Shown here: one piece after another, positions 1 through 64,000 of the stretch | Layout of the letters: each line of letters starts with the position of its first letter | Position numbering within the stretch: the stretch's first letter is position 1 | Origin: Pyrinomonadaceae bacterium | Lineage (GTDB): Bacteria > Acidobacteriota > Blastocatellia > Pyrinomonadales > Pyrinomonadaceae | DNA: 64,000 nucleotides | Assembly (NCBI GenBank): GCA_014380365.1 | Contig: JACMJZ010000024.1 | Coordinates: forward strand, 62,001-126,000 | Direction: 5' to 3' | Notes under the pieces: generated by a model | What the model was told of the DNA's origin: nothing | The model's database searches: none | Seen by the model: the letters and a program-made list of their open reading frames with translations, nothing else | Position numbers and translations under genes: made by a program

Positions 1-1137
1 CTCGAGTGCCTGACTGGCTTGGTAGTAGGCGCCATCGCGCAGAGCGGCAGTGCCAATCTCGTACCATCGCTGCGCTTCGGCTTTTGGCACATACGGCGAG
101 GGTCTCGCGAATCGGAGCACGACTACCACACCCACGATCAGAATCGCAAGCCCAATCAGAATGTAGGAAATAGGGATGCGCGGTCGTTGCAGAATTTGAG
201 AAAGGTTGTGGAGCGTTTTGCTGTGACCCGTCATTGCTGACGGCAAGGTGCGCCTGATCAGTGTCTGACCGGATGCTTCCTCCAACCGCTCCTTGACTGC
301 GTCGAGGTCGGCAATCAACTCCCTGGCAGTCTGGTAACGTTTGCCGGGTTTCTTAGAGAGTGCTTTAAGCGTAATGAAATCGAGTTGCGGCGGCACCGTC
401 GGGTTGATTTTGGATGGGGCGGCAGGTTCAACATGAAGCACATTTGCCGCGATCTCTATGAAGCTGTTGCCGGCGAATGGAGTGCGACCTGTGATTGCTT
501 CGTAAAGCAGCGTTCCCAACGAAAACAGATCGCTGCGCCCGTCAATCGCGCTCCCGGTTGCCTGTTCAGGCGACAAGTAGGCCGGAGTGCCCAGCACAAC
601 TCCACTGCGGGTTTCCGTAGATAGAAGGGTCTGCGCTTCCGGCTCTGAACTGAGCCCGTGATCCTTGGTGAGCTGCTTGGCAAGTCCAAAATCAAGCACC
701 TTTATCTGCCCGCGATCGTCGATCATTATGTTTGAAGGCTTGATATCACGGTGGACTACTCCGCGCGCGTGCGCTTCGACCAGCGCTTCAGCAACTTCAG
801 TAACAATCTCGACCGCTCGCGAAAGAACCAGTTCGCCCTTCGCCATCAGCTCGGTGAGGGTCCGCCCGCGCGCTAGTTCCATAACCAGAAACGGCCGGCC
901 TTCGTTGGTCTCGCCGTAGTCAAACAGGGTCGCGATGTTTCGATGACTGAGTTCGGAAACCGCGCGAGCCTCGCGCAGAAAGCGAGCGCGATAATCATGA
1001 GAGTCCGAGTTCACCGAGGGAAACTTGATTGCTACGCGCCGGCCAAGATGTGTGTCTTCGGCAAGGTACACCGTGCCCATGCCACCCTCACCGAGTGGTT
1101 CAAGAATCCTGTAATGAGAAACCGTTTGCCCGATCAT
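1..1137 (-). CDS. Ser/Thr protein kinase with TM segment and TPR start, 3' end cut by the window
   Basis: Eukaryotic-like (Hanks-type) Ser/Thr kinase of the bacterial Pkn class, probably signalling from the inner membrane. It reads without a stop from ATG at 1137 to the window edge (379 codons seen). The glycine loop GEGGMGTV is near residues 16-23, the VAIK lysine is K38, the catalytic loop HRDIKPSN is at 129-136, DFG at 149-151 and the GTPAYLSPEQ activation-segment end at about 183-192. A proline/arginine linker is followed by one membrane helix (about 324-343), then the start of what looks like a TPR (AEAQRWYEIG onwards). All kinase residues needed for catalysis are present. The outer C-terminal half, which would show the sensor/TPR architecture, lies outside the window. 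The substrate is unknown. Confidence 0.93.
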   Translation of the reverse strand, partial: MIGQTVSHYRILEPLGEGGMGTVYLAEDTHLGRRVAIKFPSVNSDSHDYRARFLREARAVSELSHRNIATLFDYGETNEGRPFLVMELARGRTLTELMAKGELVLSRAVEIVTEVAEALVEAHARGVVHRDIKPSNIMIDDRGQIKVLDFGLAKQLTKDHGLSSEPEAQTLLSTETRSGVVLGTPAYLSPEQATGSAIDGRSDLFSLGTLLYEAITGRTPFAGNSFIEIAANVLHVEPAAPSKINPTVPPQLDFITLKALSKKPGKRYQTARELIADLDAVKERLEEASGQTLIRRTLPSAMTGHSKTLHNLSQILQRPRIPISYILIGLAILIVGVVVVLRFARPSPYVPKAEAQRWYEIGTAALRDGAYYQASQALE

Positions 1138-1318
1138 TGGCGGATTGCTGCAACAAGAGTTGCGCGGTCGCCCCTTGGTAAAATGGCGGGAGCCTAAAGT
1201 TCAGTAAGCCTGACACCAGAGGCTTAAGAGTTACGCGCGAATATTACTCTACACGTCCGGCCTTTTCAATCGTCTCGGCTGGCAGGAAGTTGAGTAAAAG
1301 CGTGTTGCTAATCTCCGG

Positions 1319-1391
1319 GGCACTAGCCCGACCGTCAGGGAGGGCTCCAAGTTGAATTAATGAAGCCCTCCCTGACGGTCGGGCTAGTGCC
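1319..1391. repeat. REP-like palindrome, family B (perfect 28-bp inverted repeat)
   Basis: Left arm 1319-1346 and right arm 1364-1391 are perfect reverse complements around a 17-nt loop; the core is CCGACCGTCAGGGAGGGC. The same element with one arm mismatch recurs at 38718-38788. A half copy lies inside the acylase gene at 41869-41895, and a weaker match lies in the start of modA near 13502-13527. It sits between the kinase and the S55-like peptidase gene. Confidence 0.85.
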
Positions 1392-1432
1392 CCACATGGG
1401 TGACGCAAGAAAGCTGCGCGCCGCGTCTGGGC

Positions 1433-1479
1433 AAACGAAAAGGTGCGACGTCTCTTGACGGACGTTGCACCTTTCGTTT
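1433..1479. terminator. Hairpin terminator downstream of the S55-like peptidase gene
   Basis: The arms AAACGAAAAGGTGCGACGTC (1433-1452) and GACGTTGCACCTTTCGTTT (1461-1479) form a long stem with a short loop. The stem carries A-rich and T-rich ends on both sides, so it could work for either strand. It lies 16 nt past the stop of the minus-strand gene ending at 1496. Confidence 0.7.
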
Positions 1480-1495
1480 CACCCAAGCGTGAACC

Positions 1496-3412
1496 CTACG
1501 GAACTACATCGAGCGCGATTAGCTGGCGGCCAGAGATGACAAATTTCTCAGGCAGCAACTCCATCTCATAAACGGCGGACAGCGCGGTTGGCGTGTAGCC
1601 TCCCGAACTTCTGTCGCTGTTTAGCGTAGCGACCACGGAGGGCGGCAGGTTTGGCAGTTCGCTGGTGCCGATCACCGCGCCCGGCGTGATGCGAAAGAGC
1701 TTCACATAAAGTCGATCGCTCTTCTTGATCTTGTTAATTGCGCCGACCAGTTGGCCCAAATCCTGCGGCACGAAAGCCCTGGCGGCCGAGCCCTCCTGAA
1801 GTGCGCCGCCGTCGCCGACGAAAACCAGCAGTTGGCCCGGCGTTGCGTCTTCGGGAATCCGCACCGGAATACGCTGTACAAACTGCTTACCTGATTCCGT
1901 TCGCACGTAAGCCTGTACCTCAATCGTCTCGCCGCGCCGAGCTTCAGTCTTGTTTAGAGCAATGCGTTCGAGCGTTGCGGCATACTTGGTGTCGGTGGAA
2001 GTGATATCGAGCGTAACGCCTTCGATCGTCACGTCGTCGAAGCCGCTGCCAAGCAAAGAGCCGATTGGCCCGGCGACGGAAACGGCGGCGAGTATCGGCG
2101 AGTTGCCGGCAGAAAAGCGACGGTCGAGTTCGATCGTCTCCTGGCCCTTAACGTTGATGGCGCCTTTGATTGTGATTGTAGACTCGCCCAGGGCGCGCTC
2201 GCTGGAGGTAATCGTATTGAAGATTGTGATGTTCAGCAGCAGCGGCGTTAGGAAAGGATCGTTGGCGATCTCATAGGTAAAGGTTTCGCTGCGATCACGG
2301 CTGGTGCGCAGGTTGATCTTCACCGGGATCATCTTCGGCGCCTGACCCAGTTGCCCAAAAACGCCGACCGCGCGATCCTGAGAAATCGATCCCATCATCG
2401 CTCCCGGAACAGATAGTTTGAAAGAGTTGTTGACGTTTGGAATCACCGTCACTACGGATGTCTCACTCATCGGCATGTCCGCTGCGCCGAGGCTCAGGAA
2501 CGGATGGCCAAACGCATAGATGCGATCACCATCTCTAAAAGTGACCGTTCCCGAAGCGGCAATTGAATAATCGCCGCGGACCAGTTGCACGCTGATCGAT
2601 GTTCCTGGTATCAACGTTTTCTCGGTGGCCTTCGCGAGGGGCGTGATACCCGCGCCACCGCCGGCGCCTGAAACTGGCAGCAGCCCATTCGCCATCAGCT
2701 CGGGCGAAAACATCGCCAGCGATTCCTGGCTGATACCGCCGAATACGACCGGTGTAGCGATGGGAGCGATCTGTTGACCCAACAGCGGCACGAGGCGTGA
2801 ACCTTCTGACACCGGAGCGATTAGCGAAGTTGAACCAATTGCCTGCTTCGGCAACCTGGGTTTCCAGTCAGTCGCTGCAAGTTCGGCGAAGGAAACTGAA
2901 CGAGGTTCCTGGGCAGCCTTTGCGAGATTCTGAGTTGCGGAACCCTTCTCGAAAATGTCGATCATTTGCTTGATCGGAGTGATGCCGGCGATCGGTTCCC
3001 TGGAAAACGGAAAACTGAAAGCGATTGCGCCTACGAGTTTCCCGTCAATGTAGACCGGCGAACCCGACATGCCCGCGAAGACTCCAGTCTTCTCGACGTT
3101 GGCGCCGCTCAGCTTGGCGATGATCAGAGATTGCCGGGGGCCGGGGTAACCCGGCAAAACCCCGAGGATCTCTACGCCAAAATCCTGCGGCTCGGTTCCT
3201 GAGAAGACCGTTCCCGCCGTGCCCTTCATTCCAGGCCGCAAATCTTCAAGAACAAAAAACCCTGAATCCTTAGCCGTGGTTTCCGCCTTTATGGCCGACT
3301 TCCCAGCCTTTTTGTCGTCCTTCGCGTTCACAACCGGCTTTTGCGCGCTGGCTAACCCGCTGAGGGCGACGATTACCGTCAAAACTAGGAAGAGTTTCTG
3401 TGAGCTTTTCAT
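1496..3412 (-). CDS. Secreted SpoIVB-type (S55 family) peptidase-domain protein
   Basis: 638-residue exported protein. An N-terminal signal peptide (about 1-23, ending ASA-Q) precedes a domain like the SpoIVB S55 serine peptidase. LEDLRPGMKGTAGTVFSG begins the domain and GMSGSPVYIDGKLVGAI (113-130) carries the predicted nucleophile, Ser116 by analogy with GMSGSP in SpoIVB. The remaining 400 residues look like beta-rich domains and I recognise no family. In Bacillus SpoIVB cleaves SpoIVFA during sporulation. Here there is no sign of a sporulation pathway, so the role is probably envelope proteolysis or a pseudo-protease scaffold; this is inference. A good minus-strand promoter lies at 3466-3494 and a terminator at 1433-1479, so it is likely monocistronic. 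Confidence 0.82.
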   Translation of the reverse strand: MKSSQKLFLVLTVIVALSGLASAQKPVVNAKDDKKAGKSAIKAETTAKDSGFFVLEDLRPGMKGTAGTVFSGTEPQDFGVEILGVLPGYPGPRQSLIIAKLSGANVEKTGVFAGMSGSPVYIDGKLVGAIAFSFPFSREPIAGITPIKQMIDIFEKGSATQNLAKAAQEPRSVSFAELAATDWKPRLPKQAIGSTSLIAPVSEGSRLVPLLGQQIAPIATPVVFGGISQESLAMFSPELMANGLLPVSGAGGGAGITPLAKATEKTLIPGTSISVQLVRGDYSIAASGTVTFRDGDRIYAFGHPFLSLGAADMPMSETSVVTVIPNVNNSFKLSVPGAMMGSISQDRAVGVFGQLGQAPKMIPVKINLRTSRDRSETFTYEIANDPFLTPLLLNITIFNTITSSERALGESTITIKGAINVKGQETIELDRRFSAGNSPILAAVSVAGPIGSLLGSGFDDVTIEGVTLDITSTDTKYAATLERIALNKTEARRGETIEVQAYVRTESGKQFVQRIPVRIPEDATPGQLLVFVGDGGALQEGSAARAFVPQDLGQLVGAINKIKKSDRLYVKLFRITPGAVIGTSELPNLPPSVVATLNSDRSSGGYTPTALSAVYEMELLPEKFVISGRQLIALDVVP

Positions 3413-3465
3413 TAAAACTATTACCTCTTGCTGATTACTGCTACGGCATTACACCGATGGGTCTG

Positions 3466-3494
3466 ACTATAGCTTTCGCCATAGAGGCGGTCAA
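3466..3494 (-). promoter_or_regulatory. Sigma70-type promoter for the S55-like peptidase gene
   Basis: On the minus strand TTGACC (3494-3489), a 17-bp spacer and TATAGT (3471-3466). It lies about 54 bp upstream of the start codon at 3412. Confidence 0.6.
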
Positions 3495-3622
3495 GGTAGT
3501 TGATCCCCCCGCCAGCCCTTACTTTCGTTGTGCGCAAAGTGTTAGCGACTCGCGTCTTAGGAATGCGCGAGCTTAGACGCGCCAACTACGAAAAACGTTC
3601 CCCTATAACCGCTCAGTGATTT

Positions 3623-3742
3623 ACTGGAACCGCGGGCGTCCCGCCCGCAACGCGCCGTCAGGCGCGCAATTCTGTCGTCGCTATGAAGAAACCCATTTTC
3701 GCGCAGGGCGCTCATTGCGGGCGGGACGCCCGCGGTTCCAGT
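3623..3742. repeat. REP doublet: perfect 28-bp inverted arms, RAYT-related family A
   Basis: ACTGGAACCGCGGGCGTCCC at the start of 3623-3650 is the exact reverse complement of the end of 3715-3742 (28 bp per arm), enclosing 64 nt with a further GCGCGC hairpin. The right half (GCGCTCATTGCGGGCGGGAC...) has the same layout as the repeats flanking the RAYT gene at 43662-43707 and 44345-44390, with G/C swapped for A/T at matching positions. This is the main content of the 441-bp gap 3413-3854; the rest holds only the promoter at 3466-3494. Confidence 0.85.
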
Positions 3743-3854
3743 GAAAAAGTAACCAGGTACGGCCAAAACCCTACTCACGGCGGTTTAGCTGCCTAGGTCG
3801 AGCGAGATTCTCCTGTTTCGCGATCTCCGCAACCGAGACTAAGATTCAACCCAC

Positions 3855-4469
3855 ATGAATTCAATCGCAGGGTTCATACTCGCAGGCGGCCAATCGCGAC
3901 GCATGGGCACCGACAAATGGAAACTGGTGCTCGATGGCCGGAGCTTTGTCGAGCGTGTTGCCAACGAAATGGCCGGAGTCGCCTCGCCAGTAACCGTTGT
4001 TGGCAACATTGCGGGCAACGCGCTCGTCCACCCCGCCGACGCCACTCAGACGAGTCTTACGACCGTGCCGGATGTTTACCCCGGCTGGGGCGCGCTTGGC
4101 GGAGTTCACGCCGCCCTCGCAAACTGTCAGGCAGAATGGGCGCTGGTAGTCGCATGCGATTTTCCTTTCGTGACGAGGGAACTCTTCCTTCGCCTCGCAA
4201 GCCTCCGCCCCAACTTCGAAGCTGTCGCACCCGTCCAACGCGATCAGATTCCGCAGCCGCTCTGCGCGCTCTATCGCGTTGAACCTTGTAGGGACCGGGC
4301 CGAGCAGATGATCAAATCGGGTGAGCGAAAGCCGGTTGCTCTGCTACAATCCGTGCACACGCGTTGGGTTTCGTTTTCCGAAATTGAAGATCTTGCTGAC
4401 GCGGCGCGATTTTTTGATAACATTAACACGCCGCAGGATTACGATCGTATTTCGAGAAAGGGGGGTTAG
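3855..4469 (+). CDS. mobA: Molybdenum cofactor guanylyltransferase
   Basis: Cytoplasmic enzyme that transfers GMP from GTP to molybdopterin to form the bis-MGD type cofactor. The family signature LAGGQSRRMGTDK is at residues 9-21 with the following conserved Lys. The mid-protein motif DVYPGWGALGGVHAAL and VVACDFPFV (metal-binding Asp) are present. Length of 204 aa is normal for MobA. ATG at 3855 is the first start after the REP region. No other moco-synthesis gene is adjacent; the nearest related gene is modA at 13464. Confidence 0.9.
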   Translation: MNSIAGFILAGGQSRRMGTDKWKLVLDGRSFVERVANEMAGVASPVTVVGNIAGNALVHPADATQTSLTTVPDVYPGWGALGGVHAALANCQAEWALVVACDFPFVTRELFLRLASLRPNFEAVAPVQRDQIPQPLCALYRVEPCRDRAEQMIKSGERKPVALLQSVHTRWVSFSEIEDLADAARFFDNINTPQDYDRISRKGG

Positions 4470-4537
4470 CTCACAAGACTAGCGATGGATGGAAAAGAGT
4501 GCCGCCCGGCGTAAGTCTCTCTTCATCTTTCGTCCGA

Positions 4538-4572
4538 CCCCGGGGTCCCCGTGCGGGCAACCCGCGTGGGGT
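4538..4572. repeat. Partial GC-rich REP element, family C
   Basis: GACCCCGGGGTCCCCGTGCG and the following GGGCAACCCGCG resemble part of the 62-bp element at 12241-12302. It sits immediately upstream of the hydrolase start and creates a spurious upstream GTG start at 4551. Confidence 0.5.
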
Positions 4573-4583
4573 GGCTTCACACC

Positions 4584-5540
4584 ATGGCACAACGACGACG
4601 ACTAGGCAGAAAACTCTTCAAGTCACTGTTACCAATCCTGCTTGTCCTGGCCGTGGCCTTCGTGTTTACGCTGGGCTGGATTGTTTATGGGATTACACGT
4701 CCGCAGCGCCAAGCCTATTTGGTCACCCCGCAATCATTTTCAAACATTAGCGGCGGCGCTCTCAAAGTAACTGACGAAACGTGGACGAACCGCGACGGAA
4801 CTACAGCTCGTGGATGGTTGCTGCGAGGCGGAGAAGGAGCGCCGGCGGTCGTCTTCTTACACCGCTATGGAGGTGACCGCTCCTGGCTCTTCAATCTGGG
4901 CATCAAACTGAACGAGACGACAAACTTGACGATTCTGTGGCCCGATCTGCGAGGTCACGGGATGGATCCGCCTGTTAAGTCGACCTCGTTTGGCAACAGT
5001 GAGGAAAGTGATTTGCTGGCCGCTCTGGATTTCCTCCGAACTCTGAAGAGCGCTAACCAAAACAAACTGGTCGCGGATCGCTTTGGAGTTTATGGCGTCG
5101 AGCTCGGCGCCTATGTCGCGCTGCGGGCTGCTGGTCATGATCCGGCGGTTCAGGTGTTGGCGCTTGATTCGGTCCCGCGGAGTGCAGATGAGTTGGTAAA
5201 CGCGGCGGTAAGTGCTGACATCGGCGTCAGCAAACAAACTCTTCTAGCTTTGGCTCGCGTCGCGACGCGCGCATATTTTCTTGGCCAGTATGCGAACAAG
5301 ACATCCTGCGAACTCGCCCCAGCTCTCAAAACGCAGCGTGTGCTCCTGCTCGCCGGCGCCGACAATAGCGCTCTGCGCGAGTCTACTTTGTCGCTGCAAT
5401 CATGTTTTCCAATTAGCTCCAACCTGGAAACTAAAACCGACTTGCCCTTGACTGGTTTTACCCTGGCCTCAGCTACGGGCGAACAAGGCGAAGCTTATGA
5501 TCGCCCCGTGATAGATTTCTTCGCCATGAACCTTCGTTGA
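4584..5540 (+). CDS. Membrane-anchored alpha/beta hydrolase
   Basis: 318-residue protein with one N-terminal membrane helix (about residues 10-33, LLPILLVLAVAFVFTLGWIV) after a basic MAQRRRLGRK start, so probably anchored with the catalytic domain outside. The fold shows VVFLHRYGGDRSW (oxyanion-loop region), WPDLRGHGMD and then RFGVYGVELGAYVALRAA. The usual nucleophile elbow G-x-S-x-G reads GVELG here, so the serine is replaced and the protein may be non-catalytic or use another residue. ATG 4584 is preferred to the in-frame GTG 4551, which lies inside a REP copy. The stop codon is followed directly by a family D repeat. Confidence 0.7.
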   Translation: MAQRRRLGRKLFKSLLPILLVLAVAFVFTLGWIVYGITRPQRQAYLVTPQSFSNISGGALKVTDETWTNRDGTTARGWLLRGGEGAPAVVFLHRYGGDRSWLFNLGIKLNETTNLTILWPDLRGHGMDPPVKSTSFGNSEESDLLAALDFLRTLKSANQNKLVADRFGVYGVELGAYVALRAAGHDPAVQVLALDSVPRSADELVNAAVSADIGVSKQTLLALARVATRAYFLGQYANKTSCELAPALKTQRVLLLAGADNSALRESTLSLQSCFPISSNLETKTDLPLTGFTLASATGEQGEAYDRPVIDFFAMNLR

Positions 5541-5568
5541 GGTAGGACAGGCATTCCTGCCTGTCCTT
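5541..5568. repeat. Palindromic element, family D
   Basis: GGTAGGACAGGCATTCCTGC followed by CTGTCC. The 24 bp at 5542-5565 recur exactly at 7102-7125 inside the neighbouring glycosyltransferase gene. A diverged inverted copy is at 5784-5809. The element starts at the base after the hydrolase stop codon. Confidence 0.8.
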
Positions 5569-5638
5569 CGTAACCTAACTTCACGACACTGTTGCTCCAT
5601 CGAGGCCAGCAGACGGAAGTGTCTGTCCGATGCGGACG

Positions 5639-5743
5639 TCATTTTCCATTTGTCATTTTCCATTTCTCATTTGCCATCGCCGGCACTCTCAGCTTGGAGA
5701 ACAATGAAAAATGAGAACTGAGAAATGATTAATGGAAAATCTG
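5639..5743. repeat. Inverted heptamer arrays (7-bp period)
   Basis: 5639-5680 reads as consecutive 7-mers TCATTTT, CCATTTG, TCATTTT, CCATTTC, TCATTTG, CCATCGC. 5702-5743 reads CAATGAA, AAATGAG, AACTGAG, AAATGAT, TAATGGA, AAATCTG, the rough reverse complement. The pair would form a long imperfect hairpin between two convergent genes. Confidence 0.75.
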
Positions 5744-5783
5744 ACCAGCGTCTTCAGCTCTAGAGTCTGCGGCAATCAACAGC

Positions 5784-5809
5784 GGACAGACAGGAATGTA
5801 TGCCCTACC
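5784..5809. repeat. Inverted family D copy supplying the GT39 stop codon
   Basis: GGACAGACAGGAATGTATGC followed by CCTACC is a diverged reverse-complement copy of 5541-5568. The minus-strand glycosyltransferase stop codon (TAG, 5807-5805) lies inside it. Confidence 0.7.
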
Positions 5810-7499
5810 GCGCCGTAACAGCCAGGATCGCAACCCTGCCATTGTCTCCGATCACATCTACCTGCGCCGACTTCAATGCGGTGAAGTAGCCCACGTCCTT
5901 CAGCGGGACAAAAACCAGGAGTGTTTCTTTGCGCGTCAGGCTTTCGGCTACCACCGACGCAACCCCGTCGTACATGATGGGTTCATGATCGGGCCCATAA
6001 ACAACTCGCCCGCCGGCATAAAATTCCGGCGTGCGATCGTCACGCTGAAGTCCATACATTGCAGTTTGAGAATAGCCGCGCTGGTCCGCGAGTTGGAGAA
6101 GGTGCTTAGAAGTTTCACGCTCCACCGTTCGAGGCGCCCAACAATGGAGGACAACCACGGCAACGACGAGAGTCGCGCCTGCAATCGCCAACACTGACGA
6201 CTCGCGATGGCGAACCGAGATCAGCGCAAACGTTCCGGCCAGGCCCAGCAGTACCGCAACTATCAGCGCAGACTGTAGCGAAGGTTGTCCTGAACGCCAG
6301 GCGTAAAGAGGCGCTGCCAGAGCCAGCAAGAGACAGAGAGCTGCGGTTGCTCGGATCGCCCATTTTCTGTTTACGGTTCTCGAGTTGAGTTGAGCTAGTC
6401 GGTGGCCGGCTATGAGCGCGGTTGCCGGCAACACGGGAAGGATGTAACCAGGTAGTTTTGAGGTTGAGAAACTAAAGAACAGCAGAGGCGCCAGCAACCA
6501 GGCGAACGCAAGAATCAGGAGACTGGCGACTGGGTCCACCTCGCTATCATTCGCTCGCCGCACCCAGGGTTTGATCCTCCCAATGCCGTCGAACAGGAAT
6601 GCCGTCCACGGCAAGGAAAGCGGAATAAGAACGAGCAGGTAGAAATAAACCGGCGCCGGGTGGCGGTACTTATCCGAAACATACCGAGCAAACTGATGCT
6701 GGATGAAAAATTGATCCACAAATGGCCAGCCGTGTTTCCAGAACACCGGCGCATACCACACAGCAGCAACCGCCAGCGCCAACGGAATCCCCCAAAACAA
6801 ACTGAGCATTGCATCGCGTTTGGGTAGCGTGCGGCGAAACACGTAGTAGGCACTGACGATTCCCAGCGGAATCACAATGCCGATCAGCCCCTTCGCCAGC
6901 AGCGAAAGCCCGATGAAGATGTAGAAACCAACCAACAGTCTCCGCCGTGCTTTCAGGGTTTCCTCAAGCTCAGACATGAGGAAGAAGGCGAGGGCCCAGG
7001 TCATTGTCATCGTCACGATGATGTCGAAACTTGCGGCGCGCGAGAAGACAATGATTCCCAGCGTCGTCGCGGCGGCGAGCGCGCTCCAAAATCCAAGGCC
7101 CGTAGGACAGGCATTCCTGCCTGTCTCTAAAGTGCTGCCGTTTTGTTCTGCCGTTTTCTGGGTCGCTCGTTCAACCGAGCGCCCAATGAAATAGACCGCG
7201 CCGACCGTCAGCAGACCTGCAACTGCCGCGGGAAGTCGGGCCGACCATTCCGACACGCCGAACAGTTTGTAGCTCAGGATCATCATCCAGTAGAGCAAGG
7301 CGGGTTTTTCGAACCAGGGGTGGCCGCTCAGCGTTGGCGTGATCAGATCGCCCCGCAGAAACATCTCGCGCGCAATCTGTGCGTAGCGCGGTTCATCGGG
7401 ACCGAGCAGCGGCAGATGGCCGAGGCCGTAAAAATAGAAAGCAGCGACCGCGAAAAAAAGGACGAGACTGCCGCGCTTGGCAAGGGTTGAAAGTTGCAA
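5805..7499 (-). CDS. GT39 (ArnT/PMT-like) membrane glycosyltransferase
   Basis: 564-residue polytopic inner-membrane enzyme of the dolichyl-phosphate-mannose/ArnT family, which moves a sugar from a polyprenyl-phosphate donor to lipid or protein on the periplasmic face. The first periplasmic loop has the family acidic motif GPDEPRYAQIAREM (about 34-47) and HPWFEKPALLYW follows. At least ten hydrophobic segments follow. Start is TTG 7499 with GGAG about 10 nt upstream; no better ATG precedes LFFAVAAFYFYG. A family D palindrome is embedded in frame (7102-7125, encoding TGRNACPT) between two membrane segments, and the stop lies in another copy. The acceptor (lipid A, glycoprotein) cannot be told. 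Confidence 0.85.
   Translation of the reverse strand: MQLSTLAKRGSLVLFFAVAAFYFYGLGHLPLLGPDEPRYAQIAREMFLRGDLITPTLSGHPWFEKPALLYWMMILSYKLFGVSEWSARLPAAVAGLLTVGAVYFIGRSVERATQKTAEQNGSTLETGRNACPTGLGFWSALAAATTLGIIVFSRAASFDIIVTMTMTWALAFFLMSELEETLKARRRLLVGFYIFIGLSLLAKGLIGIVIPLGIVSAYYVFRRTLPKRDAMLSLFWGIPLALAVAAVWYAPVFWKHGWPFVDQFFIQHQFARYVSDKYRHPAPVYFYLLVLIPLSLPWTAFLFDGIGRIKPWVRRANDSEVDPVASLLILAFAWLLAPLLFFSFSTSKLPGYILPVLPATALIAGHRLAQLNSRTVNRKWAIRATAALCLLLALAAPLYAWRSGQPSLQSALIVAVLLGLAGTFALISVRHRESSVLAIAGATLVVAVVVLHCWAPRTVERETSKHLLQLADQRGYSQTAMYGLQRDDRTPEFYAGGRVVYGPDHEPIMYDGVASVVAESLTRKETLLVFVPLKDVGYFTALKSAQVDVIGDNGRVAILAVTAR
7102..7125. repeat. Family D palindrome inside a coding region
   Basis: 24 bp identical to 5542-5565, in frame within the GT39 gene. 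It encodes TGRNACPT on the minus strand, in a poorly conserved loop around residues 125-132. Confidence 0.85.
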
Positions 7500-7523
7500 G
7501 TATAGTCGCTCCGAAATGGACTA

Positions 7524-7616
7524 GGCAGAAAGCAGTGGGCAGTGGGCAGTCAAATCGCTTGAACCCCCGTACAGGAGTTTTTTGCATGCTGCCCACTGCT
7601 CACTGATCACTGCTCA
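7524..7616. repeat. Inverted heptamer arrays between GT39 and Gfo/Idh genes
   Basis: 7524-7551 reads GGCAGAA, AGCAGTG, GGCAGTG, GGCAGTC. 7589-7616 reads CTGCCCA, CTGCTCA, CTGATCA, CTGCTCA, the inverted partner. It fills the divergent intergenic region. Confidence 0.75.
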
Positions 7617-7645
7617 CTTCAAATGATAACAGGAAACAAGATACC

Positions 7646-8641
7646 TTGACGCTTCGCACCGCAGTCATTGGCGTGGGCCATCTGGGCAAACAACACGCCC
7701 GCATCCATTCCGATCTTGCCCGCGAGGCGCTGATCGAGTTTATCTCGGTCTGCGACCTCGACGAGCAAACCGCAAACGCGATTGCAACAGAGCGAAAAGT
7801 GCGCTCGACTACGGACTGGCGCAAGCTGATCGGCAAAGTCGATGCCGTCAGCCTGGCTGTTCCAACCGAGTCGCACTGCGAGATAGCCTGCGCGCTAATG
7901 CGAGCAGGGATTCATGTGCTGGTGGAAAAGCCAATCGCCCGCACGCTGGCCGAAGCGGACGAAATGATAGCGGCGGCGGCCCAGGGCGGCGCTCTGTTGC
8001 AGGTTGGGCACGCGGAACGTTTTAACCCCGCACTCGTGGCGCTGCGTCCTCACGTGCGCAATCCTGTCTACTTTGAGATTCATCGAGTGGGTGAGTTTAC
8101 CGCGCGATCACTCGACATTGACGTCGTGCTTGACTTGATGATTCACGACCTCGACATCGTGCAATGGCTGGTTGGCGAAGACGTAGAAGTCAGCGATCTG
8201 CATGCCGTGGGAATTCCCATTCTGACGAACAAGGTCGACGCAGCAAACGCACGGCTGGAGTTTTCCTCGGGCGCCGTGGCAAACATCACCGCGTCTCGCG
8301 TTGGCACTGAGAAGATTCGGAAGATGCGCTTTTTTCAACCGCACGATTACGTCGCGGTAGACTACGCAACGAAGCACGTGTCCATCAGCAGCCTGGCGCC
8401 GCCGACAGCGAGCGGTGCGTGGCCGGGTGTGCACACGAAGAACCTGGACATCGTCGATGTGGAACCGTTACGAGGGGAAATTCTCTCATTCATTGAGGCG
8501 GCCCGCGACGGACTGCCGTCGCCGGTGTCGGGCCGTGCCGGGAGGAATGCGCTGGCCTTAGCCGTGCGCGCGTTGGAGAGAATTGCGGAGCACGCGGCGC
8601 ATCCGGGCGTAAGCGCAATCAGGCAGGCTACGAAGAGCTAG
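7646..8641 (+). CDS. Gfo/Idh/MocA family NAD(P)-dependent oxidoreductase
   Basis: 331-residue cytoplasmic dehydrogenase of the Gfo/Idh/MocA family, which acts on sugars or sugar derivatives. A Rossmann start AVIGVGHLGKQHARIHSDL (residues 6-24) is followed by VSLAVPTESHCEIA, then the catalytic-loop motif VEKPIARTLAEADEM (about 93-107). GHAERFNPA and DLMIHDLDIVQW mark the C-terminal domain with its usual lysine/histidine residues. Start is TTG at 7646 behind AGGA; the nearby ATG at 7623 is out of frame and stops at once. It is divergent from the GT39 gene, so a role in sugar-nucleotide or lipid-sugar chemistry is possible but unproven. Confidence 0.85.
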   Translation: MTLRTAVIGVGHLGKQHARIHSDLAREALIEFISVCDLDEQTANAIATERKVRSTTDWRKLIGKVDAVSLAVPTESHCEIACALMRAGIHVLVEKPIARTLAEADEMIAAAAQGGALLQVGHAERFNPALVALRPHVRNPVYFEIHRVGEFTARSLDIDVVLDLMIHDLDIVQWLVGEDVEVSDLHAVGIPILTNKVDAANARLEFSSGAVANITASRVGTEKIRKMRFFQPHDYVAVDYATKHVSISSLAPPTASGAWPGVHTKNLDIVDVEPLRGEILSFIEAARDGLPSPVSGRAGRNALALAVRALERIAEHAAHPGVSAIRQATKS

Positions 8642-8686
8642 CCAGGGCCCGGCGAGACAACGTCAAGGCAGCTGCTGAATCGGTGT

Positions 8687-8782
8687 TTAAACGCAAAGTC
8701 CGCAAAGTTCCCCGCAAAGGTCGCAGAGTAAAACCTCCTTTGCGGTTCTTTGCGGGTTTCCTTTGCGAACTTTGCGGTTAAG
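8687..8782. repeat. Inverted CGCAAAG repeats
   Basis: Iterated CGCAAAG(T/G) words at 8690-8720 are answered by CTTTGCG words at 8738-8777, giving a long imperfect hairpin. The same word composition returns at 35543-35642. It lies in the gap before the serine hydrolase gene and overlaps its possible upstream starts. Confidence 0.7.
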
Positions 8783-8798
8783 TCTTCCGCAGGTATCA

Positions 8799-9932
8799 AT
8801 GGTGTCCTCAGAACAGAAAATCTCTACATTTCTTGCCGAGCGCGTCGCGGCAGGCGACTTCCCTTCCGCTGTTTACATCGTCGCCGAAGACGGACGCACG
8901 GTTTTCGCCGATGCGCTTGGCAGCGCAGTCGCCGTGCCGTCGCGTATCCCGGCCACGCTCGACACCATTTACGATCTCGCCTCGCTCACAAAGCCGCTGG
9001 TGACAACACTACTCTGTGCCCGTCGACTCGAATCTAAAGAACTCACGCTCAATAGTTCAGTTGCGGAATTCCTGCCCGAGTTTGACCGTCCAGATAAACA
9101 GGCGATCACAGTGGGCCAATTGCTGACTCACACCTCGGGACTCCCGGCCTGGCGCCCTCTTTACATCCTGGCGGAGGGAAACACCGACCGCACTCTGGAC
9201 GCGATTGCGAATATTGATTTGGAATACTCGCCCGGCACGCGCGTCGTCTACAGCGATTTAGGCTTCATCACACTCGGCTTGCTGCTGGAGAAACTGACCG
9301 GAAAGCGCCTGGCTCAACTGGCGCAGGAAGAGATCTTTTTGCCGCTAGCGTTGGAGCGCACGTTTTTCAATCCCGAGATTGCGATGCAAACGGGTATCGC
9401 CGCCTGCGAGACCGGCAACGCTTACGAACGAAACACCTGTGCTGAAACCAAGGCCGGCGAATATCAAAACTGGCGGCAAGACGTTATTTGGGGGCAGGTA
9501 CATGACGGCAACGCGCATTTTCTCGGAGGCGCCGCCGGCCATGCGGGACTTTTTTCAACTGCACAGGAAACCCTGGCGCTGGCAAATCAATTCCTTGCAG
9601 ACTCTCCGAAATCTTCGGTTGATGGGAGCAGATTACTAAAACCTGAAACACTCGGTTTGTTTCGCAAGAACTTCACTGCTGGCTTAGAAGAGAGTCGAAC
9701 AATCGGATGGATGTTGGCCGAAACGAGCGGGTCGTCCGCCGGCCCGGATCTGCCGCCGGATAGTTTTGGCCATGCCGGCTTCACCGGCACCAGCTGCTGG
9801 ATCGATCCGAATCACGCGCGTGTTTTCATTCTCTTAACCAACCGCACTCACGCACGCGCACTTCCATTTGTAAACATCAACAGCGTCCGCCGCCAATTTC
9901 ATAGTATGGCGGTAGCAGCGCTGAACCGATGA
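8799..9932 (+). CDS. Serine hydrolase of the beta-lactamase (class C/PBP-like) family
   Basis: 377-residue protein of the Pfam beta-lactamase family, which covers esterases, D-aminopeptidases and class C enzymes. The SxxK nucleophile motif is SLTK in YDLASLTKPLVTTLL. The YxN-like motif is YSDLGF, with Asp in place of Asn. HAGFTGTSCWIDP near the end fits the HxG/KTG strand. No clear signal peptide is present, so a cytoplasmic esterase or peptidase is more likely than a secreted lactamase. ATG 8799 is chosen because the in-frame TTG at 8763 lies in the CGCAAAG repeat. Confidence 0.8.
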   Translation: MVSSEQKISTFLAERVAAGDFPSAVYIVAEDGRTVFADALGSAVAVPSRIPATLDTIYDLASLTKPLVTTLLCARRLESKELTLNSSVAEFLPEFDRPDKQAITVGQLLTHTSGLPAWRPLYILAEGNTDRTLDAIANIDLEYSPGTRVVYSDLGFITLGLLLEKLTGKRLAQLAQEEIFLPLALERTFFNPEIAMQTGIAACETGNAYERNTCAETKAGEYQNWRQDVIWGQVHDGNAHFLGGAAGHAGLFSTAQETLALANQFLADSPKSSVDGSRLLKPETLGLFRKNFTAGLEESRTIGWMLAETSGSSAGPDLPPDSFGHAGFTGTSCWIDPNHARVFILLTNRTHARALPFVNINSVRRQFHSMAVAALNR

Positions 9933-10044
9933 GAAGTACTCCAGGGCGTAGCGCTTCAAGCGCAGAGACTGGTTCAAACTAGAGACTACCCGGTCCACGG
10001 AAATCAGATTTTGGGCTTCGCAGCGGTACTTGCTATCAGCAAAT

Positions 10045-11280
10045 CTATCGGGAAGTTTCAGTGCCGGCCATTGGGCGAAGGTCCTTGGGAAGTAGCGTGA
10101 AGGATGTCAGCCCGATGAACACGCGGTCGCCTCGCCGAAGTTTCACAGCCATTGTTTCCGGCTTTGGCCTGGTCGCGATAATTGGTTTTGCCGTCTGACT
10201 CTCCGGCGTTTCAGTAGTGAGGTAGTAAGGCGTGTCACCGGTGTCGCATGAGTTACCTCCGGCTGGATCGAGACGGAGACGCAGCCGCTCATAGGCGCCG
10301 ACGAAGCTCGTCTCTTCCACAATGGCCCCCGCAAAGCAGGAATGCCCGGACGGCAGTTCCTGTGTCATGCTCAAGGCAACATCTTCCGGACGAAAGATCA
10401 GCTTGACGGGCTGGCCCTCGGTAAACTTTTCGGAGTCTATTCGCGCCGCAATTTTCGCCCCGCCAAACTCGACGTAATCTTTTCGCACGACACCTTCGAG
10501 AATGTTGGCGGCGCCGAGGAAGGTCGCAACATACTCAGTTGCCGGATTGTTGTAGACCTCAGCGGGCGTGCCAATCTGTTCGATGTTGCCAACGTTGATT
10601 ACAGCAATGCGGTCTCCCAACTCGAGCGCCTCTTCCTGGTCATGAGTAATAAAAATCGCGGGAACGTTTACCTTCTTTAGCAAGTCGCGTATTTCGCGTC
10701 GCAAGCGGGTCCGCGTCTGCGCATCCAAGGCGCCGAAAGGTTCGTCGAAGAGCAAAACTTCGGGGTCATAAGCAAGCGTCCGGGCGATCGCCACTCGCTG
10801 TTGTTGTCCTCCGGAGAGTTGCGAGGGATATTTTTTCCGATGCTCTTCCAGTTGGACTAAAGAAAGAAGCTCCTCGACCGTCTTCTTGATTTCCTTTCGT
10901 TTGCGTTTTCTGATCCTCAGTCCGTAACCGATGTTTTTCTCCACCGTCATTTTGGGAAATAGCGCGTACGACTGGAAGATTACCCCCACTCCCCGCTCGC
11001 GCGCCGGCAGCTCGGTTACGTCTTTGCCGTGGATCATTATCTTCCCCGTGTATGGCTGTTCGAGACCGGCAATGATGCGCAAGATTGTCGTCTTTCCACT
11101 CCCCGATGCCCCCAGCAAAACAAGCGCTTCCCCTTCGGCAACATCAAACGAGATGTTTTGCAGCACGCTCGTCTTGCCGAAAAACTTACTCACGCCAACC
11201 ACGCTGGCCGCGGCGGGTGGCTGGATGTCCTTTGCGTCAGCGCTGATGAGCTTTTCCATACTTCTGGCAACTTGGGCCAT
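10045..11280 (-). CDS. cysA: Sulfate-type ABC transporter ATPase
   Basis: ATP-binding subunit of a CysA/ModC/PotA-type importer. Walker A GASGSGKTT, Q-loop IFQSYALFP, signature LSGGQQQRVAIARTL, Walker B VLLFDEPFGALD and the switch HDQEEALELGDR are complete. The C-terminal 130 residues resemble the CysA/TOBE regulatory domain. A poorly conserved tail of about 110 residues makes the protein longer (411 aa) than E. coli CysA. ATG 11280 is preferred over the TTG codons before it. It is the last gene of a three-gene minus-strand operon with the permease and binding protein, so sulfate or thiosulfate uptake is the natural reading. Confidence 0.88.
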   Translation of the reverse strand: MAQVARSMEKLISADAKDIQPPAAASVVGVSKFFGKTSVLQNISFDVAEGEALVLLGASGSGKTTILRIIAGLEQPYTGKIMIHGKDVTELPARERGVGVIFQSYALFPKMTVEKNIGYGLRIRKRKRKEIKKTVEELLSLVQLEEHRKKYPSQLSGGQQQRVAIARTLAYDPEVLLFDEPFGALDAQTRTRLRREIRDLLKKVNVPAIFITHDQEEALELGDRIAVINVGNIEQIGTPAEVYNNPATEYVATFLGAANILEGVVRKDYVEFGGAKIAARIDSEKFTEGQPVKLIFRPEDVALSMTQELPSGHSCFAGAIVEETSFVGAYERLRLRLDPAGGNSCDTGDTPYYLTTETPESQTAKPIIATRPKPETMAVKLRRGDRVFIGLTSFTLLPKDLRPMAGTETSR

Positions 11281-11366
11281 CAACAAAACCTCAACGAATC
11301 AATGCAGCTTTTTCTCTGTGCATCCCCTGTAGACGCACAGAGATCAATCCAAACCAAGGACGGATT

Positions 11367-12203
11367 TCAATCTACATCAAGCCAATCCCTGGCAAAAAAT
11401 AGCACACTAAAAATCAGAAACGAAAAAAGCGCCAGGACAATCGCGATTGCGTTTGCTGCTTCAATCTGGCCCTCGTTGAATTTGGCGAAGATGTAAAGCG
11501 GTGCTGTCTGCGTTCGGCCAGCCAGATTGCCGGAAACCAGAATCGTCGAACCAAACTCACCTACCGCGCGGGCGAAGGTTAACAACGCACCCGAGACGAT
11601 CGCGCCTCGCAACGACGGTAGCGTGACATGCCAGAAGGTCTGCACGCGCGTCGCGCCTATCGTCGCCGAGGCCTCTTCCAGCGATCGGCTCATCGTATCG
11701 AATACAGGTTTAATAACTCCGAAAGCGAGCGGAAAGGTGACAAAGATGTTGGCGAGGATGATGGCCCCCGCCGTAAACATCGTTTGAATTCCATGGGGCG
11801 CGAGGAAGCGGCCCAGAGTGCCGTACGGCCCCCATAAAAGCAGGAGCGCAAAGCCTGCGACCGCGGTCGGGATTGCGGTCGGCAGCGAGATGGTGACGAT
11901 CAATGCGTTGCGTCCCCAGAAGTTGTAACGAGAAAGCACGTAAGCGGCAAAGAGTCCAAAGATGACGTTGAACAGAGTGGCCCAAAAACTTGTGACCATC
12001 GAAAGCTTGAGCGCGAACACAGCCTCTGGCGCGGTGAGCGACTCCATGAAACTCGTCAGCCCCTGACTGGTGCCGAACAGAAAGATCGACGCCAGCGGCA
12101 GGAACACCAACGGCAACATCATGAGCACGAGCATGCCGATGCTCAAAGGCCGCGCGACATCGAAGCCGCGCACGTGACGCATTGTGGGAATCATGCTGCT
12201 CAT
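11367..12203 (-). CDS. cysW: Sulfate-type ABC transporter permease, the only one in the operon
   Basis: Inner-membrane permease of about 278 aa with six predicted helices. The EAA loop is LEEASATIGATRVQTFWHVTLPSLRGAIVSG, with VGEFGSTILVSGN downstream, typical of CysT/CysW/ModB. Canonical sulfate importers encode two permeases (CysT and CysW); only one is present here, so it may form a homodimer as ModB does, or the partner lies elsewhere. Start is uncertain: ATG 12203 is used, but 12233 or 12194 are possible because the upstream gap is filled by a family C repeat. Symbol is by family likeness; cysT would be equally fair. Confidence 0.8.
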   Translation of the reverse strand: MSSMIPTMRHVRGFDVARPLSIGMLVLMMLPLVFLPLASIFLFGTSQGLTSFMESLTAPEAVFALKLSMVTSFWATLFNVIFGLFAAYVLSRYNFWGRNALIVTISLPTAIPTAVAGFALLLLWGPYGTLGRFLAPHGIQTMFTAGAIILANIFVTFPLAFGVIKPVFDTMSRSLEEASATIGATRVQTFWHVTLPSLRGAIVSGALLTFARAVGEFGSTILVSGNLAGRTQTAPLYIFAKFNEGQIEAANAIAIVLALFSFLIFSVLFFARDWLDVD

Positions 12204-12240
12204 AAGTTCACGTGGCGTGGGCATCCTGCCCATGATCCGT

Positions 12241-12302
12241 CACGGACGGGTCGAGCACCCCAGCGGGGCTGCCCCGCCGGGGACCCCGCACGCCCGTGCC
12301 AC
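12241..12302. repeat. GC-rich 62-bp REP element, family C
   Basis: The element is a compound palindrome with GGGGCTGCCCCGCCGGGGAC at its core. It matches 33145-33206 at 58 of 62 positions. It lies between the binding-protein and permease genes and touches the stop codon of the former, so a folded RNA here could set their relative expression. Confidence 0.85.
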
Positions 12303-13337
12303 TCACTTTCGTTGCACCTGGTCCCTGAATATCCCTTCAATGATTTCAGGGTAGGCTCTGTTCCACCCGCCAAAGTAGTCAATCGTAAACTCTGTCTCGA
12401 TCTGGGCGAGGTGCTTGTTTTCCTGGTTCAGCGTTGGATCGATTCCCGAACGGTAATGAAATTTAACGAACGCCTTTTGCGCCTCGTCGCTCCAGAGATA
12501 CTGCATAAACGCGTCCACTACCGGCCGCTTCGCTGCGGAAACGTTTCGGTCGATGACGACGGCAGGGTGTTCGCTGAAGATTGTGGCCTTGGGAATCACA
12601 ACCTCGAGCGGCGTTTTACCGGTTTCCTTCATCAGCAGGCCCTCGAGTTCGTAAGTCACCAGGGCGTCTCCGAAGCCGGTTTCAAACTGAGTACGGGCTT
12701 CGCGCGCCGATCCGGGGGTGGAAATAACGTTACGCCAGATAGCCCGCAGCGTTTGCAGCGCAAGCTCTTTATTCTGCCCGCCTGACTGCCTCTCTGACTT
12801 GACCAGCTCAGAACCGTACATCGCCAATACCGACCATTGCGCGCCCCCCGAACTAACAGGATCAGGATGAATCAAGCGCACGCCTGCTTTCGCAAGATCC
12901 GTAAAATCTAGTATCCCTTTCGGATTTCCCTGGCGCACCAGGATCACAAACGGTGTCTTATTCAAGATTCCCTTGTTCGGCAACGTGCGCCAGTCCGACG
13001 TGACAAACCCGCCGTCCTTAAGTCGGCTGGCGTCGCGCTCAATCGAGAGGATCGCGATATCGGCGCTGACACCCTGCAGGATCTGGTTGGTAATCGTTTC
13101 GGAACCGGCAAAAGACGATGTAAAGTTTACGTCGACGCCATGCTCGCGTTTCCACTTGGCAGCGAACCCGGGATAGACAGCCTTCTCCAGCGATTCCTTC
13201 ATGATCGAGAATCCGTACACGGTTATGTTCAGTCCGCCTTTGTCCGACGTTGGTTGCGGCAGGCAGCCGGCGATTAGAGCGAGCGAGGTCAAGGCCCCAC
13301 AAATCAAAGCCGGCCGGCTGAATATACGTTTTCGCAT
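12303..13337 (-). CDS. sbp: Sulfate/thiosulfate-binding lipoprotein of the ABC importer
   Basis: 344-residue periplasmic solute-binding lipoprotein. From ATG 13337 (AGGA upstream) a short signal ends in LIAGC with Cys25 as the lipidation site. Family features of Sbp/CysP follow: VYGFSIMKESLEKAVYPGF, SFAGSETITNQILQG, HPDPVSSGGAQWSVLAMYG and TYELEGLLM, which surround the oxyanion pocket. It is first in the operon with the single permease and CysA. Sulfate specificity is from family likeness, not from binding residues alone. Confidence 0.87.
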   Translation of the reverse strand: MRKRIFSRPALICGALTSLALIAGCLPQPTSDKGGLNITVYGFSIMKESLEKAVYPGFAAKWKREHGVDVNFTSSFAGSETITNQILQGVSADIAILSIERDASRLKDGGFVTSDWRTLPNKGILNKTPFVILVRQGNPKGILDFTDLAKAGVRLIHPDPVSSGGAQWSVLAMYGSELVKSERQSGGQNKELALQTLRAIWRNVISTPGSAREARTQFETGFGDALVTYELEGLLMKETGKTPLEVVIPKATIFSEHPAVVIDRNVSAAKRPVVDAFMQYLWSDEAQKAFVKFHYRSGIDPTLNQENKHLAQIETEFTIDYFGGWNRAYPEIIEGIFRDQVQRK

Positions 13338-13463
13338 GAGGAGTCCTGCTCTTCTCATCTGATCAATGCTGCAATCGGCCACGACGGTATTTCGCTTAAA
13401 GGGGTTCTTGGTCTATACCATACCTTCGACTCGTCTGGAAAGACCCGGAAGGTTGCAATTAGA

Positions 13464-14318
13464 ATGTCTCCCTTGCAATTGTTTGGCGCCCCAAACAGAA
13501 ACCCTACCGTCAGCGAGGGCTCAGGCTTTATCTGGACGAGCCCCTGCTTACGCGCGGTCATCTGTTTTCTCGCTCTTCTGGTAGCGAGTTGCCAACCGCA
13601 ACCATCAAAGACCAGTCAATCCAAGTCGCCGGAGATTGTCGTTGCGGCCGCCGCAAACCTCACCGACGCGTTCGCGGAAGTTGGCGCACGGTTTACCAGC
13701 AAGACCGGAGTTCGAGTCGTTTTCAGTTTTGGAGCGACGGCTGACCTTGCAAAGCAAATCGAAAACGGCGCCCCGTTTGATTTGTTCGCGGCGGCGGATA
13801 CGGAACATGTAGACAGCCTGGAACAGAAAGGCCTGCTTACTCCGGAAACTCGAGCACTTTACGCAAGGGGGCGCCTCGTGATGTGGTTGCCGCCGGGCAG
13901 TAGTTTGAAGGCGCTGCGAATCGAGGACATCATCACCAAGGACTTCGACCGCATCGCTGTCGCCAAACCCGACGTAGCGCCATACGGACGAGCAACAGTG
14001 GAGAGTCTGCGCGCGCTAGGCATCTGGAGCCAGGTCGAACCAAAGGTGATCTACGCGCAGAATGTCTCGCAAGCAAAGCAGTATGCGTCCACCGGAAATG
14101 CGGAGGTTGCCTTCCTGCCCCTTGCGCTCGCACCTCCAGGCTCAGGGACGTACATTGAAGTAAACGCTGCCCTGCACGGCCCAATCGATCAGGCGCTGGG
14201 GATCGTGGAGAATTCCCCAAACCAAACCGCGGCCCGGCAGTTTGTTGAGTTTTTGCTGAGTGACGAAGGTCAGGAAATCATGGTAAGGAAGGGATATCGG
14301 AGGCCAATATCAGAATAG
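13464..14318 (+). CDS. modA: Molybdate-binding lipoprotein
   Basis: 284-residue periplasmic binding protein of the ModA family. A hydrophobic segment ends ALLVASCQP, a lipobox. The mature part begins IVVAAAANLTDAFAEVGARF, with FSFGATADLAKQIENGAPFDLFAAAD, KPDVAPYGRATVESL and NVSQAKQYASTGNAEVAFLPL, all classic ModA signatures. No modB or modC is adjacent. The N-terminal 32 residues before the signal contain a stretch (near 13502-13527) resembling the family B palindrome half, so the true leader may have been altered by repeat insertion. Divergent from the sulfate-type operon; it may share that operon's permease and ATPase, which is inference. Confidence 0.88.
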   Translation: MSPLQLFGAPNRNPTVSEGSGFIWTSPCLRAVICFLALLVASCQPQPSKTSQSKSPEIVVAAAANLTDAFAEVGARFTSKTGVRVVFSFGATADLAKQIENGAPFDLFAAADTEHVDSLEQKGLLTPETRALYARGRLVMWLPPGSSLKALRIEDIITKDFDRIAVAKPDVAPYGRATVESLRALGIWSQVEPKVIYAQNVSQAKQYASTGNAEVAFLPLALAPPGSGTYIEVNAALHGPIDQALGIVENSPNQTAARQFVEFLLSDEGQEIMVRKGYRRPISE

Positions 14319-14642
14319 ATGTCGGTGCACACACTACACGATGATATTCAACTTCCGAAAGTGGCGGATGATTTTCGGAACAGGCCTGGGACCTCACCTG
14401 ACGGATGCGACCTTAGGCGAGAGCGGCTGACCGTGATATCTTCCTTCGCGGTTAAGTTTTGAACAGCAGTCCCGCTATGTACGCCTGCGTACATAACTGG
14501 TAAACTACTCCGCGAATTGGCCGCCACATCAGGAACCAGAATCACACCGTGTTTCTTTTTTTGAACGCCTCTTTAGTTGAATAGGGCGTTCCAAAGACTA
14601 ATCTTTAGTGTCGTCCGCTAATACAAATGGATCGGGACAGTT
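14319..14642. other. 324-bp gap before the radical SAM gene
   Basis: Apart from the perfect inverted repeat at 14476-14495 I see no gene, terminator or strong promoter. A weak TTGAAT/TAATCT pair with 16-bp spacing near 14575-14605 could be a promoter for the downstream gene. Confidence 0.4.
14476..14495. promoter_or_regulatory. Perfect inverted repeat, possible operator
   Basis: TATGTACGC-CT-GCGTACATA: two 9-bp arms with a 2-bp centre, typical of a dimeric helix-turn-helix repressor site. It is about 150 bp upstream of the B12-radical SAM gene. The factor is unknown. Confidence 0.45.
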
Positions 14643-16217
14643 ATGAAAATCTTACTTTACAATCCTGACAACGGCGTCACACGCAATTTCATGCCTCACC
14701 TCTGGATGTTCCTCCTTCAGGCGCTCACCCCTCCCGGTCATGAAGTGATCTTGATCGACGGCAACGCCAAGGCCATGGACGACGATGAGATTGTTCAGTT
14801 CGTCAAAGACAACCACATCGGCCTGGTGGGAATCGGCGCGATGACCAGGATGGTGGCGAAGGCTTACCGCGTCGCCACGGCGATTCGTGCCGCTGGAGTA
14901 CCGGTCGTGATGGGCGGGCCGCACGTCACGGAGTGTCCCGACGAAGCGATTGGAAAAGACGGCGGACCGCGCTATGCGGACGCGGTAGCGCTGGGCGAAG
15001 CTGACGAAACCTGGCCGTTGATTGTCCAAGATGCCGCGCGCGGAGAACTCAAAGAAGTCTATCAGCCTGAGCGCGATGCAAAAGGTGTGGATCGCAAACC
15101 GAGCCTGCAGCCCTATCCTTCGATCCCCTGGGAGAACCTGGACCTGGACCAGTTTAGTCTGGTGCCGAAGATGTTTCGTTCCCGCTTGTCCACTCTGGGC
15201 GCTGGCTGGGGATCATTTCACGTGGTGCCACTCGAGACCGGTCGAGGGTGTCCGTATGGTTGCGAGTTTTGCACAGTCACCGGATTCTTCGGCGACTCGA
15301 TCCGCTTTCGAACAAACGAGAGCGTAGTGGACGAGCTGCTGCGACTCAAGGCGCGCGCCCGCAAAGAACGCGGCCAGATCGCGGTCTTCTTTATTGACGA
15401 CAATCTCGCTATCAATATCAAACGTACCAAGTCGCTCTTGCGGGACATTATCAAAGCCGGCGCGCAACTCCCCTGGGTAGCTCAGATCAGCGCGAACCTG
15501 CTGCGCGACGAAGAACTGGTTGACCTCATCGCTGAATCCGGCGGCCAATGGGTCTTCATCGGCATGGAGTCGATTGACCCGGCAAACATGGCTGACGTCA
15601 ACAAAAACTTCAGCAAGCCGAGTGAATATGGCGCCGTACTCCAACGATTGGCGGAACGGAACGTTTACGCTATCACCTCGTTCATTTTCGGCATGGATAA
15701 CGACACGGCAGGCGTGGCCCAGCGCACGGTCAGTGAAATCAACTCCTGGCCGCCGGGCCTGCCCGTCTTCGGCCAACTAACGCCGTTTCCCGCGACGCCG
15801 CTCTACGACCGTCTGGCAAAAGCTGGACGCCTGACGCGCCCCAAACACTGGATGGACTTTGCGCCTTTCTGGATGGCCCACACGCCGCTGAAGATGACCA
15901 TCCAGGAAGCGCGACAGGAAACTGACAGTGCCTGGCGTGCTTCGTACAGCCCGGAACGAAACGCCGAGGCGATCAATTCGATCAGCCATGCGCCCTTCAG
16001 ATACCGTCTCAGTCATCTCGTCTCGCGTCTCTTCTTCCGCGGCATCTACTTCCCACAGATGAACAAGCGCGCCTGGTTGAAGTTGGCCTTTCAAAACCGT
16101 CGCCCAATTCTGAGCCTTGCCAAAGAAGCCTTTGGGATGTGGCGTGCTGCAAAGAAAAACAAACCAGTCGTTCAAGACGAACCAGCAACTTTGATGAACG
16201 AACAAAAGGCCGCCTGA
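14643..16217 (+). CDS. B12-binding radical SAM enzyme, substrate unknown
   Basis: 524-residue cytoplasmic class B radical SAM protein. Residues 1-135 form a cobalamin-binding Rossmann-type domain (MKILLYNPDNG; ILIDGNAKAMDDDE; VVMGGPHVTECPDE) without the DxHxxG motif, as is common in this class. The 4Fe-4S ligands are C203, C207 and C210 in RGCPYGCEFC. IAVFFIDDNLAINI and VFIGMESIDPANM are expected SAM-domain strands. A C-terminal region of about 130 residues is poorly conserved. Members methylate unactivated carbons (for example hopanoids) or rearrange lipids, but I cannot assign a substrate. It stands alone with its own upstream region. Confidence 0.87.
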   Translation: MKILLYNPDNGVTRNFMPHLWMFLLQALTPPGHEVILIDGNAKAMDDDEIVQFVKDNHIGLVGIGAMTRMVAKAYRVATAIRAAGVPVVMGGPHVTECPDEAIGKDGGPRYADAVALGEADETWPLIVQDAARGELKEVYQPERDAKGVDRKPSLQPYPSIPWENLDLDQFSLVPKMFRSRLSTLGAGWGSFHVVPLETGRGCPYGCEFCTVTGFFGDSIRFRTNESVVDELLRLKARARKERGQIAVFFIDDNLAINIKRTKSLLRDIIKAGAQLPWVAQISANLLRDEELVDLIAESGGQWVFIGMESIDPANMADVNKNFSKPSEYGAVLQRLAERNVYAITSFIFGMDNDTAGVAQRTVSEINSWPPGLPVFGQLTPFPATPLYDRLAKAGRLTRPKHWMDFAPFWMAHTPLKMTIQEARQETDSAWRASYSPERNAEAINSISHAPFRYRLSHLVSRLFFRGIYFPQMNKRAWLKLAFQNRRPILSLAKEAFGMWRAAKKNKPVVQDEPATLMNEQKAA

Positions 16218-16274
16218 CCCGAATTCCAATCCGTCTCAACCCCGATGGGTTGCACCCTCTTCGATACGCCAAAC

Positions 16275-16326
16275 CAACGTAGCCGCTAAGCGGCAACGTT
16301 GGGCTGAAAGCCGCAACCGCTTCGCG
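16275..16326. repeat. Small REP-like hairpin
   Basis: CAACGTAGCCGCTAAGCGGC and the following AACGTTG, then GCCGCAACCGCTTCGCGGC, form adjacent hairpins in the gap before pepE. I found no second copy in the window. Confidence 0.45.
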
Positions 16327-16486
16327 GCATGAACCCGGCGTCACGACAACCTTCTGCTCCCTCGATCCTACTTCGTATCTCTGATATAAAGCGGGCTTGT
16401 TTCTCTCTCATTCAGACGATCCCGCACGGACTCCTTCAACTGATGGACGGCCGAGTTTGCGATTCCGGCCGGAGCAGGAGACAGGA

Positions 16487-17206
16487 ATGGAAAACTCAAA
16501 CGACTCTAAGCGGCTTCTCTTAATCAGCAATTCCACACTTCACGGCAGCGGCTATCTTGATCATGCGGCGGCGGAAATCCAGGACTTCCTCGGCAGTGTT
16601 GGGCGCGTTCTCTTTATTCCTTTCGCGCTTGCTGACCATCAAGACTACGCCTCGCGTGCGCGCCAGCGGTTCGCGGCGATGGGCTACGATCTGGATTCCA
16701 TTCACGAGGCCGGTGATAAGCAGCAAGCCGTTAACGATGCCGAGTCGATCTTCATAGGCGGCGGCAATACGTTTCGGCTCCTAAAGGCGCTGTACGACTT
16801 TGAGCTGTTGTCGCTAATCAAACAGCGGGCAGAACAGGGGACGCCCTACATTGGATCTTCCGCTGGTTCGAATGTCGCGGGTCCCACCATCAGGACGACC
16901 AACGACATGCCGATCGTCGAACCTCCATCTTTCAATGCGCTCGGTCTCGTGAGTTTTCAAATCAACCCACACTATCTCGATCCCAGCCCCGACTCGACGC
17001 ACATGGGAGAAACTCGCGAAGAGAGAATCCTTCAGTTCCTGGAGGAGAATGAAACCCCGGTGGTAGGCATGCGCGAAGGTGCGATGGTTCGAGTGGAAAA
17101 CGGCTCCGCTATTTTGAAAGGATCTTCCGGCGCGCGCATTTTTCGCAAAGCACACCCGCCCGCCGAAATCCTTCCCGGCGCACACCTTAACGGCCTCCTC
17201 CCCTAG
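16487..17206 (+). CDS. pepE: Alpha-aspartyl dipeptidase (peptidase S51)
   Basis: 239-residue cytoplasmic serine peptidase that cleaves Asp-Xaa dipeptides. The nucleophile motif GSSAGSN (Ser125) matches GWSAGAN of E. coli PepE, and IFIGGGNTFRLLKALYDF (88-105) and PHYLDPSPDSTHMGETREERI (His/Glu of the triad region) are present. ATG 16487 has GGAG/AGGA upstream; the longer ORF from 16397 adds 30 residues without family likeness. Length is close to the 229 aa of the E. coli enzyme. Confidence 0.9.
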   Translation: MENSNDSKRLLLISNSTLHGSGYLDHAAAEIQDFLGSVGRVLFIPFALADHQDYASRARQRFAAMGYDLDSIHEAGDKQQAVNDAESIFIGGGNTFRLLKALYDFELLSLIKQRAEQGTPYIGSSAGSNVAGPTIRTTNDMPIVEPPSFNALGLVSFQINPHYLDPSPDSTHMGETREERILQFLEENETPVVGMREGAMVRVENGSAILKGSSGARIFRKAHPPAEILPGAHLNGLLP

Positions 17207-17311
17207 CCCACTCAAGCGGTGAAGTCGAAAGTCACGGCTCGCGCGTCGAAGATGTAGTACTATGCAGACGCGGCGCAGCCCCCCAAGACTAAGCCGTGAG
17301 GTTTTCGGTTA

Positions 17312-19816
17312 ATGCATCACCTATTCGCGCGAAGCAGCATCGCGATTCTGCTGGCGCAATCTCTTTTCGTTCCCAGTGCTGTTCTTGCTCAAAACCACAT
17401 TCCCGGCGCTGGACGCTCAGTTGCTTCGCGGCCATTAACTCCCAAAGCTCATGACGAATGGAAAGCGATCGCCGCTGAGTCGATAATTTCGCTGGATCGT
17501 TTCCAGGAACCCGCAACCTCGACATCGGAACCAACCATTCGCGTGGCCCTCGCCACCAATGCGCGCTCGGCTACCATCTCCACCGCCGGCCAGCTAATGA
17601 ACGCCACGGGCGATGTCGACAGAGCTTCGACTCTCGTCGCTTTAGAAGTAGCACGCGTGCGGCTTGAAGCTCGCCTGCTGTCTCCAGCCCTTGCAGTTGA
17701 CCCCGAAACAGGTTATCGACTTCAGATCGCCGGAACGTCTGTGCGCGCCGACACCGAACAAAAGTCTCGAGAGGTGCGCGAAGCTATCGGCGAAGAACCG
17801 CAGCTGGTCTACGGCACCGATACAAAGACGTGGGGACTACTGCTGGCCACGCGTCGGTCACGCAATGAAGCGGAAGAAGTGCGGTCGCGACTGGAGGAGG
17901 CTGGATTCGAAGCGTCGGTTTTACCGCCAACCACTTCGCCGCCTTCAAGTAACCCGGCGACGGGTACGCCGCCTGAAACCCTTGCGCAAAACCGCTCATC
18001 TGAAACGAGACCGCGCTCCACAATGCCTTCTTCATCGGCTTCGTCGCCGGGCGCATCATCAAGCAGCGTACGGCCTGCCTCTCGGTCGGTAAATATGGTT
18101 TCGAGAGAAGTGGTGGCTTCGGCCGCAGGCGCTGGCCGCTTGTTTAGTTCCAGTGCACCGGTGACCTTCGCGTCAGCTGATGAAAAATTGCCCGTGCGTT
18201 ACGACGACAAACCATATCGTGGGCGCATTGAGGTCTTCGCCAACAAACGCGGCGCCCTGACGGTGGTAAACGTGCTGGGATTGGAAGACTACGTCAAAGG
18301 AGTTGTGCCGAATGAGCTTTCGGCCGGCGGCTTTCCGCTGATTGAAGCTCACAAGGCACAGGCAATCGCGGCGCGAACTTATGCGCTGCGGAATCGCGGG
18401 CAGTTTATGTCGGAGGGTTACGACCTTTTGCCAACCACCCGCAGCCAGGTTTATCGAGGTCTCGTCTCGGAGAACTCGTTTTCGTCGCGCGCCGTCGATG
18501 AAACGCGCGGCGTCGTCGCCACTTACAATGGCGAAGCGATAAACGCACTCTACACTTCCACCTGTGGCGGACGCACTGAGGACGCCGCAAACATTTTCAA
18601 CGGCCCGCTGCCCTACGCCGTTGGACGCGAGTGCGCAGCTGAGGGCCGCGCAGCACTCGCGCCCTTTACCATCAAGACCACGCGCGAACCAGCCGAACTC
18701 AAAGAGGCGCAGAATGTTCCAATTGCCCGCGATGTAGCGGTGCTGGCTGTTCACAACTTCACTTCACTAAAGACACGAATCTCCGACTCGTGGGTGTCAG
18801 GCGAGACGCCGGTCTCCGAAGTTCGCAGTTGGCTCGCCTCGACTGCAACGCTGGCTCGCCAAACAGCTCCGGCAGTTACCGAAGAGGTGAACAGGCCGGG
18901 ACCGTTCGCTACTGCCCTGAGCTCCGCGGTTTTCGGCGAAAGCCGCGCCAACACACTTCTAAACGACGCCGATGTAGATTATTTTCTGGCGGTGCGCGAT
19001 GCCAAAGACGTACCTGAGAGTAATCGTTCAGATGTTGCAATGCTGGTTCGCGACGGTTATCTCGCCGTTCTGCCTGATGCAACCTTGCGTCCGCGCGATC
19101 CCCTCTCGCGAGCTCGGGCGCTGCATTCAATCGCGCGCATCCTGGAATCGCGCAACCTGCTGCAGCTACAAAAAGGAACGGCGCGACCAACCGCGGACGA
19201 CAACCTGATCCTGCGCAGCGCCAAGGGCAAGGACGTCCCAGTGAAGATTAGCGCGGACGCTTTTCTGTTTCGCCAGATTGGCGAAAACGTCTATCCCGTA
19301 CGCTCCGTCGCCCTCGTAGGTGGTGAGCCAGTTATCTTTCACGTCAGCGCAGGAGGCGAAGTCGACTATTTGGAAGTTAAGCCCGCACCGAATGGCGCCG
19401 CTGCGGATCGTTTCTCGCCCTTCACCAACTGGATAAATGACCTATCCGTCGGCCAGGTTCAATCGCGACTGGGCCGCGCAGCGAGTGGGATTGGATCGCT
19501 TACCGACCTGCGCGTGGTTTCGCGCGGCAGCTCTCGCCGCGTAACTGATCTCGAAGTCATCGGCACAAATGGCACGGCACATGTGCGCGGCGGACGCATT
19601 CGTTCAGCTCTCGGCCTGCGCGAACAACTCTTTGTAATCGAACGCAAGTATGACGACGACGGACGTGTGACTGGTTTCAGTTTTATCGGCCGCGGCTGGG
19701 GCCACGGCGTGGGCATGTGCCAGGTCGGCGCCTACGGCCTCGCACGCCAGGGCTTCAGCGGCGAACAAATCCTGAAAGCGTATTACACGGGGATTGAGTT
19801 AACCAGAATGTATTAG
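17312..19816 (+). CDS. SpoIID/LytB-domain protein with SPOR-like region
   Basis: 834-residue exported protein. A signal peptide (1-26, ending VLA-Q) is followed by a SPOR-like repeat at about 130-205 (YRLQIAGTSVRADTEQ and WGLLLATRRSRNEAEEVRSR, the two halves that bind denuded glycan) and a Ser/Pro-rich linker. The SpoIID domain follows: VLGLEDYVKGVVPNELSAGG with the catalytic Glu, then HKAQAIAARTYAL. A large insert separates this from the conserved end GRGWGHGVGMCQVGAYGLA. SpoIID is a lytic transglycosylase acting on denuded peptidoglycan, so the fused SPOR region makes sense as a targeting module. In this apparent non-sporulator a role in septal wall remodelling is likely. Confidence 0.88.
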   Translation: MHHLFARSSIAILLAQSLFVPSAVLAQNHIPGAGRSVASRPLTPKAHDEWKAIAAESIISLDRFQEPATSTSEPTIRVALATNARSATISTAGQLMNATGDVDRASTLVALEVARVRLEARLLSPALAVDPETGYRLQIAGTSVRADTEQKSREVREAIGEEPQLVYGTDTKTWGLLLATRRSRNEAEEVRSRLEEAGFEASVLPPTTSPPSSNPATGTPPETLAQNRSSETRPRSTMPSSSASSPGASSSSVRPASRSVNMVSREVVASAAGAGRLFSSSAPVTFASADEKLPVRYDDKPYRGRIEVFANKRGALTVVNVLGLEDYVKGVVPNELSAGGFPLIEAHKAQAIAARTYALRNRGQFMSEGYDLLPTTRSQVYRGLVSENSFSSRAVDETRGVVATYNGEAINALYTSTCGGRTEDAANIFNGPLPYAVGRECAAEGRAALAPFTIKTTREPAELKEAQNVPIARDVAVLAVHNFTSLKTRISDSWVSGETPVSEVRSWLASTATLARQTAPAVTEEVNRPGPFATALSSAVFGESRANTLLNDADVDYFLAVRDAKDVPESNRSDVAMLVRDGYLAVLPDATLRPRDPLSRARALHSIARILESRNLLQLQKGTARPTADDNLILRSAKGKDVPVKISADAFLFRQIGENVYPVRSVALVGGEPVIFHVSAGGEVDYLEVKPAPNGAAADRFSPFTNWINDLSVGQVQSRLGRAASGIGSLTDLRVVSRGSSRRVTDLEVIGTNGTAHVRGGRIRSALGLREQLFVIERKYDDDGRVTGFSFIGRGWGHGVGMCQVGAYGLARQGFSGEQILKAYYTGIELTRMY

Positions 19817-19928
19817 ATAAAAGAGTTTCTGCATCAACGACCCACCTGCCTCACTCTTCGACGCGTTTGATTGCCTGCACACCTGTGATAGATTCGCGTC
19901 CAACCGCTATAAATAAGAGGAATTAGAT

Positions 19929-20492
19929 ATGGCCTCAACGATTGAACCGCTGCTAACAATCGCCGACCTCGACGTATACCCTGACGACGATGGAAACCGC
20001 TACGAGCTAATCGGAGGAGAACTATTCGTGTCTCGCGCTCCCGGTATTCCTCATCAACGCGTCCTTCTCAACCTTGAAATTGGTCTTAGCAATTATCTTA
20101 AGGCTCATCCGATTGGCATCCTCGTGCCCGGCGCCGGGGCGATCTTCAGCAATTACGACGCTGTAATCCCAGACCTGGCTTTTGTTCGTCACGAACGCTG
20201 GGACGAGGTTGTGACCGGCGAGAAGTTCACGGGCGCGGTTGATTTGGTTATCGAAGTCCTGTCGCCCGGAACCGCGAATCGTCAGCGCGATTTGGCTGCA
20301 AAGCGTGGGCTGTATGCAAAGTATGGGGTCGAAGAATATTGGATCATCGACACCGAGAATCTGTCTGTCCTGGTTTTTCGTTTACGCGGCTCAACGCTTG
20401 AGGAGGTTGCAATCCTAGCCGGCGATGATGAACTTTCCTCGCCACTCCTTCCTGGCTTTCGTTTGAAAGTAAACACCGTCTTCAAACTCTAG
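19929..20492 (+). CDS. Uma2-family PD-(D/E)xK endonuclease-like protein
   Basis: 187-residue protein of the Uma2 (DUF820) family, with a restriction-nuclease fold. The core reads GNRYELIGGELFV, AVIPDLAFV and VDLVIEVLSPGTANRQRDLAAKRGLYAKYGVEEYWIID, giving the Asp and Glu...Lys positions of the active site. ATG 19929 follows GAGG. Family members are numerous in cyanobacteria and acidobacteria and their biological role is unsettled. It appears as a single gene. Confidence 0.85.
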   Translation: MASTIEPLLTIADLDVYPDDDGNRYELIGGELFVSRAPGIPHQRVLLNLEIGLSNYLKAHPIGILVPGAGAIFSNYDAVIPDLAFVRHERWDEVVTGEKFTGAVDLVIEVLSPGTANRQRDLAAKRGLYAKYGVEEYWIIDTENLSVLVFRLRGSTLEEVAILAGDDELSSPLLPGFRLKVNTVFKL

Positions 20493-20518
20493 CAGGCTGC
20501 TACAAGGGGCGGAGAATA

Positions 20519-20610
20519 AGAAGAGACACGACGATCCACGAAAGAACACGAAACGACACAAACCTAAAGATCCTTTCGTGCCGCTTCGTGTGTTTCGTGG
20601 ATCGTTCTGA
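20519..20610. repeat. Inverted CACGAAA repeat
   Basis: GACGATCCACGAAAGAACAC... at 20528-20560 is matched in reverse complement by CTTTCGTGCCGCTTCGTG... through TTTCGTGGATCGTTC up to 20609. Fragments return at 21826-21845, just after miaA. It occupies the gap after Uma2. Confidence 0.65.
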
Positions 20611-20672
20611 GTTGTGCGTCCAGCGATGCCCAGTTGCTGGAACCTTTGTTGTGATCGTCCCTGAATCCATGG

Positions 20673-20768
20673 ATGCAATTCTCACGTAATCAACTCATCG
20701 GGGCATTCATGCTCCTTGCTCTCATCTGGGCGGTAATCCTCTATCGCGTGATATTCTCAGGCGCGTGA
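20673..20768 (+). CDS. 31-aa single-helix membrane peptide coupled to miaA
   Basis: Small ORF too short for routine calling: MQFSRNQLIGAFMLLALIWA followed by VILYRVIFSGA. A short polar N terminus is followed by one membrane helix (residues 8-28). Its TGA overlaps the GTG start of miaA as GTGA, the usual arrangement for translational coupling. No clear Shine-Dalgarno precedes it. Function unknown; it could also simply be a leader that couples ribosomes into miaA. Conservation in relatives would settle it. Confidence 0.5.
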   Translation: MQFSRNQLIGAFMLLALIWAVILYRVIFSGA

Positions 20769-21781
20769 GTGCAGACAAAGCCAAAACGGGCGGGCAAGAC
20801 GGCACCCCAGCCGGGCTGCCCGGCCGGGGACCCCGCGATGCCCGCGCTCCCGGGGTTATTGCCATCGTTGGCCCAACGGCCTCCGGCAAGAGCACGCTGG
20901 GAATCAAAGTCGCGTTGCGCCTCGGTGGAGAGATTATAAACTGCGACTCGGTTCAGGTTTACCAGGGGATTCAGATTGCAACCGCCAAAGTCCCGCTCGA
21001 AGAACGCGAAGGTATTCCACATCACTTGATTGATTTCGTGCCGCCGGAGATCAACTACACGGCGGGAGAGTGGGCACGCAAAGCCGAGACGAAGATCGAA
21101 GAAACAGAGAAGCGAGGTCGAGTACCCATCCTGGTTGGCGGTACAGGTCTCTACCTGCGCGCGTTGCGTAATCCCTTTTTCAAGAGTCCGCCGACAGACG
21201 AACAGCTGCGCCGCCGCATCAGCAGGCTTCGTGAACGGCACGGCCCCGAGCATCTTCATCGACTTTTACAGCGCCTCGATTCCGCCAGTGCGAAGGAACT
21301 CTATCCTCGCGATTGGCCTCGCGTGCAACGCGCAATCGAAGTTCGTTTGCAAACGGGTAGTCCAATGTCGCAGCAGAAAGTCAAACGGCCAAAGCCGCAT
21401 GAAAGTACACGTCGGCTTCGCGTTCTGGTGCTGGATCCTCCTCGCGCCGAGCTCTACACAAGAATCAACCAGCGAACGGAAGAACACTTTGCCGCCGGCC
21501 TCGTCGAGGAGGTTGAGCACCTATTGGCCGCGGGAGTGCCAGCCCAGTCGAATGCGCTGGGCGCGCACGGTTACCGGCGAGTAGTGGAATATCTCGAAGG
21601 GAAACGCGACCTGGCGAGCGCTATCGAACAAACAAAGGTCGACGTGCGTCGCTATTCGAAGCGGCAGTTGACATGGTTTCGGCGCGAGACGGGCGCCGAA
21701 TGGTTTGCAGGCTTTGGCGAGCAAACGCACATTCAGCACGCAGTTCTGGAAGCCATGAGTGTCCCGCCAGATAAGGCGTGA
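20765..21781 (+). CDS. miaA: tRNA dimethylallyltransferase
   Basis: Transfers the dimethylallyl group to N6 of A37 in tRNAs reading UNN codons. P-loop GPTASGKST, the substrate motif NCDSVQVYQGIQIATAKV, HHLIDF, GGTGLYLRAL and the C-terminal RRYSKRQLTWFR are all present. The N terminus is about 30 residues longer than usual: between the GTG start and the P-loop lies a family C repeat (20785-20847) read in frame as GTPAGLPGRGPRDARAPG. A later start inside the repeat is possible. Next gene is hfq, the same order as in many bacteria. Confidence 0.93.
   Translation: MSADKAKTGGQDGTPAGLPGRGPRDARAPGVIAIVGPTASGKSTLGIKVALRLGGEIINCDSVQVYQGIQIATAKVPLEEREGIPHHLIDFVPPEINYTAGEWARKAETKIEETEKRGRVPILVGGTGLYLRALRNPFFKSPPTDEQLRRRISRLRERHGPEHLHRLLQRLDSASAKELYPRDWPRVQRAIEVRLQTGSPMSQQKVKRPKPHESTRRLRVLVLDPPRAELYTRINQRTEEHFAAGLVEEVEHLLAAGVPAQSNALGAHGYRRVVEYLEGKRDLASAIEQTKVDVRRYSKRQLTWFRRETGAEWFAGFGEQTHIQHAVLEAMSVPPDKA
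20785..20847. repeat. Family C REP element inside the miaA N terminus
   Basis: CAGCCGGGCTGCCCGGCCGG and flanking bases mirror the compound palindrome of 12241-12302, with compensatory changes that keep the stems. It is in frame in the leader of miaA. Confidence 0.7.
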
Positions 21782-21917
21782 GCCACTAGTCACACGAACT
21801 AAAGCAAAGTCAGTTAGTGAAACTTCGTGTTATTTCGTGGATCGGTCGCCTTCGGTGGAGTGTCCCGGTTGGGTTGGCTAAAGTGACCAGCCACTCACGG
21901 GGCGCACTGTTGAATAC

Positions 21918-21946
21918 TTGTCAGCGCGAACCCGCTGTTGTAATCT
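21918..21946 (+). promoter_or_regulatory. Candidate promoter for hfq
   Basis: TTGTCA (21918-21923), a 17-bp spacer and TAATCT (21941-21946), about 40 bp before the hfq start codon. It would allow hfq expression independent of miaA. Confidence 0.4.
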
Positions 21947-21987
21947 GGGTACCCGCCCACAATTCGGAAGTTTCCAGGGAACCAACC

Positions 21988-22266
21988 ATGTCAGACGGTA
22001 AGGCAGCTCCGCAGAACATTCAGGATGCGTTTCTAAACACTGTCCGTCGGGAAAAGACTACGGTCGTGATCTATCTGGTTAACGGGGCCAAACTTAGCGG
22101 CCGCATCCGCAGTTTCGACAAGTTTTCCATCTTGCTGGAAGCGGGACCGCAGGAACAGTTGATCTTCAAGCACGCCATCTCGACAATTTCCCAAACCAGA
22201 CGTGTCAGCGGAGACTTGCGCGCGCAACCTGCCTCCGAAGTCAATACAAGTGAACCCGCTAACTGA
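21988..22266 (+). CDS. hfq: RNA chaperone Hfq
   Basis: 92-residue Sm-like RNA-binding protein that forms hexamers and pairs small RNAs with mRNAs. The Sm1 motif ([42 protein letters not shown], residues about 8-52) has the conserved Gln and the NG-KLSG-I turn. The Sm2 motif reads [11 protein letters not shown], with Lys-His in place of the proteobacterial YKHA. ATG 21988 begins the family homology; the longer upstream reading has none. A short acidic tail ends the protein. The downstream position from miaA supports the call. Confidence 0.92.
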
Positions 22267-22319
22267 TTCCCCCGCTAATTCCAGCCTGCTTTCTAATCGA
22301 TAAGTATTCGTCTGGCCCT

Positions 22320-22412
<93 letters not shown>

Positions 22413-22544
22413 AGAGAAAACCGGAATCGCACCTTACTCTGTTCACCTACCGACTCGCCCGAACCGCTGCATTCGTTTAAACTCTCGCGGGCATTTCGGA
22501 AACAAATTGGCAGCGCAAGCGGTAGCTTTTGCGCAGGGGAATCA

Positions 22545-23204
22545 TTGGCGGGAACTTTCATTACTTTCGAAGGAATCGACGGCAGCGGCAAATCTACACA
22601 TCTCCGACTGCTCGCCGATTTTCTTCGGTCCGGGGGTCTGGATGTGGTGTTGACGCGCGAGCCAGGCGGCACGCCGGTGGGCAATCGTCTGCGGGCCGCG
22701 CTGCTGGATGCAAGCGAGGAAGTGGATCCACTGACCGAGCTCCTCGTGTTCGCGGCCGATCGCGCACAGCACGTGCGCCGCGTGTTACGGCCCGCGATCG
22801 AGGAAGGACGAGTGATCATTTCCGATCGTTACGCCGATGCCACCGTCGCCTATCAGGGTGCGGGACGCGGATTCTCCGCTGAGTTAATTTCGGAAATCAT
22901 TGCGTTGGCCACTGAAGGATTGCGACCCGAGCTGACCCTTCTTTTTAATCTCTCAGTCGCCGAATCAAACACGCGCACCCGGCGCAGAACCAACGGTCAG
23001 CAGGCGGGCGACAGGTTAGACGCGGAAACCGCTGAGTTTCATACGCGCGTTCGCGATGCCTATCTGCGGCTCGCAGAAACTGAGCCGGATCGCATAAAGG
23101 TCATCGAAACGAACCGTTCAGTCGAGGAAACTCAGGAGTGCGTCAGAAAGGTTATTGTCCCTTTCCTGATAGGTCGCGGGCATATCCGTAACGCAAACTG
23201 TTAG
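22545..23204 (+). CDS. tmk: Thymidylate kinase
   Basis: Phosphorylates dTMP to dTDP. P-loop FEGIDGSGKSTHLRLL (residues about 7-22), TREPGGTPVGNRLR with the DRY-type DRYADATVAYQGAGRG, and LLFNLSVAESNTRTRRR are classic. TTG 22545 preceded by GGGGAA is chosen as start: the longer reading from 22374 runs through an inverted repeat and adds 57 residues with no family likeness. 219 aa fits the family. Followed by holB, a frequent tmk partner. Confidence 0.92.
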   Translation: MAGTFITFEGIDGSGKSTHLRLLADFLRSGGLDVVLTREPGGTPVGNRLRAALLDASEEVDPLTELLVFAADRAQHVRRVLRPAIEEGRVIISDRYADATVAYQGAGRGFSAELISEIIALATEGLRPELTLLFNLSVAESNTRTRRRTNGQQAGDRLDAETAEFHTRVRDAYLRLAETEPDRIKVIETNRSVEETQECVRKVIVPFLIGRGHIRNANC

Positions 23205-23273
23205 TTTGCGAACTGTTCGCTACCACTCGGTTGAGGTTTGGCTGCCTTCGCAAACTCACAGTTTGCGTTACCA
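23188..23273. repeat. Inverted repeat around the tmk-holB junction
   Basis: GTAACGCAAACTGTTAGTTT at 23188-23207 is answered by CGCAAACTCACAGTTTGCGTTAC ending at 23272. It spans the tmk stop codon and ends just before the holB start. Confidence 0.7.
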
Positions 23274-23279
23274 GAAATC

Positions 23280-24353
23280 ATGTTCGATCAGCTCATCGGG
23301 AATGAAAACGTAAAGAGCCTGCTCAGGCGGATCCTGGAAGCGCGACGCTTACCCGGCGCCATGGTCTTTGTCGGCGAAGAAGGCGTGGGGAAAAGACTGT
23401 TTGCGCTCGAGATTGCCAGGGCCCTTAACTGTCGCAAGCCTCAGGGGGCGGAAGGTTGTGGTGAATGTCCTGCCTGCAAGCGCATTTCAAAATTTAACTA
23501 CCCGCAAAGCGCCGAGTCAGACGATTGGAAAAAGATTATCTGGACGGATCACCCGGACGTGGGAATGGTCGTCGCGCCTAAACGCGTGTTGCTTGTCGAT
23601 CAGATGCGCGAGATAGAAAGCGCGGCAAACTATCGACCTTTTGAAGGCGCCGCGCGTGTGTTCCTCGTCGATGACGCGGACAAACTAAACGACTCCTCAG
23701 CCAATGCGCTTTTGAAAGTTCTCGAAGAACCACCGCATACTTCTCATATCATCTTGTTGACGTCGCGACCGGCGATGTTGCTGCCCACGATACGCTCGCG
23801 CTGTCAGATGATTCGCTTTTCGCCGCTTGCGGCCGAGGAAGTTGCGAACTTCTTGACGCAGAACAAGCTGGCTACCGGAAAGGATGCGCGCATTCGGGCT
23901 CGAGTAGCGCGCGGCAGCATCGGTCGTGCGCTATCACAGGATACGGAAAAGTTTTCTAAGCAACGCGAGGCAATGTTGAAGGTGCTCAAGGCGCTGGCCT
24001 CAGGTGACGATCGAATTCAACTGCTGCATTCGGCTGAGGAATTAAACGCGGCGCCGATCAAAGACGAATATGAGGCGCGGCTGGACATCCTTGAGACTCT
24101 GATTCGTGATGCGTGGATGCTATCGCTCGCTGCGCCAGCGACCAGCGTAGTGAACGAAGACTTGCTACCCCAGCTTAGGGCAATTAGCGAACGGCTGGAT
24201 CGTCGTCGTCCGGGCGGCTGGATTTCGCAAATCGAAGAGATGCGCGAACAACTCGTCGTCAACATCAATCGCAAGGCTGCGACCGATTCCTTGTTTCTCA
24301 CCATGGCGACCGCCACCGCTTCTCTTAAGAAAAGGCGCTTTCTGATTAAGTAG
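23280..24353 (+). CDS. holB: DNA polymerase III delta-prime subunit
   Basis: Clamp-loader subunit (357 aa) that helps place the sliding clamp on DNA. FDQLIGNENVKSLLRRIL begins the AAA+ domain. The P-loop is GEEGVGKR and the zinc module reads C-x8-C-x2-C-x2-C (CRKPQGAEGCGECPAC). VLLVDQMREI, VFLVDDADKLNDSSANALLKVLEEPP and LLTSRPAMLLPTIRSRCQ match delta-prime/DnaX family motifs, including the SRC motif. ATG 23280 is used since the preceding 14 codons are in an inverted repeat. Confidence 0.92.
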   Translation: MFDQLIGNENVKSLLRRILEARRLPGAMVFVGEEGVGKRLFALEIARALNCRKPQGAEGCGECPACKRISKFNYPQSAESDDWKKIIWTDHPDVGMVVAPKRVLLVDQMREIESAANYRPFEGAARVFLVDDADKLNDSSANALLKVLEEPPHTSHIILLTSRPAMLLPTIRSRCQMIRFSPLAAEEVANFLTQNKLATGKDARIRARVARGSIGRALSQDTEKFSKQREAMLKVLKALASGDDRIQLLHSAEELNAAPIKDEYEARLDILETLIRDAWMLSLAAPATSVVNEDLLPQLRAISERLDRRRPGGWISQIEEMREQLVVNINRKAATDSLFLTMATATASLKKRRFLIK

Positions 24354-24439
24354 CGAACGAACTGCGGGAATATCAACGCCGGACCGAGGTCGGCGCAATG
24401 GTCTCTTGACCAGGCTCCGACTTTGCTAGAATAAAGCCA

Positions 24440-24535
24440 ATGCCAAGATTGCTTCTTGTCGGTCTGGGGGGATTTGTTGGGACCGTATTCCGATACTGGT
24501 TGTCAGATCTCATCGCCAAACGTGGTTCAGTTTGA
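24440..24535 (+). pseudogene. crcB: Remnant of a CrcB-type fluoride exporter (N terminus only)
   Basis: 31 codons then TGA: MPRLLLVGLGGFVGTVFRYW followed by LSDLIAKRGSV. This matches the first membrane helix and the conserved GG-x-G-x-x-x-R-Y start of CrcB/Fluc channels, which are normally 110-130 aa with four helices. The other helices are missing; the tspO gene on the opposite strand ends only 3 bp away, so the deletion or rearrangement probably joined the two. I saw no fluoride riboswitch upstream. Confidence 0.65.
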
Positions 24536-24538
24536 AGT

Positions 24539-25042
24539 CTAAGATTCGGGTGGACTATTTAGTTTCAAGAGACCGTAACTCCACCAGGCCGCATAAGTCA
24601 GATATATCAAGTAGGGCACGAAAGCCCACGCCGCGACCTTATCGAATTGACGCAAGCAGACGAATAGGGCAATAGCAACGAGCGCATACGGGAATCCCAA
24701 CAGGAAAGCGCCAAACAGGTTTTGAGCGCGAAAGAATATGTAATTCCAGAGAGCGTTGGTAGCCATTACGATCAGGATTAGAGCGAAGGCTGCGTTCAAA
24801 AGTGGAGTATCGCCGTTGTACCTGAAGAGTCGGTAGAGAATTACGAAGCAGATGGCGTAATAAAGCGCGCCGATGATGTACCAAGCCCAGAGCGGCGCAG
24901 AGTAAGCCGGAAATCGTAACTTTGCGAAAAACGGCTTTATGTTATTCCCTGCGGCTAGTCCCTCCAGGATCGCACCAACGATGCAGACCCCGAGCGAGCT
25001 AAAGATAGCTAGAGTTACACTCATGCCCAGCTGGTATATCAT
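24539..25042 (-). CDS. tspO: TspO/MBR family membrane protein
   Basis: 167-residue protein with five membrane helices, like the tryptophan-rich sensory protein/peripheral benzodiazepine receptor family that binds porphyrins. Landmarks: FPAYSAPLWAWYIIGALYYA (Pro and Trp of helix 1-2), LNAAFALILIVMATNALWNYIFF (the N-x-x-W-x-x-x-FF motif) and PYLIYLTYAAWWSYGLLKLN near the end. It is divergent from many homologues, so function in porphyrin sensing is tentative. ATG 25042 gives normal length; a TTG at 25123 would add 27 residues. Confidence 0.72.
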   Translation of the reverse strand: MIYQLGMSVTLAIFSSLGVCIVGAILEGLAAGNNIKPFFAKLRFPAYSAPLWAWYIIGALYYAICFVILYRLFRYNGDTPLLNAAFALILIVMATNALWNYIFFRAQNLFGAFLLGFPYALVAIALFVCLRQFDKVAAWAFVPYLIYLTYAAWWSYGLLKLNSPPES

Positions 25043-25138
25043 TAGTTTGGCAACGCTGGCGAGATCATTCGCCGATGATGCGATTTGCGGGATATGCTGT
25101 TCGGACTCCTCTTCAACCAGCAACAGATTGTGGACGCA

Positions 25139-26353
25139 ATGAACATCATGCTTGCAGCGAGTACAGGTGAAGGCGCTGGTTTTCTACTGGCGCTGTTCGT
25201 CATGCTGGTCTCCGCGAAGCTCATGGCCGAGCTTTTCGAGCGGCTGCGACAGCCGGCGGTGGCGGGTGAGATTCTCGCCGGCATTCTGATTGGACCCAGC
25301 GTGCTCAACTGGGTTGCGCCCACAGACCTGACAAACTCACTGGCTGAGATCGGCGTTATCTTCCTGCTCTTCACCGTTGGACTCGAAACCAAACCGGCCG
25401 CAATCTTCAAAGTCGGACAGCGAGCACTGCTGGTTGCCGTGCTCGGGGTCGTTGCTCCTTTTATTGGAGGCTCGCTGCTCATGCGTTCATGGGGTGCAAC
25501 CGGCGTTGAGGCGATGTTCGTCGGCACGGCGATGGTGGCCACTTCGGTGGGCATCACGGCGCGCGTGCTGTCATCAATGGGGTTCCTCGAGACAACGACT
25601 GCGCGCATCATCCTGGGCGCTGCGGTTATCGACGACATTCTTGGATTACTAATTCTGGCCGTGGTGACAAACCTGGCCGCGGGCTCTGTAAACTATGCGG
25701 CGCTTGCCGTCACTGCCGCCCTGGCGATTGCATTCACCGCCTTCGTTGCCCTGGTGGGCGCGCCGGTGGTGAAACGGATGGCGCCGAGGATCGAAAACCT
25801 GCGCGTGAGTCACGCACTCTTTGGAGTCAGTTTGCTCCTGTGTCTCGGTTTGTCCGTCGCTGCTCTTTTTATCGGAGTCGCCGCGATCATTGGCGCGTTT
25901 TTGGCCGGGATGGCTTTTGCAGAAGCGAGCGAAGACAAACCCACTATGCATAAGCAAATGTCGGGAGTGACGGAGTTTCTAGTGCCGCTCTTCCTGGTGA
26001 ACATCGGCATGCAGCTTAAACTCGAAGTATTTCGTGATCGATCAGTCATTGCCCTTGCGCTCCTGGTAACTCTCATCGCCGTCCTCACAAAACTAATTGC
26101 CTGCGGCCTGGGAGCGTGGGGACTTGGGTGGAGACGCGCCGGTCAGGTCGGCATGGGTATGGTGCCGCGAGGTGAAGTCGGGATCGTGGTGGCCCAGATC
26201 GGACTCGGGCTTGCTGTAATCGACCAGTCGCTCTACGGCGTGGTGCTGGTAATGGCGGTCGCCACCACGTTGATTGCCCCGCCATTTCTGCGGCTCCTCT
26301 ATTCTTCGGAAGAGACCCGACCATCGGCCAAGTCCGCGTTAGCGGACGACTGA
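25139..26353 (+). CDS. CPA2-type cation:proton antiporter
   Basis: 404-residue polytopic membrane protein of the KefB/NapA (Na+/H+ exchanger, CPA2) family. LRQPAVAGEILAGILIGPSVL is the signature of helix 2. GAAVIDDILGLLILAVVT holds the conserved Asp-Asp pair of helix 5/6 needed for ion exchange, and GMVPRGEVGIVVAQIGL is the conserved GxxPRGEV motif near the C terminus. No KTN/TrkA domain follows, so it is the short form. ATG 25139 is chosen over TTG 25085, which would overlap the tspO 5' region. Ion specificity (Na+ or K+) is not visible. Confidence 0.88.
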   Translation: MNIMLAASTGEGAGFLLALFVMLVSAKLMAELFERLRQPAVAGEILAGILIGPSVLNWVAPTDLTNSLAEIGVIFLLFTVGLETKPAAIFKVGQRALLVAVLGVVAPFIGGSLLMRSWGATGVEAMFVGTAMVATSVGITARVLSSMGFLETTTARIILGAAVIDDILGLLILAVVTNLAAGSVNYAALAVTAALAIAFTAFVALVGAPVVKRMAPRIENLRVSHALFGVSLLLCLGLSVAALFIGVAAIIGAFLAGMAFAEASEDKPTMHKQMSGVTEFLVPLFLVNIGMQLKLEVFRDRSVIALALLVTLIAVLTKLIACGLGAWGLGWRRAGQVGMGMVPRGEVGIVVAQIGLGLAVIDQSLYGVVLVMAVATTLIAPPFLRLLYSSEETRPSAKSALADD

Positions 26354-26375
26354 TAGAGTCGGGCTTCAACACATC

Positions 26376-28805
26376 CTATTTGGAAGAGCAGGTGTTGTCG
26401 GTAACGTTGCGGTCGGTAATCGTAAACGTTGCCTTCGGCGTAGTTGTCTGCACTGTCGCGTCTCCCGTTTTGGTGCAGGTATCAAGGCGACTAAAAACTC
26501 GACGGTCGGGCGCGTTGTGCGTCAGCACAATGACGCAACCCTTTCTTGCCATCGTGCCTGTCCCTGTTAGGCTGGTGCCACCCGCAGGCGCCGGGGGTGT
26601 GCCGCCGGGCGTGATGGTTCCACCTGATGGCGGCTGCCCAACCGGCTTGGGTGATGAGCCAGGGTTCGTGAAGATGTAGTCGCCGGTAAATGTATTCCAC
26701 TGGATTCCGGAGTGGCGATTCGAGTCGTCAGTTATGCAGACGTCAAACCGGTCAACAATAACGGTGGCTACTACGGTGAATGCGCCAGCCTGCTGGCCAG
26801 TGATTGCCCTGGTAGTCGTGTAAATTCCGTCTCGATTCACTTCGGTCGGAGTAATCCGCAGGTTTTGAAAGTTGCCGCCGTCCATGTTGATCACGCCGGT
26901 AGCGTCGAGCTGTAGCGGCACAGGTTCCGTGATCCCTTCCAGTCCGTTTACCTCGACCTTCAGCACGGTCTGTTCACCTCTCAGCAAGTTAGTCTTGGGC
27001 GCACTCAGATTCACACCGACGTTGCGATAGTTTCCGGTGGTTCTCGTGTTCCCTTCGGTCAGGTGAAGCTTGATCGGGCCGATTACATTGGCGGGCGCGG
27101 CGAAGACAGATTTGCGCGGTGACTCGGCAATTACGTCGAACCGGCCCATAGTGTCACGGTCTTCTCCATCGCTAACCCTGATGTCCGTATTCGCGGCGTT
27201 GCCATCGAACGGACCGGTTACGACGATGGGCCGCCCGGTCTGACCGACGGGCGGGAAGCTAAACGGCGGGTTCGTTATTTTCGGATCAGGTGTGATGATC
27301 GCGCCTGACGGGTGCGTCGGCTGCGTTATTTTCGGATCAGGCGTGATGATCGCGCCTGACGGGTGCGTGGGCTGCGTTATCTTCGGATCGGGCGTGATGA
27401 TCGCGCCTGACGGGTGCGTCGGCTGGGTTATTTTCGGATCGGGCGTGATGATCGCGCCCGAAGGATGCGTCGGCTGGGTTATTTTCGGATCGGGCGTGAT
27501 GATCGCGCCCGAAGGATGCGTCGGCTGCGTTATTTTCGGATCGGGCGTGATGATCGCGCCCGAAGGATGCGTCGGCTGCGTTATCTTCGGATCGGGCGTG
27601 ATGATCGCACCTGACGGTGTCATGCCTTCCCCAGCTTTGCGAATTTCGTCGAACATTTGACCGATCAGAATGTTAGTTCGCGCAAGGGTTTGGCCATCAC
27701 GGTCCATCACAGCAATCGGTACAGTGTTGTCTTTCCCTGTAATTGTCGTTGTATAGATCCAGAAAGTCTGTTGGATCACAGCCTCACGTTCTTTTTCGGG
27801 GCTCCCCGCAAACGGCTCCACACGCTTGCCATCGATTTCGATAGCCAAACTAAGGAGCACATTCTGATTCTTTGCGCGCTCCTCCGGCGTCTCTCCTTTC
27901 GGCTCGGTGATCACCGTTCCCGAAATCGTATCGCCTGCCCTGATGTCGTCCGGCAGTCTCACTATGACTCGGCCCTGAACAACCTTGAAGGTAACGGTAT
28001 TAAGGCCGTTAGCGGTTTTCGACTCGGCTGACTGGCCGTCACCCGGCGGGATGAAGTTACCTTTTTTGGGGGGCTCTTCTGTTTGGCGCGCGTCCTCCGC
28101 CAGTTTTATCAGTTTAAGCCGCTCTGCCAGGTCATCGAGCCGTTTCTTCCGCGGATTGGTTTCTGAGCCGCTTCCGGTCCGGGTGGCCTCATGGAGCAAT
28201 CGCCTGGCATCCCGAATCGCCTTTGCCGCGGCCCGACGTGCTGCCCGCGCTCGCTTCCGCTTGAGACGCGCCTTCTTCTCCAGGTCATTCTTCTTGTCCG
28301 CGTCGTCGGCCTTCTTGTCGGCTGCGTCCGCCTCTCTCTCTTTCTTGGCCGCATCTTCCTCGGCCTTCTTTGCAGCCTCAGCGGCGTCATCCGCCTCCTT
28401 CTTTTCATCAGCTGCTTTCTTGTTTCTCTCCTCGTTACTACCCCCAGCTTCTTTAGCATCCTTCGCGGCATCTTCAGCCTCAAGCTGCTCTTCCTGGGCT
28501 TTGTCCTGGGCCTCGTCTGCCTTCTCCGCGGCCTCGGCCGCAGCTTTTGCGGCATCGTCGGCTGCCTTGTCCTCCGGCGTTTGCTCCTTACCAGCCTTCT
28601 TTCCGGCCTCATCAGCAGCTTTTTGTGCCTCGGCAGCTTCCTTCGCAGCTTGCTCGGCCTGGGCCGTATCTGCCTCGGCTTTCTTGATGGCTTTTTCAGC
28701 CTCAGTGTCAGCGTGAACGAGAACCGGCAGGAAGCTGAACGCAGCGATGAACAACATCGCGGCACATGTAGCAGCCAGTAGACAGAATCTGATTGACGAT
28801 TTCAT
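26376..28805 (-). CDS. Secreted Ala/Lys/Glu coiled-coil protein with seven 17-aa repeats
   Basis: 809-residue exported protein. A signal peptide (about 1-32) is followed by a highly charged Ala/Glu/Lys/Asp stretch (residues 33-190), strongly predicted coiled coil, then a basic segment (KARLKRKRARAARRAAAKAI). Residues about 270-390 look globular (TFKVVQGRVIVRLPDDIRAG; a possible beta sandwich). Seven copies of a 17-residue unit SGAIITPDPKITQPTHP follow (about 394-511), then a C-terminal region of Ig-like or adhesin-like beta character ending in a Cys-containing tail. I recognise no family. The layout suggests a cell-surface or extracellular stalk protein. A 20-bp palindrome at 28881-28900 may control it. 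Confidence 0.8.
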   Translation of the reverse strand: MKSSIRFCLLAATCAAMLFIAAFSFLPVLVHADTEAEKAIKKAEADTAQAEQAAKEAAEAQKAADEAGKKAGKEQTPEDKAADDAAKAAAEAAEKADEAQDKAQEEQLEAEDAAKDAKEAGGSNEERNKKAADEKKEADDAAEAAKKAEEDAAKKEREADAADKKADDADKKNDLEKKARLKRKRARAARRAAAKAIRDARRLLHEATRTGSGSETNPRKKRLDDLAERLKLIKLAEDARQTEEPPKKGNFIPPGDGQSAESKTANGLNTVTFKVVQGRVIVRLPDDIRAGDTISGTVITEPKGETPEERAKNQNVLLSLAIEIDGKRVEPFAGSPEKEREAVIQQTFWIYTTTITGKDNTVPIAVMDRDGQTLARTNILIGQMFDEIRKAGEGMTPSGAIITPDPKITQPTHPSGAIITPDPKITQPTHPSGAIITPDPKITQPTHPSGAIITPDPKITQPTHPSGAIITPDPKITQPTHPSGAIITPDPKITQPTHPSGAIITPDPKITNPPFSFPPVGQTGRPIVVTGPFDGNAANTDIRVSDGEDRDTMGRFDVIAESPRKSVFAAPANVIGPIKLHLTEGNTRTTGNYRNVGVNLSAPKTNLLRGEQTVLKVEVNGLEGITEPVPLQLDATGVINMDGGNFQNLRITPTEVNRDGIYTTTRAITGQQAGAFTVVATVIVDRFDVCITDDSNRHSGIQWNTFTGDYIFTNPGSSPKPVGQPPSGGTITPGGTPPAPAGGTSLTGTGTMARKGCVIVLTHNAPDRRVFSRLDTCTKTGDATVQTTTPKATFTITDRNVTDNTCSSK
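27271..27625. repeat. Seven tandem 51-bp repeats in coding sequence
   Basis: The unit (GGATCAGGCGTGATGATCGC within it on the plus strand) recurs every 51 bp, exactly 17 codons. Copies fall into two subtypes, CCTGACGGGTG at one end and CCCGAAGGATG in the middle, which differ only by synonymous changes. That indicates recent expansion plus selection on the peptide. Confidence 0.92.
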
Positions 28806-28880
28806 GTGAATCTCCTCTTTGGATCAGGTCTTACAGGTGTTCATCAAGCCACCTTGGAAAGGACAGCTAGATGCCGGATA

Positions 28881-28900
28881 CTGCGTACTAAATTACGCAG
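28881..28900. promoter_or_regulatory. Inverted repeat upstream of the repeat-protein gene, possible operator
   Basis: CTGCGTA-CTAAAT-TACGCAG, 7-bp arms around a 6-bp AT-rich centre, 76 bp upstream of the start codon at 28805. The shape suits a LuxR/NarL-type or similar dimeric regulator. Confidence 0.45.
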
Positions 28901-29069
28901 GCGGCGCTTCGTCTGGATTGACCCTTGATTGAACTAACTGCGAGGAAAGATAATTGCGGCTTGAATACGGGTACTACTTATCACCATCAAGGTCCTGAGT
29001 CAATGGCTTTTGGGCCAGTGATCCGTCAGAGGCGCGCTTCAAAGCACAGGCACGTGAAGTACAAAACCA

Positions 29070-29104
29070 AAGGCTGCCCGCGGTTACTCAACCAGGGCAG
29101 CCTT
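29070..29104 (-). terminator. Intrinsic terminator of the ispG operon
   Basis: Minus-strand stem AAGGCTGCCC/GGGCAGCCTT with a 15-nt loop, followed in the direction of transcription by TTTGGTTTTGT. It lies 25 nt past the ispG stop and closes the uppS-ispG block. Confidence 0.75.
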
Positions 29105-29128
29105 CGAGCGTTTTCGAAGTCGTTGTTT

Positions 29129-30235
29129 CTAAGTAATACTTACCAACTCAGGCTCGGCAGTCGCTTTCTTAGCCTCGATTTCGGCCAACAGTTTCTCAGT
29201 TTCCATCACAAACGCTTCGACGATATCTTCGCCGGCTACTTTGCGCATGGGCACGCCGTCTTTGAAGATCATCCCAACGCCGCGGCCAAAGGTTACGCCG
29301 AGTTGCGAGTCGTGCGCCTCGCCGGGGCCGTTCACCGCGCAGCCCATGATCGAAAGGTGCAAGGGCTCTTCTACGTGGGCCAGGCGGCGCTCAATCTCGG
29401 TAACAATCTCGACGAAGTTGTCGACATCGAGGCGGCCACACGTGGGACACGCAACCACAGTCACGCCCCGCGAGCGTAGTCCCAGTGACTTCACGATCTC
29501 CCAGGCAACCCGCACTTCCTCCTGCGGCTCCGCGGCCAGCGAAACACGAATCGTGTCGCCTATTCCCTCGTGTAAAAGAATGCCCAGACCGATGGAAGAC
29601 TTAATAGTTCCGCCGAATGCCGTCCCCGCCTCGGTCACGCCCAGGTGAAACGGATAATCAACCTTCTCGGCAAGCAAACGGTAAGCAGCGACTGTGCGGT
29701 GAACGTCGGAAGCTTTCAGAGAAATAATCGTGTCGGTGAAGCCGAGGTTCTCGAGGATCTGTATGTGGCGCAAAGCAGATTCAACCATCGCCTCAGGCGT
29801 CGCGGTGCCATACTTCTTCAGCAAATCCTTCTCGAGCGAGCCACCGTTGACGCCGATGCGGATCGGCACCTTCTGCGCCTGCGCCGCGCGCACCACTTCC
29901 ACGATCCGCTCGTGCTTGCCGATGTTGCCGGGATTCAGTCGCAACTTGTCGATGCCCGCTTCGAGCGCGAGCAGCGCGAGTTTGTAATGGAAGTGGATGT
30001 CAGCGACGAGCGGAACGTCAGGCACTCGTTTGCGAATCTCTTTCAACGCGATCGCGGCATCATTGTCGGGCACGGCCAGCCGTACAATCTCGCAACCGGC
30101 GCGCACCATCTCCTCGATCTGCGCAACTGTAGCGCCCACGTCCGACGTGTCCGTCTTCGTCATCGACTGGACAACAACCGGCGCGCCGCCGCCGATCTGC
30201 ACGTTCTTAACCTGTACTGCTCTCGTCTGTCGCAT
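29129..30235 (-). CDS. ispG: 4-hydroxy-3-methylbut-2-enyl diphosphate synthase
   Basis: Penultimate enzyme of the MEP isoprenoid pathway; converts MEcPP to HMBPP with a 4Fe-4S cluster. VVVQSMTKTDTSDV, LVADIHFHYKLAL, RLNPGNIG and RIGVNGGSLEKDLL form the TIM barrel. The C-terminal cluster domain has ACPTCGR and MGCAVNGPGEA (three Cys ligands). ATG 30235 begins MRQTRAVQVKNVQIGG; the longer reading to 30271 lies within a heptamer array. Bacterial two-domain form, normal length of 368 aa. Last gene of the block. Confidence 0.95.
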   Translation of the reverse strand: MRQTRAVQVKNVQIGGGAPVVVQSMTKTDTSDVGATVAQIEEMVRAGCEIVRLAVPDNDAAIALKEIRKRVPDVPLVADIHFHYKLALLALEAGIDKLRLNPGNIGKHERIVEVVRAAQAQKVPIRIGVNGGSLEKDLLKKYGTATPEAMVESALRHIQILENLGFTDTIISLKASDVHRTVAAYRLLAEKVDYPFHLGVTEAGTAFGGTIKSSIGLGILLHEGIGDTIRVSLAAEPQEEVRVAWEIVKSLGLRSRGVTVVACPTCGRLDVDNFVEIVTEIERRLAHVEEPLHLSIMGCAVNGPGEAHDSQLGVTFGRGVGMIFKDGVPMRKVAGEDIVEAFVMETEKLLAEIEAKKATAEPELVSIT

Positions 30236-30243
30236 ATCAATTA

Positions 30244-30333
30244 GTTTCGAGTTTCGAGTTCCGAGTTTCAAGTCTCAAGTTTAAAGCCGAAAGTCTTCTA
30301 ACTCGAAACTTGAAACTCGGAACTCGAAACTTA
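30244..30333. repeat. Inverted heptamer arrays between rseP and ispG
   Basis: Consecutive 7-mers GTTTCGA, GTTTCGA, GTTCCGA, GTTTCAA, GTCTCAA, GTTTAAA, GCCGAAA, GTCTTCT then AACTCGA, AACTTGA, AACTCGG, AACTCGA, AACTTA. The second half is the reverse complement of the first. It begins 8 bp from the ispG start codon and ends in the rseP stop, so it is transcribed in the operon. Confidence 0.85.
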
Positions 30334-31725
30334 TTTTGCAGGCGTCGTCGCCGCGGGCTTATCTTCCGAGCCGCGCCAGTTTGAAGCCAGCTTCAGGAAG
30401 TCGTTAGAAATCACAAAGACCATCAAGAGAATCACCATCACGAAACCCACCTGCTGAATTCTCTCCCGCACCCGCATCGATATCGAAAGACCAACCAGCG
30501 CCAACAGACCTTCAATCAAGAGCAGAAATATTGCTCCGCCGTCCAGCACCGGAATAGGCAGGAGGTTGAAAATCCCCAGATTCAAACTCAGGAAGGCCAG
30601 CGTGGTAAAGAAACCGCTCCAACCGAATCTCTCCACGGCCGATCCGGCAGCTTTATAAATTCCCACCGGGCCAGAGAGTGTGTTGCGCGCTGAGCGTTGT
30701 CCGGTAAAAACCTGTCCCAGCGCTTTGCCGGTAAGCCGCAGGATTTGGAGGTTGCTGTCTACAGCGTAAGCGCCCGCCGTTGCGAGCCCCGCCTTATGCA
30801 GCGGTATTTCTTCGTCTGGTCGAAAACCCAAACGCTCCCGGCCGTCAGCCAGCTTTCGCGGCGTCGCTGTCACGTCCGTCTGCTGGCCGTTACGATTGAC
30901 GGTCAGAGTGATCGGCTGGCCCTTATGCTCTCGAATAAACTGAGTCACCTGTTCGGCGCTGCGAACTGGTTGTCCGGAAATTGAAAGAATGCGATCGCCG
31001 GGCTGTAACCCGGCCTCGGAAGCCGGCGTGTCTGCCTCCACTTCACGAACCACCACAGGCAAGTCACCGTAGTCGGGCAGAAAGTCGAGCAGGCCGGCGG
31101 TTTCTCCGTCTTCAACATGGGCTACCGGAGTGATGGTCAAATTAACGCGTTGGCCATTCCGCTCAACGACCACCGGCAACGGTTGGCCGGGCGATAACAA
31201 CGCATCACCGCGGATCGTGTCCCACTTCGGATTCTCAGTCCCATTGAAGGAAACAATTCTGTCTCCACGCTGCAACCCGGCGGCGGCTGATGCGCCATTC
31301 GCATTCATGCTGCTGACTACCGGCGCGGGAACAGCAGGCACGCCGTACATCAGTGCGCCAGCAAAAGGAATCGCGAGAGCGGTCAGCACATTCATCACCG
31401 GGCCGGCGATAGCCACCAGAATCCGCTGCCACCGCGGGCGCAAATTAAACTGCTCCTCCGGCGGAATATCGCTGTCGCCTTCGCCTTCAATCGCGGCGTT
31501 TGATTCGTCGCCGCCGAGTTTTACGTAGCCGCCCAGCGGGATGGCGGAAAGTCGGTAGTCAGTGTGGCCCCATTTCCTACCAAACAATCGCGGTCCAAAG
31601 CCGACCGAAAAAGTCTCGACGCGAATCTTTAGAAGTTTTGCGACCAGGAAGTGGCCAAACTCATGAATGACGACTGCAGAACCGAGGATGAATATGAATG
31701 CTGCTGGATATAATAGATAGTTCAT
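30331..31725 (-). CDS. rseP: RIP zinc metalloprotease (site-2 protease)
   Basis: 464-residue inner-membrane intramembrane protease that cuts anti-sigma factors or signal-peptide remnants. The active site is HEFGH (about residues 17-21) in the first helix, and the third ligand motif is NLLPIPVLDGGAIF near residue 400. Two PDZ domains lie between (GLQRGDRIVSFNG and GLQPGDRILSISG). PLGGYVKLGGDE is the conserved membrane-reentrant region. ATG 31725 places the HExxH at the usual distance from the N terminus. Located between dxr and ispG as in many genomes. Confidence 0.94.
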   Translation of the reverse strand: MNYLLYPAAFIFILGSAVVIHEFGHFLVAKLLKIRVETFSVGFGPRLFGRKWGHTDYRLSAIPLGGYVKLGGDESNAAIEGEGDSDIPPEEQFNLRPRWQRILVAIAGPVMNVLTALAIPFAGALMYGVPAVPAPVVSSMNANGASAAAGLQRGDRIVSFNGTENPKWDTIRGDALLSPGQPLPVVVERNGQRVNLTITPVAHVEDGETAGLLDFLPDYGDLPVVVREVEADTPASEAGLQPGDRILSISGQPVRSAEQVTQFIREHKGQPITLTVNRNGQQTDVTATPRKLADGRERLGFRPDEEIPLHKAGLATAGAYAVDSNLQILRLTGKALGQVFTGQRSARNTLSGPVGIYKAAGSAVERFGWSGFFTTLAFLSLNLGIFNLLPIPVLDGGAIFLLLIEGLLALVGLSISMRVRERIQQVGFVMVILLMVFVISNDFLKLASNWRGSEDKPAATTPAK

Positions 31726-31812
31726 TGGGCGAATTCTCTTTCCTAACTCGATCAAAAACGGTCCGAATCGAGTTTACGCGGCGTCCAATTGCGCGTCAAA
31801 CCGCTGAAATGT

Positions 31813-31860
31813 GGCACGGGCGTCCCGCCCGTGCCTCACGCGCAAGATGCGCGTGCCACC
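31813..31860. repeat. GC-rich REP hairpins between dxr and rseP
   Basis: GGCACGGGCGTCCCGCCCGT and GCC form one palindrome, and CACGCGCAAGATGCGCGTG forms a second. Both words recur at 33117-33206 at the other end of dxr. Confidence 0.65.
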
Positions 31861-31871
31861 TCAACCGTTCC

Positions 31872-33080
31872 TTAGGCTACTAACGGCGCGGGTTTCGGTA
31901 GCTTTTGTATTTCAAGTGCCGCGGCAATGCGGGCGGCGCGATCGGCTTCGAGTATGGTGGCAAGTTCGGTAGCAGGCTGAGTGTCGTGGCCATCCATGAC
32001 CGCTTCGATGATGCGCGGAATGTCAGTCAGGCTGATTCTTTCCTCAAGGAACGCCGGCACGGCGACCTCATTCGCCGCGTTCATTGCCGCCGGCAGCGTG
32101 CCACCTTCGCGAAGCGCACGATAGGCCAGCCCAATACATGGAAACCGTTCCAGATCTGGAGCCTCGAAATGAAGCACGGATAGCGCGGTCAAATCCAGCG
32201 GCGGTAGTTCACACGAATGGCGGTCCGGGTAGGTGAGCGCATACTGAATCGCATGTCGCATGTCAGTCACACCCATCTGTGCGATCACAGAGCCGTCCAC
32301 GAGTTCGATCATTGAATGGACTACAGACTCGGGATGGACGACGATTCCGATTTCGTCCGGAGCAAACCCAAAAAGCCAGTGCGCTTCGATCACCTCGAGG
32401 CCTTTGTTCATTAGAGTCGCGGAGTCGATGGTGATTTTCGCGCCCATGTTCCAGGTCGGGTGACGCAGAGCCTCAGAAACCGTCGATGCTTCCATTTGCG
32501 CAGCGGACCTGGTACGGAAGGGTCCGCCCGAAGCGGTCAGGACTATCCGCCGAACTTCGGAGCGCTTTTCACCGCGCAGACATTGATGCAGAGCGTTGTG
32601 TTCGGAGTCTACCGGCAGCAGCTCGGCGCCAGACTCGCGCGCCGCTTTCGTCATTAGCTCGCCTGCCATCACCAGCGTCTCTTTATTTGCGAGCGCTACT
32701 CGCTTCCCTGCTTCGAGAGCGCGCAGCGTAGGAACAAAACCAACAGCGCCTACCGTAGCTGAGACTACGATGTCGGCTTGCGGATGGGTGGCGACTTCAA
32801 TCAAACCCGGTTCGCCAACGATGATGCGGGGCAGGTCGACGTCGTTCTCAAAAAGGCGTGCGCGAAGATCGTGCGCCGCTTCTTCTGAATCAACCGAAAC
32901 CATCTCCGGCAGATGACTAGCAATCTGGAGGGCCAGCTCCTGCACATTATGACCCGCGCCCAACGCCACCACGCGAAACCGCTCGGCCCCGAGGGATTCA
33001 ATCACCCGCAGCGTGTTGCAACCGATCGAACCGGTCGAGCCGAGTATCGCAATTCCTTTTGGGCCAGTATCGAGTGTCAT
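31872..33080 (-). CDS. dxr: 1-deoxy-D-xylulose 5-phosphate reductoisomerase
   Basis: Second step of the MEP pathway, NADPH-dependent. The Rossmann start AILGSTGSIGCNTLRV (residues 11-26), LANKETLVMAGELM and PVDSEHNALHQCL (metal-binding Asp/Glu) are exact family motifs, as are TASGGPFR, HPTWNMGAKITIDSATLMNKGLE and HPESVVHSMIE. 402 aa is normal. The start is 1 nt after the stop of the upstream Coa1-like gene, so they are translationally linked. Confidence 0.96.
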   Translation of the reverse strand: MTLDTGPKGIAILGSTGSIGCNTLRVIESLGAERFRVVALGAGHNVQELALQIASHLPEMVSVDSEEAAHDLRARLFENDVDLPRIIVGEPGLIEVATHPQADIVVSATVGAVGFVPTLRALEAGKRVALANKETLVMAGELMTKAARESGAELLPVDSEHNALHQCLRGEKRSEVRRIVLTASGGPFRTRSAAQMEASTVSEALRHPTWNMGAKITIDSATLMNKGLEVIEAHWLFGFAPDEIGIVVHPESVVHSMIELVDGSVIAQMGVTDMRHAIQYALTYPDRHSCELPPLDLTALSVLHFEAPDLERFPCIGLAYRALREGGTLPAAMNAANEVAVPAFLEERISLTDIPRIIEAVMDGHDTQPATELATILEADRAARIAAALEIQKLPKPAPLVA

Positions 33081-33081
33081 G

Positions 33082-33600
33082 TTACGCCGCTAACTTGATA
33101 ATTGCGTCTGCTTCCGCAGTGGCGCGCGCATCTTGCGCGTGGTTCACGGGCGAGCCGAGCACCCAAGCGGGGCTGCCCCGCCGGGGACCCCGCACGCCCG
33201 TGCCACTTTCGTAGGGGTTGAGCAGGTCAATTGCTTGCCCCTCGTCATTCTTATAGGAAGCGGAAATCACGCGCCAGGGCTTTCCATTGCGAAAGATTAA
33301 TTCAACCGTCGCGGTGACAGTCTTTCGTTCCCCAATCACCTTAAGACTTAACTGAGCCGTGCCGTCGCCACTATCTATATTGATGTTACCCGTCACCAGT
33401 TTGCCAAATTCCTTAACCTCGCCGATGTCTTGCTTGAGCAGCGCATTATTATTCAGAAACTCGCGGGATACGTTGGCCGCCTCGCTGTTCGAGATCCCGT
33501 AAAAGATCGAACCCACGATCCCGCCGACAAAAATAAGCACGATCAAACCCAGCACGACCACGATGGCTATAACCACTACAATTATTTTTTTGGTAGTCAT
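33082..33600 (-). CDS. Small membrane-anchored protein, Coa1-like, with repeat-derived tail
   Basis: 172 residues. One N-terminal membrane helix (about 6-32, very Val/Ile-rich) is followed by a soluble domain of about 100 residues (SREFLNNNALLKQDIGEVKEFGKLVTGN...), which resembles the Coa1/cystatin-like domains often found in membrane-anchored bacterial proteins. The family call is tentative. Residues about 132-160 (ESGTGVRGPRRGSPAWVLGS onward) are the translation of a family C REP element plus a second hairpin, so the C terminus is an insertion product. It sits 2 nt from cdsA and 1 nt from dxr inside an otherwise canonical cluster, so it is expressed with them. Confidence 0.7.
   Translation of the reverse strand: MTTKKIIVVVIAIVVVLGLIVLIFVGGIVGSIFYGISNSEAANVSREFLNNNALLKQDIGEVKEFGKLVTGNINIDSGDGTAQLSLKVIGERKTVTATVELIFRNGKPWRVISASYKNDEGQAIDLLNPYESGTGVRGPRRGSPAWVLGSPVNHAQDARATAEADAIIKLAA
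33145..33206. repeat. GC-rich 62-bp REP element, family C, inside a gene
   Basis: Differs from 12241-12302 at only 4 of 62 positions. It is read in frame as the C-terminal part of the Coa1-like protein; a second small hairpin (GCGCGCATCTTGCGCG) follows at 33122-33139. Confidence 0.85.
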
Positions 33601-33602
33601 TT

Positions 33603-34448
33603 CTAGAGCAGCCGATTGCCGAAATAGAAGTCGGAAAAATAGTAGAGGAGCGGCGCATTGAAGAGCAAACTATCCAAACGGTCAAGCACGCCTCCGTGGC
33701 CCGGCAGGATCTTCGCCGCGTCTTTTGTGCCGGCGCCGCGTTTCAGCGCGCTTTCCGTCAAATCTCCCAGGATGCCCAGAACCACCATGACTGCGGCCAG
33801 CGGCAGCGCCCACTTCAGCGGTAGTTCTCGGAAAAACCAAAAGTGGGCAATTGTCGCTAGGGCGAGCCCCGCCAGGATTCCGCCGGCGACACCTTCCCAG
33901 GTTTTTCCCGGACTAATCGTGGGAGCAAGTTTATGTTTGCCAATCGCCCGGCCCACGTAGTACGCACCGGTGTCGGCCCCCATGAGCACGAGGAAGAAAA
34001 ACGACAATAGATGGGCCGCAAGTTGATGTTCAAATCCAGTGCGTACCGCGACGAGATGGCCGCCCAGCAAAACTACATACAACACCCCCAGAACCGTGGC
34101 ACCTGATGAGATCAGTAGTTTATCGAAAGGCGCTCCTTTGAGCGTCGCTGCAACCAAAGTGCCGATGGTCAACACGATGACGGCCAGCACGAGGGTTTGA
34201 ATATCCAGTCGCGCTTGAACCGGATTAGGCGTCGCAAAATAAAAGATCGTGAAGAGCGCCGCGCCACCAAGATATCCCGCGGCAGCGTTCGCCTTCGCAC
34301 CTTGCTTTCCCGCCAACACATAAAACTCATAGAGACCAAGCGTCAATGCGGCGCCTACGAGCACGACAAACAGCGGGAGTAACCACGGGACTAAGATAGA
34401 TGCGATAAGAAAAGGAAGAGCGATGGCGGCCGTTATTATGCGAGACAT
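33603..34448 (-). CDS. cdsA: Phosphatidate cytidylyltransferase
   Basis: 281-residue polytopic membrane enzyme making CDP-diacylglycerol, the precursor of phospholipids. The CDS signature lies near the C terminus: SPGKTWEGVAGG, then GDLTESALKRGAGTKDAAKILPGHGGVLDRLDSLLF with the metal-binding Asp residues. About eight hydrophobic segments precede it. It lies between uppS and dxr, the common order of this envelope cluster. Confidence 0.94.
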   Translation of the reverse strand: MSRIITAAIALPFLIASILVPWLLPLFVVLVGAALTLGLYEFYVLAGKQGAKANAAAGYLGGAALFTIFYFATPNPVQARLDIQTLVLAVIVLTIGTLVAATLKGAPFDKLLISSGATVLGVLYVVLLGGHLVAVRTGFEHQLAAHLLSFFFLVLMGADTGAYYVGRAIGKHKLAPTISPGKTWEGVAGGILAGLALATIAHFWFFRELPLKWALPLAAVMVVLGILGDLTESALKRGAGTKDAAKILPGHGGVLDRLDSLLFNAPLLYYFSDFYFGNRLL

Positions 34449-34456
34449 TCTTGGGG

Positions 34457-34547
34457 AGTCTTCAGTCTTCAGTCTTCAGTCTTCAGTCTTCAGTCTTCAG
34501 GTTTTGAGTTAGTCTTCGGTTCGCCGGCTGTTTGCTGTTTGCTGTTT
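34457..34547. repeat. Heptamer arrays between uppS and cdsA
   Basis: AGTCTTC repeated six times without a mismatch (34457-34498) and GCTGTTT repeated three times (34527-34547). Both are 7-bp units; perfect copies suggest active slippage. They sit in the leader of cdsA on the transcribed strand. Confidence 0.92.
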
Positions 34548-34549
34548 GC

Positions 34550-35338
34550 TTACTCATTAGCCACCAGCTTCAGCCCGCCAAAGCGGCGATCGCGTCGTTG
34601 GTAATCGACGACCGCCTCCAGCAGATGAACTCGCCGAAAGTCGGGCCACAAAATATCCGTTACGTAAATTTCGCTATAGGCTGCCTGCCAGAGTAGAAAA
34701 TTAGAGATGCGCAATTCGCCGCTGGTACGCACCAGCAGATCCAAATCGGGCATGGTGCGCGTGTAGAGTTCATCGGCGATGCGCTCCTCAGTCAACTCAT
34801 CGGGAGCATTTCCTTCATCAATCAGCCTACGCACCGCTGCGCGAGTAGCATCGACGATCTCCGCGCGTCCGCCGTAATTCAACGCCACGGCCAAAATCAT
34901 ACCGGTGTTTTTCGCGGTTCGTTCCGTTGCCTTTTCAATCTCGCTGCGGACACTCTTGGACAGCGCCCCTGTTCGTCCAATCGTTTGAAAGCGAATGTTC
35001 TGGCGGTCGATCTCGTCCAGTTCAAGCCGGAGGTAGCGTCGCAACATGCGCATCAGGGCGTCGACTTCGTAGCGCGGCCGCTTCCAGTTTTCCGTGGAAA
35101 ACGCATACAACGTCAGCGCGCCGAGGCCCAATCGTGCGCCGGTATCAACGGCGGCGCGCACAGCTTCGACACCCGCGCGATGGCCAGCGATGCGCGGCTG
35201 CGCCCTTTGCGCCGCCCAACGCCCGTTGCCATCCATGATGATTGCGACGTGGCGCGGCAGACGGTCCCAGACGATAGACGCGAGCAGACGCTCCTCGCGC
35301 GTGCCCGCGTCAACTATTCCTGTGAAATCAGAAAGCAT
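34550..35338 (-). CDS. uppS: Isoprenyl (undecaprenyl diphosphate) synthase
   Basis: Cis-prenyltransferase that makes the lipid carrier for peptidoglycan. IIMDGNGRWA has the catalytic Asp; GHRAGVEAVR, YAFSTENWKRP, LNYGGRAEIV and LVRTSGELRISNFLLWQAAYSE are the five conserved family regions. ATG 35338 is chosen over TTG 35347. First gene of the block uppS-cdsA-(Coa1-like)-dxr-rseP-ispG. Confidence 0.94.
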   Translation of the reverse strand: MLSDFTGIVDAGTREERLLASIVWDRLPRHVAIIMDGNGRWAAQRAQPRIAGHRAGVEAVRAAVDTGARLGLGALTLYAFSTENWKRPRYEVDALMRMLRRYLRLELDEIDRQNIRFQTIGRTGALSKSVRSEIEKATERTAKNTGMILAVALNYGGRAEIVDATRAAVRRLIDEGNAPDELTEERIADELYTRTMPDLDLLVRTSGELRISNFLLWQAAYSEIYVTDILWPDFRRVHLLEAVVDYQRRDRRFGGLKLVANE

Positions 35339-35353
35339 GTCCAGCAAATGACC

Positions 35354-35445
35354 AGTTCATAGTTCACTCAAGTAGTTTAGAGTTCAAACTTTAGTTTGCG
35401 TTTTTGAAAACCTGGCAAGCTAAAGCTTAAACTCTGAATTGCTTG
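35354..35445. repeat. Degenerate inverted heptamer array upstream of uppS
   Basis: AGTTCAT, AGTTCAC, TCAAGTA, GTTTAGA, GTTCAAA, CTTTAGT then AAGCTAA, AGCTTAA, ACTCTGA follow a 7-bp step and are roughly self-complementary. Confidence 0.55.
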
Positions 35446-35542
35446 AGTCAGCTCCAACCGGCTCACATTCTTGCCACAAGGATCGTTTGTGTCAATGAAG
35501 CTTGAAGCCAGGTACTGGTGCAGTTTGGACTTGGACTACATT

Positions 35543-35642
35543 CTCTTTGCGTATCTTTGCGTCCTACTTCGCGAACTTTGCGGTCCTTCTTGAATGTTTT
35601 GCCGCAAAGGTCGCGAAGTAAGACGCAAAGGGCCGCAAAGGC
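35543..35642. repeat. Inverted CGCAAAG/CTTTGCG repeat
   Basis: CTTTGCG words at 35545-35585 and CGCAAAG words at 35601-35642 form a long imperfect hairpin like that at 8687-8782. With the array at 35354-35445 it explains most of the 367-bp gap between truA and uppS. Confidence 0.7.
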
Positions 35643-35705
35643 AAATTGCACCGTACCTGAAAGCCACTACCGCACGAAAGGGGTGCGGACCTCTGTCGGT
35701 GATCG

Positions 35706-36458
35706 CTATTCATATCGCACTGAAACCAGCGTGAGGCCGCAAGCGGGCGCAGTCGCGCCAACCAGCGAGCGGTTACCCTCGTTTATCGCGCGCTCCACAA
35801 GTTGACTGTCCATCTCTCCGCGAGCCACGGTCAGCAGAGTCCCGGCAATCGATCTCACCATGTAACGCAGGAACCCTTCAGCACTAACTGTGACTTCCAC
35901 TATGCGACCGTCTGCACGGTCATCCATCGTCTCGGCGACCTCGCAACGCGTAACATTGCGCACCTTCGTCTCAGTGTCTGACTGAGCGGAAGCGAACGCG
36001 CTCCACTCATGTTCGCCCAAAAACAACTTCGCGCACTCCCTCATGCGTTCGAGATTAAGAGCGCGAGCTTCGTGATGAGCATAACGAAGCCAGAAAGGCG
36101 ATACCACGGGCGTGTTGACGATCCGGTAGCGGTAAGTCTTTTCCAGCGCTGAATACCGAGCGTGGAAATCGTCAGGCACAACTTCAGCGCTCATGATGCG
36201 CACGTCCCTACCCACATTGCCGTTAATCGCCGAGCGAAGTTTTTCCGGAGTTATTTCCCTTTGCAGGTTCACATTTGCAACCTGGCCCTCTGCGTGAACG
36301 CCGGCGTCGGTCCTGCCAGAGCCGTGCACGACAACGTCGCGACCGTCGATCAGGGAGAGCGCCGCTGTCAGCTCGCCTTGCACCGTCCGCAGCTCGCTCT
36401 GCATCTGCCAACCGTGAAAGTCCGTGCCGTCGTATTGAACAATAAGCTTGAAGTTCAT
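35706..36458 (-). CDS. truA: tRNA pseudouridine(38-40) synthase
   Basis: Isomerises uridines 38-40 of the tRNA anticodon arm. The catalytic Asp lies in SGRTDAGVHAEGQ (about residue 52), with QYDGTDFHGWQ near the start and FHARYSALEKTYRYRI and FLRYMVRSIAGTLL downstream. 250 aa is normal. ATG 36458. It is separated from pyrE upstream by a heptamer array. Confidence 0.95.
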   Translation of the reverse strand: MNFKLIVQYDGTDFHGWQMQSELRTVQGELTAALSLIDGRDVVVHGSGRTDAGVHAEGQVANVNLQREITPEKLRSAINGNVGRDVRIMSAEVVPDDFHARYSALEKTYRYRIVNTPVVSPFWLRYAHHEARALNLERMRECAKLFLGEHEWSAFASAQSDTETKVRNVTRCEVAETMDDRADGRIVEVTVSAEGFLRYMVRSIAGTLLTVARGEMDSQLVERAINEGNRSLVGATAPACGLTLVSVRYE

Positions 36459-36464
36459 GCGCAG

Positions 36465-36520
36465 GGTCAGTTGTCAGTGGTTAGTAGTCAGTGGACTTTG
36501 GTCTTTGGCCTTTGGTCGGA
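36465..36520. repeat. Heptamer array between pyrE and truA
   Basis: Eight consecutive 7-mers GGTCAGT, TGTCAGT, GGTTAGT, AGTCAGT, GGACTTT, GGTCTTT, GGCCTTT, GGTCGGA. It ends 7 nt before the truA start codon. Confidence 0.8.
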
Positions 36521-36529
36521 TCCTGCCGA

Positions 36530-37102
36530 CTACTCTTTCCTGCTGCCAGGCTTCACGGCCAATTCCCCGCGCGCGCAAGCCTCACAAACCGCTGGTTCGA
36601 CGGAAGCCACATCAAGCGTCGCCAGCGCAATTCGTGGTACACCAACCTCGGCTTTGCCTGACGAGCGGTCGATGATCGACGCTGCGCCAAACACATCAGC
36701 TCCCTGCGCCCGCAGTGCTTCAATTGTCTCGCGCGTGGACCCTCCGGTCGTGACAACATCTTCGACCACCAGCAGTCGCTCGCCCGGCGAAACTGAAAAT
36801 CCGCGCCGCAGAGTCATCGTGCCGTTCTCACGTTCAGTCCAAATGAACCGGACGCCGAGTGCGCGCGCCACCTCATGCCCGATCACAATTCCGCCGATCG
36901 CCGGCGCGGCGACTGCCTGGATTGCTGCACCGCGAAAGTTTTCCGCTATTGCGCGTCCAAACTCCGCGGCGTTCTCGGGGTGTTGGAGCACTAACGCGCA
37001 CTGCAGATAGACGCTGCTGTGCAACCCACTCGTGAGCACGAAGTGTCCTTCCAGCAGGGCTCCGCTCTCTCTAAACTTCTGAATTACGTCTGCAGATATC
37101 AC
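36530..37102 (-). CDS. pyrE: Orotate phosphoribosyltransferase
   Basis: Converts orotate and PRPP to OMP in pyrimidine synthesis. The PRPP-binding motif is VVEDVVTTGGSTRETIEAL (about 113-131), and LTSGLHSSVYLQC, GIVIGHEVARALG and WTERENGTMTLRRGF are typical. 190 aa. GTG start at 37102, with divergent exonuclease gene beginning 63 bp away, so the promoter region is short. Confidence 0.93.
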   Translation of the reverse strand: MISADVIQKFRESGALLEGHFVLTSGLHSSVYLQCALVLQHPENAAEFGRAIAENFRGAAIQAVAAPAIGGIVIGHEVARALGVRFIWTERENGTMTLRRGFSVSPGERLLVVEDVVTTGGSTRETIEALRAQGADVFGAASIIDRSSGKAEVGVPRIALATLDVASVEPAVCEACARGELAVKPGSRKE

Positions 37103-37165
37103 GGCTCGTCCTCATGCGTATCTGATCATGGAAAACCGAGGGTGGCGTGTTACAATCTCGCACCA

Positions 37166-38056
37166 ATGCCGCCGTATTCGAATCTAGTCTCTGACTCAAC
37201 CCTCGTCCAGGAAACACTCGATCTCTTGCGCGTCTCCGGCGGCCGGGCCAATGCGTCGCAAATTGTCGACGTTGTTTTCAAAGTATCTCATATCGACGCA
37301 GAGTTGGCCGGATTGCTGGTCGGCGATCTTGTGAAGGATGATCGCAGGTTCAAGATCATCGACGGTCAGACTATTGAGTTGCAAGCAGACGACTGCGAAT
37401 CGCGACTCCTGAAAGACATCGATTTCGTGGTAGTGGATATCGAAGCCACAGGCGCGAAGATGCCGCCCAACCGAATAATTGAGCTGGGCGCCTATCGCAT
37501 TCGCGACGGGAAGATAGTGGATAGTTTTATCACGCTGGTTAATCCTGAGATTTCCATCCCGCGCTTTGTGATCTCGTTAACCGGCATCACAAACGAGATG
37601 GTCAGGCAGGCGCCGCTCTTCGCCGCAGTTGCGCCACGATGGCTTGAGTTTGTTGAAGACGCAGTTCTGATTGCGCACAACGCACCCTTCGATACGAATT
37701 TCATAAACCACGAAATCTCACGCGTCTATCCCGGGCACCGAATGTTCAATCCGCATCTTTGCACCGTGACTCTTTCACGGCGCGCCATACTGGGACTCGC
37801 AAATTATCGGCTGGACACCGTTGCTGACCACTTTTCGATTCCCATCTTCGAACGGCATCGCGCCGGCAGTGACGCTCTCGCGACCGCTGAAGTCTTTTTG
37901 AGAATCCTGGAAAAGCTCGAAGTGCTGGGCGTCAGAGATCTTGCGGCGGTACGACGCTTTCAATCGCCCCCACTCCCTAACGTTAAAAAGATGGGTACCC
38001 ATGCCTCCGTCACAACTGGAGAGCCCCAGGCTCTGCCCCTGGTTCCCGGTCTCTAA
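37166..38056 (+). CDS. DEDDh 3'-5' exonuclease, DnaQ/PolC-epsilon like
   Basis: 296-residue cytoplasmic protein. Residues 1-75 form a winged-helix-like N-terminal part (LDLLRVSGGRANASQIVDVVF). The exonuclease domain has DIEATGAKMPPNRIIELGA (Exo I Asp-Glu), LIAHNAPFDTNFI (Exo II) and HRAGSDALATAEVF (Exo III His and Asp), so catalysis should be intact. It resembles the epsilon proofreading or UvrC-linked exonuclease groups; a repair role is likely. ATG 37166 removes a 49-codon extension that would overlap pyrE. Its 3' end overlaps the convergent VTT gene by 4 bp. Confidence 0.82.
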   Translation: MPPYSNLVSDSTLVQETLDLLRVSGGRANASQIVDVVFKVSHIDAELAGLLVGDLVKDDRRFKIIDGQTIELQADDCESRLLKDIDFVVVDIEATGAKMPPNRIIELGAYRIRDGKIVDSFITLVNPEISIPRFVISLTGITNEMVRQAPLFAAVAPRWLEFVEDAVLIAHNAPFDTNFINHEISRVYPGHRMFNPHLCTVTLSRRAILGLANYRLDTVADHFSIPIFERHRAGSDALATAEVFLRILEKLEVLGVRDLAAVRRFQSPPLPNVKKMGTHASVTTGEPQALPLVPGL

Positions 38057-38688
38057 CCCTCCTCCGCTCGTCGCTCCTCCGTGGAACCCGGCTTCTTCTT
38101 CAACAATTTGCGGCCGACGACAAAAATAATAACCGTGGCAGCGAGTCCGAGCCCGATCCATGGATAGTATTTCGCGAGAACCTCCTTGGCCTGCGCTCCA
38201 TAGCGAATCGCCAGATAGCCCTCCAACAGAAAGCGGAACAAACGACCACAAACAATAGCGACTGTGAAGCGGACCAGGCTGAAACTAAAAACACCCGCGC
38301 TTATCACAAACAATTTGAAGGGAAACGGCGGTGGCAACAGGGCGGCTACCAGGACCGACAACACATCGTAGCGGTCGATCAGATCCTTCACTCGTTTTTG
38401 TTTCGCTGGAGAGAACCTGTTGAGTGCCCGGCTGCCGGCCCGGCGCGAGATGTAGTAGAGGATCACGCATCCCGTGGCGGAACCCGCGGTCGCGAGCAAC
38501 GCATAAAGGATCATGAAGCGCGGGTGTGCCGTGGTGAGTAGAATCATGAGCGCATCGGCGCTACTCGGCAGCGGCACAAAGGATGAATCCAGCAGCGCCA
38601 CCGCAAAGAGACCAAAGGGTCCCAGAGTGATAAAAAACTCTGAGAGTCGCGCCAGCTTGCCGGTGGCCTGTTGCAAGAGAAGCTTCAA
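38053..38688 (-). CDS. VTT-domain (DedA/YqaA-like) membrane protein 1
   Basis: 211-residue inner-membrane protein of the VTT/SNARE-associated (DedA) superfamily, thought to be lipid scramblases or flippases. LDSSFVPLPSSADALMILL, the conserved G-x-x-x-Y-x-x-G-like helix and LLPPPFPFKLFVISAGVFSFSLVRF (amphipathic re-entrant segment) are typical. Basic tail. Paralogue of the next gene. Confidence 0.8.
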   Translation of the reverse strand: MKLLLQQATGKLARLSEFFITLGPFGLFAVALLDSSFVPLPSSADALMILLTTAHPRFMILYALLATAGSATGCVILYYISRRAGSRALNRFSPAKQKRVKDLIDRYDVLSVLVAALLPPPFPFKLFVISAGVFSFSLVRFTVAIVCGRLFRFLLEGYLAIRYGAQAKEVLAKYYPWIGLGLAATVIIFVVGRKLLKKKPGSTEERRAEEG

Positions 38689-38717
38689 ATCAAAATCCTA
38701 TTCGTTTGGGAAGAACC

Positions 38718-38788
38718 GGGCAGTGGCCCGACCGTCAGGGAGGGCGTCAACTAAGACAACGCCCTCCCTGACGGTCGGGCTACTGCCC
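38718..38788. repeat. REP-like palindrome, family B, second copy
   Basis: 28-bp arms 38718-38745 and 38761-38788 with one mismatch and a 15-nt loop; same core as 1319-1391. It separates the two VTT paralogues. Confidence 0.88.
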
Positions 38789-39397
38789 CGTACGCCACCT
38801 GTTAATTATCAGGTAAGCCAGCAGTGCCACGACGGCTGCGGCCGCCACCACACTCAGAATAAGCAACCCGTTGTCTTTCATGAACAAGATCACACGCTGT
38901 CCGTAATAAACCGCCAGGAGGCCTTCAACGTAATAGCGGAACGAACGGGCAATCATTACTGTCAGCAAAAACTTCCAGCGCGGATACTCGAGTGTGCCGG
39001 CAGTAGCGACGAATATCTTGAAGGGCAAAGGCGGCGGCAGGATCGCAGGAATCGCAATCGCCAACACTCCGAATCGTGCATATGCGCGCTCGACGCGTTC
39101 AATACTCTCCGGCTTAAACCGCTTTCGCAACACAGCCTGACCGCCGCGGCGCATGATCGAATAAAGCAGCCAACAACCCAAAACGGAACCCACCGCGGCG
39201 AAGAGCGGAAAGTAGAATACCGCGGTGGGATATTTGTAACACCGCCCCACCACGAGGTAGTCGTTGATCTCCGGCAGCGAGAGCAGAGATGAATCCAGGG
39301 CGCCAATCAGGACCATCGCCGGCGCAGCAATGTAAAGCGGCACACTGATTACATAGTGCTCCAGCCAACTGCCAACTGAACTTAACCAATCAAACAT
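38780..39397 (-). CDS. VTT-domain (DedA/YqaA-like) membrane protein 2
   Basis: 205-residue paralogue of the adjacent gene: LDSSLLSLPEINDYLVVG aligns with LDSSFVPLPSSADALMIL, and ILPPPLPFKIFVATAGTLEYPRWKF with LLPPPFPFKLFVISAGVFSF. The two arose by tandem duplication and have diverged widely. The stop region lies inside the family B palindrome. Confidence 0.8.
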   Translation of the reverse strand: MFDWLSSVGSWLEHYVISVPLYIAAPAMVLIGALDSSLLSLPEINDYLVVGRCYKYPTAVFYFPLFAAVGSVLGCWLLYSIMRRGGQAVLRKRFKPESIERVERAYARFGVLAIAIPAILPPPLPFKIFVATAGTLEYPRWKFLLTVMIARSFRYYVEGLLAVYYGQRVILFMKDNGLLILSVVAAAAVVALLAYLIINRWRTGQ

Positions 39398-39404
39398 ATC
39401 TTAA

Positions 39405-39492
39405 AGTGATGAGGTACTGAGTGATGAGTGATGAGTAACAGCCGGGGTGGCCACACCTCTGCTCATCACTCATAACTCATCACTCATTACTG
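39405..39492. repeat. Inverted heptamer arrays
   Basis: GAGTGAT, GAGTGAT, GAGTAAC on one side and TCATCAC, TCATAAC, TCATCAC, TCATTAC on the other, 7-bp steps, separated by a GC-rich loop. It fills the gap between two minus-strand genes. Confidence 0.8.
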
Positions 39493-39500
39493 TTTCGTTC

Positions 39501-40373
39501 TTATTTGGCGGGGGCAAAAATGGAAGGAGTGTCATAGGTCACGCCGACCGTGACGCCACTATCGTGTGTGAAACGGGTTAGCCCTTTGATACCGGCGAAA
39601 TCAAAGCGAAGACCGGAAGCTCGAACCTGCATCCCCAGCCGAGCTTCGGCCTGCGACTCTGTGCCGAGTGGGCCATCGCCAGGTCTGGTGTTAGCACGGC
39701 CGTTAACTTCGCCGGCGATGCTGAACTGTCTATTGATGCGGAAGATTCCCGCGGCGCCATAAGTCACCACATCGTTTTGGGAAAACAACTGCGTGGGCGC
39801 CGTCAAAATTGCGATGCCCAGATTGCCGAAAGTATTCAACCGACCGTCTCGTCCAAACTTCTTACCAAACAACACCGATCCAAAAGCATTGGTTTGATTC
39901 AGTCCAATCCCGCGCGTCTGATTGGAATTTGGCAGTTGCACGCCAAAACGAAATCCCAGGGAGGGACCGCGGCGCGTCTCGTTACGCAATTTGATTTTTG
40001 TGGCGAGGGTGAAATCTCCAGTGTCGTTCGCCGAGGTCGCGCCGGGCGCAAGCGACAAAGGAACGGCTGAAGGCCCACTTGAATTAATGCTCAGATAGTT
40101 CTGCGCCACGCCCTCAATCTGAAACTCGATGTTAGGCGCAAAGCCGATGTTGATGCCAATTACGCCCACGCGGGTTAGATCCCCAGTCAGTCCGGAGACG
40201 GTGTAACGAGCGCCTTGGAGAAAATCGATTCCAGCTTCGATGCGCATCGATCCCGGCGGAATGATGTCCACATCTTCGGTAATCAAAGGTCGCTGCTGCG
40301 CAGTCGCCCCTGCAGCGACAAGGAGCACTAACAGCAGTGCACAGCAAAGCGACAACAAGTTAAGCCTCGGCAT
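39501..40373 (-). CDS. Predicted outer-membrane beta-barrel (transporter-like)
   Basis: 290-residue exported protein. Signal peptide 1-26 (MPRLNLLSLCCALLLVLLVA...TAQ). The mature part has alternating beta strands with aromatic ends (MRIEAGIDFLQGARYTVSG; IEFQIEGVAQNYLSI; LGFRFGVQLPNSNQ), ending VGVTYDTPSIFAPAK. It looks like the MetA-pathway/DUF3187-like outer-membrane group seen in acidobacteria. Function is not known; a channel or lipid-handling barrel is the usual guess. ATG 40373 best fits the signal peptide. Confidence 0.65.
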   Translation of the reverse strand: MPRLNLLSLCCALLLVLLVAAGATAQQRPLITEDVDIIPPGSMRIEAGIDFLQGARYTVSGLTGDLTRVGVIGINIGFAPNIEFQIEGVAQNYLSINSSGPSAVPLSLAPGATSANDTGDFTLATKIKLRNETRRGPSLGFRFGVQLPNSNQTRGIGLNQTNAFGSVLFGKKFGRDGRLNTFGNLGIAILTAPTQLFSQNDVVTYGAAGIFRINRQFSIAGEVNGRANTRPGDGPLGTESQAEARLGMQVRASGLRFDFAGIKGLTRFTHDSGVTVGVTYDTPSIFAPAK

Positions 40374-40437
40374 GGGTCGGATTGTAGACGTTGGGCGACG
40401 CAACCGTCAACGCGCACTGAGTCGGGCGTTTGCGCAC

Positions 40438-40971
40438 TTAACGTATTTTTGTGACTTGGAAGGAGTCAAAAAACCTGGTCGCTTTTGCGGAACCATTACC
40501 GTCCTCTGATTTCGGAGAAACGAACTGAAGAACGTAGACCCGCTTGTCAACGTCGTAAATTCTGGTGCTCAGAATGAACTCGGTCCCGTTCGGGGTCCTG
40601 GCGGCAACTTTCAACTCGCGTCCGGGACTGCCTCCCAGGCTGATCGCGCTTTCGCTGAGCAGCGTACCCTTAACAGCTTCGACCATGCCGTCCCGCCCCT
40701 TATCGAGCGAGTAGGTTGTACCGGCAACACAATCAAAATATCCTATCAAATACACACCGTTCCCCTCCACGAGGGTAGCCTTGTATTGCGTGAACTTTTC
40801 CCCGTCGGCGGTTGCCGATTCCTGGGTGCCGATAGTTGGCTGGGCGGGAAGAAGGACGCTGTAGCGCCCTTCGGGCGAACTGTGTTTGATCCATTCCGCC
40901 GGCTCTTGCACACTCAACGCAAATGATGCAGTCGTCAATATAAGTAAGATCGCAGTCACGCATTTTTTCAT
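40438..40971 (-). CDS. Small secreted protein of unknown function
   Basis: 177 residues with a signal peptide (MKKCVTAILLILTTASFALS). The body begins WIKHSSPEGRYSVLLPAQPTI, a pattern common in small acidobacterial and planctomycete proteins with one alpha/beta domain. Two cysteines (one in the signal region, one in YFDCVAG) give no clear disulfide. A promoter lies at 41047-41076. Unrecognised function. Confidence 0.65.
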   Translation of the reverse strand: MKKCVTAILLILTTASFALSVQEPAEWIKHSSPEGRYSVLLPAQPTIGTQESATADGEKFTQYKATLVEGNGVYLIGYFDCVAGTTYSLDKGRDGMVEAVKGTLLSESAISLGGSPGRELKVAARTPNGTEFILSTRIYDVDKRVYVLQFVSPKSEDGNGSAKATRFFDSFQVTKIR

Positions 40972-41046
40972 CGGGGCTCTCCTCAAAGTGTCTCCAGGGA
41001 AAAAGGGGGAGCGCATTCACGCGCACCAATACTCAGGCCAATGCTG

Positions 41047-41076
41047 ATACTAAAGCTCCTCTGACTAGAGGGTCAA
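41047..41076 (-). promoter_or_regulatory. Candidate promoter of the small secreted protein gene
   Basis: Minus strand TTGACC (41076-41071), 18-bp spacer, TAGTAT (41052-41047). The same TTGAC/TAGTAT pair with 18-bp spacing appears at 58554-58583. Confidence 0.5.
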
Positions 41077-41131
41077 CGCATATTTGCCTGTGCTACTATC
41101 GGCGCCAAATCAACTGCGAGGACACTGCTCC

Positions 41132-43621
41132 ATGAAACCTGGATTCGCCGCCCGACTGACGATCTTGCTGACGATCATATCGCTGCTGCTGTCAGCAACC
41201 GCTAGTTTGCCACCGGCCTACGCACAACAGACGTCACAACAGACGCCCCAGCCACCAAACAGCACAAGTTCAGTTCAGATATCAGGTCTGCGCGAACGCG
41301 TCACAGTCCGGCGTGACGAACGCGGTATTCCGTACATCGAAGCGAAGAATGACGAAGACTTGTATTTCGCGCAGGGGTATGTGACCGCCAGCGATCGGCT
41401 TTGGCAGATGGATCTCGGCCGTCGCAGCGCGCGTGGCGAATTAGCGGAGGTCTTGGGAAACCTGGCGTTGGACGAGGACAAACGTCACCGGCGCTTTGGA
41501 TTTGCGCAGGTGGCGGAAAGCGAAGTTGCGCAGTCGGCTCCCCGCGATCGAAAGATGCTTGAAGCGTATGCTTCGGGCGTCAACGCCTACATCGCCTCGC
41601 TCGACGCGAAGAGTCTGCCGCCGGAGTTTCAAATTCTCCAATACAAACCGAAGGTCTGGACTGCCGCCGACTCACTGGTTATTCCCAAGCTCTTCTTCGA
41701 GACTCTCTCCACGAGCTGGCGTCTCGACGTGATGCGGGAGGCGCTCGCGGATTTGCCGCCAGAGAAGTTGGCTGGACTGCTCCCAGTGCGCTCCCCGCTT
41801 GATGTTCTGGTAGTTGGTAGTGACAGGAAACCATCCCGTAAGAAGGTGGCTGGAAGGGAAACTTTAGAGGCCCTCCCTCACGGTCGGGCTTCTGCTTGGG
41901 ATTCAGCTGCGGCTGCCGCAACGATGAAGGCGCTGGCCGATGACGAAGCAATTGAGTCGCGCTCCCTCGCGCGGGTCGGCCTTTATGCCGAAGCCCTGGC
42001 GGCGAGTAACAACTGGGTAGTCAGCGGCAAACGCACACGTTCCGGCAAGCCGCTACTCGCCAACGATCCACATCTTGCACCGTCAGCGCCACCAATCTGG
42101 TACATGGTTCATCTGAGCGCGCCCGGGATTCGAGTCGCCGGCGTGACTGCCGGTGGGATTCCCGGCGTAGTTATCGGCCATAACGAGCGGATCGCGTGGG
42201 GCTTCACCAACGTCGGTCCGGATGTGCAGGATCTTTACGTCGAGAAGTTTGACCCGAACAATCCGGGACGCTACCAGACGCCCACGGGCTGGCGAGACGC
42301 CGACGTGCGCCGTGAGCAGATCAAGGTGCGCAAAGACTTTCTCAGGACCGCTACCGACACAGTGGAACTCGATGTGACGGTGACACGCCATGGTCCGATC
42401 ATCTATGAAAACGCCGGCAAGCGTTACGCGCTGCGCTGGACTGCCCTCGATCCAAAACTTAACAAAGGGACGGGTCTTGATGCCCTGAACCGGGCCGGCA
42501 ACTGGAAGGAGTTTACCAGCGCGATCAGCCAGTACACGGGCGCCACGCAGAACATGGTCTATGCCGACGTCGACGGGCATATCGGGTACTACGCCGCCGG
42601 GGTGATCCCGATTCGTGCCTCGGGTGACGGCAGCCTGCCCTACGATGGCTCGACGGATGCCGGAGAATGGTCCCGCTTTATCCCATTCAAGGAACTGCCC
42701 CATCTTTACGACCCGCCGTCCGGCATCATCATCACCGCCAATCAGAGAATTGTTGGCGACAGCTATCCACACTTCCTGACGCACTCGTGGGCTCAGCCTT
42801 ATCGGGCCAGACGAATTTCGGATTTGCTGAATAAGAAGCCAAAGCTGACGGCGGAAGACTTTCGCGCGGTGCTGGGAGATGTCCATTCTATAGCGGGAAT
42901 GATTTTCAATCGGAAAGCTGCAAACATTTTGCGGCGCCAGTTAACGCCGGCGACCGAGGACAACCTGCGTAAGGCAATTGTTGCGATGGACGGCTGGGAC
43001 GGACGACTCAACGCCGAGTCAACCGTGGCGCCCCTCATCACACAGATGCGCATCGCCTTTCGTACGCGCATCATCAACGCGGCTGTGGGCACTGAGTTGG
43101 CAAAGTCGTTTGGCTGGTCAAACTTCGACACCACTCTCGATCGCATCCTGTCGGAACAATCCGCGGACTGGTTGCCTAAGGAGTTTAAGAGCTACGGCGA
43201 ACTGTTGCGCGTCTGTCATGAGGACGCGCGCAAAGCGCTGATCAAGAGCCTCGGCGAGGATGAATCGAAGTGGACCTGGGGCAACATGGTCAAGTCGCGT
43301 TTCCCTCACCCGTTGTCGTCGGCGCCGCTCGTGGGAATGCAGTTTACTATTCCCCCGTTCCCGCAAAACGGGACACCCTTCATGCTCGGCGCCACAGTTA
43401 ATGTCGGTGCTTCCGTCTCGATGCGGCTCATCGCAGATCCGGGTGACTGGGACAAGACTCAGCACGGAATCACGCTCGGTGAGTCGGGCCTTCCGTCGAG
43501 TCCTCACTGGAAAGATCAACTCGACGACTGGCGCGCCGTCACCCCCCGAGCGTTTCCCTTCAGCGAGGCCGCAATCGCAAAAGCGACCAGAGAAGTGGTC
43601 ATAATGGAGCCAAGGAATTAA
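41132..43621 (+). CDS. Penicillin-acylase family N-terminal-nucleophile hydrolase
   Basis: 829-residue periplasmic precursor. A signal peptide (about 1-31, ending AYA-Q) is followed by an alpha chain (RRDERGIPYIEAKNDEDLYFAQGYVTASDRLWQMDLGRR is the family start) and a spacer of about 40 residues. The beta-chain start is at SNNWVVSGKRT: autocleavage before Ser292 would free the catalytic N-terminal serine. GKPLLANDPHLAPSAPPIWYMVHL follows, as in acyl-homoserine-lactone and beta-lactam acylases. The spacer carries a family B repeat half (41869-41895, read as EALPHGRASA) just before the cleavage site. Substrate could be AHL signals, penicillins or lipopeptides. Confidence 0.9.
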   Translation: MKPGFAARLTILLTIISLLLSATASLPPAYAQQTSQQTPQPPNSTSSVQISGLRERVTVRRDERGIPYIEAKNDEDLYFAQGYVTASDRLWQMDLGRRSARGELAEVLGNLALDEDKRHRRFGFAQVAESEVAQSAPRDRKMLEAYASGVNAYIASLDAKSLPPEFQILQYKPKVWTAADSLVIPKLFFETLSTSWRLDVMREALADLPPEKLAGLLPVRSPLDVLVVGSDRKPSRKKVAGRETLEALPHGRASAWDSAAAAATMKALADDEAIESRSLARVGLYAEALAASNNWVVSGKRTRSGKPLLANDPHLAPSAPPIWYMVHLSAPGIRVAGVTAGGIPGVVIGHNERIAWGFTNVGPDVQDLYVEKFDPNNPGRYQTPTGWRDADVRREQIKVRKDFLRTATDTVELDVTVTRHGPIIYENAGKRYALRWTALDPKLNKGTGLDALNRAGNWKEFTSAISQYTGATQNMVYADVDGHIGYYAAGVIPIRASGDGSLPYDGSTDAGEWSRFIPFKELPHLYDPPSGIIITANQRIVGDSYPHFLTHSWAQPYRARRISDLLNKKPKLTAEDFRAVLGDVHSIAGMIFNRKAANILRRQLTPATEDNLRKAIVAMDGWDGRLNAESTVAPLITQMRIAFRTRIINAAVGTELAKSFGWSNFDTTLDRILSEQSADWLPKEFKSYGELLRVCHEDARKALIKSLGEDESKWTWGNMVKSRFPHPLSSAPLVGMQFTIPPFPQNGTPFMLGATVNVGASVSMRLIADPGDWDKTQHGITLGESGLPSSPHWKDQLDDWRAVTPRAFPFSEAAIAKATREVVIMEPRN
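41869..41895. repeat. Half copy of family B palindrome inside the acylase gene
   Basis: GGCCCTCCCTCACGGTCGGG and the next bases match the right arm of 1364-1391 with few changes. It encodes EALPHGRASA in the alpha-beta spacer. Confidence 0.7.
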
Positions 43622-43661
43622 TCAGCAAGCGATGCTGTTTAGACGCAGGGGGCCTGCCGAT

Positions 43662-44390
43662 GCTGGGAGCGCAGGCATCCTGCCTGCAATGAGCGCGAAG
43701 CGCGAACAGTTTTTTCTTCACAGATGCGCGACCAGAAACATCCTTACGGACCCGACGGCTGGCACAGCCGCGGTTACCTGCCGCATTTCGACGGCGGAGA
43801 AATTCCCCAATTCATCACCTTCCGCCTGGCAGACTCCATGCCGCAACAATTGTTGCAACGGTGGCGCGCTGAGCTGAGCAACGAACAGAACATTGACATT
43901 GATGCCGCTTTACGTAGGCGCATAGAGAATTATCTGGATCAAGGATATGGCGAGTGCCACCTAAGTAACTCGGGCATCGATGAGTTGTTGCAGAATGCAT
44001 TCCTATTCTTCGACGGCCATCGCTACCGGCTGACAGCATGGGTCATCATGCCGAACCACACCCACCTCTTGATGACTCCCTGCGCGGGCTATGAGTTATC
44101 TAGCGTCTTGCACTCGCTCAAGTCTTTTACAGCTAACGAAGCAAATAAGCTCTTATGTCGTAAAGGCCAGTTCTGGCAGCCGGAATCGTTCGATCGATGG
44201 ATTCGTGACGCCGATCATTTTGAAAAGGTGATTAGTTATATTGAAAATAACCCGGTGAAAGCACGGTTGTGTGCTAAAGCGGAAGACTGGCCGTTTAGCA
44301 GTGCATGGTTTAGGAAGCGAGACAAGAAGTAAACACCAGAAGAAGTTCGCGCTTCGCGCTCATTGCAGGCAGGATGCCTGCGCTCCCAGC
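43662..44390. mobile_element. RAYT unit: transposase gene flanked by perfect 46-bp inverted REPs
   Basis: Left repeat 43662-43707 and right repeat 44345-44390 are exact reverse complements over 46 bp. Each contains the palindrome GCAGGCATCCTGCCTGC and an outer GCGCGAAGCGCG hairpin. The gene at 43724-44332 lies between them, so the whole is a REP-RAYT unit rather than a classical insertion sequence. Confidence 0.88.
43724..44332 (+). CDS. REP-associated tyrosine transposase (TnpA_REP, Y1/IS200-like)
   Basis: 202-residue single-domain HUH nuclease that cuts and rejoins single-stranded REP DNA. The HUH motif is VIMPNHTHLLM, and the catalytic tyrosine is expected in the helix VISYIENNPVKARLC. 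The N terminus GGEIPQFITFRLADSMP, the FFDGHRYRLTAW segment and QSFDRWIRD-like ESFDRWIRD are TnpA_REP hallmarks. No zinc or IS200 dimer partner gene is present. It starts 16 bp after the left REP. Confidence 0.93.
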   Translation: MRDQKHPYGPDGWHSRGYLPHFDGGEIPQFITFRLADSMPQQLLQRWRAELSNEQNIDIDAALRRRIENYLDQGYGECHLSNSGIDELLQNAFLFFDGHRYRLTAWVIMPNHTHLLMTPCAGYELSSVLHSLKSFTANEANKLLCRKGQFWQPESFDRWIRDADHFEKVISYIENNPVKARLCAKAEDWPFSSAWFRKRDKK

Positions 44391-44424
44391 GTTATGATCC
44401 ATATCAACTCCAAGCAATGCGGAA

Positions 44425-45054
44425 ATGAATGAAGGCAGCAAAAACACGTGGCGTGTCTTCAGCGCCATTGACTTACCCGAGCCTGTGCGCGCGCTGGTTG
44501 GGCAACACATTTCCGCCTTACGGCGCGCCGTGCCGGAAGGCCGCGCCAGCTGGAGCCGGCCGGAGGGTATTCATTTGACGCTCAAGTTTCTCGGGCACAT
44601 ACCCATCGCCGACGTCGGGAAATTTAGCAGCGCAGTGGGACGTGCTGTTGAAAGCATGCCGCCGTTCAGGCTGGGGATTGGAGGCACGGGCACCTTTCCG
44701 CCACACGGTTCGACACGAGTCTTATGGATTGGCGTTCACGATTCTTCAGGCAGGTTGGCGGAGTTACACGAGCGGCTGGAAGCCGAATCGGCGGCAGCGG
44801 GATTCGAAAGGGAGACGCGTTCCTTCCATCCACATCTCACGCTCGCAAGATTGCGCCAACACGATCGGCGGATGGAACGTGGTGACAATACTCAGCAAGC
44901 GCGCTTCTTAACCGCAGCCCACAAAGAGGCGCTGTTCCCAACGGTGGAGATCACAGTTTCTGAGTTGTTTGTGATTCGAAGCGAACTCGGTAGCGCAGGA
45001 TCGAAATATACAGTGATTTCGCGGCACCGTCTCGACGGTCCCGACAACCTTTGA
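44425..45054 (+). CDS. thpR: RNA 2',3'-cyclic phosphodiesterase (2H family)
   Basis: 209-residue cytoplasmic enzyme that opens 2',3'-cyclic phosphates or joins 2'-5' ends. The two HxTx catalytic motifs are HLTLKFLGH and HPHLTLARL. RVFSAIDLPEPVRALV marks the N-terminal strand. Ends 22 bp from the convergent stomatin gene, so the two may share terminator function. Confidence 0.93.
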   Translation: MNEGSKNTWRVFSAIDLPEPVRALVGQHISALRRAVPEGRASWSRPEGIHLTLKFLGHIPIADVGKFSSAVGRAVESMPPFRLGIGGTGTFPPHGSTRVLWIGVHDSSGRLAELHERLEAESAAAGFERETRSFHPHLTLARLRQHDRRMERGDNTQQARFLTAAHKEALFPTVEITVSELFVIRSELGSAGSKYTVISRHRLDGPDNL

Positions 45055-45076
45055 AAAGCCGCGCTCTGGTTTGGCT

Positions 45077-46084
45077 CTATCTTCCCAACTCTCGCGGACG
45101 CGGCGGAGTCTCTCCGCTCGGCTCACCCGTTTGTGACAGCACTTCCTTCAGCGCTCCTATGCTGGACAACATCGCGGAGGTTTCCACCGGCATGAAAATA
45201 ACCTTTGAGTTGTTCGTCCGGGTCATGTCCCGCAGGCTATCGATGTAGCGGGTGGTAATCAGATATTGGCCGGGGTCGCCACCGGGGATTGCCTGAGCAA
45301 TGCGGTTGATTGCTTCTGATTCAGCTTCCGCATTCCGGAGCCTGGCCTGGGCCGCGCCCTCAGCTTGCAGAATCGCCGACTGCTTCTCGCCTTCGGCCCG
45401 AGTCACCGCTGCTTGTTTCTCGCCTTCGGCGCGCGTTATCGCCGCCTGTCGATCACCTTCTGCCTGGATCACGAGAGCGCGCCGGTTTCTCTCTGAAGTC
45501 ATCTGTTTTTCCATCGTGATGCGCACGTCTTCCGGAGGATTAATATTCTTAACGTCAACGCGCGTCACTTTCACTCCCCACTTGTCCGTCGCCTCGTCCA
45601 AAATAAGCCGCAACTTGGAATTGATCGCGTCGCGATTGGAAAGCGTATGGTCGAGATCCATCTCCCCCATCACCGACCGCATTCCGGTTATCGTCAGTTG
45701 AATGATGCCGCCCACGAGATCGTTCATCTCGTAGACCGCTTTAACCGGATCAGTGATCAGCCAATAAACGACTGAGTCAACATGAATCGTCACATTGTCC
45801 CGCGTGATAACTGGCTGCGGCGGCAGGTCAATATACTGTTCGCGCAAGTCAATTGACGTGAGGCCGGGTCGAGTGTTGGTCCAATAAACCGCCCGCGGCC
45901 TGTCGAGGAACGGAATCAGAATGTTCAGTCCCCCGCTGGCGATCTTGTCAAACCGGCCGAGACGCTCGACGAGCATCACCGTCGCCTGGGGAACAATCCT
46001 GATCGTTTTTACAGCGATAACTAACAAGATGATCGCCAGAAAGCCAAAAAAGAGAAACACAAGGACTGAAGATACGGGATCCAT
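45077..46084 (-). CDS. Stomatin/QmcA-like SPFH membrane protein
   Basis: 335-residue protein with one N-terminal membrane helix, an SPFH domain (VLVERLGRFDKIASGGLNILIPFLDR... and VKAVYEMNDL...TITGMRSVMGEMDLDHTLSNRD) and a C-terminal coiled coil with AITRAEGEKQAAVTRAEGEKQ repeats. It is the type that forms large membrane rings. No NfeD gene is adjacent. ATG 46084 is preferred. SPFH rings organise membrane proteases in E. coli (HflK/C, QmcA); the local role is unknown. Confidence 0.9.
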   Translation of the reverse strand: MDPVSSVLVFLFFGFLAIILLVIAVKTIRIVPQATVMLVERLGRFDKIASGGLNILIPFLDRPRAVYWTNTRPGLTSIDLREQYIDLPPQPVITRDNVTIHVDSVVYWLITDPVKAVYEMNDLVGGIIQLTITGMRSVMGEMDLDHTLSNRDAINSKLRLILDEATDKWGVKVTRVDVKNINPPEDVRITMEKQMTSERNRRALVIQAEGDRQAAITRAEGEKQAAVTRAEGEKQSAILQAEGAAQARLRNAEAESEAINRIAQAIPGGDPGQYLITTRYIDSLRDMTRTNNSKVIFMPVETSAMLSSIGALKEVLSQTGEPSGETPPRPRELGR

Positions 46085-46407
46085 AACATTAACTCCTCGA
46101 AGACTTTTGGGTCTACGCACAAGATCGGCAAGAACTTGGCTGCGAAACTATATCGGATCGACTCTGTTTTGAGTAGGGCACATGGCAATGCTCGATTTGC
46201 TGCAACCAGGATAATGCATATTCAAGTTAACCGGACCGATACAACAATTCCGTGCCCCAGCGATTCCTGGTCCAAGCTGGGACCACGTAGACGGAGGAAA
46301 ATTGTGACAACGCTTCTAGTTACCTATGTCTTTCAGCCTCCACAATGCTAGAATTCCAAACGTTTCGTAACTCTCACCGCTTCCCTGCCACCACGAAGGA
46401 GAGGAAG
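46085..46407. other. 323-bp divergent gap, no gene found
   Basis: Neither strand shows a credible ORF, hairpin terminator or repeat. A Shine-Dalgarno sequence (AAGGAGAGG) at 46394-46402 belongs to the next gene. It presumably holds both divergent promoters, but I cannot pick them with confidence. Confidence 0.5.
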
Positions 46408-48048
46408 ATGACAGCCGACGCTAGCCACAAAAATACTCAGCCCAAAACGATGACCGTCGAGCAGTTCGGAAATTACATTGCGCAGGATGTTTGGGATAAG
46501 GGGGAGTTTCTTGCTTGGCCTCCCGATATCTTTGCCTTGGTGGCATCCTTGTTGCTCAAGTCTGGCGCCTACTGTTATGCGATCTCAGGTTGGAAGCGAA
46601 CACCCTCGCTTGTTAGCTGGACAAAGCGGATGGAACGAATCGGGAAAAAGTGGCGCGCCGGTGGAAAACTTGCACCTCCCCAAGTGCGCCAATGGCATCG
46701 CACGCTCACTACGGGAAAAAACAGGCAAGTACCCGTTTCTAGAATTCGGTATGAGCCAAAGTTGTGCGAGGCCCTGCTTGAACTATGCGCCGCTGCGGAT
46801 GAAGCGTGCCAAGGCGTGGGCTTTGGAATGTCCCGGGAGGGTGATCTTTTCTTAGAGAAAGCATCGACACGTCTTTTCGTGACCGGAGAGACTCTCGAGG
46901 CGTCAACTTTATGCAGCCAGCAGATCGATCACTCTGCTGTTAGAGTATTGCCTAAATTACACACGCCCCAAAGCGGGATAACCATTCGTTCCTTAACTCA
47001 CCATCTAGCGCTTTGTCCAGCCGGTGATGTCAAGGCCAAATGGGCGGAGTATCCTTGCCCGGGACGACATTACGTCAACCTTCTGATCGCGCCTTGGCCT
47101 CTAACCGCAAGTCCCGCGCACTTTCTCGCCGTGGAGCCAACGAAGGCAGAGTTGCTCGACATGCCTAAGGAGTTCGGTTTCTTTGAATACAGTCCACCGC
47201 TGGATACCGACACACTTCCAAGACTGAGGAGGTTGCTCAAAGAGGCTCACAAGACTGTTAACAAAATCCATGGCGTTATTTTTCCGGAATTGGCGCTCAC
47301 CGAAGATCAGTATGGCAGGATCAGCAAATATCTGATGAAGCAGGACATCCTCCTCATTTGCGGCGTGCGAAAACCACCGACTTCAAGTGGGAAGGCCGGC
47401 AAAAACTATCTGCAATTCGACATCCCTTACATCTACCCCACGCGGCACCAACAAAGCAAGCACCATCGCTGGCGCTTGAACAAACGACAAATCGTGCAGT
47501 ATGGCCTTGGCAGTTGCTTGGACGTGACCTGGAATTGGTGGGAGCATATCTCGATTGGCAATCGCACTCTTTATTTTGTCGTTCTGGACGACTGGCTGAC
47601 AGTGTGTCCCCTTATCTGCGAAGACTTGGCGCGCCAGGATCCGGTAGGAGAAATTGTACGGGCGGTCGGGCCAAACCTGGTAATCGCGCTCTTGATGGAC
47701 GGTCCGCAGTTGAATTCCCGCTGGCCCGCCCGTTATGCAACCGTCCTGGCTGACGACCCAGGCTCCTCAGTGTTGACTTTGACGAGCGTCGGCATGAGTG
47801 AACTCAGCAGGCCACCATCAATACAAGGCCAATCTCGTGCGGTGGCGCTCTGGAAAGACGCCAAAGGCGAGGCGGTTTCCATTACCCTGCCCGAAAGGAG
47901 CACGGGAATCATTCTAAGTCTTTCGCGCAACCTGGAAAAGGAGTGGTCAGCCGACGGCCGTGACGACGGCGGCACCACAGGCTATCCGGTCTTGTCGGGA
48001 ATTCACTTTGTAGGCTCTACCCCGAGCCAGCTGAAAGTCTTGCGTTGA
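46408..48048 (+). CDS. Nitrilase-fold (carbon-nitrogen hydrolase) protein with unknown N-terminal domain
   Basis: 546 residues from ATG 46408 (strong AAGGAGAGG). The C-terminal half (about 215-540) is a nitrilase-superfamily domain with a full catalytic triad: Glu294 in GVIFPELAL, Lys351 in SKHHRWRLNKRQ and Cys404 in CPLICEDLARQDP. RYATVLADDPGSSVLTLTS follows. The first 200 residues (WDKGEFLAWPPDIFALVASL...SGAYCYAIS) match no family I know. The KHHRW-type loop and this long form recall nitrilase domains fused to reverse transcriptases in the DRT1 (UG1) defence group, but no RT is present; this link is from memory and tentative. The gene stands apart from its neighbours in codon and base feel. 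No signal peptide, so cytoplasmic. Confidence 0.8.
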   Translation: MTADASHKNTQPKTMTVEQFGNYIAQDVWDKGEFLAWPPDIFALVASLLLKSGAYCYAISGWKRTPSLVSWTKRMERIGKKWRAGGKLAPPQVRQWHRTLTTGKNRQVPVSRIRYEPKLCEALLELCAAADEACQGVGFGMSREGDLFLEKASTRLFVTGETLEASTLCSQQIDHSAVRVLPKLHTPQSGITIRSLTHHLALCPAGDVKAKWAEYPCPGRHYVNLLIAPWPLTASPAHFLAVEPTKAELLDMPKEFGFFEYSPPLDTDTLPRLRRLLKEAHKTVNKIHGVIFPELALTEDQYGRISKYLMKQDILLICGVRKPPTSSGKAGKNYLQFDIPYIYPTRHQQSKHHRWRLNKRQIVQYGLGSCLDVTWNWWEHISIGNRTLYFVVLDDWLTVCPLICEDLARQDPVGEIVRAVGPNLVIALLMDGPQLNSRWPARYATVLADDPGSSVLTLTSVGMSELSRPPSIQGQSRAVALWKDAKGEAVSITLPERSTGIILSLSRNLEKEWSADGRDDGGTTGYPVLSGIHFVGSTPSQLKVLR

Positions 48049-48150
48049 CAGCAGCATGACGGAATGGTACAAATTGGGTCGCGAGAGCGAACCGCCAGAT
48101 TGCTTATGCCCATAAAACACCGTAGGTCATTGCCCATTAGGAACCGCCCC

Positions 48151-48354
48151 ATGAAAACACTTACTTTTGCTGATGCGTATGGTCTTGGGCTGATTGCCAA
48201 AAACCCTAAGGGGTACTCTGAGATTCATCAGTATCTCAGCCCAGCAGCTAAGAAGATCGCAGAAGCGATCGTCACACCCAATGGCCGTTCTTCCAAGGAT
48301 GCCAGATCTGCTGCCAAGGAATTACAGAAACGAATCCATAGCGGCTCGCGGTAG
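48151..48354 (+). CDS. Small protein downstream of the nitrilase-fold gene
   Basis: 67 residues from ATG 48151 with AGGAAC upstream; mostly helical and basic (pattern GYSEIHQYLSPAAKKIAEAI). No known family. Same strand, 102 nt after the nitrilase-fold gene, so likely co-transcribed. A longer reading from 48064 exists but its first 29 codons look unlike protein. It could be a partner or antitoxin-like regulator; both are guesses. Confidence 0.55.
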   Translation: MKTLTFADAYGLGLIAKNPKGYSEIHQYLSPAAKKIAEAIVTPNGRSSKDARSAAKELQKRIHSGSR

Positions 48355-48421
48355 TTGCTCGGCCCCAAGTCAACTCCCGCACGCCAGCTAACGCAGACTT
48401 CGATCAGCCCTCCAAGCCATT

Positions 48422-49810
48422 TCAGGCGTCTTGCCAACCTCCAAGAAACTCTTCCAAAATCAGAGCGGCGGCGAGTACTGTCTCTTCATCGTTCGGTCGG
48501 CCGATGATCTGTACGCCGACAGGCAAACCTTCACCAGTCCGACCTGCCGGGATAACTGCGACGGGCAGATCGAAAACATTAAATGTCTGCGAATAACTGA
48601 AAGCTCGAAACGTGCTTAGCGATTGCCCCGCGACCGTCACTTTGTGCGCGTCATGTGGGAAAGCCGGCGTGGCGCCTACCGGAGCGAGTAACAATGGCGT
48701 GGTTTCCATCCACTTAACCAGTTCCCCTCGCAAACGATCTCGTTCCAGCCAGGAGTGTATGTAATCGTCCAGGCTGGGAACTGGAGCGTCGTCGGCAGTC
48801 GCCAATCTCCAACGCACAAATGCGCCTCCCTTCTCCTCATGACCCGCGTAAACCTCTCGAAGTTGAACCACTGAAGCCCTCGAGAAAAGCTTAAGCCACA
48901 ACTCATGCCCGCGCTCAATTCCCGGCGGCCGGATTTCTTCTACGTCCAGCCCAGCATCCGCCAGCGCGCGAGCCGCAGTTTCCACCGCCCGGCGAGTTTC
49001 CGCAGTCACGGGTGAAACGTCGTCATCCGTGTACCAGGCGATGCGTCGACCGCCCAATGATTCTCGCAATACTTCCATCCCCACTTCGGCCAGAGGGGGC
49101 GTTCCCGACAGGACACTGTAAATGAGTCGCAGATCGGAAACACTGCGCGCCATCGGGCCAATCACCGAACCCAGCGAATAAGGGCCACGCGAAGGTGGAA
49201 ATTGGCCTTCACCCGGCACCCGGCCAACAGTTGGCTTTAATCCCGCGATGCCGCAGAAGTGCGCAGGAATTCGAATTGACCCGGCCAGGTCGGTGCCAAT
49301 TCCGGCGGCCGACATACACGTTGTAATCGCCGCCGCTTCGCCGCCACTGGATCCTCCGGGGGTAAGTAGCGGGTTATACGGATTATTAGTACGACCGAAG
49401 ACCGGATTGTCGGCCGTGTAGTCCATAGCCATCTCGGCCGTATTTGTTTTTCCCAGAATGATTGCGCCGGCAGCTTTGAGGCGCGCTACGGCAGGAGCGT
49501 CAAACTCAGGAACGTAGTCGGCGCGCATTGCCGAGCCGCTGGTCGACCGCAGTCCTGCAGTTTCAATTGTGTCCTTAATCGTCACCGGCACGCCATGAAG
49601 CGGGCCAAGCGCGTCGCCGCGCATCACCGCCGCTTCCGCTGCCTGGGCCTGGTCGATGACGTCAGAGGCAATCGTCACAACCGCGTTGAGCTTTGGATTT
49701 AGTTCTTCAACGCGATGCAGATACGCTTCAACAACCTGAACAGGCGAAACTTCCCGATTATGAATCAGAAGCGCAAGTGCGGTTGCTGTTTGGGAGGTTA
49801 TCTCATTCAT
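48422..49810 (-). CDS. Amidase-signature family hydrolase
   Basis: 462-residue cytoplasmic amidase of the GatA/AtzF superfamily. The Ser-Ser-Lys triad is complete: Lys79 in VTIKDT, Ser154 in TPGGSSGGEAA and the nucleophile Ser178 in GTDLAGSIRIPA. GKTNTAEMAMDY and PVGVQIIGRPNDE are family motifs. GatB or GatC genes are absent, so it is more likely a free amidase than part of the tRNA amidotransferase. ATG 49810 is chosen because the 20-codon extension to 49870 lies in a REP-like sequence. Confidence 0.88.
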   Translation of the reverse strand: MNEITSQTATALALLIHNREVSPVQVVEAYLHRVEELNPKLNAVVTIASDVIDQAQAAEAAVMRGDALGPLHGVPVTIKDTIETAGLRSTSGSAMRADYVPEFDAPAVARLKAAGAIILGKTNTAEMAMDYTADNPVFGRTNNPYNPLLTPGGSSGGEAAAITTCMSAAGIGTDLAGSIRIPAHFCGIAGLKPTVGRVPGEGQFPPSRGPYSLGSVIGPMARSVSDLRLIYSVLSGTPPLAEVGMEVLRESLGGRRIAWYTDDDVSPVTAETRRAVETAARALADAGLDVEEIRPPGIERGHELWLKLFSRASVVQLREVYAGHEEKGGAFVRWRLATADDAPVPSLDDYIHSWLERDRLRGELVKWMETTPLLLAPVGATPAFPHDAHKVTVAGQSLSTFRAFSYSQTFNVFDLPVAVIPAGRTGEGLPVGVQIIGRPNDEETVLAAALILEEFLGGWQDA

Positions 49811-49822
49811 CTTCGGTGCTTC

Positions 49823-49976
49823 TTCGACACGGGGCGGGGGCGAGCCCCTTCCTAACCAGGAGCTATTCACAGTTGAGACTTAATTCTTGCTTGAAAGCCT
49901 TTCAACACTAGATCCACCGAACAGGTGGAGCACCCTCTCAGGTTGGGAAGGCGGGCTTGCCCCCGCTCTTAGAACG
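49823..49976. repeat. Inverted GC-rich repeat pair upstream of the amidase
   Basis: GGGGCGGGGGCGAGCCCCTT followed by CCTAACC (49829-49855) is the rough reverse complement of GGTTGGGAAGGCGGGCTTGC followed by CCCCGC near 49939-49966. The pair brackets about 85 bp and fills the 301-bp gap to sdhC together with the sdh promoter. Confidence 0.55.
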
Positions 49977-49993
49977 TTTTCGTTATAGGTAGT

Positions 49994-50022
49994 TTGGCAT
50001 TTTTACCGCTTCTCACTATAAT
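49994..50022 (+). promoter_or_regulatory. Sigma70-type promoter for the sdh operon
   Basis: TTGGCA (49994-49999), 17-bp spacer, TATAAT (50017-50022), 90 bp upstream of sdhC. It is the best promoter in the window. Confidence 0.75.
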
Positions 50023-50111
50023 TTCCTTGCTCTGAAAAATCTCAACTACAACCTGCGTAAGTTTGGACCATTGGCTGTCAGGCGAAGGTTCAACTGCAAA
50101 GGAGCGCGCGT

Positions 50112-50783
50112 TTGGCGATTCATTTGAGCCGGACCTTTGTCCTCCGCAAACTTCATCAGCTTTCCGGCATCGTTCCGCTCGGCATTTTCGTGTTGGAACA
50201 CTTCTACACAAATTCCAAGGCGATCAACGGCGCCGGCGCTTTCAACGAAGCCGTCAAAGACCTGCAGGCGATTCCCTATATTCTCTTCGTTGAAATCGGC
50301 GGAATCTTTATACCGCTCATCTATCATGCCGTCTACGGTCTTGTGATCACGATGGAAGCGCGGCCGAATAATCTGAACTATCCCTACCCCAGAAACTGGT
50401 TCTATCTGATCCAGCGAACCACCGGCGTGATCCTGTTTTTCTTTATCGCGTTTCACCTGCTCCATTTCCGATTCGGGTTGATTCCCGGATTAAACCCCAC
50501 CTCCGTGGCCCATCGCCCAGACATAGCGTTCGAAATTGTGTCACGTGGGTTTAGCAGCGTGCCGATATTCCTGGTTTATATGGTTGGGATCACTGCAACC
50601 GTCTGGCATTTGGCAAATGGCGTCTGGTTATTCATGGTTGACTGGGGCATCACCATCGGCGAACGCGCACAGCGATTGACGGGCTACGCCTGCATTGGCT
50701 TTGGAATTTTTCTTTTGCTTGTCGGTATCAACGCAGCAGTCGCGTTCATTCGGCCAGGTGGACTGTTAGGAGGAATCCTCTAA
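50112..50783 (+). CDS. sdhC: Succinate dehydrogenase cytochrome b subunit
   Basis: 223-residue membrane subunit with five helices, of the type B succinate:quinone reductase (single cytochrome b with two heme sites). Conserved His in FVLRKLHQLSGIVPLG, VLEHFYTNS, YHAVYGL, FFIAFHLLHFRFG and VWHLANGVWLF are likely heme ligands. Start is TTG 50112 behind AAGGAG. sdhA starts 4 bp after its stop. Confidence 0.9.
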   Translation: MAIHLSRTFVLRKLHQLSGIVPLGIFVLEHFYTNSKAINGAGAFNEAVKDLQAIPYILFVEIGGIFIPLIYHAVYGLVITMEARPNNLNYPYPRNWFYLIQRTTGVILFFFIAFHLLHFRFGLIPGLNPTSVAHRPDIAFEIVSRGFSSVPIFLVYMVGITATVWHLANGVWLFMVDWGITIGERAQRLTGYACIGFGIFLLLVGINAAVAFIRPGGLLGGIL

Positions 50784-50787
50784 ACAG

Positions 50788-52587
50788 ATGGCATCCAATG
50801 GAATCAAGATAGCGATTGTGGGTGGCGGGCTCGCGGGCTTGGCGGCGGCCATGCGCATTGCCGAGAAGGGCCACGCCGTTGATCTCTTTTCCGTGGTCCC
50901 GGTGAAACGCTCGCATTCGGTTTGCGCACAGGGCGGTATCAACGGCGCCGTCAATACCAAGGGCGAAGGCGATTCCACCTGGGAGCATTTCGACGACACG
51001 GTTTACGGCGGCGACTTTCTGGCTAATCAACCACCCGCGAAAGCCATGTGCGAGATGGCCCCGTCGATCATCTACCTGTTCGATCGCATGGGCGTTCCCT
51101 TCTCTCGTACACCCGAAGGCTTGTTGGACTTTCGCCGGTTTGGTGGGACCAAACACCACCGCACTGCATTCGCCGGCGCCTCCACCGGGCAGCAGTTGCT
51201 CTACGCGCTTGACGAACAGGTACGACGATTCGAATCCGCCGGAAAGATTCGTAAGTTTGAGCATTGGGAGATGATGTCGCTCGTGCTCGACGACGCCCAG
51301 GTCTGCCGCGGCCTGATCGCGATGAACTTGCAGACGCTCGAGTTGAAAGCGTTTCCGGCCGACGCCGTGATCATGGCCACTGGTGGGCCGGGGTTGGTCT
51401 TCGGGAAGTCAACCAATTCAATGGTCTGCACCGGCAGCGCGGTCGCCGCCTGTTATCAACAGGGCGCGAAGTATGCTAACGGCGAGTTTATTCAGGTGCA
51501 TCCCACGTCGATTCCCGGTGAAGACAAGCTGCGTCTGATGTCCGAATCCGCTCGCGGCGAGGGGGGGCGCGTCTGGGTGCCGCGAAATCCCAGCGACCCC
51601 CGATCGCCATCGTCGATTCCAGAAACTGAAAGATGGTATTTCCTCGAAGAGAAGTATCCTGCTTACGGCAACCTTGTGCCACGCGACATCGCGACGCGCG
51701 AGATTTTTCAGGTTTGTATCGAGGGTAAGGGCGTAGGTGGCGAGAACCAGGTTTTCCTGGATGTCACCCACATTCCAGCCGAGACTTTAGATCGCAAGCT
51801 TGGTGCAATTCTCGAGATCTACGAGATGTTCGTTGGCGATGATCCCCATCATGTGCCGATGCGCATCTTCCCCGGCGTGCACTACTCGATGGGCGGACTT
51901 TGGGTCGACTACGATCAGCGCACGAACATTCCCGGGTTGCTCGCCGCCGGCGAATGCGATTATTCAATTCATGGGGCGAATCGTCTGGGTGCAAACTCGC
52001 TCGTTAGTTGCGTCTATGGCGGGTTCATCGCGGCGCCGGCGGCGCTCGAGTATGCGGCTAATGTAGACCGAAACGGCGATGAGGGCTCGCGCATTTATGA
52101 TCAGGAACTAAAGAAGCAACAGGAAATCAACGATGCGCTGATTAAGCAGAGCGGTAAGGAGAACCAGTACACGCTCCACCAGGAGATGGGCAAGTGGATG
52201 ACGGACAATGTCACCGTCGTGCGTTACAACCACAAGCTGAAAGAGACAGACAACAAATTGCTTGAGCTGCAGGATCGTTACAAGCGCATCTCGATCAACG
52301 ACTCGAATCTCTGGGCGACGATGGCCCTACCGCACGCGCGTCACCTGGACAACATGCTCGAGCTGGCCCGCGTCGTAACCCTCGGCGCCTTGAATCGTAA
52401 CGAGTCGCGCGGGGCGCACTACAAACCTGACTTCCCGGATCGCGACGATGAGAATTTCCTGAAGACAACCATCGCGGAGTATTCAGGCGAAGGACCGACC
52501 ATTTCATACGAGCCGGTCGATGTTTCCCTGATACCGCCGCGGAAGCGCGATTACAGCAAGGCCAAAAAGGAAACCGCAAAAGCGTGA
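50788..52587 (+). CDS. sdhA: Succinate dehydrogenase flavoprotein subunit
   Basis: 599-residue FAD subunit on the inner face of the membrane; oxidises succinate to fumarate. Rossmann motif IVGGGLAGLAAAMRIAEKG, the covalent FAD His in KRSHSVCAQGGINGA, HRTAFAGASTGQQ and the HPTSIPGEDKL region, plus the GGLWVDYDQRTNIPGLLAAGECDYSIHGANRLG loop. Type B form. Active-site Arg in the C-terminal HARHLDNMLELA part. Confidence 0.95.
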   Translation: MASNGIKIAIVGGGLAGLAAAMRIAEKGHAVDLFSVVPVKRSHSVCAQGGINGAVNTKGEGDSTWEHFDDTVYGGDFLANQPPAKAMCEMAPSIIYLFDRMGVPFSRTPEGLLDFRRFGGTKHHRTAFAGASTGQQLLYALDEQVRRFESAGKIRKFEHWEMMSLVLDDAQVCRGLIAMNLQTLELKAFPADAVIMATGGPGLVFGKSTNSMVCTGSAVAACYQQGAKYANGEFIQVHPTSIPGEDKLRLMSESARGEGGRVWVPRNPSDPRSPSSIPETERWYFLEEKYPAYGNLVPRDIATREIFQVCIEGKGVGGENQVFLDVTHIPAETLDRKLGAILEIYEMFVGDDPHHVPMRIFPGVHYSMGGLWVDYDQRTNIPGLLAAGECDYSIHGANRLGANSLVSCVYGGFIAAPAALEYAANVDRNGDEGSRIYDQELKKQQEINDALIKQSGKENQYTLHQEMGKWMTDNVTVVRYNHKLKETDNKLLELQDRYKRISINDSNLWATMALPHARHLDNMLELARVVTLGALNRNESRGAHYKPDFPDRDDENFLKTTIAEYSGEGPTISYEPVDVSLIPPRKRDYSKAKKETAKA

Positions 52588-52596
52588 GGTGCGAAT

Positions 52597-52666
52597 GTTT
52601 AGAGGCGGGCATTGCCCGCCGTCTCAACTCGCAATTTTGAACCGCGGGCAGTGCCCGCCTCTAAAC
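52597..52666. repeat. REP-like palindrome between sdhA and sdhB
   Basis: Arms 52597-52619 and 52644-52666 match at 22 of 23 positions; the core is GGCGGGCATTGCCCGCC. It lies in an otherwise tight operon. Confidence 0.85.
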
Positions 52667-52700
52667 GAACGAGCTATATTGGAACGAACGAGCAGTTATC

Positions 52701-53483
52701 ATGTCCACACAAGCACATGCATCGAAGGCTAAACGCGTTCCGTCAAAGTCTGTCGAGATCCACATCAAGCGCCGCGCTAATCCCGACTCGCCGTCCTATT
52801 GGGAGCAGTTTGAGATTCCTTACCGCCCAAATCTCAACGTCATTTCCTGCCTGATGGAGATTCAGGCGAATCCGGTAACTAAGGAAGGCAAGCCGACCAC
52901 GCCACCCGTCTGGCAGATGAATTGTCTGGAACAGGTGTGCGGTATCTGCACGATGGTCATCAACGGGCGCGCGCGCCAATCATGCTCCGCGCTGATCGAT
53001 AATCTTGATCAGCCAATCAAGCTCGAGCCGATGCAGAAGTTTTCCAACATACGCGACCTTGTCGTTGATCGTTCGCGGATGTTCGATCACCTCAAACAGG
53101 TCAACGCCTGGATCGAACTCGATGGAACTCACGATCTCGGCCCCGGGCCGCGCATGGATCAGGACGACGTGCAGGAGCGTTATGCCTACTCGCGTTGCAT
53201 GACGTGCGGCTGTTGCCTCGAAGCTTGTCCGCAGTATGACGAAGACAACTACATCGGGCCGCAGGCGATTGCCCAGGTGCGTCTATTCAATATGCATCCG
53301 ACCGGCGCGATGAGCCGCGACGCGCGCCTCGAAGGAATCATGCAGGAAGACGGCATCACAAACTGCGGCAATGCTCAAAACTGCATCAAGGCTTGCCCGA
53401 TGGGCATCCCACTCACCCGCGCCATTTATGAAGAGAACCGTGAGACGGTTGTCCACGGACTTTTCGGCTGGCTCAAAAAGTAA
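52701..53483 (+). CDS. sdhB: Succinate dehydrogenase iron-sulfur subunit
   Basis: 260-residue subunit. Cluster ligands: CLEQVCGICTMVINGRARQSC (2Fe-2S), CMTCGCCLEACP and CGNAQNCIKACP (4Fe-4S and 3Fe-4S). Electrons pass from SdhA to the quinone in SdhC. Same strand as sdhCA, separated by the palindrome at 52597-52666. No terminator is obvious after it. Confidence 0.94.
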   Translation: MSTQAHASKAKRVPSKSVEIHIKRRANPDSPSYWEQFEIPYRPNLNVISCLMEIQANPVTKEGKPTTPPVWQMNCLEQVCGICTMVINGRARQSCSALIDNLDQPIKLEPMQKFSNIRDLVVDRSRMFDHLKQVNAWIELDGTHDLGPGPRMDQDDVQERYAYSRCMTCGCCLEACPQYDEDNYIGPQAIAQVRLFNMHPTGAMSRDARLEGIMQEDGITNCGNAQNCIKACPMGIPLTRAIYEENRETVVHGLFGWLKK

Positions 53484-53613
53484 CGAAATCCAGAGTTCGA
53501 GTTTCGATTGCCTTTTTCGGGGTTACAACACCAAGGGTTTCGACTGCAAGCCCAAACCATTAACACTCAGTCCGCTGCTTTTAGACTTGGCATCCGCCCC
53601 TCATCGAAAATCC

Positions 53614-53640
53614 TTGACAGGTCGGTCTGCTAGGTATAGA
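53614..53640 (+). promoter_or_regulatory. Candidate promoter for the SBBP protein gene
   Basis: TTGACA (53614-53619), 15-bp spacer, TATAGA (53635-53640). A small hairpin ACGCTC/GAGCGT follows at 53665-53681 in the leader. Confidence 0.5.
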
Positions 53641-53763
53641 AGTGCCGCGAATTAACAAGCATAGACGCTCTCGGTGAGCGTTAACCGTTCCAACCAAGCA
53701 ATCGCGCCCGATCTCGCACTCCCATTTCGGCCACCTCAAATCAACGCCTTGAAAGGTCAAAAC

Positions 53764-56742
53764 ATGTCCCCAAAAAACCATCGCCGAATCTCCGTTCGCC
53801 ATCGTTTTCTTTATTCTTGCTCAGTGCTAGTGCTGATGCTGTTAGTCGTCATCGGTTTAACTCTACCGGTGCGGAAGGCCGCGGTTTCCGCCGAGCAAGA
53901 CGCCGTGATCGCAAGAAAAGCTCGGTTGCAAGAAAGCTACGGCAAGCTGCCCCTCAGCTTTGAGGCTAATCAGGGCCAGACTGACGGCTCAGTCAAGTTT
54001 CTGTCTCGCGGTAGCGGCTACAGCCTTTTCCTGACCTCAACCGAAGCAGTACTTCGGCTGCGCACTGTAGATGACGAAGCGCGGAATGAAGGCAAAGACA
54101 CTCTTGCTGCCTTCTCGACTAAATCCAGAGACTCCAAGTCGCAGGCGCTCCGGATGAAGTTTGCCGGCGCCAACCCCGCGCCTCAAGTGGTTGGAGCGGA
54201 AGAGCTGCCGGGCAAGGTCAACTACCTCATCGGCAACGACAGCTCCAAATGGAGGCACAACGTTCCAACGTATTCCAAGGTTGCGTATTCCGGCGTGTAT
54301 CCGGGTGTGGACCTTGTTTACTACGGCAACCAGGGCGAGCTCGAATACGATTTTATCGTCAGTCCCGGGGCCGATCACCGAGTCATCGCGGTTGATATCC
54401 AGGGTGCGGACAGCGCGTCCATCGACGCCCAGGGCGACCTCGTGCTGCAAATAGGCGAGCATGAGGTGCGCCAGCGGAGACCTATCGTCTATCAGGAGGT
54501 GCGTGGCGTCAAAAAAGAGATCACATCCAGCTACACGCTAACGAACCAGCATCTTGTCGGCTTCGAGATTTCGAGCTACGACAAAACGCAGCCGCTGGTG
54601 ATCGATCCGGTGTTGGAATACTCAACCTACCTGGGCGGGAGTGACTTCGACCTCGGCCAGGGCATCGCCGTGGACGCTGCCGGGAACGCATATGTGACCG
54701 GCCTTACTTTCTCCAGCGATTTCCCCACCACTCCCGGCGCGTACGACACCACCTGGAACACCCATAGCAATGACGTGTTCGTGACGAAGCTGAATGCCGC
54801 AGGTACAAACGTAGTGTACTCGACGTTCCTGGGCGGGAGTGGCGACGAAACCGGAGAAGCAATCCGGGTGGACGCAACTGGGAACGCGTTCGTAACCGGC
54901 TCAACCCCCTCGAGCGATTTTCCCACCACTCCTGGCGCGTACGACACTATTTGGAATAGCAGTCACGACGCCTTCGTGACGAAACTTGATGCATCGGGCG
55001 CCAACCTGTTGTACTCGACCTACCTGGGCGGAAGTGATCATGACTTCCCGCTGGGCATTGCGATAGACGTGGCCGGAAACGCATTTGTGGGCGGTTACAC
55101 CGATTCCGCCAATTTTCCCACCTCGGCCGGCGCGTTCGACACGAGTTGGAACGGCAGAGAAGCGTTCGTGACGAAGCTTGATGCCGCGGGTGCTAACCTG
55201 GCCTACTCGACTTACCTGGGCGGAACCAATGAGGACATGGGTACCGGCATTGCGATAGACGGAGCCGGCAGCGCGTATGTAACCGGCTTTACTTTCTCCA
55301 GCGATTTTCCCACCACCGCCGGCGCTTACGACACGACTCGGGAGGCCTTTCACGATGCGTTCGTGACGAAGCTGGATGCCGCGGGTGCCAGCCTGTCTTA
55401 CTCGACGTATCTGGGTGGGAATAATACCGACGCTTCCCAGGACATTGCCGTAGACGCGAGCGGGAGCGCGTATGTTACCGGCTACACGGACTCCACCAAT
55501 TTTCCCACCACCCTCGGCGCATATGACACGAGCTGGAACGGCGGCGACTTGGATGTGTTCGTTACAAAGCTGAATGTCGCAGGTTCCAGCCTGGCTTACT
55601 CGACTTATCTGGGTGGAAACAGTGCCGACTTCACTCAAGGCATTGCTGTGGATATAACCGGAAGCGCGTACGTGGCGGGCCATACCTTCTCCAGTGATTT
55701 TCCCACCACGGCCGGTGCTTACGACACGAGTTGGAACAACAGCGGCGACGCGATCGTGACAAAGTTTTCCCCGACGGGCAGTTCCCTCTCACAATCGACC
55801 TTTCTGGGCGGAACTGGCGACGACGTCGGCGTTGGCATCGCGGTGAACGCGAGTGGGGACGCGTATGTGGTCGGCTATACATTCTCCAACGATTTTCCGA
55901 CCACCCTTGGCGCTTACGATACAACGCTTAGCGCGCGCGCGGATGCGTTTGTAACCAAACTTACCACCGCGTGCTTGCTCGACAGCGATTGTGACGGGGT
56001 ACCCAACGGTTCGGATAATTGTCCTGGCGTAGCAAACCCCGATCAAGCCGACGCCGACAGCGATGGCCAGGGCGACGCCTGCGATGCGTGTCCGGCAGAT
56101 CTTGCCAACGACGCAGATGGCGACCGTGTCTGCGGCAACGTGGACAACTGCCCTGGCGTAGCGAACCCCAACCAAATGGACACGGACGGGGATGGCATTG
56201 GCGACGCCTGTGATAATGCGTGTCCGGGAGGTCCTGGCAATGACGCGGATGGCGACGGAGTTGGCAACACCTGCGACAACTGTCCGTTCGTCGCTAATCC
56301 CGATCAGCTCGACACCGACGGCGATGGCGTGGGCGACGTTTGCACGCCTTATCAGAGTCCGGAAGGTGGCCAGTTCGTGATTGGCGACTTGGCCAACATG
56401 GCTGGTGGTGTCACGGTAAACTTCTGGGGTTCACAGTGGCAGAAGAACAACCCGATGAGCGGGGGCGCGGGTCCGAACGCCTTCAAGGGCTTCGAGAACG
56501 GGAACACGCTGCCGGCCTGCGGTAGCACGTGGACCAGCCAACCCGGTAACAGCTCGAATCCGCCGGCGACGATACCGCCATACATGTCGGTGATCATATC
56601 CAGTTCTGTGCAGAAGAACGGGTCGGTCATCACGGGGAACGTGAAGCGGATCGTCATCGTCAAGACCGATCCTGGCTACGGACCATCGCCCGGACAATGG
56701 GGCACTGGCCAAGTGGTGGCGGTCCTCTGCACCGCCCCCTAA
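53764..56742 (+). CDS. Secreted SBBP beta-propeller protein with thrombospondin-3 repeats
   Basis: 992-residue exported protein. A basic N terminus and one hydrophobic segment (about 15-38) act as signal or anchor. Residues about 60-280 form the DUF7948-type domain (LSFEANQGQTDGSVKFLSRG). Roughly seven SBBP repeats follow (units such as YLGGSDFDLGQGIAVDAAGNAYVTGLTFSSDFPTTPGAYDT), which together should make a beta propeller. Then four TSP3-like calcium repeats (DTDGDGIGDACDN type) occur at about 735-860. The last 130 residues are a Cys-containing beta domain. Likely an extracellular adhesin or matrix protein. ATG 53764 begins after an AAAGG site. Many such proteins occur in acidobacteria. Confidence 0.88.
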   Translation: MSPKNHRRISVRHRFLYSCSVLVLMLLVVIGLTLPVRKAAVSAEQDAVIARKARLQESYGKLPLSFEANQGQTDGSVKFLSRGSGYSLFLTSTEAVLRLRTVDDEARNEGKDTLAAFSTKSRDSKSQALRMKFAGANPAPQVVGAEELPGKVNYLIGNDSSKWRHNVPTYSKVAYSGVYPGVDLVYYGNQGELEYDFIVSPGADHRVIAVDIQGADSASIDAQGDLVLQIGEHEVRQRRPIVYQEVRGVKKEITSSYTLTNQHLVGFEISSYDKTQPLVIDPVLEYSTYLGGSDFDLGQGIAVDAAGNAYVTGLTFSSDFPTTPGAYDTTWNTHSNDVFVTKLNAAGTNVVYSTFLGGSGDETGEAIRVDATGNAFVTGSTPSSDFPTTPGAYDTIWNSSHDAFVTKLDASGANLLYSTYLGGSDHDFPLGIAIDVAGNAFVGGYTDSANFPTSAGAFDTSWNGREAFVTKLDAAGANLAYSTYLGGTNEDMGTGIAIDGAGSAYVTGFTFSSDFPTTAGAYDTTREAFHDAFVTKLDAAGASLSYSTYLGGNNTDASQDIAVDASGSAYVTGYTDSTNFPTTLGAYDTSWNGGDLDVFVTKLNVAGSSLAYSTYLGGNSADFTQGIAVDITGSAYVAGHTFSSDFPTTAGAYDTSWNNSGDAIVTKFSPTGSSLSQSTFLGGTGDDVGVGIAVNASGDAYVVGYTFSNDFPTTLGAYDTTLSARADAFVTKLTTACLLDSDCDGVPNGSDNCPGVANPDQADADSDGQGDACDACPADLANDADGDRVCGNVDNCPGVANPNQMDTDGDGIGDACDNACPGGPGNDADGDGVGNTCDNCPFVANPDQLDTDGDGVGDVCTPYQSPEGGQFVIGDLANMAGGVTVNFWGSQWQKNNPMSGGAGPNAFKGFENGNTLPACGSTWTSQPGNSSNPPATIPPYMSVIISSSVQKNGSVITGNVKRIVIVKTDPGYGPSPGQWGTGQVVAVLCTAP

Positions 56743-56796
56743 CCGCTAAATAGCAAGTCAGCCACGAGAGTTCTTACTGAGTGTGACTGACGATTC

Positions 56797-56832
56797 AAAA
56801 GGCCCGCCCCTGAAATCCGGAGCGGGCCTTTT
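56797..56832. terminator. Bidirectional terminator between convergent genes
   Basis: AAAAGGCCCGC (56797-56807) and GCGGGCCTTTT (56822-56832) form an 11-bp stem with A/T tails on both sides. It serves the SBBP gene and the convergent gene ending at 56889. Confidence 0.85.
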
Positions 56833-56888
56833 CCGCCTGGCGAGACGATCGTCCACGGCCGGCTGGCTGAAGAAGTAAAGTTCCTCGG

Positions 56889-58367
56889 CTAGTCGACTTC
56901 TATCCCGAGGCGATTCGCGCATTTGAAGAGAGAGAGCCCCAGCAAGCACGCCACTACCAGGTTGAAATAGAAAGTCAGCGAGCCATCGATGAAAGTCGCC
57001 GGCAGGTTGCCGAAAAATGGTAACGCGAATGGTGCGGTGATCACAGCGACGATTATGGCCACGATGAAGCTCACCACCTGGATAACTAACACCATGCCAA
57101 AAGCTTTGAAGTAAGTCCCACCCATACGTCGAATCGTATCCAGTCCCACCAGCGGATTAATCACGGAGCCGAAACTTTGGGTGTAGCCGGCAACGGTGAG
57201 CGCCATTGGGTAATAAAAAATTCCCCAGGCGAGAGCGAGAAGCATCAGCAGCACGATTAACGCGCCCGCCTTAAGATAGCTCGCTAACAAACGCAGGTCG
57301 GCCGCCGGGTCACTCAGTTCGTTCTTGGATTTCTCGGCTTGCTCGCTAATCTGGGCGCCGGGGCGCAGTTTATCCAGCCTCTTGCTGGCCTCTTCAAGCT
57401 GCTTCGGATTAGCTTCGGGATTCGCCAGGACCGAGATCGCTTCCAGATCCTGCTGTTGCTCGGCCTCTGGTGAAACCGTGCTCGACGCCAGGAGTCCTCC
57501 ACTCAACACGCCGAATAGAAGCGCGACGAACAACACGATCATTGGTCCCCAGGTGACAATTGTGATGCCGATGCCCAGACCGATCGGTACTGCCAGATCA
57601 TCCCACACAGAGAAGGAGCTGAAGTCGGGCAGGAAGCTTCGATTCAGCCGGCCCCAGGCCACCTGGCTAATCACATGGGAAATGCAACCAAACATAATAA
57701 CGGAAGCAAGGATTCGTCCGCGGAAGCCTACGAGGAGCAGGAAACCGTAAAGGGCCGCGCCAAACAACAGCGCCACTTTGTGTTGCAGTGGATAGCGCAG
57801 CGCGCGCTTGAAATCGTCGATGCCAAAACCGGAACCTTGAAACTCCCGACTCATCGCCTTCCTCTGCACCTCTGCGAACGGCTTACAAAGATCACCACAC
57901 AAAGGACAAAGCGGAACATTACTGCTGCCCACGAACCTGGGGCACTCCCGACAAAAGGTGGTGGCGCAAATTCTACAGATATACTTCGGTGGTATCTCCG
58001 GGTGGTTGTGGCAAGCGGCCCGCCCGCTAACGCTGGCGATTCTGACAGATCCGGGGGCCGTCCCGGTCTCGAAGGAGTTTCCCTTTTCAACTGCCGGACA
58101 CAAGTCGGGAGCCTCACTCGCCGGCGGTGCGGAAAACGTAACGTCTGGAGCAGTGCTTACGGCCGGCGGATCAACTACGACTTCGCCGTTGAAGGCCCCA
58201 CGAAGCATGGGCGCTCGCCCGGCTTCGATCCAGTTAAGGTTGCCTTTGCTCACCTTATCGGTGGGCAGGACACAGCCTTCGGCAATCCATTGCTTAAGCG
58301 TTTCGAGATCGGCTTCGAAAACACCTTCAATCGTGCTGACACGCCAGGGGGTAGGTTGGCTGCTCAT
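56889..58367 (-). CDS. Polytopic membrane protein with GYF-like and zinc-binding N terminus
   Basis: 492 residues. Residues 1-55 (WRVSTIEGVFEADLETLKQWIAEG) resemble GYF/DUF4339 domains. A Pro-rich linker is followed by a B-box-type zinc region (ACHNHPEIPPKYICRICATTFCRECPRFVG...CPLCGDLC, about 118-160). Six or so membrane helices follow with a YIP1/DUF-like core. A central charged loop (EQQQDLEAISVLANPEANPK) lies between helices. The combination occurs in acidobacteria and delta-proteobacteria with unknown function. Confidence 0.75.
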   Translation of the reverse strand: MSSQPTPWRVSTIEGVFEADLETLKQWIAEGCVLPTDKVSKGNLNWIEAGRAPMLRGAFNGEVVVDPPAVSTAPDVTFSAPPASEAPDLCPAVEKGNSFETGTAPGSVRIASVSGRAACHNHPEIPPKYICRICATTFCRECPRFVGSSNVPLCPLCGDLCKPFAEVQRKAMSREFQGSGFGIDDFKRALRYPLQHKVALLFGAALYGFLLLVGFRGRILASVIMFGCISHVISQVAWGRLNRSFLPDFSSFSVWDDLAVPIGLGIGITIVTWGPMIVLFVALLFGVLSGGLLASSTVSPEAEQQQDLEAISVLANPEANPKQLEEASKRLDKLRPGAQISEQAEKSKNELSDPAADLRLLASYLKAGALIVLLMLLALAWGIFYYPMALTVAGYTQSFGSVINPLVGLDTIRRMGGTYFKAFGMVLVIQVVSFIVAIIVAVITAPFALPFFGNLPATFIDGSLTFYFNLVVACLLGLSLFKCANRLGIEVD

Positions 58368-58676
58368 AAAGATCTCCTGTTAATTGACTTTGGGTGTAGT
58401 CAACGGAAATTCTTTGTATCGGCTATCGGTGAGACAAAGCGTTGATTTGAGTTTTGGGGTTACTGCAAACCAGGACTCGGAATGCAGAAAGCGTTCAGGC
58501 GGAATTTACAACTGGGTGCGGGTTAAGAGGATGGGCGCGAATGACCCTGAAACATACTAATTTAGCGGGCTAAACCGAGTCAACACTTTAATCAGCAGGG
58601 TCAACAAAACGACGGTTTCGCTCGCGAATTTTGGGGGGCAATTAATCGCTCATTACCATTCCTTCGGGCTTCTAGC
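58368..58676. other. 309-bp gap, promoter only
   Basis: Apart from the minus-strand promoter at 58554-58583 I see no gene, hairpin or repeat. Confidence 0.5.
58554..58583 (-). promoter_or_regulatory. Candidate promoter of the zinc-ribbon membrane protein gene
   Basis: TTGACT (58583-58578), 18-bp spacer, TAGTAT (58559-58554), the same arrangement as at 41047-41076. It leaves a leader of about 180 nt before the start codon at 58367. Confidence 0.45.
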
Positions 58677-59009
58677 TCAGTCGATCACCGGGTGAGCCTC
58701 CTCGACGAAGTGGTCGTACTCACGCACCGTACCCACGACATAATCGCCGGGCGGTATCTCCAAGGCGCGGTGTTCCTCATGCACCACTCGCGTGCCGGAG
58801 GGGACCCGCATGTAAAGCGCACCCTCGTGTATGAAGAGCAGCGCGTCTTCGGCCTGGGCCAGGTGTTTATGCCCGGTCGCCTCCCCTTCCGCGAGCACGC
58901 GTCCGTCCAACGGTTTCGCGCTATCCGGGATTCCGGCGACGGGCTTGATGGTCACGTCGCCCTGTTGATACCAGTTGCCCGCCCGGTCATCGTTCGTATC
59001 GTCACTCAT
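58677..59009 (-). CDS. Small conserved-looking protein, third gene of the uncharacterised module
   Basis: 110 residues from ATG 59009 (GGAGG upstream). Compact, beta-rich, with GEATGHKH (residues 43-49 area; His47 and His49) and VVHEEHRALEIPPGDYVVG (His77, Glu78, Glu79, His80). These could form a metal site on a cupin-like fold; that is inference. QQGDVTIKPVAGIPD opens the domain. I associate this protein type with neighbours of DUF6745 proteins. A TTG at 59024 is an alternative start. Confidence 0.65.
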   Translation of the reverse strand: MSDDTNDDRAGNWYQQGDVTIKPVAGIPDSAKPLDGRVLAEGEATGHKHLAQAEDALLFIHEGALYMRVPSGTRVVHEEHRALEIPPGDYVVGTVREYDHFVEEAHPVID

Positions 59010-59039
59010 AATGCCAGCCTCCAATTTGTGCTCACCATA

Positions 59040-60125
59040 TCATGTTAATACTGACGGCGGAATGTCAGACTGGTTACGCCAAGCCAGCGCCTGCGCCACC
59101 GTCCGGCAATCCGGGGCGACGCCTTCGATGTGGTAGACGCCGATGCTCGGGTTCTTCATCTTCAGGAACGGGCGCACCAGCCCGTCGCGCAGGTCGAGCA
59201 GCAGCAGCTCGTAGTCACCCTGACTATCTATGCACCGTGCGTTGAAGGCCTCGCAGACACGCTCAACCCCCACCTTGCGGACTATCTCGCGACGCACGTC
59301 GACATTGCGCTCAAACAGCATGAGGCGCGGGTCGAGGCGTGCGGCGGGCGTCTCAGCGATCTCCTCTGACACGTTTACGCCGTTCAGGAAGAAATACCGC
59401 TGGTCACTGCCGCGCCAGCTCACGGCTGGACCGGACTCGGCGTGCAACACGCCGCCGTTAAGGGTTAACGCGGGACGCGGGAGGGCGATGATCTCCGAGG
59501 GCGTTAGCCAGAAAATCCAAAGCCCCGCTTCGTAAGCATCGAGCAGATTACGCGTGATGCGCAACAGGAGCCTGCAGACTGCCTGTTGCAGAGGGGTGTC
59601 TGCGCGCCAGCAATAGAAGTAAGACTTCACCCAGGAAAGGAGTTCGACCAGGTTCTTGTCCCGCCGCCAGACCCAGTGGTCCGAAGTGGAAAGTCGCCGC
59701 CCCCGGTCGGGGGTATGTCTGGGGTGATAGAGATACCACGGCACGGACAAGGCAACAGCTTCTCCTCTAACAAACCGTTCGACGAAGTCCCAGAGCTCTT
59801 TAAGCGTCCAACTGACGGTGGCGTCCGGTGCCATCTCTCTCTGCGCCTCCGTCTGCGAGCCGCCCTTCTCCCTAAAAATTTCGCCCAACCGTTCACCGGC
59901 CACAAAGAGTTCGTCTTGCTGCGACCAGGCGTCGGTGGCCGCAACGAGCCGGAAAGCCTCGTGCGCGTCAACCGCCCAGCGGACGGGCTTGCGGGGGACG
60001 TTGTGCGCTGACAAGTAACTCGTCAAAGCGCTCTCCGCCGCTGCACGGTCAACGGGCACGGTCGAGGTATCGAGCGCCCTGAGCCGCCGCACTATCGCGT
60101 CCAGTTCGGTTTGCAGTCTCGTCAT
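59040..60125 (-). CDS. DUF6745-like protein, second gene of the uncharacterised module
   Basis: 361 cytoplasmic residues, Trp- and Arg-rich, no membrane segment. The C-terminal half resembles DUF6745: LHAESGPAVSWRGSDQRYFFLNGVNV (the HxxxGPA...W..G..YF..NGV pattern), then RNVDVRREIVRKVGVERVCEAFNA and FLKMKNPSIGVYHIEGVAPDCRTVAQALAWRN. Function is unknown. Its ATG overlaps the stop of the upstream gene (ATGA), indicating coupled translation; the third gene follows after 30 nt. Family link is by memory of the pattern. Confidence 0.65.
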   Translation of the reverse strand: MTRLQTELDAIVRRLRALDTSTVPVDRAAAESALTSYLSAHNVPRKPVRWAVDAHEAFRLVAATDAWSQQDELFVAGERLGEIFREKGGSQTEAQREMAPDATVSWTLKELWDFVERFVRGEAVALSVPWYLYHPRHTPDRGRRLSTSDHWVWRRDKNLVELLSWVKSYFYCWRADTPLQQAVCRLLLRITRNLLDAYEAGLWIFWLTPSEIIALPRPALTLNGGVLHAESGPAVSWRGSDQRYFFLNGVNVSEEIAETPAARLDPRLMLFERNVDVRREIVRKVGVERVCEAFNARCIDSQGDYELLLLDLRDGLVRPFLKMKNPSIGVYHIEGVAPDCRTVAQALAWRNQSDIPPSVLT

Positions 60126-60865
60126 GGCATGGAGAAGAGCCAGCTTATGTCTGGCAGCGGATTGGCCGCGACTACCGCCTCGCAGCGCTGCGCCGGCGTC
60201 GCTTGATCAACGTTCGTTCCCATCCGCCGCAACGCCTCCTCGTACTTCTCATAGATGCCCTCCCGCCTCATGCTTCCCTCCACCATTCTGAGAGCGCCCT
60301 TGTCCGTCAGGTAATGCGGGATAACTTCCATCCGGTGCATGCCCATCGCCAGAATGTCCGGCGGATTCTTGTACTGATCCATGTCGCTGCCGCGCACTTC
60401 GCCGTCGCCCCAGTCGTAAAAACAGAAGAGGTCGAGGTATCTTTCGGCCAGCTTCATGTCCAGTTCCCTCTCGTGCGGCGCGATCATCTCTTGCGTCTCC
60501 CGAATGCCAGCGACCATGTCGTCCATCATGTAGAGCGTGTATAGTCCGCCGACGTCGAACCCTGTGAAGTATGCGTAAGTGATAGTGCGATCCTCAGTCA
60601 CGTTGCCAAACACGTTAACTGTGTCTTCATCAAGGAGGCCCCACGCGGCGGTCGCTTCAGCCCTCGACATGCCGGGTGTGGCGGTGGCCTGGAGAATCAA
60701 CTGGCGGGTGGAGTCCCCAATATCAGGGTTGGCGTCGAGGAAACGTTGGCGGAGGGCATCACGGCGCTCTTCACGCTGCAACCCGTCGGTACGAGGGAAG
60801 TGTTTCCCGGCGCCGTGCCGTTTACGACACTCGGCGATGATTTGGTGTGACGTCGGTTTCGACAT
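60122..60865 (-). CDS. Unknown protein, first gene of the uncharacterised module
   Basis: 247 residues, soluble, mixed alpha/beta, rich in acidic and Met residues. LDLFCFYDWGDGEVRGSDMDQYKNPPD and MHRMEVIPHYLTDKGALRMVEG stand out but match no family I know. The segment ITYAYFTGFDVGGLYTLYMMDDM has the feel of a fold core rather than a membrane helix. Start ATG 60865 lacks a strong ribosome site. Only 23 nt separate it from the mdh terminator at 60889-60925, so it may rely on read-through from mdh. Confidence 0.6.
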   Translation of the reverse strand: MSKPTSHQIIAECRKRHGAGKHFPRTDGLQREERRDALRQRFLDANPDIGDSTRQLILQATATPGMSRAEATAAWGLLDEDTVNVFGNVTEDRTITYAYFTGFDVGGLYTLYMMDDMVAGIRETQEMIAPHERELDMKLAERYLDLFCFYDWGDGEVRGSDMDQYKNPPDILAMGMHRMEVIPHYLTDKGALRMVEGSMRREGIYEKYEEALRRMGTNVDQATPAQRCEAVVAANPLPDISWLFSMP

Positions 60866-60888
60866 GTTCTGCTATGAACCAAACTCAA

Positions 60889-60925
60889 AAAGGCAAAAGG
60901 AAGGTTCCCCTCCCCTTTGCCTTCT
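60889..60925 (-). terminator. Terminator or attenuator downstream of mdh
   Basis: Minus-strand stem AAGGCAAAGGG... pairing with ...CCTTTTGCCTT and a following T run (TTTTTGAG). It lies between mdh and the three-gene module. Confidence 0.6.
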
Positions 60926-60946
60926 TAAGTCATTTCTTCCGTTTTG

Positions 60947-62183
<1,237 letters not shown>

Positions 62184-63515
62184 ATGAAAAACTTATTCCA
62201 TCAATCTAGACCAACGCTGCTGGTGGTCGCGATCGCGTTTGCCGGTTTGGTTCTGCCTGGCTCTCTCCGGTCTGTTTCAGCCCAGAGCGGGCTGGATACT
62301 TTTGATCGCGAAAACGCGAAGGCGATGCTAAACGCAGCCAAGGAAGACATTAAAAAGAATTATTACGACCCCACTCTGCGAGGCCTGGACATTGAAGCAC
62401 ACTTCAAGGAAGCCGAGGCAAAGCTCAAGCAAGCCACGACTCGCGATCAGCTTGTTCTAATCGTGGCCCAAACTGTGCTTGCATTAGACGATTCCCACAC
62501 CTCATTCGTGCCCCCTGCTCGTGCTGCTGAGGTGCGGTATGGCTGGGAGATGAAGCTGGTGGGCGACCGGACGTTCATCCATGCGGTAAAGCCGAAGAGC
62601 GACGCCGAAGCGACAGGCTTAAAGGTCGGAGATGAAGTTTTGGCGGTAGACGGCTTTCGCCCCACGCGTAACAACATCTGGAAGATGTACTATCGCTACT
62701 ATGCCCTCTCGCCGGCGCGCAGTATTCGCCTGGTGGTCCAGAGCCCAAGTGACACTCAATCGCGCGAACTCAACGTACCTTCAAAGATTGTCCGCACCGC
62801 AAACGTCACTGACTGGGGAAAACTCTTCGTGCAATACCTGCGCGAGCGAAGAGACATTACCGAGGACCGTTTTGCTGAAGTGGGCAAAGATCTTTTTATC
62901 TGGCAGATGTCAACATTTTCAACTTCCGAATCTCACATCGACGAGATGATGGGGAAAGCCAGGAACTTCAAGAACCTGATTCTCGATCTCCGCGGAAATG
63001 GCGGCGGATATGTGAAGGCCATGGAGCGGCTTGCTGGATACTTTTTCGATCGCGAGGTGAAGATTTTCGATGAAAAGTTCCGCAAAGAGACGAAAACTTC
63101 TAAAGCGAAGTTCAGGGGGGCCGATCAGTTCAAAGGGAATCTCTTCGTGCTGGTTGATAGCGAATCAGCATCCGCGTCGGAGCTGTTTGCCCGCCTGATT
63201 CAGATCGAGAAACGAGGTCAGGTTATCGGCGACCGTTCTGCCGGTGCAGTAATGGTGTCGAGATTCTTCGACCATCAGTCGGGGGTGGGTAGTGTTCTTT
63301 ACTTCGGCACAAGCGTGACGGTGGCCGACGCGGTCATGACCGACGGCAAGAGCCTTGAAAAAGTTGGCGTTATTCCCGATGTCATCATGATTCCTGATGG
63401 TGCCGACTTGGCCGCTAAACGAGACCCGGTACTGTCTCACGCGGCAAAACTCGCTGGCATAACTCTCGATCCTGAGAAGGCTGGGAAGCTCTTCCCGAAA
63501 GAGTGGCGCGAGTAA
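62184..63515 (+). CDS. S41-family C-terminal-processing protease with PDZ domain
   Basis: 443-residue exported serine protease of the CtpA/tricorn-core group. Signal peptide 1-33 (ending VSA-Q). N-terminal helical domain, PDZ-like segment (about 105-185; ATGLKVGDEVLAVDGFRP), then the S41 core: LILDLRGNGGGYVKAMERLAGYFF and the catalytic motif DSESASASELFARLI (Ser in the SASASE run), with GDRSAGAVM. Acts in the periplasm on damaged or tagged proteins. AGAGG precedes ATG 62184. Confidence 0.9.
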   Translation: MKNLFHQSRPTLLVVAIAFAGLVLPGSLRSVSAQSGLDTFDRENAKAMLNAAKEDIKKNYYDPTLRGLDIEAHFKEAEAKLKQATTRDQLVLIVAQTVLALDDSHTSFVPPARAAEVRYGWEMKLVGDRTFIHAVKPKSDAEATGLKVGDEVLAVDGFRPTRNNIWKMYYRYYALSPARSIRLVVQSPSDTQSRELNVPSKIVRTANVTDWGKLFVQYLRERRDITEDRFAEVGKDLFIWQMSTFSTSESHIDEMMGKARNFKNLILDLRGNGGGYVKAMERLAGYFFDREVKIFDEKFRKETKTSKAKFRGADQFKGNLFVLVDSESASASELFARLIQIEKRGQVIGDRSAGAVMVSRFFDHQSGVGSVLYFGTSVTVADAVMTDGKSLEKVGVIPDVIMIPDGADLAAKRDPVLSHAAKLAGITLDPEKAGKLFPKEWRE

Positions 63516-63611
63516 AAAAGCGGCCATGTCACCTGGCGCGCGCCATCATACATGCGTTCCAGTCATGATTCCGGATTCGGGCTCTCGCCGGCTTAGGGAT
63601 GAGCAAATCCA

Positions 63612-63998
63612 ATGGGATTCCGTCACCTCCTCAAAAGTATTTTCTTCACGCCAACCGTGAAACAAGGCGAGTGCGCCGCCGGTGAGGTGGAGCGTCTTGA
63701 AGATGCGCTCCTGGACCCTTTTGATCCATTCCCTGAACCGGTTCGTATTCAGATCACTGACGTTTTCGATCTCCACACCATTTCGCCGCGCGACGTGAAG
63801 TTGGTAGTTGAGGAATACCTAAACGAAGCCAAGCGCGCGGGCTTTCGCAGCGTCAGGATCATTCATGGGAAAGGAATAGGCGTGCAGCGGGAAATGGTAA
63901 GGTCGATCCTCGCGCGCACATCGTTTGTTTTAGACTGGACTGACGCGCCGCCTGAGGCTGGCGGGTTGGGCGCCACCATTGTGCGATTGAAAGTGTAA
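63612..63998 (+). CDS. Smr-domain protein
   Basis: 128 residues. The C-terminal 85 residues are an Smr domain: DVFDLHTISPRDVKLVVEEYLNEAKRAGFRSVRIIHGKGIGVQREMVRSIL, with the LDLH-like FDLH and the HGKG motif that carry nicking endonuclease activity in MutS2 and SmrA. The N-terminal 45 residues are a short linker with no recognised domain. The stop lies 3 bp from the window end, so the gene is complete. Function as a DNA or RNA nicking enzyme is inferred from family. Confidence 0.88.
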   Translation: MGFRHLLKSIFFTPTVKQGECAAGEVERLEDALLDPFDPFPEPVRIQITDVFDLHTISPRDVKLVVEEYLNEAKRAGFRSVRIIHGKGIGVQREMVRSILARTSFVLDWTDAPPEAGGLGATIVRLKV

Positions 63999-64000
63999 AA

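What the first reader, a model, noticed from the sequence alone, without database searches (positions are those of the whole stretch)
43662..44390. RAYT gene framed by perfect 46-bp inverted REPs
The flanks are exact reverse complements over 46 bp and contain the palindrome GCAGGCATCCTGCCTGC. A related doublet with covarying bases lies at 3623-3742, 40 kb away, so this transposase probably disperses its own REP family.
Basis: partly seen in the sequence, partly recalled or inferred. Interest (0 to 1): 0.6.

Follow-up and report, generated by a model that had tools for sequence, protein, structure and literature searches.

The report
Transposase gene framed by matching repeats
A gene for a DNA-nicking enzyme sits between two mirror-image copies of a short hairpin repeat that is scattered through its genome, and relatives show that each version of the gene goes with its own version of the repeat and that the gene can be found flipped in place between its repeats.

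Summary
Confirmed. The 46-bp arms at 43662-43707 and 44345-44390 are perfect reverse complements around a RAYT (REP-associated tyrosine transposase) gene, 43724-44332. The repeat is a real dispersed family: 33 exact 20-mer copies in the 4.98-Mb genome, no hit in 76 of 80 family genomes. So this is a REPtron, a known kind, here in an Acidobacteriota genome (probably Pyrinomonadaceae).

Three things go beyond the textbook. (1) The REP tag is GGAG (mostly G[G/T]A[G/A/C]C across the clade), not the GT[A/G]G that defines canonical REPs. (2) Tag base 2 follows RAYT residues 29 and 158; residue 158 aligns with H101 of E. coli RayT, reported to contact the tag. The residue-29 prediction, written beforehand, held on new loci; a second prediction, for tag base 4, failed. 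(3) The acylase-ThpR gap holding the RAYT is empty in 8 same-genus genomes, and two other RAYT cassettes are inverted in place between their REPs. What inversion does, if anything, is unknown.

The parts
43662..43707 (+). left REP: CT at 43663-43664, tag GGAG 43666-43669, main hairpin 43671-43687, small inner hairpin 43693-43703
   Evidence: positions read
43724..44332 (+). RAYT (REP-associated tyrosine transposase, Y1 HUH), 202 aa; H112-x-H114, Y172, Y---NP signature
44345..44390 (-). right REP in inverted orientation: tag 44383-44386 (minus strand), main hairpin 44365-44381
   Evidence: positions read
3620..3745 (.). inverted REP doublet (REPIN) of a sister REP family, core GCGGGCGTCCCGCCCGC; no cognate RAYT found in this genome
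43622..44424 (.). 803-bp gap between the flanking acylase-like gene (41084-43621) and ThpR-like gene (44425-45054) that holds the REP-RAYT-REP unit; -19 to 167 bp in 8 same-genus genomes
   Evidence: gene names are recalled, not tested

Best explanation
This is a REPtron: a single-copy RAYT gene between two inverted copies of its cognate REP, with the same REP dispersed over the genome as solitary copies and inverted doublets. Most likely mechanism: the RAYT binds the folded single-stranded REP through its GGAG tag and hairpin, nicks at the CT dinucleotide that marks the tag side of the copies, and in this way amplifies REPs or doublets (nicking and amplification are inferred from the studied E. 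coli, Stenotrophomonas and Marinomonas systems, not shown here). Shown here: the dispersed family, the match between RAYT and REP family among relatives, the unusual tag, and the absence of the RAYT at this site in 8 same-genus genomes. Inferred: that the REP-RAYT-REP segment arrived as one piece.
For: RAYT identity. Own REP: 33 exact 20-mer copies here; 5, 1 and 1 in three others, 0 in 76, of 80 family genomes. Reciprocal: sister 26-mer 22 copies in G004, 9 in G012, 1 each in G006 and G000, 0 in 76 of 80; G004 and G012 RAYTs are flanked by that family, and G006 holds only a RAYT fragment on the same contig as its copy. Framing is general: 84 of 109 RAYT loci have inverted flanks scoring 18 or more, 0 of 109 after shuffling (L118 is an artefact of an N run, and some loci are one record held twice). 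De novo motif search finds G[G/T]A[G/A/C]C directly before the GC-based stem (5.75 against 1.93-1.95 nats per locus in 10 shuffles). Own copies are sharply bounded: 34 of 35 contexts read CTGGGAGC before the hairpin, with little conservation beyond the base just 5' of it. Empty acylase-ThpR gap in 8 same-genus genomes.
Against: No movement has been observed; copy number and co-occurrence do not prove mobilisation. REP copies are few (33) compared with the more than 100 per genome that Nunvar 2010 calls usual (abstract start). The tag differs from the defining GT[A/G]G. The guide-code model of Corneloup 2021 (bases 3 and 4 choose the cleavage dinucleotide) predicts a change when base 4 is C, yet the GGAC family keeps CT at its boundary (33 of 34 contexts in G004), so either CT is not the cut site or the code does not carry over.
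Confidence: 0.85

Rival explanations
1. The window's RAYT also dispersed the 3623-3742 doublet: one RAYT with two REP variants.
For: Shared GCGCTCATTGC inner segment and the same layout; RAYTs can serve more than one REP variant (Quentin 2018, passages).
Against: Only 4 of the 44 own-genome hits to the generic pattern have the GGG core; in G004 27 of 27 and in G012 10 of 10 do, where the cognate RAYT has that core on its own flanks.
Confidence: 0.12
2. The REP-RAYT-REP segment is an autonomous IS-like transposon that moves as a whole, as in IS200/IS605.
For: The site is empty in 8 same-genus genomes, and the 803-bp gap is close to the 729-bp REP-to-REP unit plus short spacers; the RAYT is patchy (58 of 145 relatives).
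Against: One copy only: the next RAYT match in the genome is 42% identical. Most RAYTs that have a near relative sit at the same locus in it: 27 synteny groups, of which several are one record held twice. [quoted passage not shown]
Confidence: 0.25
3. The two in-place inversions are assembly errors at inverted repeats, not biology.
For: Most relatives are probably metagenome assemblies, and inverted repeats can mislead assemblers.
Against: The arms of L155 and L162 carry 3 and 4 mismatches, which reads can resolve; the flipped state in G070 stands against four loci from three other genomes that agree with each other; L155 is flipped against L162, L152 and L173 (two of these three on one flank only).
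Confidence: 0.15
4. The RAYT is a domesticated housekeeping enzyme and the REPs are kept for host uses (terminator, mRNA end, gyrase site), with little mobility today.
For: Single copy, long-lived at fixed loci in several relatives.
Against: Copies match the RAYT present in each genome rather than the species lineage; 10 of 16 same-genus genomes show no match to this RAYT.
Confidence: 0.25

Closest known systems
REPtron / RAYT (TnpAREP) of E. coli K-12, rayT b0228
   Same: HUH-Y1 enzyme, inverted REPs on both sides, W-Q...R tag-contact motif (W94, Q95, R104 aligned); tagged hairpin repeats dispersed.
   Different: E. coli tag GTAG and hairpins with a bulge (literature); here GGAG, perfect 7-bp stem with TCC loop and a second small hairpin. 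Residue 101 is H in E. coli and R here; residue 29 here is Q, W14 in E. coli.
Short-palindrome REPs of Pseudomonas and Stenotrophomonas (subclass 2.5 of Quentin 2018, group 3 of Bertels 2017 as cited there)
   Same: Short perfect palindromes, tag 1-2 nt from the stem, several RAYTs with their own REPs in one genome (passages read).
   Different: Their tag is GT[A/G]G; here G[G/T]A[G/A/C] with 1 nt C before the stem. Subclass membership not tested with their sequences.
Class 3 TnpA-Y1 of Acidobacteria and Planctomycetes (Quentin 2018)
   Same: Phyla; hairpins with a non-GTAG tetranucleotide at the foot.
   Different: Class 3 has foot CnGA and Y----Q; here GGAG and Y---NP (Y172 I E N N P).
TIRYT / TIRtrons of Acidobacteria (Di Nocera 2013)
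   Same: Y1 gene between long inverted repeats in Acidobacteria.
   Different: TIRs there share GGGGWSAS and mostly lack a REP hairpin; here a tagged hairpin and no such motif in the arms (read).

Membership tests
REPtron / RAYT (TnpAREP, class 2) | Y1 HUH transposase of the REP-associated type | tested here: met
   NF047646 88.3 bits, cut-off 80; PF01797 above cut-off; catalytic residues aligned to E. coli RayT
REPtron / RAYT (TnpAREP, class 2) | Y---NP signature | tested here: met
   Y172-I-E-N-N-P in the sequence; Y172 aligns with Y115 of E. coli
REPtron / RAYT (TnpAREP, class 2) | gene framed by REPs in inverted orientation | tested here: met
   clade-wide
REPtron / RAYT (TnpAREP, class 2) | the flanking palindrome is dispersed in the genome, copy number following RAYT presence | tested here: met
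   moderate numbers (33 exact 20-mers)
REPtron / RAYT (TnpAREP, class 2) | 5' tetranucleotide GT[A/G]G at the REP foot | tested here: not met
   tag is GGAG; in the clade GGAGC 53, GGAAC 17, GGACC 8, GTAGC 6 of the 100 loci (of 119 tried) with a parsed tag; confirmed without assuming a tag. It is filed as a variant for this reason
REPtron / RAYT (TnpAREP, class 2) | cleaves single-stranded REP | not testable with these tools
   needs protein
IS200/IS605 insertion sequence | several near-identical copies of the transposase in a genome | tested here: not met
   one copy; next RAYT match 42%
TIRYT | GGGGWSAS motif in the inverted repeats | tested here: not met
   absent from the 46-bp arms (read)
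Class 3 TnpA-Y1 | Y----Q signature and CnGA foot | tested here: not met
   Y---NP and GGAG

The most novel reading that the evidence does not exclude
In this RAYT clade the inverted REPs act as working recombination sites that flip the RAYT gene in place, an inverton-like cassette that could switch its expression, and the REP tag is read by a simple protein code in which residue 29 (Q or not) and residue 158 (R or H) choose tag base 2 (G or T). Neither was found in the papers read or in the three searches made on inversion.
Probability: 0.3. Interest if true: 0.7.

Novelty: new variant of a known kind. Interest (0 to 1): 0.5.

Why it matters
REPs are among the commonest repeats of bacteria, but how a RAYT recognises its own REP and how the pair stays together are open. 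A clade with a changed and changing tag is a natural mutagenesis experiment: it names residues 29 and 158 as tag readers that can be swapped and assayed, and it offers GGAC-tagged REPs that keep CT at their edge, which is at odds with a simple guide code. In-place inversion, if confirmed, would be a cheap way to keep the two arms matched and perhaps to switch the gene.

Tried and rejected
Doublet as a product of this RAYT: rejected as the simplest reading. Autonomous IS: not favoured (one copy). Loop-tag pairing (GGA of the tag with TCC of the loop): looked at by eye, not consistent (loops such as GCC, ACT, CTC occur). Guide code A3N4: the GGAC and GGAG families both keep CT at the boundary, so not supported in its simple form. 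Tag base 4 read by Q152: strong in training (Q with G in 50 of 55, non-Q with G in 12 of 33) but the prediction written beforehand failed on new loci: Q with G in 8 of 10, non-Q with G in 9 of 14, p 0.65. A version made after seeing the data (tag AG against anything else) gives p 0.003 and counts only as a lead. Phylogenetic pair tests had too few informative pairs to reach significance for either residue, so all residue-tag statements rest on raw association plus the hold-out. First comparison of flanks of near-identical RAYTs wrongly suggested unrelated sites for L155/L162 and L150/L151; one search showed that the flanks match with the cassette flipped. My notebook says 15 loci were dropped for lack of arms; the listing gives 17, plus 13 duplicates and 2 short flanks. 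My notebook also undercounts the non-Q152 hold-out set by one locus; one search is right.

Full report
Observation. The arms 43662-43707 and 44345-44390 are exact reverse complements over 46 nt. They enclose an ORF of 202 aa, 43724-44332, which is a RAYT by NCBIfam (88.3 bits, cut-off 80), by Pfam Y1_Tnp and by its match to E. coli TnpA-REP 4er8. The HUH pair H112/H114 and tyrosine Y172 align with H59, H61 and Y115 of E. coli RayT. The window is part of a 4.98-Mb genome in 34 contigs. The nearest named relatives of the RAYT come mostly from Blastocatellia and Pyrinomonadaceae of the Acidobacteriota, so the host is probably one of these; the genome itself is unnamed.

The repeat is a genomic family. 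The 25-mer of the arm occurs 23 times in the genome and the reversed control never; a looser pattern gives 33; the 20-mer core with head gives 33 exact copies. Read with the tag first, 34 of 35 copy contexts have CTGGGAGC directly before the hairpin GCAGGCATCCTGCCTGC (the other is two bases shorter), followed in most by AATGAGCGC, a short variable loop and GCGCGAAC, which folds into a second small hairpin. Conservation stops sharply one base 5' of the CT. Some copies are solitary, some are inverted doublets about 90 bp apart.

Copy number follows the RAYT. In 80 genomes of the family the own 20-mer has 33 copies here, 5 in G020 (whose RAYT L170 has a one-base variant on its flanks), 1 in G058, 1 in G074, and none in the other 76. 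The sister 26-mer has 22 copies in G004, 9 in G012, 1 in G006, 1 in the own genome and none in the other 76. The RAYTs of G004 and G012 (L155, L162) are flanked by that sister REP. In the genus scan of 16 genomes with a generic pattern, G000 has 44 hits (33 own type, 4 of the sister core, 7 intermediate), G004 27 and G012 10 (all sister core), G010 8, G002 3, G006 2, G001 and G015 1 each, the other 8 none (6 of the 16 have a RAYT match, one of them, G013, with zero hits here). This reproduces in Acidobacteriota what Nunvar 2010 (PMC2817692, abstract and passages seen) reported for gammaproteobacteria.

The doublet at 3620-3745 has the sister core and reads CTGGAACC where the sister family reads CTGGGACC. 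The own genome holds 4 copies with that exact core in the generic scan, 2 of which are this doublet, and the only other match to the RAYT query in it is 42% identical and carries GTAG-tagged REPs (L058). The doublet is therefore most simply a leftover of the sister system, not evidence for this RAYT's activity.

The tag. Of the remaining 119, 75 have a tag G[G/T][A/T]NC directly before the stem on both arms, 25 on one arm and 19 on none; with shuffled flanks both arms parse in 41 of 2380. In 59 of the 75 both tags point outward, in 15 inward, in 1 mixed. A motif search that assumed no tag, on the 79 of 119 loci with a shared hairpin, found the same motif. By locus the tags are GGAGC 53, GGAAC 17, GGACC 8, GTAGC 6 and rarer forms; three loci have GGTAC, and new loci from one genus have GGTGC. 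The papers read define REPs by GT[A/G]G (Nunvar 2010, Nunvar 2013, Di Nocera 2013, Quentin 2018; passages and named sections seen). The word GGAG is absent from the two texts searched for it by find (Di Nocera 2013 and Nunvar 2010) and from Nunvar 2013; a search for RAYT, Acidobacteria and GGAG found no paper with both RAYT and GGAG. Supplements were not open to me, so a mention there cannot be excluded.

Tag and protein. On a tree of 92 RAYTs tag base 2 changes 3 times (12.4 expected on shuffled labels, 0 of 500 as low) and base 4 changes 18 times. Residue 29 is Q in 75 of 77 G-tag and 1 of 13 T-tag loci with a residue there; residue 158 is R in 77 of 79 G-tag and H in 10 of 13 T-tag loci. 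E. coli RayT, with tag GTAG, has W at the first and H101 at the second; H101 is one of the tag-contact residues named by Quentin 2018. Against a strict code, Quentin 2018 also says that H101 is sometimes R in subclasses whose tags are GT[A/G]G. I wrote predictions down before fetching new loci. Hold-out: 51 loci from other genomes, 39 with arms, 10 of these with no parsed tag and 1 with discordant arms. Residue 29: Q goes with G in 18 of 18, non-Q with T in 7 of 10, p 0.0001; without the 3 loci that repeat training proteins, 16 of 16 and 7 of 10, p 0.0002. Residue 158: R with G in 19 of 22, non-R with T in 4 of 6, p 0.02. The prediction for tag base 4 and Q152 failed. Phylogenetic pair tests were too weak to confirm either: on supported branches only 3 independent pairs differ in base 2. 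The association is therefore real in counts but may reflect few events.

Cleavage site. Corneloup 2021 (PMC8266576; sections 17, 20 and part of 23 read) shows CT cleavage for two systems and CT or CA for a third, with bases 3 and 4 of the tag choosing CT. The CT at the edge of all own copies fits. But the sister family, with GGAC and a few GGAT tags, keeps CT too (33 of 34 have C and 34 of 34 T at these positions in G004), where the simple code would predict another dinucleotide. Either CT is conserved for another reason or the code differs here.

Site history. In 8 same-genus genomes in which the acylase-like and ThpR-like genes are both in the fetched locus they are adjacent, with gaps of 29, 4, 3, -19, 99, 110, -16 and 167 bp, against 803 bp here (12 of 16 genomes had a ThpR match; of these one is the own genome and three gave loci without the acylase match). 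The REP-to-REP unit is 729 bp. So the RAYT with its REPs is an addition at this site or was lost in the others; whether it came in one step is inferred.

In-place inversion. L155 and L162 (88% identical RAYTs in two same-genus genomes) have collinear flanks but a RAYT in opposite direction: identity inside the cassette is 0.28-0.45 per 40 columns in most windows as it stands and 0.68-1.0 after turning the block in the script, with edges at the REPs. In a second group L151 (G070) is flipped, with both flanks matched, against L150, L218 and L217/L273 (the last two are one locus fetched twice), which agree with each other. That is 2 of 27 synteny groups, several of which are one record held twice, so the true denominator is smaller. 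The left REP of L162 also has its hairpin core reversed. Homologous recombination across the inverted arms is the simplest cause; action of the RAYT itself is possible. Searches for RAYT or REPtron with inversion found no report in the held library; preprints and most subscription papers are not held, and Bertels 2017 and Messing 2012 could not be read.

Wider genome. Nine Y1 transposase hits lie in this genome. In seven of them, this RAYT included, an inverted match of 13 to 40 bases was found across the gene's flanks (the finder's ceiling was 40); L058 showed 10 bases there but clear hairpins; L056 showed none. The palindromes differ from gene to gene. No chance level was computed for these. 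The window itself carries repeats matching the flanks of L062.

Verdict. A well-supported REPtron, ordinary in plan, unusual in tag, with two leads worth a bench test: residues that read the tag, and cassette inversion.

Noticed in passing
window 1316-1393, 38715-38791, 41848-41895: Another inverted-doublet family (GCCCGACCGTCAGGGAGGGC) that matches the flanks of a different Y1 transposase gene of the same genome, L062; folds into a near-perfect long hairpin (first site).
   Followed up: partly
window 23188-23271: Inverted doublet GTAACGCAAACTGTTAGTTTGCGAA, close to the palindrome flanking RAYT-like locus L214 of G004.
   Followed up: no
window 4541-4578, 12240-12303, 20798-20836, 33144-33207: A further GC-rich palindromic repeat family (GCACCCCAGCGGGGCTGCCCCGCCGGGGACCCCGC) with no transposase assigned.
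   Followed up: no
L054-L062 (own genome): Nine Y1 transposase hits in one genome, most framed by inverted palindromes of their own.
   Followed up: partly
L162, left REP, contig strand about 1426-1470: The hairpin core of one REP is reversed relative to the other copies, as if the palindrome had flipped within the arm.
   Followed up: partly
L216 (G010:C280) and L206, L218: RAYT reading frames found in two pieces, suggesting frameshifts or decay; four of the eight generic REP hits of G010 lie around its broken RAYT.
   Followed up: no
window 54574-55939, 27213-27668, 56013-56346: In-frame-like tandem repeats of about 195, 51 and 130 nt; the last looks like calcium-binding thrombospondin-type repeats by recall, not tested.
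   Followed up: no
own-genome doublets L001, L005, L015: Doublets pair two different inner segments, AAACGCGAG-GCTCGCGAA on the left and AATGAGCGC-GCGCGAAC on the right, while both RAYT arms carry the second type.
   Followed up: no

Follow-up and report, generated by a model that had tools for sequence, protein, structure and literature searches.

What a nitrilase-fold protein with an additional N-terminal domain and a small neighbouring gene does for its host is the question raised by this locus, which lies in the window, the whole 64,000-nucleotide stretch of DNA analysed here, from a soil bacterium of the Pyrinomonadaceae. On balance, we lean slightly towards reading it as a mobile two-gene effector-plus-regulator conflict unit, most likely anti-phage and acting by amide hydrolysis. 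The features involved, with their evidence, are the following.

46408..48048, plus strand: large nitrilase-fold gene, 546 aa (open reading frame, alignments, AlphaFold2 model, fold matches)
46408..47055, plus strand: part coding for the N-terminal helical domain, residues 1–216 (separate model, fold searches)
47059..48003, plus strand: part coding for the nitrilase domain, residues 218–532 (VIA Z 16–18 to many solved nitrilases/amidases)
48064..48354, plus strand: small basic companion gene (open frame, profile match, positional test, fused form in relatives L030/L034)
46099..48448, no strand: segment without counterpart in congeners, comprising the unit and its spacers (gap comparison, nucleotide alignment)

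The large reading frame starts at ATG 46408, with GGAGAGG shortly before it; an in-frame ATG upstream at 46345 would give an alternative product of 567 aa. The full-length protein is modelled by AlphaFold2 with a pLDDT of 91.6 and a pTM of 0.92. Residues 218–532 superpose on many nitrilases with VIA Z scores of about 16–18 and rmsd values of 3.4–5.5 over 220–250 residues, and reach Foldseek E values down to 2e-8 against solved nitrilases and amidases. According to the model, the C-terminal half is a nitrilase fold and a predicted amidohydrolase. Its active site comprises the complete triad E294, K351 and C404 together with a second glutamate, E379, all conserved in relatives that were collected from plasmids, whole genomes and GTDB species genomes and then aligned. 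Specifically, the triad is invariant in all 16 members of set A1, whose collection made no use of the Cys motif, which means that conservation there is no artefact of the search; it is kept in 76–77 of the 77 members of set A2, which was fetched by the pattern ICEDLARx[DE], so that conservation of the Cys motif is partly built in. The triad columns coincide with those of metabolic and DRT1 nitrilases in the sequence alignment. The complete triad proposed in an earlier, sequence-only reading of this DNA is thereby confirmed by the alignments and by the nitrilase fold of the model.

The preceding domain is mainly helical and, modelled separately as residues 1–216, reaches a pLDDT of 89.7. The sequence-only reading could not place it, and neither could the searches: Foldseek returns a best E value of 1.4 and VIA a best Z score of 3.2, with no recognisable fold match, and a PDB sequence search with the domain found nothing. 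This is absence of evidence and does not prove a new fold. Alignments show that the extra domain of about 216 residues is conserved throughout the family. Neither the large protein nor the small reading frame matches Pfam or NCBIfam. The nitrilase models of the two libraries match no relative of the large protein at E 0.01, although one of the 16 relatives reaches E 0.21, and Pfam CN_hydrolase matches none of the 77 family members.

The unit is flanked by a Band_7/stomatin gene and an amidase-signature gene, both assigned by Pfam and both on the opposite strand. The gap between these two genes measures 33–470 bp in nine congeners versus 2340 bp here, and nucleotide alignment to eight of the nine congener sites leaves approximately 46099–48448 without a counterpart. 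Because the site is empty in congeners and this segment is unmatched, the roughly 2-kb unit is most simply read as an insertion into an otherwise conserved spot. No repeats were found flanking it, and an Rfam scan of 45800–48700 returned no family. Elsewhere in the window, 43724–44332 holds a REP-associated transposase reading frame (Y1/RAYT-like, judged by eye) bracketed by a perfect 46-nt inverted repeat (43662–43707 and 44345–44390), the whole of 43662–44390 resembling an intact mobile or REP-type unit. Further away, 26376–28805 on the minus strand encodes an 809-aa secreted-looking protein with a run of near-identical 17-residue repeats, HPSGAIITPDPKITQPT.

Relatives of the large protein are absent from all 96 genomes compared from the host's genus, family and class, and six of 396 genomes drawn from the phylum have one, the window's own genome included. 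Across GTDB species genomes the family occupies at least 151 loci, most of them in lineages distant from that of the host, and 14 plasmid records carry relatives; the hosts include Acidobacteria, proteobacteria, Planctomycetota, Verrucomicrobia, Bacteroidota, Deinococcus and others. No relative was found in 50,697 GenBank phage records. In IMG/VR, a scan with the alignment recovered five relatives and a scan with the single protein none. One IMG/VR contig (L222) shows the order repressor, integrase, nitrilase, companion, and in this contig the unit may sit just beyond the end of the prophage; a second (L223) places nitrilase and companion between terminase/integrase and replication-initiation genes, and in a third (L224) the family gene has tail genes and a phage DNA methyltransferase as neighbours. 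Judged from gene order, the unit in these contigs lies inside a prophage or next to one. Collectively, the sequence comparisons indicate horizontal insertion and a patchy spread over many phyla, plasmids and prophages.

The second gene extends for 96 aa from its first ATG at 48064, or for 67 aa from ATG 48151, and BLAST with the 67-aa form finds no homologue. Inspection of relatives reveals small reading frames on the 3′ side, within a few dozen nucleotides of the nitrilase stop codon. A positional test over 83 loci set the small reading frames that follow the nitrilase gene against those on its 5′ side and at ten offsets further away, yielding 36 homologous locus pairs at the 3′ end (involving 31 of the 83 loci), none at the 5′ end and 0–1 at each control offset. 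A leave-one-out profile built from the relatives' small 3′ frames recovers the window companion at E 0.09 among 13,630 reading frames; eleven other small frames score above it, of which only that of L023, on the opposite strand and 10 nt from the nitrilase gene, lies outside the co-directional 3′ set. Taken alone, this profile match is weak. In two relatives, L030 and L034, the nitrilase protein ends in a companion-like segment (E 5e-4 and 6e-3); these are the only two of 93 proteins below E 0.01, and the best E value in 20 shuffled control sets was 0.03. The companion thus appears, by profile comparison, to be fused to the nitrilase C-terminus in these two proteins, perhaps through a single fusion event, since the two tails resemble each other. 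The recurrence of small frames at the nitrilase 3′ end, the recovery of the window copy by profile and the existence of a fused form together support a two-gene unit, as the sequence-only reading had described it.

Companion sequences evolve fast and, as far as they can be grouped, form several families, some co-directional with the nitrilase gene and some convergent to it. The window's clade has one family, Burkholderiales another, and Vibrio and prophages share a third, while alphaproteobacteria hold at least two more of the convergent type. On Agrobacterium plasmids (L011, L015), convergent, strongly acidic proteins of 48–56 aa, annotated as hypothetical, lie 3–4 nt past the nitrilase stop and share the motif ML(K/E)Y..(A/T)(F/Y)L..N. 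In two Bradyrhizobium relatives, a nucleoside 2-deoxyribosyltransferase-family gene takes the place of the small companion, starting 13–16 nt after the nitrilase gene (L097, about 11732–12226; L101, about 5244–5732). Long family members of 780–970 aa were considered as fusions, and this was rejected, as their C-terminal extension gives no profile match to any of the companion families; these long forms seem to lack a companion. A tandem pair of them (919 and 957 aa) with a helical-looking C-terminal extension occupies 7011–13280 of L026, in one deltaproteobacterial MAG.

Such an architecture invites comparison with a toxin-antitoxin addiction module, in which the nitrilase would be the toxin and the small protein the antitoxin, plasmids or islands would be stabilised and defence would be secondary. 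The two-gene size, the 3′ position of the companion and carriage on plasmids and prophages fit this arrangement; however, the companion is convergent and not co-transcribed in several alphaproteobacteria, and the long forms appear to manage without one, their extension being unrelated to any companion family. An addiction module is quite unlikely. The convergent orientation of some companions, being unusual for a classical antitoxin operon, also counts against the conflict-unit reading that we prefer, as do the low number of IMG/VR relatives, the lack of any in the GenBank phage records, the weak profile match of the window companion, the ordinary character of most neighbouring genes and the position of the window copy outside a defence island.

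Gene neighbourhoods bear on whether the enzyme serves metabolism or conflict. Neighbour clustering over 95 loci reveals no conserved partner of normal size and no recurrent metabolic partner, in line with the sequence-only description of a gene without metabolic partners, and a catabolic-operon reading was rejected on this basis. Defence genes do occur nearby: the 140 proteins encoded within 3 kb of relatives include, by PADLOC, a pair of CBASS cyclases, a pair of type I methyltransferases and a pair of mads_2 matches. Genes 5.5–9.5 kb away give matches to Septu PtuA/PtuB, AriA (PARIS-type), capP and methyltransferases, so that this far set, meant as a control, also holds defence genes. Most neighbours are ordinary genes by Pfam, and the window copy itself does not lie within a defence island. 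On a Methylorubrum plasmid, the family gene sits between a cyclase/E2/TIR cluster and SIR2/VPA1262 genes. Separately, at 2703–5720 of L161, a gene lies beside a VWA/PP2C/His-Xaa-Ser cluster and possibly represents another immune nitrilase. Gene context favours defence or phage-exclusion cargo and falls short of proof. Nowhere in the surveyed neighbourhoods did relatives keep always to one catabolic operon and never to the vicinity of defence genes, and the role in conflict or defence suggested from the sequence holds up as plausible, given the patchy spread, the insertion at a conserved site, the prophage carriage and some defence neighbours.

These same neighbourhoods bear on a rival reading, a mobile metabolic or detoxifying amidase/nitrilase. 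Its substrate would be, for example, a signalling molecule, a naturally occurring nitrile or the amide of an antibiotic, and the small protein would help as a chaperone or assembly subunit. The fold matches are ordinary amidases and nitrilases, and many plasmid and chromosomal neighbours are metabolic, for example nif genes in L014 and transporters in L013 and L016. Metabolic nitrilase-superfamily amidases (for example Nit2, aliphatic amidase, formamidase, the glutaminase domain of NAD synthetase) share the fold and the Glu-Lys-Glu-Cys residues, but identities in structural alignments are 10–18%, and the window family differs in escaping Pfam CN_hydrolase, in carrying an extra N-terminal domain and a companion, and in having no catabolic operon. 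The missing metabolic partner across the 95 loci, the conserved 216-residue extra domain and the long separate branch that the family occupies away from metabolic nitrilases all argue against a metabolic assignment, as do prophage carriage and a fast-changing companion, which are atypical for catabolic enzymes. We consider such a role unlikely.

The conflict-unit reading finds its nearest described counterparts among reverse transcriptase (RT)-linked nitrilases. In DRT1, a class 3 UG/Abi RT with a C-terminal nitrilase, abortive antiphage activity is ascribed to the nitrilase domain as proposed effector, which DNA adducts and filament formation switch on and whose substrate is unknown (PMC13275509). 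The likeness consists in a nitrilase-fold Glu-Lys-Cys enzyme within a mobile system. The window protein differs in having no reverse transcriptase, a different helical N-terminal domain in its place and a separate small companion: no RT domain was detected by Pfam in it or in its 77 relatives, and by the models its 546 aa leave room for nothing beyond the nitrilase domain and the 216-residue helical domain. The UG5 RT-nitrilase with a transmembrane partner is likewise a validated system (PMC9122126); in its P4-satellite form with 1TM it resembles the window unit in combining a nitrilase domain with a small second gene in a mobile setting, whereas its RT is fused and its partner has been presented as an effector in the membrane, with a transmembrane segment (PMC9122126), the window partner being a small basic protein. 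A literature search on nitrilases in antiphage, conflict, toxin-antitoxin and defence-island contexts returned only RT-linked cases or unrelated work.

Whether the family descends from these systems was addressed by motif, tree and profile. The sequence-only reading had seen in the KHHRW loop a reminder of DRT1 nitrilases, but a specific link is not supported: DRT1 carries GK(Q/R)H-type and C(F/Y)DATD motifs, whereas the window family carries KHHRW and CEDLAR. In a tree of 45 nitrilase domains, the family, DRT1 and metabolic sets separate, with the family on its own starred long branch, a result of moderate weight given the quick method and the branch length. An initial profile comparison, with the congeners' nitrilases standing for the metabolic enzymes, appeared to favour DRT1; once the metabolic set was broadened, DRT1 and metabolic nitrilases obtained the same profile–profile score. 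Kinship with DRT1 was rejected on the equal scores and the separation in the tree.

A related possibility is that the family represents a degenerate or standalone branch of DRT1/UG5 RT-nitrilases that lost its reverse transcriptase. The only PADLOC nitrilase models to touch the family are indeed of the RT-nitrilase kind, RT_UG5-nitrilase and RTasNitrilase each weakly matching 15 of the 77 members and Drt1a four (best E 1e-7), and the window protein itself matches the UG5 RT-nitrilase model at E 1e-5 over only about 60 residues. Set beside the lack of any Pfam CN_hydrolase match in the 77 members, these weak matches are the sole hint towards DRT. Because the library was built for defence proteins, these matches discriminate poorly and cannot separate RT-nitrilases from ordinary nitrilases. 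Together with the long branch, the equal profile scores and the differing motifs, this makes descent by RT loss very improbable. Phylogenetic placement points to a deep branch of its own, which may work like the DRT1 effector, membership in DRT1 being unsupported.

For the conflict unit favoured here, the effector would be the large protein, acting as an amidohydrolase of the nitrilase superfamily. The helical domain at its N-terminus would sense a trigger or keep the enzyme inactive or oligomeric, and its small fast-evolving neighbour would serve as a putative regulator in the form of an antitoxin, adaptor or lid. Infection, the putative phage trigger, would release the Glu-Lys-Cys site, and the freed enzyme would hydrolyse, deplete or modify an essential amide- or nitrile-bearing molecule, its putative substrate; NAD or another amide as the cleaved target is a guess. 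Through this putative toxicity, growth would stop before the phage matures. A more specific proposal, which we hold tentatively and judge to fall just short of evenly balanced, is an undescribed anti-phage family in which a standalone nitrilase effector is combined with a sensor domain of a new type and with a hypervariable regulator that is swapped among unrelated small-protein families and can be fused, with killing by hydrolysis of a metabolite amide.

Hardly any nitrilases are known to act as immune effectors; the case under study is DRT1, whose substrate is still open (PMC13275509). Being compact and free of an RT, a nitrilase unit whose small partner can be separated from it would allow a direct test of the target and the restraint of an immune nitrilase, and the family would add proteins unseen by Pfam, NCBIfam and, weak cross-matches aside, PADLOC. 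Its scatter over many phyla, plasmids and prophages makes the pair a candidate new antiviral or toxin-type system built around a previously unclassified nitrilase-type enzyme.
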